Positions 1 through 32,472 of a DNA stretch of 32,472 bases are shown one piece after another (within the stretch, counting starts at the first letter, position 1; every line of letters begins with the position of its first letter). The notes below the pieces were generated by a model. The model was not told the DNA's origin and ran no database searches. It worked only from the letters and a program-made list of their open reading frames with translations. Origin of the DNA: a bacterium BMS3Bbin13 (GTDB taxonomy: Bacteria > Pseudomonadota > Gammaproteobacteria > 21-64-14). Both the position numbers and the translations under genes were made by a program. The stretch is taken from NCBI GenBank assembly GCA_002897735.1, contig BDTW01000029.1, forward strand, positions 1 through 32,472, read 5' to 3'.

Positions 1-126
1 GGGGACAACATCAAGGTGGTGGTGTCGCTGATTGCGCCGATTGCGATGGAGGAAGGGGTGAGGTTTGCGATCCGCGAGGGCGGTCGCACGGTGGGGGCCG
101 GCGTGGTCTCCAAGGTCATCGAGTGA
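1..126 (+). CDS. tuf: Elongation factor Tu, first copy, 3' end only
   Basis: The window opens in frame inside a tuf gene; 41 C-terminal residues and the TGA stop are present, starting [10 protein letters not shown] and ending VVSKVIE. This is part of domain 3 of EF-Tu, the GTPase that delivers aminoacyl-tRNA to the ribosome. All 126 bases are identical to the end of the complete tuf at 16223-17413, and similarity stops one base after the stop codon, as expected for two copies kept alike by gene conversion. A tuf copy directly before tRNA-Trp and secE corresponds to the tufB position of E. coli. The 5' part lies outside the window. Confidence 0.97.
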
Positions 127-184
127 GCGTGTGTCGCGGCGAACCGCGCGCGTGCGCGCACCGAAAGGTGGTGTGCCGAGTCTT

Positions 185-260
<76 letters not shown>

Positions 261-303
261 TACGGCATTGAACCGGAACACGGGATGAATCGGCGCGGTC
301 GGG

Positions 304-326
304 GGCACTGGGGATTCTCCGGTGCC
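304..326 (+). other. Hairpin between tRNA-Trp and secE
   Basis: GGCACTGG (304-311) pairs with CCGGTGCC (319-326) with one G-U wobble and a 7-nt loop. There is no T-run after it, so it is not an obvious intrinsic terminator. It may mark an RNA processing or stabilising structure at the 5' end of the secE mRNA once the tRNA is removed. The function is inferred only. Confidence 0.3.
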
Positions 327-348
327 GCCGGCCGACGAGCTAGAGAGT

Positions 349-729
349 ATGGCGCAGAAATCGGATACCACCTCCACCTCGCCGCTCGATACGGTGAAGC
401 TCGCGGTCGCGGTGCTGATCCTGGTCGCGGCGGTCGTGGGTTTCTACTGGTTTGTGGATGAGCCGCTGATCTTCCGGGTGCCCGGGCTGCTCGCGGCCAC
501 GGGCATCGCCGTGGCGATCGGCTCGCGGACCCGGGCGGGGCGCGCGATCTGGGCGTTCATCAGCGAGTCGCGCACCGAGGTGCGCAAGGTCGTGTGGCCG
601 ACGCGCCATGAGACGGTGCAGACCACCCTGGTGGTGATCGGTCTGGTGCTGCTGGTTGCGGTGTTTCTGTGGGCGCTGGATCTGGGATTACTCAGGATGG
701 TGCGTGTGCTGACGGGTCAGGGGAGTTGA
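349..729 (+). CDS. secE: Preprotein translocase subunit SecE
   Basis: 126 residues, close to the 127 of E. coli SecE. SecE clamps SecY in the inner-membrane SecYEG channel that exports proteins. The sequence shows two hydrophobic segments at about residues 16-36 and 44-58, a conserved amphipathic cytoplasmic helix with [15 protein letters not shown], and a third transmembrane helix near residues 92-111. This is the three-helix gammaproteobacterial form rather than the single-helix form. The ATG at 349 follows an AGAGAG-type ribosome site; an in-frame GTG at 322 would lie within the upstream hairpin and is unlikely. nusG follows after 4 nt. Confidence 0.96.
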
Positions 730-733
730 GGGA

Positions 734-1267
734 ATGACACTGCGCTGGTACGTGGTACACGCCTATTCCGGTTATGAGAATCAGGTGCGCCGCTCGTTGC
801 AGGATCGGATCGAGCGCGGCGGACTTCAGGACCGGTTCGGCCAGATCCTGGTCCCCACCGAAGAGGTGGTCGAGATACGCGAGGGGCAGAAACGGCGCAG
901 CGAGCGCAAGTTCTTTCCCGGCTACGTGCTGGTTCAGATGGAGTTGGACGACGAGACCTGGCACCTGGTCAAGGATGTGCCGCGGGTGATGGGATTCGTG
1001 GGCGGCACCTCGGACCACCCCGCCCCGATCAGCGACCGCGAGGCCGAGGCCATCCTGCAGCGGGTCCAGGAGGGGGTCGAGAAGCCGCGACCGAAGGTGC
1101 TCTTCGAGCCCGGGGAGGTCGTGCGTGTGACCGACGGCCCCTTCAACGACTTCAGCGGCGTGGTCGAGGAGGTCAACTACGAGAAGAACCGCCTGCGGGT
1201 GGCGGTGCTGATCTTCGGCCGGCCGACGCCGGTGGAACTGGAGTTCAGCCAGGTGGAGAAGGGCTGA
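734..1267 (+). CDS. nusG: Transcription termination/antitermination factor NusG
   Basis: 177 residues (E. coli 181). It begins with the NGN domain ([14 protein letters not shown], residues 5-18), which binds the RNA polymerase clamp, and ends with a KOW domain containing [18 protein letters not shown] near residues 125-143, which contacts Rho or ribosomal protein S10. It suppresses pausing, aids Rho and couples transcription to translation. It is translationally linked to secE by a 4-nt gap, with GGAG upstream at 722-725. No abnormality is seen. Confidence 0.98.
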
Positions 1268-1641
1268 TCACCCGGGAGTCCGTCCGAGTCATCCGTGCGT
1301 AGCGGGACGTGCGGGGAATCAAGGGCCGTTTTGCGATTCTTCAAGGAGAATAGTGATTCTATTCGACGGGAAGGATCGCGGACATGGGCCGATTTCCCAT
1401 CGCCGCCGCAGTCCACGATTATTCGGACGAACTCCAGAGGATCGTCGCGGGGCGCACGGTGGCGAGGACCCCGCGGTGATCGATGACCCCGCCCAATGCA
1501 GCGACTGGAACGGGCGTGGGGTCGCTTTACGAATCCCGTGCGCCGGTCGACCGGCGCACGGTAATTGCGTGAGCGCACCGGGTCGCCGGTGACGACAACC
1601 CCGGGGAGCCGAGAGGCGATTGCACCCGGTAGGAGTGGATG
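1268..1641 (+). promoter_or_regulatory. nusG-rplK intergenic leader, probable rplK promoter region
   Basis: 374 nt with no convincing gene. In related bacteria the rplKAJL-rpoBC promoter and an L1 translational operator lie here. An AT-rich patch holds a weak promoter candidate: TTGCGA at 1331-1336, then TGATTCTAT at 1354-1362 (an extended -10-like string, although the spacing is long). The same patch forms a hairpin GAATAG-TGATT-CTATTC (1348-1364). Further down are a small stem ATGGG/CCCAT (1384-1400) and a 26-nt perfect palindrome (listed separately). AGGAG at 1631-1635 is the rplK ribosome site. The exact promoter and the L1 site could not be fixed by eye. Confidence 0.5.
1536..1561 (+). 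repeat. 26-nt perfect palindrome in the rplK leader
   Basis: The two 13-nt arms are exact reverse complements, centred between 1548 and 1549 (left arm CCGTGCGCCGGTC). As RNA it would fold into a very stable hairpin about 80 nt before the rplK start. No T-run follows, so it is not a standard terminator. It may be a regulatory or RNase-target hairpin, or a protein-binding palindrome. Confidence 0.6.
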
Positions 1642-2073
1642 ATGGCAAAGAGGATACAGGCCTATATCAAGCTTCAGGTGCCGGCCGGGAAGGCCAATCC
1701 CAGCCCCCCGGTGGGGCCTGCGTTGGGTCAGCACGGCGTAAACATCATGGAGTTCTGCAAGGCCTTCAATGCGCACACCCAGGGGGTGGAACAGGGCCTG
1801 CCGACGCCGGTGGTCATCACCGTGTATTCGGACCGCAGCTTCACCTTCGTGACCAAGACGCCGCCGGCCGCGGTCCTGTTGAAGAAGGCCCTGGGTCTGC
1901 AGAAGGGCAGTGCCACCCCCAACAGCAACAAGGTGGGTAAGGTGACACGGGCGCAGCTCGAGGAGATCGTCAAGGCCAAGGCGCCGGACCTCACCGCGGC
2001 CGATATCGACGCGGGTGTGCGCACCATCGCCGGCAGCGCCCGCAGTATGGGCATCGAAGTGGAGGGCGTCTGA
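1642..2073 (+). CDS. rplK: 50S ribosomal protein L11
   Basis: 143 residues (E. coli 142). It starts [20 protein letters not shown] and has the proline-rich [19 protein letters not shown] segment. L11 forms the GTPase-associated centre with 23S rRNA and L10-L12 and is the target of thiostrepton-type drugs in other bacteria. Two adjacent ATGs exist (1639 and 1642). The second gives the family N-terminus and the better 6-nt spacing from AGGAG at 1631-1635. rplA follows after 2 nt. Confidence 0.98.
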
Positions 2074-2075
2074 CC

Positions 2076-2771
2076 ATGGCGAAACTCTCCAAACGTATGC
2101 GGGCCATCCGCGGGAAACTGGTGCCGGGAAGGCTGTACGCGGTCGATGAGGCGCTTCAGCTCCTCAAGGAGTTTCCGCAGGCCCGTTTCCGCGAGTCCGT
2201 GGACGTGGCGTTCAACCTGGGTGTCGATCCGCGCAGATCCGATCAGGTGGTACGCGGATCCACCGTGTTGCCCCACGGGACCGGAAAATCGGTCCGGGTG
2301 GCGGTGTTCGCGCAGGGTGCCAACGCCGATGCGGCGCGCGCCGCCGGCGCCGAGTTGGTGGGGTTCGAGGATCTGGCGGAGCGCATCAAGGGCGGCTCGC
2401 TGGACTTCGACGTTGCGATCGCATCGCCGGACGCGATGCGTGTGGTGGGCCAGCTGGGTCCGATCCTCGGCCCGCGCGGGTTGATGCCGAATCCCAAGGT
2501 AGGAACGGTGACACCCGACGTGGCCGGCGCAGTGCGCAACGCGAAGGCGGGCCAAGTACGCTACCGGACCGACAAGGCCGGCATCGTCCACTGTACGATC
2601 GGCAAGGTCGACTTCGAGGCTTCCGCCCTGAAGGAGAACCTTCGGGCGCTGCTCGCCGATCTGCAGAAGGCGAAGCCCTCGGCGGCCAAGGGGATCTACC
2701 TGAAGAAGATCACCCTGTCCTCGACCATGGGTGCGGGCATTACGCTCGATCAGAGTTCGCTCGCCGGCTAG
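2076..2771 (+). CDS. rplA: 50S ribosomal protein L1
   Basis: 231 residues (E. coli 234). It has the hallmark [18 protein letters not shown] near residues 130-147, and begins [15 protein letters not shown]1 forms the mobile L1 stalk at the ribosomal E site. In E. coli it also represses its own rplK-rplA mRNA; the very tight coupling (2-nt gap) to rplK fits that scheme, but the operator itself was not identified here. The stop codon lies inside a GCCGGC-TA-GCCGGC palindrome (2763-2776). Confidence 0.98.
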
Positions 2772-2780
2772 CCGGCGGGA

Positions 2781-2801
2781 GGGGCGCCGTTGCCGCGCCC
2801 C
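2781..2801 (+). other. Hairpin just after rplA
   Basis: GGGGCGC (2781-2787) and GCGCCCC (2795-2801) make a 7-bp GC stem around a 7-nt loop, directly downstream of the rplA stop. The following sequence (accaggcttt) is not a clear T-run. It could be a weak terminator or processing site between rplKA and rplJL, upstream of the L10 leader. Confidence 0.4.
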
Positions 2802-2847
2802 ACCAGGCTTTGGGGTCGATCCGTCCCTTTCCGGGGGCGGGGAGGCC

Positions 2848-2932
2848 GTCAAAGACCGCAGGTGCCTCCGGAGTCCGTTCGGGCTCCCGGGGCTTAATGG
2901 GCCCGGGCCCGGCCTGCGCAGACGGTGGACCC
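2848..2932 (+). promoter_or_regulatory. L10 leader: autoregulatory RNA upstream of rplJ
   Basis: This stretch carries the signature strings of the ribosomal L10 leader family: AGACCGCAGGTGCC (2853-2866), GGCTTAAT (2891-2898) and CCTGCGCAGACGGTG (2913-2927). CGCAGG (2857-2862) pairs exactly with CCTGCG (2913-2918), closing the conserved structure. In E. coli the L10-(L7/L12)4 complex binds this RNA and represses rplJ-rplL translation. The element sits about 120 nt upstream of the rplJ start, the usual arrangement. The match is from recall of the family's conserved strings, not from a search. Confidence 0.9.
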
Positions 2933-3052
2933 AGCGTCAGTGATGTCTGGCGTCGTTCACCGCACGGGCGGGCGCCCTCGCGGGCGTCCACGAGTCCACA
3001 ACGGGCACGTGGCGGCGGGAAGATGGTCGCGCGGTGCCATGAGGTGACAGAC

Positions 3053-3580
3053 GTGCCACTCGTACTGGAAGAAAAGAAGTCGATTGTCGCGGAGGTCAAC
3101 GCCGTGGCTGCGGACGCTCATTCGGCGGTCGCGGCCGAGTACCGGGGTTTGAGCGTCCAGGAGATGACGGATCTGCGCCGCTCTGCGCGCGACGGCGGCG
3201 TCTATCTCAGGGTCGTGAAAAATACTCTGGCACGCCGGGCCCTGCAGGGCACCGCGTTTGAGTGCATGCAGGAAGGTCTCGTGGGGCCGCTGCTCCTGGC
3301 ATTCTCCAAGGAGGAGCCGGGCGCCGCGGCGCGTGTGGTCAGCGAGTTTTCCAAGGGCCACGATAAGCTCGTGCCCAGGCTGATCGCAGTCGGGGGGCAG
3401 TTGCTCCCCGCGGCCGAGTTGCAGCGCCTCGCCACGCTCCCCACCCGGGAGCAGGCCATCAGCTTGCTGATGGCGGTGATGCGTGCGCCGCTCGACAAGC
3501 TCGCCCGCACCCTCAATGAGATCCCCGGGAAGCTCGTTCGGACCCTTGCGGCGGTCCGCGACCAGAAGCAGGCCTTATAA
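3053..3580 (+). CDS. rplJ: 50S ribosomal protein L10, with extended C-terminus
   Basis: 175 residues starting from GTG; E. coli L10 has 165. The GTG at 3053 gives (M)[14 protein letters not shown], matching the family N-terminus, with GAGGTGA at 3041-3047 as ribosome site. L10 anchors L7/L12 dimers to the GTPase centre. The N-terminal rRNA-binding domain is typical ([24 protein letters not shown]). The C-terminal L12-binding helix carries about ten extra residues, between LLMAVM and [10 protein letters not shown], compared with E. coli. The long in-frame extension upstream of the GTG overlaps the leader RNA and is not coding. Confidence 0.97.
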
Positions 3581-3658
3581 ACGGGATACCCGGAGGTCGC
3601 GTGCCGTGCCGGCCGCGCCCGGGTCCACCGGACCACTGACGATTCAGGAGATTCAACC

Positions 3659-4036
3659 ATGTCCGTATCCAAAGAAGAGATTCTCGAGACCATCGCCGGC
3701 ATGACGGTGATGGATGTCGTCGACCTGATCTCCGCGATGGAAGAGAAGTTCGGCGTCTCCGCCGCGGCGGCGGTCGCAGCGGCGCCCGCCGCCGCGGGCG
3801 GCGCCGAAGCCGTCGCCGAGGAGCAGACCGAGTTCGACGTGGTGCTGTCGAGCTTCGGTTCGAACAAGGTGAGCGTCATCAAGGTAGTGCGCGCGCTGAC
3901 CGGCCTGGGCCTGAAGGAGGCCAAGGACCTCGTCGAGGGCGCCCCGTCGACCGTCAAGGAAGGGGTGTCGAAGGACGAGGCGGCCGATATGAAGAAGAAG
4001 CTTGAGGAAGCGGGCGCCAGCGTCGAGATCAAGTAA
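3659..4036 (+). CDS. rplL: 50S ribosomal protein L7/L12
   Basis: 125 residues (E. coli 121). The N-terminal dimerisation domain ([20 protein letters not shown]) is followed by an Ala/Gly-rich hinge at about residues 37-55 and the factor-binding C-terminal domain with [20 protein letters not shown]. It is present in several copies on the stalk, where it recruits EF-Tu, EF-G and other GTPases. AGGAG at 3646-3650 precedes the ATG. rplJ lies 78 nt upstream. Confidence 0.98.
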
Positions 4037-4224
4037 GGATCGACGCGGACTGAATGACTTTGCCGATGGGTGAAGCATGGCGGCGGGTGGGGCCGGTGGC
4101 GGATGGTCGCCGGCTCGCGCCCGCCTGTTCGCGCGTTGTTGCGCGCCGGAGGGTCGCCGCGACGGCCGCACCGGCTCGCGTGCCCGCGCCGGGTAACACG
4201 TTCTGATCGAGAGGGACCACCGCG
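4037..4224 (+). other. rplL-rpoB gap with hairpins
   Basis: 188 nt without a gene. It contains GC-rich inverted repeats, the clearest being GCGCG-TTGTTG-CGCGC (4131-4146). In E. coli the same gap holds a partial terminator and an RNase III site that lower rpoBC expression relative to the ribosomal proteins. The sequence here is compatible with that role, but no T-run terminator is visible. Confidence 0.35.
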
Positions 4225-8304
<4,080 letters not shown>

Positions 8305-8315
8305 GGCGATCGGCC

Positions 8316-8363
8316 GGGCGGATATCGCCCGAAATGGCCTGACGGGACGCCCGCGGGCGTCCC
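8316..8363 (+). other. Two hairpins in the rpoB-rpoC gap
   Basis: GGGCG-GATAT-CGCCC (8316-8330) is followed by a 20-nt perfect palindrome at 8344-8363 (left arm GGGACGCCCG). They lie between the rpoB stop and the rpoC ribosome site, and no T-run follows. They probably act on mRNA stability or processing, since beta and beta' are needed in equal amounts. The function is inferred. Confidence 0.45.
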
Positions 8364-8387
8364 GGAACTTACAGGACAGGTGACGCG

Positions 8388-11300
8388 ATGAAAGATTTAC
8401 TGAATCTTCTCAAACAACAAGGGCAGGTCGATGACTTCGATGTCATCCGCATCGGTCTGGCCTCGCCCGATATGATCCACTCCTGGTCCTATGGAGAGGT
8501 CAAGAAGCCCGAGACCATCAACTACCGAACGTTCAAGCCGGAGCGCGACGGATTGTTCTGCGCCAAGATCTTCGGGCCCATCAAGGATTACGAGTGCCTG
8601 TGCGGCAGGTACAAGCGGCTCAAGCACCGCGGTGTGATCTGCGAGAAGTGCGGCGTCGAGGTGACGGTCGCGAAGGTGCGCCGCGAGCACATGGGGCATA
8701 TCGAACTGGCGAGCCCGGTCGCCCATATCTGGTTCCTGAAATCGTTGCCGTCCCGGATCGGGCTGCTTCTGGATATGACCCTGCGCGATATCGAGCGAGT
8801 GCTCTATTTCGAGGCCTTCGTCGTGGTCGATCCCGGGATGACCCAACTCGAGCGCGGCCAGCTGCTGACCGACGAGCAATACCTGGAGGCCATCGAGGAG
8901 AACGGGGACGAGTTCGACGCACGCATGGGCGCCGAGGCGGTCTACGGGTTGCTCAAGTCCCTGGATCTGCGCACGGAGGCCGTCCGGCTGCACGACGAGA
9001 TCGTGAGCACGGCGTCGGACGCGAAGCTCAAGCGCTTCTCCAAGCGCCTCAAGCTGATCGAGTCGTTCCTGGACTCCGGCAATCGCCCGGAGTGGATGAT
9101 CCTCACCGTTCTCCCGGTACTGCCGCCCGACCTGCGCCCGCTCGTGCCGCTCGACGGCGGCCGGTTCGCGACCTCGGATCTGAATGATCTGTATCGGCGG
9201 GTCATCAACCGTAACAATCGTCTCAAGCGTCTGCTCGAGCTGAACGCGCCCGACATCATCGTTCGCAACGAGAAGCGCATGTTGCAGGAATCGGTGGATG
9301 CCCTCCTGGACAACGGGCGTCGCGGCCGGGCGATCACCGGGACCAACAAGCGCCCCCTTAAATCACTTGCGGACATGATCAAGGGCAAGCAGGGGCGCTT
9401 CCGTCAGAACCTGCTGGGCAAGCGCGTCGACTATTCCGGGCGCTCGGTGATCGTGGTGGGTCCCACCCTGCGTCTGCATCAGTGCGGACTGCCCAAGAAG
9501 ATGGCGCTGGAGTTGTTCAAGCCTTTCATTTTCGGGAAGCTCCAGCTCCGCGGTCTGGCCACGACCATCAAGGCCGCGAAGAAGATGGTGGAGCGCGAGG
9601 TCGCCGAGGTCTGGGACATCCTCGAGGGAGTGATCCGTGAACATCCGGTGATGCTGAACCGGGCGCCGACGTTGCACCGTCTCGGTATCCAGGCCTTCGA
9701 GCCGGTGCTGATCGAGGGCAAGGCGATCCAGCTGCATCCCCTCGTGTGCGCGGCGTTCAATGCCGACTTCGACGGCGATCAGATGGCGGTTCATGTGCCG
9801 CTGTCGCTGGAGGCGCAAATCGAGGCGCGGGTGTTGATGATGTCCACCAACAACATCCTGTCGCCGGCGAACGGCGAGCCCATCATCGTTCCTTCCCAGG
9901 ACGTGGTGCTCGGCTTGTATTACATGACCCGTGAGGCCGTCAACGCCCCCGGCGAGGGCATGATGTTCTCCGATGTGGCCGAGGTGCATCGCGCCTACGA
10001 AAGCCGTGTGGCCGCTCTGCACGCGAAGGTCAAGGTGCGGATCCGCGAAGTCGTGAAGGGGGAGGATGGAGATCGTCGCGAAGTGCGCCGGATCGTGGAT
10101 ACCACCGTGGGCCGCGCCCTGCTCTCGGAGGTCCTTCCCGAGGGGATGTCCTTCGATCTGATCAACCAGGACATGAACAAGAAGGCGATCTCCCGTCTCA
10201 TCAATTTCGCCTACCGCGATGTCGGTCTGAAAGAGACGGTCATATTCGCCGATCAGCTTATGTATACGGGGTTCTACTACGCGACCCGATCGGGTGCGTC
10301 GTTCGGGGTGGAGGATATGGTGGTCCCGGAGCAGAAACTCGAAATCCTGGCTCGGGCCGAATCCCAGGTCAAGGACATCGAGGCCCAGTATGCGTCCGGG
10401 CTGGTGACCAACGGCGAGCGTTACAACAAGGTTGTGGACATCTGGTCGCATACCAACGATGTGGTCGCCAGGGCGATGATGGATAAGCTGGGTTCCGATG
10501 AGGTGAAAGACTCCCGGGGGAACATGGTCAAGCAGAAGTCGTTCAATCCGATCTTCATGATGGCGGACTCCGGGGCGCGCGGCAGCACCCAGCAGATTCG
10601 CCAGCTCGCCGGCATGCGCGGTTTGATGGCCAAGCCGGACGGGTCGATCATCGAGACGCCGATCACGGCCAATTTCCGGGAAGGGCTGGACGTATTGCAG
10701 TATTTCATCTCCACCCACGGCGCACGCAAGGGCCTCGCGGATACCGCGCTCAAGACGGCGAACTCGGGTTATCTCACCCGTCGGTTGGTCGACGTTGCGC
10801 AGGACCTGGTGGTGACGGAATTCGATTGCGGCACTACCGAGAGTCTGTTGATGGCGCCTTTGGTGGAGGGCGGTGACGTAGTGGAGCCGCTCCGCGATCG
10901 GGTCCTCGGACGCACCGTGACGTGCGAAGTCACCAAGCCGGGCACCGACGAGGTGCTCATCCCGGTCGGCACGCTGCTCGACGAGCACTGGGTGGCGCAA
11001 CTCGATCAGTTGGGTATCGACCGGGTCATGGTCCGCTCGCCCATCTCCTGCGCGACCCGCCATGGGGTCTGCGCGGCCTGTTATGGTCGCGATCTGGCGC
11101 GCGGGCATCGGGTAAACCTCGGTGAGGCGGTGGGGGTCATTGCCGCCCAGAGTATCGGTGAGCCGGGTACCCAGCTTACGATGCGGACCTTCCACATCGG
11201 GGGTGCCGCGTCCCGGACGGTTGCGATCAACAGCGTGGAGATCAAGTCCAAGGGGACGGTGAAGCTGCGCAACATCAAGCTGGTCAAGCACAAGAAGACC

Positions 11301-12725
11301 GGCAACTATGTGGCCGTCTCCCGTTCGGGCGAACTGGCGGTCATGGACGAGATGGGACGCGAACGCGAGCGCTACAAGGTGCCTTACGGTGCGGTCCTCA
11401 CCGTGGAGGACGGCGAGGCCGTGGAACAGGGCCAGGTCGTGGCGAATTGGGACCCGCACACGCATCCGGTGGTGACCGAAGTGGCCGGACGGTTGCGCTA
11501 CTCGGACTTCATCGAGGGGGTTACCGTGTTGCTTCAGGCCGACGAGATGACCGGCCTGAGCTCCATGGTGATCATGGATCCCAAACAGCGGGGTGCGGTG
11601 GGCAAAGACCTGCGTCCGATGATCCGCCTGCTGGACGAGAACGGCGAGGATGTGTGTATCGCCGGCACGGACAAGCCGGCCCAGTACTATCTGCCGCCGG
11701 GGGCCATCGCCAGCGTCGATGACGGCGCCTGGGTGGGTGTCGGCGACGTCATCGCCCGTATCCCGCAGGAGTCGAGCAAGACCCGCGATATCACCGGAGG
11801 TCTTCCCAGGGTGGCCGACCTGTTCGAGGCCCGCAAGCCCAAGGAGCCGGCGATCCTCGCCGAGACCTCCGGGACCATGAGCTTCGGCAAGGATACCAAG
11901 GGGCGCCAGCGCCTGATCATCACCGACGCCGAAGGCACCCAGCACGAGGAACTGATTCCGAAGTGGCGTCACATCACCGTCTTCGAGGGCGAGCACGTGG
12001 AGAAGGGCGAGCCCATCGCCGACGGGGAGCACAACCCGCACGATATTCTGCGTCTGCTGGGTGTGACCGCGCTGGCGGCCTACCTCGTCAAGGAGATCCA
12101 GGACGTCTACCGCCTCCAGGGTGTGCGGATCAATGACAAGCATATCGAGATCGTGATCCGGCAGATGTTGCGCAAGGTGGAGGTGACCGACCCGGGCGAG
12201 AGCCGTTTCCTCAAGGGGGAGCGGGCCGAGCGCGCCGGGGTGTTGGAGGAGAACGAACGGCTGGAACGTGACGGCAAGGCGCTGGCGCGCTTCGACCCGA
12301 TCCTGCTTGGAATCACCAAGGCGTCCTTGTCGACGGATTCATTCATCTCGGCGGCCTCCTTCCAGGAGACGACCCGGGTGCTGACCGAGGCGGCGGTCCG
12401 GGGACTGAGTGATCCGCTACGCGGGCTCAAGGAGAACGTGATCGTGGGCCGGCTCATTCCGGCGGGCACCGGGCAGGTCTACCATGCCGAGCGTCGCCGT
12501 CGGCGTGCGGGCGGCCTTGCGGGTCTCGGGCTGGAGACCTCCGAGGAGCCGCTCGACCCGGAGGCTGCATTCGTGAACCAGGCACCCGTGGAGCAGGCAC
12601 CCGTGGAGCAGGCACCCGTGGAGCAGGCGGCCACGGACCAGGTGGCCACGGACCAGGTGGCCACGGATCAGGTGGCCACGGATCAGGTGGCCACGGATCA
12701 GGCATTGGACGCATCGGGGTCCTGA
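8388..12725 (+). CDS. rpoC: DNA-directed RNA polymerase subunit beta' with repetitive C-terminal tail
   Basis: 1445 residues (E. coli 1407). Zinc site 1 is C70, C72, C85 and C88. The catalytic Mg motif NADFDGD is at 458-464. Zinc site 2 is C814, C888, C895 and C898. All are at the same numbers as in E. coli. The bridge-helix and trigger-loop region, with [20 protein letters not shown], is intact. After the conserved end of the protein comes an added tail of about 50 residues containing three QAPVE and five [10 protein letters not shown] units, encoded by 15-bp tandem repeats. The tail is acidic, low-complexity and probably disordered. The ATG at 8388 follows AGGACAGGTGA. Confidence 0.99.
12579..12698 (+). 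repeat. In-frame 15-bp tandem repeat at the 3' end of rpoC
   Basis: Eight consecutive 15-nt units: three identical copies of caggcacccgtggag (12579-12623), then five copies of the related caggtggccacgga[c/t], the first with a C for T change (12624-12698). The period is a multiple of three and in phase with rpoC codons, giving QAPVE x3 and Q[AV]ATD x5 (residues 1398-1437). Near-perfect identity of units points to recent expansion by slippage or unequal recombination. Confidence 0.95.
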
Positions 12726-12750
12726 TTGGACCCGACTGGCGGGACGACGC

Positions 12751-12779
12751 TTGACAGCGCAGGGCGGCGTCCTTAGAAT
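12751..12779 (+). promoter_or_regulatory. Sigma-70 promoter of the str operon
   Basis: TTGACA (12751-12756) is a perfect -35, followed by a 17-bp spacer and TAGAAT (12774-12779), a five-of-six -10. Transcription should start near 12785-12786. The bases after the -10 are GC-rich (cgcctg), like the discriminators of stringently controlled ribosomal promoters. It lies 26 nt after the rpoC stop and 214 nt before the rpsL start. Confidence 0.85.
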
Positions 12780-12780
12780 C

Positions 12781-12827
12781 GCCTGTCTTCCGACAGGCCG
12801 GGTTTTTCCGGCCTGTCGTTTGTTTTC
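12781..12827 (+). terminator. Intrinsic terminator/attenuator with competing hairpin
   Basis: GACAGGCCGG (12792-12801) and CCGGCCTGTC (12808-12817) form a perfect 10-bp stem over a GTTTTT loop, followed by the T-rich tail GTTTGTTTTC (12818-12827): a good rho-independent terminator. A second copy of GCCTGTC at 12781-12787 can pair instead with GACAGGC (12792-12798) through a TTCC loop, which would break the terminator. It may end rpoBC transcripts and also attenuate transcripts from the overlapping str promoter. Confidence 0.8.
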
Positions 12828-12992
12828 GGGCTCGGCCGGTTCCTTCGGCCGGCCTGGGGTAAGGGTCTACCGCGGTAGCGGGAAGACGACCGGCTTCGCG
12901 CAGAAAGCCTGGGCGAGGAGGGGTCGCTTGCTCTCGTTTTTCCGTGTCCGGGCCCGGATTACGGTCACCCGCAGAGTGGAGTCGGGGATGTC

Positions 12993-13367
12993 ATGACGAC
13001 GATCAACCAACTGGTGCGCAATGCGCGCACGCGCAAGCGGGAAAAGAGTAAGGTGCCGGCGCTGGAGGGCTCGCCCCAGAAGCGCGGCGTATGCACTCGC
13101 GTCTACACGACTACGCCGAAAAAGCCGAACTCCGCGCTTCGGAAGGTGGCCCGCGTACGCCTCACCAACGGCTACGAGGTCACCACTTACATCGGTGGCG
13201 AGGGACACAACCTTCAGGAGCACTCGCTGGTCCTGATCCGCGGCGGGCGCGTAAAGGATCTTCCCGGTGTGCGCTACCATGTGGTGCGCGGGAGCCTGGA
13301 CACCGCCGGCGTGAACAATCGCAAGCAGGGTCGTTCCAAGTACGGTGTCAAGCGACCGAAGAGTTGA
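12993..13367 (+). CDS. rpsL: 30S ribosomal protein S12
   Basis: 124 residues, the same length as E. coli S12. It forms part of the decoding centre. [19 protein letters not shown] and [12 protein letters not shown] are intact; K43 and K88, where streptomycin-resistance changes usually occur, are wild-type, and D89, the usual methylthiolation site, is present. GGAG at 12978-12981 is the ribosome site. It is the first gene of the str operon, after a 5' leader of about 200 nt. Confidence 0.99.
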
Positions 13368-13418
13368 GTCGTGTCCCGGGCGTGCCCCGGTGGATCCGCA
13401 GGAGCCGAGTAGAAGCCA

Positions 13419-13889
13419 ATGCCCAGACGAGGAATACTCCAGCAGCAGCCGATCCTGCCGGATCCGAAATACGGCAGTGAGACGCTGGCCAAGTTCATCA
13501 ATATGATTATGTACAGCGGCAAAAAGGCCGCCGCCGAGCGCATCGTCTACGGTGCACTGGACCAGATCATCGCGAAGGGAAAGGGCGACCCGGTTCAGAT
13601 CCTGGACCACGCACTGGACAACGTGCGACCCGTCGTGGAGGTCAAGTCCCGGCGCGTCGGCGGTGCGACCTACCAGGTGCCGGTCGAAGTGCGGCCGGTG
13701 CGCCGGGCGTCGCTTGCCATGCGCTGGCTCATCGATGCGGCCCGTCGCCGCGGCGAGAAATCCATGGTGGGACGCCTGGCCAACGAGTTGATGGATGCGG
13801 CCGAGAGCCGCGGTGCCGCGGTCAAGAAGCGCGAAGACACGCATCGCATGGCCGAGGCCAACAAGGCTTTCTCGCACTATCGGTGGTGA
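13419..13889 (+). CDS. rpsG: 30S ribosomal protein S7
   Basis: 156 residues, starting [20 protein letters not shown] and ending HYRW. S7 nucleates assembly of the 30S head and lines the E site. In E. coli it represses the str operon by binding the rpsL-rpsG gap; here that gap is 51 nt and no operator was identified. It has the common short length rather than the extended C-terminus of E. coli K-12. Confidence 0.99.
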
Positions 13890-14055
13890 GACGACGCGGC
13901 TCGCCCGTTGTGCGGCGGCCTGGATAGAGTATGAGCATCAGGGTCGACAGAGAGATTCATGCGAACGGCGCCCGGACTGCGGTCCGTGCGGTCCGTCGCG
14001 CACACCCGGCGACGCCGGGTATGGTTCGCCGGTAGGCGGGTACGAGGTCCGGATC

Positions 14056-16155
14056 GTGGCACGCAAGACACCCATCGAGCGCTATCGTAACATCGGCATC
14101 GCCGCCCATATCGATGCCGGTAAGACTACGACGACCGAGCGCATCCTGTTCTATACGGGCATCTCCCACAAGATGGGCGAGGTTCATGATGGCGCGGCCG
14201 TCATGGACTGGATGGAGCAGGAGCAGGAGCGGGGCATCACGATCACCTCCGCGGCGACGACCTGCTATTGGCAGGGCATGGACAAGCAGTTTCCGCAGCA
14301 CCGGATCAATATCATCGACACTCCGGGGCATGTCGACTTCACCATCGAGGTGGAGCGCTCCATGCGTGTGCTCGACGGGGTGGTGGCCGTATTTTGTGCG
14401 GTCGGCGGTGTGGAGCCGCAGTCCGAGACGGTGTGGCGGCAGGCGAACCGATACGGTGTGCCGCGCATGGCGTTCGTCAACAAGATGGACCGTATAGGGG
14501 CCGATTTCCTGCGCGTCGTGCAGCAGATACGCGAGCGGGTCGGGGCCAATGCGGTTCCCATTCAACTCCCCATCGGGGTCGAAGACGGATTCATCGGCGT
14601 GGTCGACTTGGTTGCAATGCGCGCGATCTATTGGGATGACGCGGCGCTGGGTGCCAGCTACGAGGCCCGCGAGATCCCCGCCGAGATGGTCGAGGCCTGC
14701 ACCCAGTGGCGCGAGACCATGGTCGAGGCCGCGGCGGAGGCCAATGAGGAACTGATGGAGAAGTATATCGAGACCGGTGATCTCGATGCCAAGGAGATCG
14801 TGCGGGGTCTGCGTGCGCGCACTCTGACGAACGAGATCGTCCCGGTCCTGTGCGGCTCCGCATTCAAGAACAAGGGCGTGCAGGCGCTGCTGGATGCGGT
14901 CGTCGAACTGATGCCCTCGCCGTTGGACGTGCCTGCGATCAAGGGCCATATGGACGATGCCGAGGGTACCGTCACCGAGCGACGCCCGTCCGACGATGAA
15001 CCCTTCTCGGCGCTCGCATTCAAGATCGCGACCGATCCGTTCGTCGGCAGCCTCACCTATATCCGTGTCTACTCGGGCGTGATCAATTCCGGTGACACCG
15101 TCTACAACTCCGTCAAGGGCAAGAAGGAGCGCATCGGACGCCTCCTCCATATGCATGCCAATCATCGGGAAGAGACCAAGGAAGTGCGCGCCGGCGACAT
15201 TGCCGCGTGCGTCGGACTCAAGGACGTGACCACCGGTGACACCCTTTGCGATATCAATAAGGTCATCATCCTGGAGCGCATGGAGTTTCCCGAGCCGGTC
15301 ATCTCCCAGGCGGTCGAGCCGAAGACCAAGGCCGATCAGGAGAAGATGGGGGTCGCGCTGCAGAAGCTGGCCCAGGAGGATCCCTCGTTCCGAGTGCACA
15401 CCGACGAGGAATCCGGCCAGACCATCATCTCCGGCATGGGCGAGTTGCACCTGGAGATCCTCGTCGACCGCATGCGCCGTGAGTTCAAGGTCGAGGCCAA
15501 TGTCGGCAAGCCGCAGGTGGCGTATCGCGAGACGATTCGCAAGAGCGTCGAGCAGGAAGGCAAGTTCGTGCGGCAGACGGGCGGCCGCGGTCAGTATGGT
15601 CATGTCTGGCTGCGGATCGAGCCCAGAGAGCCCGGCGAGGGCTACGAATTCAAGAACGCGATCGTCGGCGGGGTGGTGCCGCGGGAGTACATCGGCGCCG
15701 TCGACAAGGGTATCCAGGGACAGATGCAGAACGGGGTGGTCGCGGGCTATCCGGTGGTCGATGTCAAGGTGACGTTGTTCGACGGCTCCTATCACGAGGT
15801 CGACTCCTCGGAGATGGCGTTCAAGATCGCCGGCTCCATGGCGTTCAAGGACGGTGCCCGCAAGGCGAGCCCGGTACTGCTCGAGCCGATCATGAAAGTC
15901 GAGGTGGTGACCCCAGAGGAATACATGGGCGACGTCATGGGTGATCTGAACCGGCGTCGCGGTTTGGTGCAGGGTATGGAGGAGGCCCCGGCGGGCAAGA
16001 TCATTCGTGCCGAGGTCCCGCTGGCGGAGATGTTCGGTTACGCGACCGATCTGCGCTCCGCGACCCAGGGCCGCGCCACCTACACGATGGAATTCTCGAA
16101 GTACGCCGAGGCGCCCGCGAATATCGCCGAACAGGTGGTCAAGAAGGCCTCCTGA
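14056..16155 (+). CDS. fusA: Elongation factor G
   Basis: 699 residues (E. coli 704), starting at GTG 14056 with (M)[24 protein letters not shown] at 14044-14047 is the ribosome site. It is the GTPase that drives ribosomal translocation. GTPase motifs are AHIDAGKT (17-24), the switch [17 protein letters not shown] (88-92) and NKMD (142-145). Domain IV has [15 protein letters not shown]. In-frame sequence upstream back to 13795 overlaps rpsG and is not part of the protein. The gap from rpsG is 166 nt. Confidence 0.99.
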
Positions 16156-16222
16156 GGCCCGTTTCCAGACAAAGCCGCGAATATCGCAAGTCTTTGAGTT
16201 TTTAGATAAGAGGTATACGACC

Positions 16223-17413
<1,191 letters not shown>

Positions 17414-17468
17414 GGGCGCAGCCGAACGCGCCGGTGGTCCCACTTTTCGCAACCAAGGCTCAATGACA

Positions 17469-17783
17469 ATGTCGACCAACCAGAGAATTCGGATTCGACT
17501 CAAATCCTTCGATCATCGCCTTATCGATCAGTCGGCGCGGGAGATCGTCGAGACCGCGCGACGGACCGGCGCCCGGGTGTGCGGACCGATCCCGTTGCCG
17601 ACCAAGAAAGAACGCTGGACCCTGTTGATTTCTCCGCACAAGGACAAGGATGCACGGGATCAGTATGAGATTCGCACGCACAAGCGGCTGCTCGACATCG
17701 TCGAACCCACGGACAAGACCGTGGATGCCTTGATGAAGCTCGATCTGGCCGCAGGCGTGGATGTGCAGATCAAGCTGAACTAG
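17469..17783 (+). CDS. rpsJ: 30S ribosomal protein S10
   Basis: 104 residues (E. coli 103): [20 protein letters not shown] through [10 protein letters not shown]10 is in the 30S head and is also the NusE partner of NusB and NusG. Two in-frame ATGs, 17463 and 17469, are possible. AAGG at 17455-17458 is 4 or 10 nt away, and the second gives the usual length. Only about 50 nt separate it from tuf, so it is probably co-transcribed with the str operon. Confidence 0.96.
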
Positions 17784-17847
17784 AGTACGGGCGGCGGAGG
17801 CGGGACCGTCCCGCTCCGCGGCACCCGGATGGATCAAGAGGTTCAAG

Positions 17848-18504
17848 ATGACAATCGGTTTGGTAGGGCGCAAGGCCGGCATGACCCGGATCTTCTCCGA
17901 AGACGGGGTCTCGGTGCCGGTGACCGTCATCGAGGTGGAGCCGAACTGCGTCACCCAGGTCAAGACCGTGGAAACCGACGGTTACCGCGCGGTGCAGGTG
18001 ACCACCGGGGGGCGTCGCCCGATTCGGGTGCGTAAGCCCGCGGCGGGTCATTTCGCGAAGGCCGGCGTCGAGGCCGGTCGCGGAGTGTGGGAATTCCGGC
18101 TGGAGGAGACCGAAGGGCGGGAACTCGCGCTCGGGGCGGAACTGCGCGTGGATCTGTTCAGCGCGGGCCAGAAAGTGGACGTCGCCGGTACGACGATCGG
18201 CAAGGGCTTCGCCGGGACCGTGAAACGGCATCACTTCGCCATCAAGGACATGACACACGGCAACTCGCTGTCCCACCGCACGCCCGGATCGATCGGCCAG
18301 CGCCAGACACCGGGGCGGGTATTCAAGGGCAAACGGATGTCGGGGCATCTCGGTAACGTGCGCCGCTCCATTCAGAACCTGGAGGTCGTCCGCGTCGACG
18401 CCGAGCGCAATCTGCTGCTGGTCAAGGGGGCGGTACCGGGTGCCCGCGGAGGCGATGTCATCGTGCGTCCGGCCGTGCGCCGGCGCGGGGAGGAGAGTTC
18501 GTGA
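17848..18504 (+). CDS. rplC: 50S ribosomal protein L3
   Basis: 218 residues (E. coli 209). It starts [20 protein letters not shown]; the conserved [20 protein letters not shown] contains the glutamine that PrmB methylates in E. coli. L3 is an early assembly protein near the peptidyl transferase centre. The short C-terminal extension ([12 protein letters not shown]) is unremarkable. The TGA overlaps the rplD start by one base, indicating translational coupling. Confidence 0.98.
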
Positions 18505-19118
18505 TGGATCTCGCGCTACAGGGTTCCGGGGAGGGGGCGAAGGTGGCCGTCTCCGAACGCGCCTTCGGCGCCGCGTTCAACGAGGACCTCGTCCACCAGG
18601 TCGTGGTCGCCTATCTGGCGGGCGCGCGCTCGGGGACCCGAGCGCAGAAATCGCGTTCCGACGTCCGCGGGGGCGGAGCCAAGCCATGGCGGCAGAAGGG
18701 CACGGGTCGCGCCCGGGCGGGTACCAGCCGCAGTCCCTTGTGGCGCGGCGGTGGGGTGACGTTTGCCGCGACGCCGCGCGATCATAGCCAGAAGGTCAAT
18801 CGCAAGATGTACCGCAGTGCGCTGCGCTCCATCCTGTCCGAGTTGGTGCGCCAGGATCGGCTGCTGGTCGTGGAGGACCTTTCAATGGCCGTACCCAAGA
18901 CCCGGGAGCTGCGTGCGCGCCTCGACGGGTTGGGAGTGGGGCGGGGCGTGTTGATCGTGTCCGAGGAAGTCGACGAGAATCTCTACCTGTCGGCGCGGAA
19001 TCTGCCCGGTGTCGCGGTACGCGACGCCGCCGGGATCGATCCTGTGGCCCTGGTCGGTGCCGATAAGGTTCTCTGTACGGTGGGTGTGATCAAGCGATTC
19101 GAGGAGCGGTTGGCATGA
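18504..19118 (+). CDS. rplD: 50S ribosomal protein L4
   Basis: 204 residues (E. coli 201). Loop motif [20 protein letters not shown] and [19 protein letters not shown] form the tunnel-lining extension near the peptide exit tunnel. The ATG at 18504 shares its A with the rplC stop, with GGAGGAG at 18489-18495 as ribosome site. In E. coli L4 represses the S10 operon through its leader RNA; no such leader is present upstream of rpsJ here. Confidence 0.98.
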
Positions 19119-19411
19119 ACGAGGCCCGCCTGATGAAGGTCCTGCTCGGTCCGGTCGTCTCCGAGAAGGGCAGCCGGATCTCCGATCGGCACCGCCAGTT
19201 CATCTTCAAGGTGATGGGGGATGCGAGCAAGCCGGAGATCCGCCGGGCCGTCGAGCTTATGTTCCGGGTGAAGGTGCAGGGCGTGCAGGTGGCCAACATG
19301 CGCGGGAAGATGAAGCGGTTCGGGCAGATGCTCGGGAAACGCACGAACTGGAAAAAGGCCTACGTGACGTTGGAGCCGGGGCAGGACATCAACTTTACGG
19401 ACGCCGGGTAG
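19115..19411 (+). CDS. rplW: 50S ribosomal protein L23
   Basis: 98 residues (E. coli 100). It has [13 protein letters not shown] near the N-terminus and the conserved basic loop [21 protein letters not shown]23 sits at the tunnel exit and docks trigger factor and the signal recognition particle. Its start overlaps the rplD stop by four bases (ATGA), a sign of translational coupling. Confidence 0.98.
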
Positions 19412-19445
19412 GGCGGACGCCGCCGTACGCGTCGAGGGGATCGAG

Positions 19446-20267
19446 ATGGCCGTCGTAAAAGTGAAACCGACTTCGCCGGGGCGCCGCTTTGTTACCAAAG
19501 TGGTGGGTACCGACCTGTGGCGCGGCGAGCCGTACGCGCCCTTGCTGGCGAAGAAGACCAGGACCGGCGGGCGTAATAACCAGGGCCGTATCACGACGCG
19601 CCACCGCGGCGGCGGGCACAAGCAGCGCTATCGCGTGGTCGATTTCCGGCGCGGCAAGGACGGGGTCCCGGCACGCATCGAGCGACTGGAGTATGATCCC
19701 AACCGCAGCGCGCATATTGCGCTGGTACTCTATCGGGACGGTGAGCGCCGCTATATCGTTGCGCCCAAGGGCCTGAAGGCCGGCGCAGAGATCGTCTCGG
19801 GAGTGGATGCCCCCATCAAGGCCGGCAACTGCCTGCCGTTGCGCAACATCCCGCTGGGTACTCAGGTGCACTGCGTGGAACTGAAGCCGGGCAAGGGCGC
19901 TCAGATCGCGCGCAGCGCCGGGACCTCCGTGCAGATTGTGGCGCGCGAGGGCGATTACTGCACATTGCGCCTGCGTTCCGGCGAGATGCGCAAAGTTCGT
20001 GTAGACTGCCGCGCGACGATCGGCGAAGTGAGCAACGGCGAGCACAGCCTGCGTTCGCTCGGCAAGGCCGGCGCCCAGCGCTGGCGGGGTGTGCGACCCA
20101 CCGTGCGCGGGGTGGCGATGAACCCCGTGGATCATCCGCACGGAGGCGGCGAGGGTCGCACCTCGGGCGGGCGTCATCCGGTGTCTCCGTGGGGGATGCC
20201 GACCAAGGGATACAAGACACGCTACAACAAGCGCACGGACAATATGATCGTCCGCAGGCGCAAGTAG
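19446..20267 (+). CDS. rplB: 50S ribosomal protein L2
   Basis: 273 residues, as in E. coli. It contains [20 protein letters not shown] near the N-terminus and the C-terminal [18 protein letters not shown], including the conserved histidine close to the peptidyl transferase centre. It is one of the most conserved 50S proteins and is needed for subunit association. It follows rplW by 34 nt, with GAGGGGATCGAG before the ATG. Confidence 0.99.
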
Positions 20268-20304
20268 CTCAGGCAAGCCGAGATCAAGACGGAGGACGGG
20301 ACCA

Positions 20305-20577
20305 GTGCCGCGTTCGGTTAAGAAAGGACCATTCGTGGACCTCCACCTTTTGCAGAAGGTGGAGGCGGCCCGCGCCGTGGGCAGCAGGCGCCCGATCAAG
20401 ACGTGGTCCAGGCGCTCGATGGTGCTGCCCGACATGGTGGGTTTGACGATCGCCGTGCACAACGGACGTCAGCATGTGCCGATCCTGGTCAACGAGAACA
20501 TGGTGGGGCACAAACTGGGGGAGTTTGCGGTAACCCGCACCTTCAAGAGTCATTCCGGTAACCGCAAGACGAAGTAA
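20305..20577 (+). CDS. rpsS: 30S ribosomal protein S19
   Basis: 90 residues (E. coli 92), with GTG start (M)[19 protein letters not shown] and GGAGGA at 20291-20296 as ribosome site. It contains the conserved [21 protein letters not shown]19 is in the 30S head and forms a complex with S13 that contacts the 50S subunit. The gap to rplV is 12 nt. Confidence 0.98.
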
Positions 20578-20589
20578 CGGGCCAAGACC

Positions 20590-20922
20590 ATGCGAGTGGA
20601 TGCCAGATTACGATACGCGCGGATCTCCGCGCAGAAGTGCCGGCTTGTCGCCGACCAGATCCGCGGGTTGCCCGTGGATCGGGCGCTGAACACGCTTACG
20701 TTCAGCCCGAAGAAGGCCGCGCGGGTCATACGCAAGGTCCTGGAGTCGGCGATCGCCAACGCCGAGCATAACGAAGGCGCGGACGTCGATGAACTCAAGG
20801 TCGCCGCCGTCTACGTGAACGAGGGACCGACCTCCAAGCGCTGGCAGGCGCGCGCGAAGGGGCGGGCGACCGAGATTTTCAAGCGGACCAGTCATATCAC
20901 GGTGACGGTCGGCGACAACTGA
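20590..20922 (+). CDS. rplV: 50S ribosomal protein L22
   Basis: 110 residues, as in E. coli. [20 protein letters not shown] and the beta-hairpin region [20 protein letters not shown] are typical. The hairpin lines the exit tunnel beside L4 and is a common site of macrolide-resistance changes; no deletion is seen here. Confidence 0.98.
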
Positions 20923-20984
20923 TCGCCGCCGTGGCAACGGGCGGTCGCGGAATCGCCCACCACCTGGAGACAAGGCACCTAACG

Positions 20985-21662
20985 ATGGGTCAAAAAGTAC
21001 ATCCAATCGGGTTTCGGCTCGGGATCGTGAAGGGTTGGACGTCCCGGTGGTATTCGAATTCCCGGGACTTTGCGGAGACCCTCAATGCGGATCTGCGTGT
21101 ACGCGACTTTCTGAAGAAGAAGCTCGCGCATGCCTCCGTGAGCCAGATCCAGATCGACCGGCCGGCCCGCAACGCCTTTATCACCATCCACACGGCGCGG
21201 CCGGGGATCGTGATCGGGAAGAAAGGCGAGGATATCGAAGCGTTGCGCAAGGAGTTGGTGCGCATGATGGGTATCCCCGTGAACGTCAACGTCGAGGAGA
21301 TTCGCAAGCCCGAACTCGACGCACAACTGGTCGCGGAAAGCGTCGCCCAGCAGTTGGAACGTCGCATCATGTTCCGTCGGGCCATGCGCCGGGCGGTGAC
21401 CAACACCATGAGGCTTGGTGCGCAGGGGATCCGCATCAACGTCGCCGGGCGCCTGAACGGCGCGGAGATCGCGCGTAGCGAGTGGTACCGCGAGGGTCGT
21501 GTCCCGCTGCACACGTTGCGCGCGGACATCGACTACGGGTTTGCGGAGGCGCGCACGACCTACGGTGTGATCGGTGTGAAGGTCTGGGTGTTCAAGGGCG
21601 AGGTCCTCGATTGCGGTGGGCAGGGCGAGGGGGCCGCGCCGGATAAGGCGGCGGCCAACTGA
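20985..21662 (+). CDS. rpsC: 30S ribosomal protein S3
   Basis: 225 residues (E. coli 233). The ATG at 20985 gives [20 protein letters not shown]; in-frame sequence upstream to 20931 is intergenic. The KH domain contains [15 protein letters not shown], and the C-terminal domain [21 protein letters not shown]3 lines the mRNA entry channel, where with S4 and S5 it has helicase activity. The C-terminal tail is shorter than in E. coli. The gap from rplV is 62 nt. Confidence 0.98.
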
Positions 21663-21683
21663 GGCAGATCGGAGTTCGGCGAG

Positions 21684-22097
21684 ATGTTGCAACCGAAGCG
21701 AACCAAGTTCCGCAAGCAAAGCAAGGGCCGCAACCGTGGACTCGCAACCACGGGCAACCGGGTCAGCTTTGGCGAATACGGGCTGAAGGCGACGAGCCGC
21801 GGCCGGATTACGGCGCGCCAGATCGAGGCGGCGCGGCGGGCGATTACGCGCTACGTCAGGCGCGGGGGCAAGCTCTGGATCCGGATTTTCCCGGATCTTC
21901 CGGTGAGCAAGAAGCCCCTGGAGGTGCGCATGGGCAACGGCAAGGGCAGCGTCGAGTATTGGGTGTCCAGAATCCAGCCGGGCCGCATGCTCTACGAAAT
22001 GGAGGGCGTCACCGAGGACATCGCGCGCGAGGCGTTCCGCTTGGCGGCGGCCAAGCTTCCGGTTCAGACGACCTTCGTGGTCCGGACGGTGCTGTGA
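21684..22097 (+). CDS. rplP: 50S ribosomal protein L16
   Basis: 137 residues (E. coli 136), starting [20 protein letters not shown]. It has the conserved [20 protein letters not shown] and [19 protein letters not shown], the loop near the arginine hydroxylated in E. coli. L16 organises the A-site region of 23S rRNA. Its stop codon shares a base with the rpmC start (TGATG). Confidence 0.98.
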
Positions 22098-22303
22098 TGA
22101 CAAAGGCGAGCGGACTTCGAGGCAAGAGCGAGCAGGATCTCAGGACGGAGCTCCTCGGGCTGTTGCGCGAGCAGTTCAACCTGCGTATGCAGAAGGGCAC
22201 CGGCCAGCTCTCCAAGCCGGACCGGGTGTGCACGGTACGCCGCGACATCGCGAGGATTCATACGGTGCTGAATGAGATGGCAACGACGGGTAAGCGGGCA
22301 TGA
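22097..22303 (+). CDS. rpmC: 50S ribosomal protein L29
   Basis: 68 residues (E. coli 63). Core: [20 protein letters not shown] and [14 protein letters not shown], two helices forming the antiparallel hairpin of L29 at the tunnel exit. The start overlaps the rplP stop by one base and the stop overlaps rpsQ by four, so all three are translationally coupled. In-frame sequence upstream back to 21959 lies inside rplP and is not coding. Confidence 0.97.
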
Positions 22304-22560
22304 CCGAGGCGGCGAAGGCATCCCGGGCCCTGACGGGGCGGGTAAAGAGCAGCAAGATGGACAAGACCATCACCGTGGTCGTGGACCGCGTGGTCCGGCA
22401 TCCCATGTATGGAAAATACATGCGGTTGTCCACGCGCCTGCATGCACACGACGAGAACAACGAGTGCAAGGAAGGCGACATCGTGATGATCGAGCAGTCC
22501 CGGCCGCTGTCGAAGACCAAGTCGTGGCGACTGGTCAGGGTATTGACGCGGGCGGAATGA
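22300..22560 (+). CDS. rpsQ: 30S ribosomal protein S17
   Basis: 86 residues (E. coli 84). It has [20 protein letters not shown] and the OB-fold strands with [20 protein letters not shown]17 is an early 30S assembly protein binding 16S helices 7 and 11. It is the last of a tightly packed rplP-rpmC-rpsQ trio and overlaps the rpmC stop (ATGA). Confidence 0.98.
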
Positions 22561-22618
22561 GGCAAGTTCCGGCGCGGATGCGACGGACGGAATTCAACAG
22601 GCGATTTGGTGCGCGACG

Positions 22619-22987
22619 ATGATTCAGATGCAGACTATCCTCAACGTGGCGGACAACAGCGGCGCGCGCCAGGTCATGTGCATCAAGGTCCTCGGGGGCT
22701 CGAAACGGCGCTACGCGCGCATTGGTGACGTCATCAAGGTGAGCGTAAAGGATGCCATCCCCCGCGGGAAGGTCAAGAAGGGCGAGGTCTACAGCGCCGT
22801 GGTGGTGCGTACCCGGAAAGGGGTCCGGCGGCCCGACGGCTCGCTGATCCGCTTCGACACCAATGCCGCGGTGTTGCTGAACAATCAGCTGCAGCCGATC
22901 GGGACGCGCATCTTCGGGCCGGTGACGAGGGAACTTCGCACCGAGCGGTTCATGAAGATCATCTCGCTGGCACCAGAAGTGCTGTAG
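22619..22987 (+). CDS. rplN: 50S ribosomal protein L14
   Basis: 122 residues (E. coli 123): [20 protein letters not shown] through [14 protein letters not shown]14 lies at the subunit interface and binds the silencing factor RsfS in other bacteria. In E. coli this is the first gene of the spc operon. The 58-nt gap from rpsQ here shows no recognisable promoter or terminator, so the S10 and spc groups seem fused. The ribosome site is weak. Confidence 0.98.
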
Positions 22988-23003
22988 CCGGGGGTATAGG
23001 GTC

Positions 23004-23321
23004 ATGCGCAGGATTCGAAAGGGCGATGAGGTCATCGTGATCGCCGGCAAGAGCAAGGGTCGACGCGGTGCGGTCCTGCGGGTGCTGCCCGAGGGGCGCG
23101 TCGTGGTCGAGAACATCAATATCGTGAAGAAGCACCAGAAGCCGAATCCGCAGAGCGGGGTCACCGGCGGGATCATCGAGAAGGAGGCGGCACTCGATAT
23201 CTCGAACGTTATGGTCTTCAATCCGATCACCAAAAAGGGTGATCGGGTCGGGTATCGCGTGCTCGAGGACGGGCGTAAGGTGCGCTACTTCAGGTCCAAC
23301 GGCGAAGTCGTGGACTTGTAA
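23004..23321 (+). CDS. rplX: 50S ribosomal protein L24
   Basis: 105 residues (E. coli 104). The KOW motif is [20 protein letters not shown] near the N-terminus; then [21 protein letters not shown]24 is an assembly initiator protein that binds the 5' end of 23S rRNA near the tunnel exit. It follows rplN by 16 nt. Confidence 0.98.
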
Positions 23322-23336
23322 CGGTCGATGGATGCC

Positions 23337-23876
23337 ATGAGCAGATTGCAAGAACACTATCGGGATACGGTCGTCGGCCGGCTTCAGGAACGCTTCGGCT
23401 ACGGGAACGTCATGCAGGTTCCGCGGATCGTGAAGGTCACGCTGAACATGGGTGTCGGCGAGGCGGTGAGCGATCGCAAGCTGGTGGAGAACGCGAGCGC
23501 CGATCTCGCCCTGATCGCCGGGCAGAAGCCCGTGGTCACCCATGCGCGCAAGTCGATTGCCGGGTTCAAGGTCCGCGAGGGCTGGCCGATCGGCGTGAAG
23601 GTGACGTTGCGGCGCGGACAGATGTACGAGTTCATCGACCGGCTGATCAACATCGCGATCCCCCGGATACGGGACTTTCGCGGGTTCAGTGCGAAGGCCT
23701 TCGACGGGCGCGGAAACTACAGCATGGGTGTCCGGGAACAGATCATTTTCCCGGAGGTTCAATATGAGAAGATCAATGTGCTGCGTGGGTTGGATATCAC
23801 GATCACCACGACGGCGCGGACGGACGAAGAGGGACGTGCGCTGTTGGCGGCGTTCCATTTTCCGTTTCGGAACTGA
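23337..23876 (+). CDS. rplE: 50S ribosomal protein L5
   Basis: 179 residues when started at ATG 23337 ([13 protein letters not shown]), the same length as E. coli and aligned to its N-terminus; an in-frame ATG at 23328 would add three residues. It has [20 protein letters not shown] and [17 protein letters not shown]5 binds 5S rRNA and contacts S13. In E. coli S8 represses translation by binding near this start; no such site could be recognised here. Confidence 0.97.
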
Positions 23877-23888
23877 GGGTCCTGGCAG

Positions 23889-24194
23889 ATGGCGAAGACG
23901 TCGGTTGTAGAGCGGGCGGCGAGACGGGTGCGCACGGTGCGCCGGTATGCGGTGCGGCGCGCGGAGTTGAAGGGCATCCTGAGAGATCCGGGCGTGAGCC
24001 AGGAGGAGAAGGATTCCGCCCGTATCCGGTTGCAGAAGTTGCCGAGGAACGCGAGCCCGGTGCGGCTGCGGAATCGGTGCTCGCTAACGGGCCGCCCGCA
24101 CGGTTACTACCGGAAGTTCGGGCTGGGCAGGAACAAGTTGCGCGAGGCCGCGATGCGCGGCGATATCCCGGGGCTGGTAAAGTCGAGTTGGTAG
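23889..24194 (+). CDS. rpsN: 30S ribosomal protein S14, zinc-free type
   Basis: 101 residues, identical in length to E. coli S14. It contains [20 protein letters not shown] and ends GLVKSSW. Only one cysteine lies in the region where the short zinc-ribbon form has CxxC pairs, so this is the long zinc-independent (C-) type usual in proteobacteria. S14 is in the 30S head. Confidence 0.98.
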
Positions 24195-24246
24195 GCCGGC
24201 CCAAAGGCATCAGGATCGATATCCCGTTTCAGGCAGGTGTGAACCC

Positions 24247-24642
24247 ATGACAATGACCGATCCCATAGCGGACATGCTGACCCGAATCCGCAACGGCCAG
24301 GCGGCCGGGAAGAAGGATGTCCGCATGCCATCCTCCAAGGCCAAGATCGCGATCGCCGCGGTACTCAAGGAGGAGGGCTACATTACGGATTTCCAGGTGA
24401 TGGAGTCGGAGGGCAAGCCGGCCCTGGTCGTAGTGCTCAAGTATCATCTGGGCCGGCCGGTGATCGAGAGGTTGGATCGGGTGAGCCGCCCCGGCCTGCG
24501 TATCTACAAGGGTAAAGACGACTTGCCGAAGGTGCGTGGCGGTCTTGGTGTGGCCATCGTCTCCACCTCCAGCGGGGTGATGAGCGATCGGGCGGCACGG
24601 GCCGCCGGCCATGGTGGCGAGTTGCTGTGTTTCGTGGCGTGA
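24247..24642 (+). CDS. rpsH: 30S ribosomal protein S8
   Basis: 131 residues (E. coli 130): [20 protein letters not shown] and the C-terminal [21 protein letters not shown]8 binds the central domain of 16S rRNA (helix 21) and, in E. coli, represses the spc operon. The ATG at 24247 is placed by AGGTG at 24235-24239; an ATG two codons later is a less well-spaced alternative. Confidence 0.98.
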
Positions 24643-24657
24643 CGCGGGGATAGTCCG

Positions 24658-25191
24658 ATGTCGAGAGTCGGTGAACAGCCGGTGCCCCTGCCTTCCGGGG
24701 TGGAGGTCGCGGTGGACGGTCAGAGACTGTCCGTCAAGGGTCCTAAGGGTGCGCTGGAGATGATCGTCCATGACGCGGTCGGAGTTTCCCGCGAAGGCGA
24801 GGAGCTGCGTTTCACCGCCCGCAAAAAGGCCGACGGTGCCAACGCGTTGTCGGGCACGATGCGCGCCCTGGCCAACAACATGGTGACGGGGGTGAACCGC
24901 GGGTTCGAAAAGAGGCTCACCCTGGAGGGCGTCGGCTATCGCGCCCAGATGCAGGGCAAGGTGCTGAACCTGACGCTGGGATTCTCCCATCCGGTCAATT
25001 TTCCGATTCCGGACGGGGTGGCCGTCGATACACCGAGTCAGACTGAAATCGTGGTCCGCGGGATCGACAAGCAGCAGGTCGGTGCCGTGGCGGCCCAGAT
25101 CCGGGCCTTCCGGCCGCCGGAGCCGTACAAGGGCAAGGGCGTGCGCTATGCGGGCGAGGTGGTCGTCCGCAAGGAAGGCAAGAAGAAGTGA
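24658..25191 (+). CDS. rplF: 50S ribosomal protein L6
   Basis: 177 residues, as in E. coli. It begins [20 protein letters not shown]. It shows the duplicated fold, with [20 protein letters not shown] in the middle and [20 protein letters not shown] near the end. L6 binds near the sarcin-ricin loop and is required for late 50S assembly. It follows rpsH by 15 nt. Confidence 0.98.
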
Positions 25192-25231
25192 TCACATGGC
25201 GCCGTTGCGGCGCGGCAGGGTGACGATGGTT

Positions 25232-25585
25232 ATGGACAAGAAGGCATCACGCCAGAGGCGGGCGCTGCGGGCGCGGATGAAACTGCGCGATCTGTACGTC
25301 TATCGGCTGTGCGTCCATCGGACGCCGCGCCACATCTACGCGCAGGTGATCAGCCCGGATGGCGGGCGCGTGATCGTCAGCGCTTCCACCCTGGAGAAGG
25401 ACATCCGCGGGGCCCTGGATGGGACCGGGAACGTGGCGGCGGCCGGGGCGGTCGGCAAGGCAATCGCGGAAAAGGCAAAGGCCGCCGGGGTTACGCGCGT
25501 CGGATTCGACCGCGCCGGATTCCGCTATCACGGGCGCGTCAAGGCGCTGGCGGAGGCCGCGCGCGAAGGCGGCCTGGAATTTTGA
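25232..25585 (+). CDS. rplR: 50S ribosomal protein L18
   Basis: 117 residues from ATG 25232 ([20 protein letters not shown]), the same length and N-terminus as E. coli. AGGGTGA (25217-25223) is 8 nt away, which favours this start over the in-frame ATG at 25226 and the longer upstream reading frame. [18 protein letters not shown] and [20 protein letters not shown] are typical. L18 binds 5S rRNA together with L5. Confidence 0.97.
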
Positions 25586-25635
25586 GCCGGCGCGTGCGCC
25601 GGACCTGAAGATACAAGACAGAAGGGCGATCCGAA

Positions 25636-26139
25636 ATGGCGATTCCCGGCAATTCAAGCGGCGACGACCTGCTCGAAAAACTCATCGTGGTGAACCGCGT
25701 GGCGAAAGTCGTCAAGGGCGGTCGTCAATTCGGTTTCTCGGCGCTTAGTGTGGTGGGCGACGGCAAGGGCCGGGTCGGTTTCGGCCACGGCAAGGCGCGT
25801 GAGGTGCCCATGGCGATCCAGAAGGCCATGGAGGGCGCGCGCAAGAACCTGTGCAGTGTCCCCCTGAACGGGAACACGCTGCACTACGTGGTGAACGCAC
25901 ACCACGGCGCGGCGCGCGTCCATATGCAGCCCGCCTCGGAGGGGACCGGGATCATCGCCGGTGGCGCCATGCGCGCGGTCCTCGAGGTGCTGGGCGTACG
26001 CGACGTGCTCGCCAAGAGCTATGGATCACGCAATCCGTTCAACGTCGTGCGCGCGACCATCAGGGGGCTGGAGCAGATGACTTCCCCGGAAGACATCGCC
26101 TCCAAGCGCGGCAAGACGGTCGGGGAGATCCGGAGCTAG
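25636..26139 (+). CDS. rpsE: 30S ribosomal protein S5
   Basis: 167 residues, as in E. coli. The N-terminal double-stranded-RNA-binding-like domain has [20 protein letters not shown] and [19 protein letters not shown]; the C-terminal domain has [21 protein letters not shown]5 affects decoding accuracy and forms part of the mRNA entry site with S3 and S4. rpmD starts 2 nt after its stop. Confidence 0.98.
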
Positions 26140-26141
26140 TC

Positions 26142-26327
26142 ATGGACAAGAAACAGATCAGGCTCACGCTGCTGCGCAGCGCATACGGGCGGGTCCCGGG
26201 TCACCGAGAATGCGTCCGCGGGCTGGGCCTGCGTCGTATGCACCATACCGTGATGGTGCAGGACACCCCCGAGAACCGGGGCATGGTGGCCAAGGTTGCG
26301 TATCTGCTCAAGGTCGAGGAGGTCTGA
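26142..26327 (+). CDS. rpmD: 50S ribosomal protein L30
   Basis: 61 residues (E. coli 59): [20 protein letters not shown], then the conserved [20 protein letters not shown] and [14 protein letters not shown]. The ATG at 26142 lies 2 nt after the rpsE stop; in-frame sequence further upstream is within rpsE and is not coding. rplO begins 2 nt after this stop, so rpsE-rpmD-rplO are tightly coupled. Confidence 0.97.
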
Positions 26328-26329
26328 TC

Positions 26330-26764
26330 ATGCGTCTGAACAGCCTCAAACCGGCACCGGGAAGCCGAAAGGCCGCCAAACGGGTCGGACGTGGGATCGG
26401 CTCGGGACTGGGCAAGACCGCGGGTCGCGGGCATAAGGGGCAGAAGGCCCGTTCCGGCGGCTCCCACAAGGTGGGCTTCGAGGGTGGGCAGATGCCGTTG
26501 CAGCGGCGCCTGCCCAAGGTCGGCTTCGCCTCGCGCAAGGCGCTGCGCGTCGCGGAAGTCCGGCTCCACGAACTGGCCAAGGCGGGTACCGGGGTGATCG
26601 ATCTCGATGCGCTCAAGGCCGCCAACGTGGTCCGGCACAACGTACTGCATGCCAAGGTGATCGCCAGCGGAGAGTTGGCCGGGGCGGTAACCGTACGCGG
26701 CCTCGGCGTCACCAAGGGCGCGCGTGCCGCAATCGAAGCCGCGGGCGGCCGGGTCGAGGACTAG
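26330..26764 (+). CDS. rplO: 50S ribosomal protein L15
   Basis: 144 residues, as in E. coli, from ATG 26330 with GGAGG at 26318-26322. It has the glycine-rich basic N-terminus [20 protein letters not shown] and then [16 protein letters not shown]15 is a late 50S assembly protein whose extension reaches into the rRNA core. The final base of its TAG stop is the first base of the secY GTG start. Confidence 0.98.
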
Positions 26765-28101
26765 TGGCCGGTACCGGCTCCATCGGCGGCGCGATCGGCA
26801 GCATTACGCGCCTCACGGAGCTGCGTCAGCGGCTGCTGTTCGTGCTGGGCGCGCTGGTCGTGTTCCGGGTGGGTTCCTTCATCCCGGTCCCGGGTATCGA
26901 CCCGACGGCGCTGGCGCACCTCTTCCAGCAGCAGAAGGGCACCATCCTGGACATGTTCAACATGTTCTCGGGTGGGGCCCTTGAGCGGCTGAGCCTCTTC
27001 GCGCTGGGGGTGATGCCGTACATTTCGGCCTCGATCATCCTGCAGTTGATGACCTCCGTCGTGCCGAGCCTCGAGCAGTTGAAGAAGGAAGGCGAATCGG
27101 GCCGGCGGAAGATCACGCAGTACACACGCTACGGCACGGTGCTGCTGGCGCTGTTCCAATCGGTGGGTGCGGCCATTGCACTTCAGAATCAAGGCGTCGC
27201 GGTGGCGCCGGGGCCCTCTTTCATCATCACCGCAGCGGTGACGCTGGTGTGTGGAACCATGTTCCTGATGTGGCTCGGCGAGCAGATGACCGAGCGCGGG
27301 ATCGGCAACGGCATCTCCATGATCATCTTCGCCGGCATCGTGGCCGGACTGCCGTCGGCGATCGGCGGGACGTTGGAATTGGTACGTACGGGCGAGATGA
27401 ACGTCTTCAACGTCCTGTTGCTGTTCGGGCTGGCGATCGTGGTGACGGCCTTTGTGGTCTTCGTCGAGCGCGGCCAGCGTCGCATCCCGGTCAACTACGC
27501 CCGGCGCCAGCAGGGGCGCAAGCTCTATGCCGCGCAGAGCAGCCATCTCCCACTGAAATTGAACATGTCCGGGGTTATCCCACCCATTTTCGCCTCCAGC
27601 CTGATCCTCTTTCCGGCGACGCTGGGGGGGTGGTTCGGCCATGCCAAGGGAATGTCCTGGCTGCAGAATTTCACCTCGTTGCTGACCCCGGGGCAGCCGA
27701 TCTACGTGGCCATCTATTCGGCGTTGATCGTGTTCTTCGCGTTCTTCTATACGGCCCTGGTCTTCAATTCGAAGGAAACGGCCGACAACCTCAAGAAATC
27801 CGGTGCTTTCATCCCGGGAATCCGCCCCGGTGATCAGACCGCCCGCTACATCGACGCCGTGCTTACGCGGTTGACCCTGGCCGGCGCGGTTTACCTCACC
27901 GTGGTCTGCCTGTTGCCGGAATTCATGATTCTGTATTGGAACGTGCCGTTCTACTTCGGCGGCACGTCCCTGTTGATCATCGTCGTGGTGGTGATGGATT
28001 TCATGGCCCAGTTGCAGGCGCACCTGATGTCCCACCAATATGAGAGTTTGCTGAAGAAATCCAACCTCAAGGGCCGCGGCAGGGCCGGCGCCCTGCGCTG
28101 A
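26764..28101 (+). CDS. secY: Preprotein translocase subunit SecY
   Basis: 445 residues (E. coli 443), with GTG start overlapping the rplO stop. It forms the protein-conducting channel of the inner membrane with SecE (at 349) and SecG. About ten hydrophobic helices are visible. Family motifs are [32 protein letters not shown] (plug region), [39 protein letters not shown] and [20 protein letters not shown]; the ribosome- and SecA-binding loop has [24 protein letters not shown] at 26756-26760 is a close ribosome site. Confidence 0.99.
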
Positions 28102-28140
28102 GTCCGGTGTCGGCCGGAGGTCGGAAGACGGGAGAGAATG

Positions 28141-28254
28141 ATGAAGGTACGAGCGTCGGTCAAAAAGCTGTGTCGAAACTGCAAGATCATCCGCCGCCGG
28201 GGTGCGGTGCGGGTGATCTGCGTGAACGCCCGGCACAAGCAGCGTCAGGGTTAG
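28141..28254 (+). CDS. rpmJ: 50S ribosomal protein L36, zinc type
   Basis: 37 residues: [17 protein letters not shown], then [14 protein letters not shown]. The zinc ribbon C11, C14, C27, H32 is complete (C+ form). L36 is a small late-assembly 50S protein. Of two adjacent ATGs (28138 and 28141), the second is better spaced from GGAG (28131-28134) and fits the family N-terminus. It follows secY by 39 nt, its usual place. Confidence 0.97.
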
Positions 28255-28260
28255 GTCGCC

Positions 28261-28325
28261 GATTGATTTTATCGTCGGCCGGAGATATCATTAACAGTTC
28301 GCGATTTTCTGGCGGATTGATTTTA
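28261..28325 (+). repeat. 11-bp direct repeat flanking the rpsM leader
   Basis: GATTGATTTTA occurs exactly at 28261-28271 and again at 28315-28325, 54 nt apart. The first overlaps the -35 candidate; the second lies just before the rpsM ribosome site. In a GC-rich operon two exact AT-rich 11-mers are unlikely to be chance. They could be paired regulator sites, or part of the leader RNA fold. Confidence 0.6.
28263..28291 (+). promoter_or_regulatory. Probable promoter of the alpha operon
   Basis: TTGATT (28263-28268), a 17-bp spacer and TATCAT (28286-28291) resemble a sigma-70 promoter. They lie in an AT-rich 88-nt gap between rpmJ and rpsM, where E. coli has its alpha-operon promoter. Transcription would start near 28298, leaving a leader of about 45 nt, shorter than the E. 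coli S4-binding leader. Confidence 0.55.
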
Positions 28326-28342
28326 CGGGGAAGCTAAAGGGT

Positions 28343-28699
28343 ATGGCCCGAATCGCAGGCGTCAACATTCCGATCCAGAAGCACGCGGTCATCGCGCTCA
28401 CGTCGATCTACGGCATAGGGCGGCATCTTGCCCGCGAGGTTTGCGGCGTGGTCGGGATCCCTCCGGAGCGCAAGATCAAGGATCTCACCGAGGGCGAGTT
28501 GGACGCCCTGCGTGCGGAGATCGGCAAGTATCGGATCGAGGGCGACCTGCGGCGCGAGGTCTCCATGAACATCAAGCGTTTGATGGACCTGGGCTGTTAC
28601 CGCGGCCTGCGCCATCGGCGTGCACTCCCGGTGCGGGGACAGCGCAGCCGGACCAATGCCCGTACCCGCAAGGGACCGCGACGCCCGATCCGGAAGTAG
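28343..28699 (+). CDS. rpsM: 30S ribosomal protein S13
   Basis: 118 residues, as in E. coli: [20 protein letters not shown], the helix-two-turn-helix region, and the basic tail [20 protein letters not shown] then [11 protein letters not shown]13 is in the 30S head and contacts L5 and the P-site tRNA. It is the first gene of the alpha operon; AAAGG at 28337-28340 lies just upstream of the ATG. Confidence 0.99.
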
Positions 28700-28783
28700 G
28701 TCGTTCGGCGCAGAGAGAGCGGTCTCCGGAAAGGGGCGAAATCAGGCGCGCGCGCGAGCGCGGCATCGAGGAAATTACAAGGT

Positions 28784-29173
28784 ATGGCGAAGGCGAGTGC
28801 GCGTACGCGCAAGAAGGTCAAGAGGAACGTCGTGGATGCGGTGGCTCACATCCACGCGTCGTTCAACAACACCATCATCACCATCAGCGATCGGCAGGGG
28901 AATACCCTGACTTGGGCCACTTCGGGCGGGTCGGGCTTTCGCGGCTCGCGTAAGAGCACGCCGTTCGCCGCCCAGGTCGCGGCGGGTCGCGCCGGGACCG
29001 TCGCGCAGGAATATGGCGTGAAGAACATCGAGGTTCGGGTCAAGGGTCCGGGGCCGGGCCGCGAATCCGCGGTTCGGGCGCTGCATTCGGCGGGCTTCCG
29101 GATCACCAGCATCAGTGACGTGACCCCGATCCCGCACAACGGGTGCCGTCCCCCCAAGAAGCGTCGCGTCTAG
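28784..29173 (+). CDS. rpsK: 30S ribosomal protein S11
   Basis: 129 residues, as in E. coli. It has [20 protein letters not shown] and the C-terminal [21 protein letters not shown]11 lies on the 30S platform and helps shape the mRNA exit site. The 84-nt gap after rpsM is long for this operon but shows no clear promoter or terminator. Confidence 0.99.
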
Positions 29174-29187
29174 AGCGGAGAGTCGCC

Positions 29188-29817
29188 GTGGCCAGAAATA
29201 TCGGACCGAGATGTCGCCAGTGTCGCCGGGAGGGCGTGAAGCTCTTCCTCAAGGGCGAGAAATGCTACATGAGCAAGTGCGCGATCGAGAAGCGCCCTTC
29301 CCCGCCGGGCCAGCGTCAGGCCCGCCGCCGCGCCAGGCTGTCGGACTACGCCACGCAGTTGCGTGAGAAGCAGAAGCTGCGGCGTACCTACGGTGTCCTG
29401 GAGCGCCAGTTTCATCGCTACTACGAGACCGCCGCCAAGCGTAAGGGCTCCACCGGTGAGAATCTCCTGCAGTTGCTCGAAGGGCGGTTGGACAACGTGG
29501 TCTACCGCATGGGCTTCGCCGCCTCCCGGACCGAGGCGCGTCAGGTGGTGCGCCACAACGCCGTTTTGGTGAACGGCGGGCGGGTGAACATCCCCTCCTA
29601 CCAGGTGAAGCCGAAGGACGTAGTGTGCATCAATGAAAAGGCCCGCGCCCAGTTGCGGGTACAGGCGGCGCTCGATCTCGCCCAGCAGCGCGGATTCGCC
29701 GGCTGGATCGATGTCGATGTCAAGAAGATGGAAGGCGTGTTCAAGGTCCGGCCGGAACGAGGCGACCTGCCCGCCGACATCAACGAACATCTCGTCGTGG
29801 AGTTGTACTCCAAGTAA
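29188..29817 (+). CDS. rpsD: 30S ribosomal protein S4, four-cysteine zinc type
   Basis: 209 residues from GTG 29188 ((M)[20 protein letters not shown]); E. coli S4 has 206 and lacks these cysteines. C9, C12, C26 and C31 sit at the same positions as the zinc ligands of Thermus thermophilus S4. The rest is gammaproteobacterial in character: [58 protein letters not shown]4 starts 30S assembly with S7, binds the 16S five-way junction, and in E. coli represses the alpha operon. rpsK is 14 nt upstream. Confidence 0.98.
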
Positions 29818-29839
29818 ACGGACGCGAGGGGTTTTTCCA

Positions 29840-30853
29840 ATGCAGGGCTCTGTAACCGAATTTCTGAAGCCGCGCCTGGTCGATGTCCAGGCCGTCAACG
29901 ACCGCCGAGCCAAGGTGGTGCTGGAGCCGCTGGAGCGCGGCTTCGGCCATACCCTGGGCAACGCCCTGCGGCGCATCCTGCTTTCGTCGATGCCGGGCAG
30001 TGCGGTCTCCGAGGTCGAGATCGAGGGCGTCCTGCACGAGTACACCACCATCGAAGGTGTGCAGGAGGATGTGATCGAGGTTCTTCTCAACCTGAAGGGG
30101 CTTGCGATCCGCGTACACTCGCGGAGCGAGGCTACGCTCACCCTGAGGAAGAAGGGGCCCGGCATGGTGACCGGGGGCGACATCGAACTCGGTCACGACG
30201 TGGAAATCGTCAACCCGGACCACGTCCTCGCCCACCTGACCAAGGCCGGCGAGTTGAACATGACCCTGAAGGTGACCCGCGGGCGCGGTTACCATCCCGC
30301 GTTGCGGCGCGCGGTCGGGGAGGAGGAAGACCGTCCCATCGGGCGGCTGCAATTGGATGCATCGTACAGCCCGGTCCGGCGTGTCACCTACAGCGTCGAG
30401 AGCGCCCGCGTGGAGCAGCGTACCGACCTGGACAAGCTGGTGATCGAGATCGAGACCAACGGGACCATCGATCCCGAGGAAGCCATCCGCCGGGCCGCGA
30501 CCATCCTGCAGGACCAGCTCTCGATCTTCGTCGATCTGGAGGGCAAGGAAGAGGCTCACCCGCAGAAGAGCGAGGCCGAGATCGATCCCATCCTGCTGCG
30601 CCCGGTCGATGACCTCGAATTGACGGTGCGCTCGGCCAACTGCTTGAAGGCCGAGGATATCTATTATATCGGGGACCTGATCCAGCAGACCGAGGTCGAG
30701 TTGCTCAAGACGCCGAACCTCGGCAGAAAGTCCCTCACGGAGATCAAGGACGTCTTGGCGACCCATGGCCTTTCCCTGGGCATGCGGTTGGAGAATTGGC
30801 CCCCGCCGGGTCTGAAGGACGGCGACGCGGATCGCGAGCAGGTCTCGGCTTAG
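29840..30853 (+). CDS. rpoA: DNA-directed RNA polymerase subunit alpha
   Basis: 337 residues (E. coli 329) from ATG 29840 ([20 protein letters not shown]). The N-terminal domain has the dimerisation and assembly motif [20 protein letters not shown]. The C-terminal domain, which binds promoter UP elements and activators, has [20 protein letters not shown] and [16 protein letters not shown] then [10 protein letters not shown]. The sequence upstream in the same frame lies within rpsD. rplQ follows after 68 nt, as usual. Confidence 0.99.
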
Positions 30854-30921
30854 TCGATCACCGTGGCGGGATGCCTTGGTGGAAACCCGGGGCGGGAAGG
30901 CCCTGACGGAAGGAAAGACAG

Positions 30922-31305
30922 ATGCGACACCGCAATATCGGCCGGCAGTTAAGCCGCAACAGCAGCCACCGCAAGGCCATGCTGCGCAGTCAGGCCACGT
31001 CCCTGCTGCGCTACGAATTCATCCGCACCACGCTGCCGAAGGCGAAGGAGTTGCGCCGGGTCGTCGAGCCGCTGATCACCCGGGCGCGGCGGGACACGGT
31101 GGCCAACCGGCGCCTGGTCTTCGACCGGCTGCGGGATCGGGAGGTCGTGACCAAGCTGTTCTCCGATCTGGGTCCGCGTTACCAGGAGCGGCCCGGCGGT
31201 TACCTGCGGGTGCTCAAATGCGGGTTCCGCCCCGGCGACGGCGCCCCCATGGCCTATGTGGAACTCGTGGATCGGCCTGAACAGGCGGGCGCCGGGGGCG
31301 ATTAG
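30922..31305 (+). CDS. rplQ: 50S ribosomal protein L17
   Basis: 127 residues, as in E. coli: [40 protein letters not shown] and [21 protein letters not shown]17 surrounds part of the tunnel exit. It is the last gene of the alpha operon. GGAAGGAAAGACAG precedes the ATG. Strong hairpins follow its stop. Confidence 0.99.
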
Positions 31306-31333
31306 CCGCCGCGGGTGCCGGGGTACAGGGGAT

Positions 31334-31374
31334 CCGACGCCGGGCGCAGTGCCCGGCGTCGGCGCTTTGGCGCC
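31334..31374 (+). terminator. Probable end-of-operon hairpins after rplQ
   Basis: A perfect 12-bp stem is formed by CCGACGCCGGGC (31334-31345) and GCCCGGCGTCGG (31351-31362) around GCAGT. A second small stem, GGCGC-TTTG-GCGCC (31361-31374), overlaps it by two bases. There is no T-run, so termination may need Rho or be incomplete. The position, 28 nt after the last alpha-operon gene, suits a transcription end. Confidence 0.5.
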
Positions 31375-31428
31375 CGGCATTGACGCGCATCGGTGCCGTG
31401 CCCGGCCGTACTCCATGGCGGGGGCCGC

Positions 31429-32169
31429 ATGATCGTGTTGTTCACCGACTTCGGGTTGGAAGGGCCTTATACCGGCCAGATGCAAGCGGTGCTCCACCGC
31501 GAAGCCCCCGGCGTGCCGGTGGTCGGCCTGTTCTCCGACCTCCCGCCGTTCGACCCTCGGGGGGCGGCCTACCTGCTTGCCGCCTATGCCGGGGAATTCC
31601 CGCTCGATACCGTGTTCCTGTGCGTCGTGGACCCCGGCGTCGGCGGCCCGCGTGCCGCCTCGGTCCTGCGTGCGGACGGGCGCTGGTACGTGGGTCCCGA
31701 CAACGGGCTGTTGGCGATCGCGGCGCGCCGCGCCGGCCACCGGCGGTGGTGGAACGTGTCCTGGCGCCCGGCGCGGCTTTCCGCGTCCTTCCATGGCCGC
31801 GACCTGTTCGCGCCCGTGGCCGCCCGCCTGGCGCGGGGCGAGCCGCCGCCGGGGGAGGTCGCCGTCGCCGAGGAGCGGTTGCGCGCCGATTGGCCGGATG
31901 ACCTCCCACGGGTGGTCTATGTGGACCGCTTCGGCAATGTGATGACCGGGCTGCGCGCCACGGGGATGGCCCCGGGGGCGATCGTCGAGATCCGCGGGCA
32001 CCGCCTGCGCCATGCGCGCACCTTCTCCGACGTCCCGCGCGGGGAGGGTTTCTGGTACGAGAACGCCAACGGGCTCGTGGAACTCGCGGTGAACGCGGGC
32101 CGCGCGGATCAGGCGATGGGGATCGCTGTGGGCGATGCGGTCCGGGTGGCCGTGCCCGGGCGGGCGTGA
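31429..32169 (+). CDS. S-adenosylmethionine hydrolase, DUF62/SAM hydroxide adenosyltransferase family
   Basis: 246 residues from ATG 31429 (MIVLFTDFGLEGPYTGQMQA). The family, related to the fluorinase and chlorinase enzymes, splits S-adenosylmethionine; members with the Asp-Arg-His water-activating triad give adenosine and methionine. Here D68 and R75 (VVDPGVGGPR) and H122 (SFHGRDLFAP) fit that triad; VGPDNGLL and YVDRFGNVMT are further family motifs. No signal peptide, so cytosolic. It lies 123 nt beyond rplQ, past hairpins, and is probably a separate unit. Its role in this organism is unknown; control of SAM level is one inference. The upstream in-frame ATG at 31393 gives no conserved residues. 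Confidence 0.88.
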   Translation: MIVLFTDFGLEGPYTGQMQAVLHREAPGVPVVGLFSDLPPFDPRGAAYLLAAYAGEFPLDTVFLCVVDPGVGGPRAASVLRADGRWYVGPDNGLLAIAARRAGHRRWWNVSWRPARLSASFHGRDLFAPVAARLARGEPPPGEVAVAEERLRADWPDDLPRVVYVDRFGNVMTGLRATGMAPGAIVEIRGHRLRHARTFSDVPRGEGFWYENANGLVELAVNAGRADQAMGIAVGDAVRVAVPGRA

Positions 32170-32260
32170 GCGTTCCCTCCCGGGGCCATGCGCCGCAGAG
32201 CTGCGTCTTGGTCCGTGGGATTCGCAGCCATTTTACAATGCGGGTCCAAGTGCCGTCCCC

Positions 32261-32327
32261 GTAGCCCGTATGGAGCGTAGCGGAATCCGGGGATCGGCCT
32301 TCCATCGTGGCGCGATCCCGGATTCCG
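32261..32327. repeat. Dispersed-repeat-like palindromic element
   Basis: It begins GTAGCCCGTATGGAGCGTAG and runs into a long inverted repeat: cggaatccggggatcg (32281-32296) pairs with cgatcccggattccg (32313-32327) with a single bulged G. Strings of the type GTAGCCCGGATGGAGCGCAG with GGAATCCGGG recur in intergenic regions of many GC-rich proteobacteria, so this is probably one copy of such a family. That assignment is from recall; only one copy is in the window. Confidence 0.6.
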
Positions 32328-32364
32328 GTGCCCGATCGGCACTGCTGACCCGGTGCGCGGCAAG

Positions 32365-32412
32365 CCCCGCCGTTGAGGGCGGGGAAGGATAGCGCGGACG
32401 GCGTAGCCGTCC
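32365..32412. repeat. Pair of GC-rich hairpins
   Basis: CCCCGCC (32365-32371) pairs with GGCGGGG (32378-32384), and 11 nt later GGACGGC (32396-32402) pairs with GCCGTCC (32406-32412). The first, preceded by GCAAG, resembles the subterminal hairpin of some IS200/IS605-type elements, but no transposase or tnpB is in the window. It could equally be a terminator or another repeat. Confidence 0.4.
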
Positions 32413-32472
32413 TGTGCCGTTTCCCGGAGTTTTCTGCTATGGTGAGTGTTTTAAGGGCGGGACACGCCCGGT

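Follow-up and report, generated by a model that had tools for sequence, protein, structure and literature searches.

A conserved terminator-like hairpin just downstream of the str promoter, a candidate terminator of the rpoBC unit in Gammaproteobacteria

Between the str promoter and rpsL of bacterium BMS3Bbin13 there is a terminator-like hairpin which, as judged by comparison of genomes, is a member of a sequence-and-structure family recurring upstream of rpsL in many related bacteria. The anatomy of the hairpin, its conservation, the covariation of its arms and its link to rpoC adjacency are established at the level of sequence. By a modest measure we favor the view that it is a promoter-proximal intrinsic terminator, which would close the rpoBC unit while lying within the first 40 nt of the str transcript. 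The hairpin thus sits where the operons for RNA polymerase and for ribosomal proteins and elongation factors meet, and if it works as proposed it would set how far rpoBC transcripts reach into str and act as an early check on the str transcripts themselves.

The window (the whole stretch of DNA analyzed, 32,472 nt) carries the rpoBC and str clusters at a G+C content of 63-66%. It belongs to a genome of 2.69 Mb in 62 contigs, and one further genome of the same genus (the congener) was retrieved. Relatives of its S7 protein, among the 80 listed, were mostly Gammaproteobacteria, together with Burkholderiales and a few others, and on this basis we take the organism for a gammaproteobacterium. The coordinates of the features are collected in Table 1. 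The rpoC stop codon and the -35 hexamer of the str promoter are separated by 25 nt, and no separate terminator-like hairpin was found in this gap. At the 3' end of rpoC (12579-12700) we also observed 15-nt tandem repeats, which would encode a repeated five-residue tail.

Table 1. Features at the rpoC-str junction, in positions of the window
Feature	Position	Strand	Basis or remark
rpoC	8388..12725	+	ORF of 1445 aa; gene upstream of the str promoter
-35 hexamer TTGACA, str promoter	12751..12756	+	sequence; listed beside other str promoters
-10 hexamer TAGAAT, str promoter	12774..12779	+	sequence; listed beside other str promoters
Segment 1 GCCTGTC	12781..12787	+	covers the promoter discriminator and start; can pair with 12792-12798; seen here only in this genus
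Predicted transcription start (inferred)	12786..12787	+	C at position 8 after the -10 in 93/115 str promoters
Terminator-like hairpin, core GACAGGCCGG / CCGGCCTGTC	12791..12818	+	12 pairs; folding, covariation, model matches
T-rich tail TTTGTTTTC	12819..12827	+	sequence; T-rich tails in relatives too
rpsL (S12)	12993..13367	+	str operon gene 1

The str promoter has 11 of 12 consensus bases and a 17-nt spacer, and TTGACA-N17-TAGAAT lies exactly where an earlier sequence-only reading of this DNA had put it. That reading placed the start near 12785-12786. In the class, 93 of 115 str promoters have C eight positions past the -10 and 97 have T or C at position 7, from which we estimate the start at about 12786-12787, and RNA initiated at the str promoter would consequently be without nearly all of segment 1, which covers positions 2-8. 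The pyrimidine-rich start region (12786-12790) is strongly conserved, with a pyrimidine at position 9 in 108 of the 115 class genomes. Lax scans of 8300-18000 showed no enrichment of promoter-like sites (2 vs. 1.8 expected) or of terminator-like sites (7 vs. 4.2 expected), and the junction site was the best scorer in both.

The three segments described earlier (12781-12787, 12792-12801 and 12808-12817) were confirmed to the base, and segment 1 is indeed able to pair alternatively with segment 2. The hairpin of segments 2 and 3 and its T-rich tail stood as described, except that the stem is longer than noted; it has 12 pairs (12791-12802 with 12807-12818), closed by a TTTT loop and followed by the tail TTTGTTTTCG. 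In the nine nucleotides directly after the stem there are seven T's, with one G interrupting. Folding gave -23.1 to -24.8 kcal/mol for this 2-3 hairpin (z -6.3 and -7.7) and none of 200 shuffled sequences was equally stable. Both hallmarks of an intrinsic terminator, a GC-rich hairpin with a short loop and a T-rich tail directly 3' of the stem, are present. As proposed before, RNA started at the str promoter is predicted to lack segment 1 and to run into a strong terminator-like hairpin before it is about 40 nt long. The attenuators described in rpsL leaders are likewise defined by a terminator-like hairpin that follows the str promoter and precedes rpsL; of the alternative antiterminator that these would carry within the str transcript none was found, with about 5 nt ahead of the stem if the start is as inferred.

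To see how far the hairpin extends beyond this genome we analyzed 110 loci (L002-L111, L001 being a repeat of the window), 83 of which met our promoter and start rules. These 83 are not independent, because the window, its congener and several Pseudomonas are among them. With a strict score a hairpin was found within 70 nt of the str -10 in 42 of the 83 leaders, compared to a mean of 0.43 (max 3) in 100 shuffles, 2/83 in upstream stretches and 1/19 in stretches further downstream. The strict score was chosen after a lax one, which gave 52/83 leaders against 22.45 (max 31) in shuffles. In 38 of the 42 strong leaders the 5' arm of the hairpin begins 9-17 nt past the -10, and a subset of the hairpin leaders shares the core GACAGG...CCTGTC, which was present in 46 of 122 class genomes. 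An alignment of 17 rows showed changes on both sides in 7 of the 12 pairs, with 25 two-sided-change cells vs. a shuffled mean of 7.5, and 93.5% of the cells were paired vs. at most 41% when the arms were slid. The lower stem CAG...CTG was invariant in 17/17 rows and the pairs of the upper stem vary. A lower stem that stays constant while the upper stem drifts hints that something may read the sequence, and it counts against a plain terminator, since a plain terminator needs no such sequence. The core may also resemble a 16S rRNA helix.

A covariance model of core and tail (R1) matched 41 of 143 class genomes at E<=0.01, with one match in each. Each of the 30 matches that were fetched is flanked by the str promoter and S12, with rpoC found further upstream, and the remaining 11 are, by their coordinates, directly upstream of the S12 match. 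Of the 30 fetched genomes, 18 were outside the genomes used for the model; named records had supplied four of the training rows, and all 18 printed leaders differ from these four. Against 20 of the loci, R1 gave strong matches to L035, L037, L060 and L107, all of them training rows, and weak ones to four Xanthomonas-like loci (E 0.03-0.42), and the other 12 loci, enterobacterial and Pseudomonas ones among them, were unmatched. In a draw of 200 genomes of the phylum there were three matches at E<=0.001. Two were this genome and one of the same class (G366, in the str leader). The third was in another class (G476), with no rpsL or rpoC match in the 1501 bases fetched there, and the draw thus gave no case of the hairpin at str outside the class. 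Within the present genome the inverted repeat GACAGGC-N3-14-GCCTGTC occurs once, which rules out a genome-wide family of the same repeat. The T-tail is interrupted in 51 of the 54 strong hairpins of the class, as it is in the window, and such a tail may make for a weak terminator.

The hairpin is linked to the position of rpoC. An S12 match was found in 122 of the 143 class genomes, with rpoC adjacent in 92, non-adjacent in 28 and undecided in 2, which had too little upstream DNA; in 7 of the 122 no promoter was found by the rule used. Adjacency was scored by tblastn, non-adjacent meaning that there was no rpoC match in the 541-1500 bases upstream of S12. Strong hairpins were present in 51/92 adjacent vs. 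3/28 non-adjacent genomes (Fisher p 2e-5, shared ancestry not factored in) and, when genomes with a promoter were taken alone, in 51/90 vs. 3/24 (p 1e-4). The link was seen at G+C >=0.45 (47/70 adjacent vs. 2/13 non-adjacent, p 0.001), both at 0.45-0.55 (16/25 vs. 1/8, p 0.017) and above 0.55 (31/45 vs. 1/5, p 0.050), and was not seen below 0.45 (4/22 vs. 1/15, p 0.63). Among adjacent genomes with a promoter the hairpin tended to be rarer where rpoC has a separate terminator (4/13 vs. 47/77 without one, p 0.067; 5/14 vs. 46/76, p 0.14, at a laxer score). The genome of the window is outside the group with such a separate terminator. Taken as sequence patterns, these results fit a terminator of the rpoBC unit. 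They also suggest a sorting of transcripts opposite to that proposed in the sequence-only reading, with the hairpin stopping read-through from rpoC. The strong hairpin was missing from 41 of the 92 adjacent genomes. It was kept in 4/10 loci with a separate rpoC terminator in the overlapping set of 83, and the core also occurs in two non-adjacent genomes (G113 and G117), which indicates that closing rpoBC is not its sole role.

Polymerase reading through from rpoC would reach the hairpin and its T-rich tail shortly after passing the str promoter, and polymerase started at the str promoter would make the same 12-pair hairpin and then the same tail. From both sources a fraction of the polymerases should stop at about 12822-12827, and the hairpin would in this way close the rpoBC unit and serve as an early gate on the str transcript. 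Enough str transcripts might pass by virtue of a strong promoter, a leaky interrupted tail or a factor. Termination itself, its efficiency for each source and the way in which enough str transcripts pass are what we infer from the patterns above.

The arrangement resembles several known systems. It is like operon-closing intrinsic (Rho-independent) terminators in its GC-rich 12-pair stem, short loop, T-rich tail and location directly after rpoC, and unlike them in that it lies downstream of the promoter of the next operon, whose own transcripts must pass it, and in that the sequence of the lower stem is conserved. Like the rpsL-leader attenuators (PMC2965389; RF01773 for Pseudomonas), it is a terminator-like hairpin followed by a T-tail in the 5' leader preceding rpsL-rpsG-fusA-tuf. 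The study of these attenuators (Naville and Gautheret 2010, PMC2965389) reports neither a sequence nor a structure that is conserved among them globally, and draws putative antiterminators. Here, by contrast, the core is common to many families, with one sequence family in 41 of the 143 sampled class genomes, and the str RNA leaves little room for an antiterminator. On sequence grounds the best reading is that the hairpin is a sequence-conserved relative of these published attenuators. It does not belong to RF01773 (rpsL_pseudo) itself: there was no match in the window at the gathering score, nor at E<=10 in 12600-13100, and none of 15 genomes had a match above the cut-off (two weak ones were elsewhere); among the 20 loci the Pseudomonas locus L040 was the only match. 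Rfam 15 as a whole gave no match to the hairpin site at gathering scores, and when matches below the cut-off were admitted (E up to 10) the best was rsmX with 19.2 bits against a cut-off of 56.

Other elements near rpsL have been reported, which we know from parts of the respective papers. The Candidatus Pelagibacter ubique rpsL motif is also located between rpoC and rpsL, but is a three-stem junction found in that organism and in marine metagenomes only, in contrast to the simple terminator hairpin seen here (PMC2704228). In Shewanella, likewise a gammaproteobacterium, a structured motif in the rpsL 5'-UTR has been predicted (PMC2659441). Repression of the E. coli str operon by S7 regulates the same operon, but acts at the rpsL-rpsG spacer and not in the leader (PMC10931766). 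Enteropathogenic E. coli in stationary phase has been reported to make rpsL RNA with a premature 3' end, arising by termination or processing, and to show a shorter rpsL transcript on northern blots, the position of the premature end being unstated in the portion consulted (PMC10687069). The portions of PMC7247131 (part of Table 1) and PMC10931766 that we consulted contain no such leader element, and in the open-access literature we found no publication on the GACAGG...CCTGTC core.

The sequence-only reading had seen in the junction a switch, in which segments 1 and 2 pair in the RNA reading through from rpoC and block the terminator, while str RNA, lacking segment 1, terminates. We consider this quite unlikely. 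The 1-2 hairpin is a perfect 7-bp one of -11.3 kcal/mol, is the first to form in read-through RNA, and segment 1 is unchanged in the congener; however, it lies there within an invariant run with no compensatory change, and identity in both congeners is no evidence for covariation. That the three arms would co-vary in relatives did not hold, as arms 2 and 3 covary and a matching arm 1 was found at the junction in 2/369 genomes, both of one genus. The pattern GCCTGTC-N3-6-GACAGGC-N3-16-GCCTGTC as such occurred in 3/369 genomes, namely the window genome, its congener and G271, where it is inside a reading frame whose translated flanks showed neither rpsL nor rpoC. Among the 42 hairpin leaders, and likewise among 54 class leaders, no further 7-bp match by Watson-Crick pairing was seen, with L080 attaining seven solely through a G-U pair. 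Seven matching nucleotides were reached in 396 of 20,000 shuffles of the window's own upstream sequence and in 7 of 2809 swaps between species; from the latter the window genome was excluded as donor, since its segment 1 also matches the shared arms of other species and inflates the null. For a single locus the match is therefore mildly unusual, and one such case among the 54 hairpin leaders examined comes as no surprise. Simple folding models (37 C, fixed number of hidden nucleotides) give some room for a delay. With 12 nt hidden, read-through RNA would keep 1-2 as its most stable structure while the polymerase moves up to 12826, almost through the tail, and 2-3 would take over from 12828, vs. 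from 12824 in str RNA. Passing from 1-2 to 2-3 meets a barrier of 9-13 kcal/mol when the RNA is exposed up to 12811 and of 2.5-3.4 kcal/mol when it is exposed up to 12815; at this latter point 1-2 together with a 4-bp toehold hairpin (-16.5 kcal/mol) is within 0.8 of 2-3 (-17.3 kcal/mol), and at full exposure 2-3 reaches -24.8 kcal/mol. The completed terminator has a driving force of -20.3 kcal/mol without upstream RNA and of -14.5 kcal/mol with it, a loss of 5.8 kcal/mol that is unexceptional (rank 9 of 55; the 53 other leaders have a mean of 3.6, sd 2.7, max 15.4), and in the congener the loss is 10.7 kcal/mol. With the terminator still favored by about 14.5 kcal/mol, read-through RNA should eventually form it, and what the nascent model leaves is a possible partial and brief antitermination in this genus. 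Read-through RNA would thus meet the hairpin as claimed, but its escape by 1-2 pairing is weakly supported at best; and different treatment of the two sources agrees with the modeled delay of 2-3, whereas the adjacency link points to the reverse sorting. On account of the genus-limited pattern, the ordinary energy loss and the lead of the terminator we reject read-through antitermination as the main function, and segment 1 is probably a GC-rich discriminator and at most a minor antiterminator. The largest loss of driving force, 15.4 kcal/mol, was observed in the str leader of L132 (G092), where the promoter spacer region pairs with the 5' arm, and a read-through switch is more plausible there than in the window.

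Readings that make more of the conserved sequence, or of the position of the stem, were also weighed against a terminator of the rpoBC unit. If a protein or elongation factor recognized the GACAGG...CCTGTC hairpin and set the passage of str-initiated transcripts, the conservation beyond pairing (the invariant CAG/CTG and the spread of the core in the class) and the single R1 match in 41/41 genomes would be explained, and both the attenuators proposed before rpsL elsewhere (PMC2965389) and the early, condition-dependent 3' end of rpsL RNA in enteropathogenic E. coli (PMC10687069), as far as the parts consulted describe them, would be in line with it. Such a regulated attenuator does not account for the association with rpoC adjacency, however, and the few nucleotides ahead of the stem leave no room for the usual antiterminator; we regard it as unlikely, if worth keeping in mind. 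A similarly low standing is given to the broader idea that many Gammaproteobacteria have in this hairpin an undescribed cis-regulatory RNA, whose lower stem is read by a factor, which gates str and which also ends rpoBC transcripts. If true, it would link the synthesis of RNA polymerase to that of ribosomes and EF-Tu at one site. The hairpin could instead shield the str mRNA from decay as a 5' stabilizing stem, without termination, as its start about 5 nt from the predicted transcription start and its steady distance from the -10 in strong leaders would allow. The one-sided T-rich tail kept in relatives and the link to rpoC adjacency make this improbable, more so than a switch, although our hairpin finder demanded a T-rich tail, so that only the R1 matches and the alignment are partly independent evidence for it. 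As DNA, the perfect and conserved inverted repeat, found once in the genome, might be a protein-binding palindrome at the str promoter. Of the one-sided changes in the alignment, 13 keep a standard (wobble) pair and 13 break the pair, where about one sixth would be expected to keep it by chance. With this pattern, and with a T-tail on one side only, we reject such a DNA operator as very improbable indeed.

Further downstream in the str leader of the window there is a second, weaker terminator-like hairpin (12918-12944) with the tail GTTTTTCC. This stretch is largely retained in the congener (L003), with some base changes, and the congener leader has about 30 extra bases, partly palindromic, which are absent from the window.
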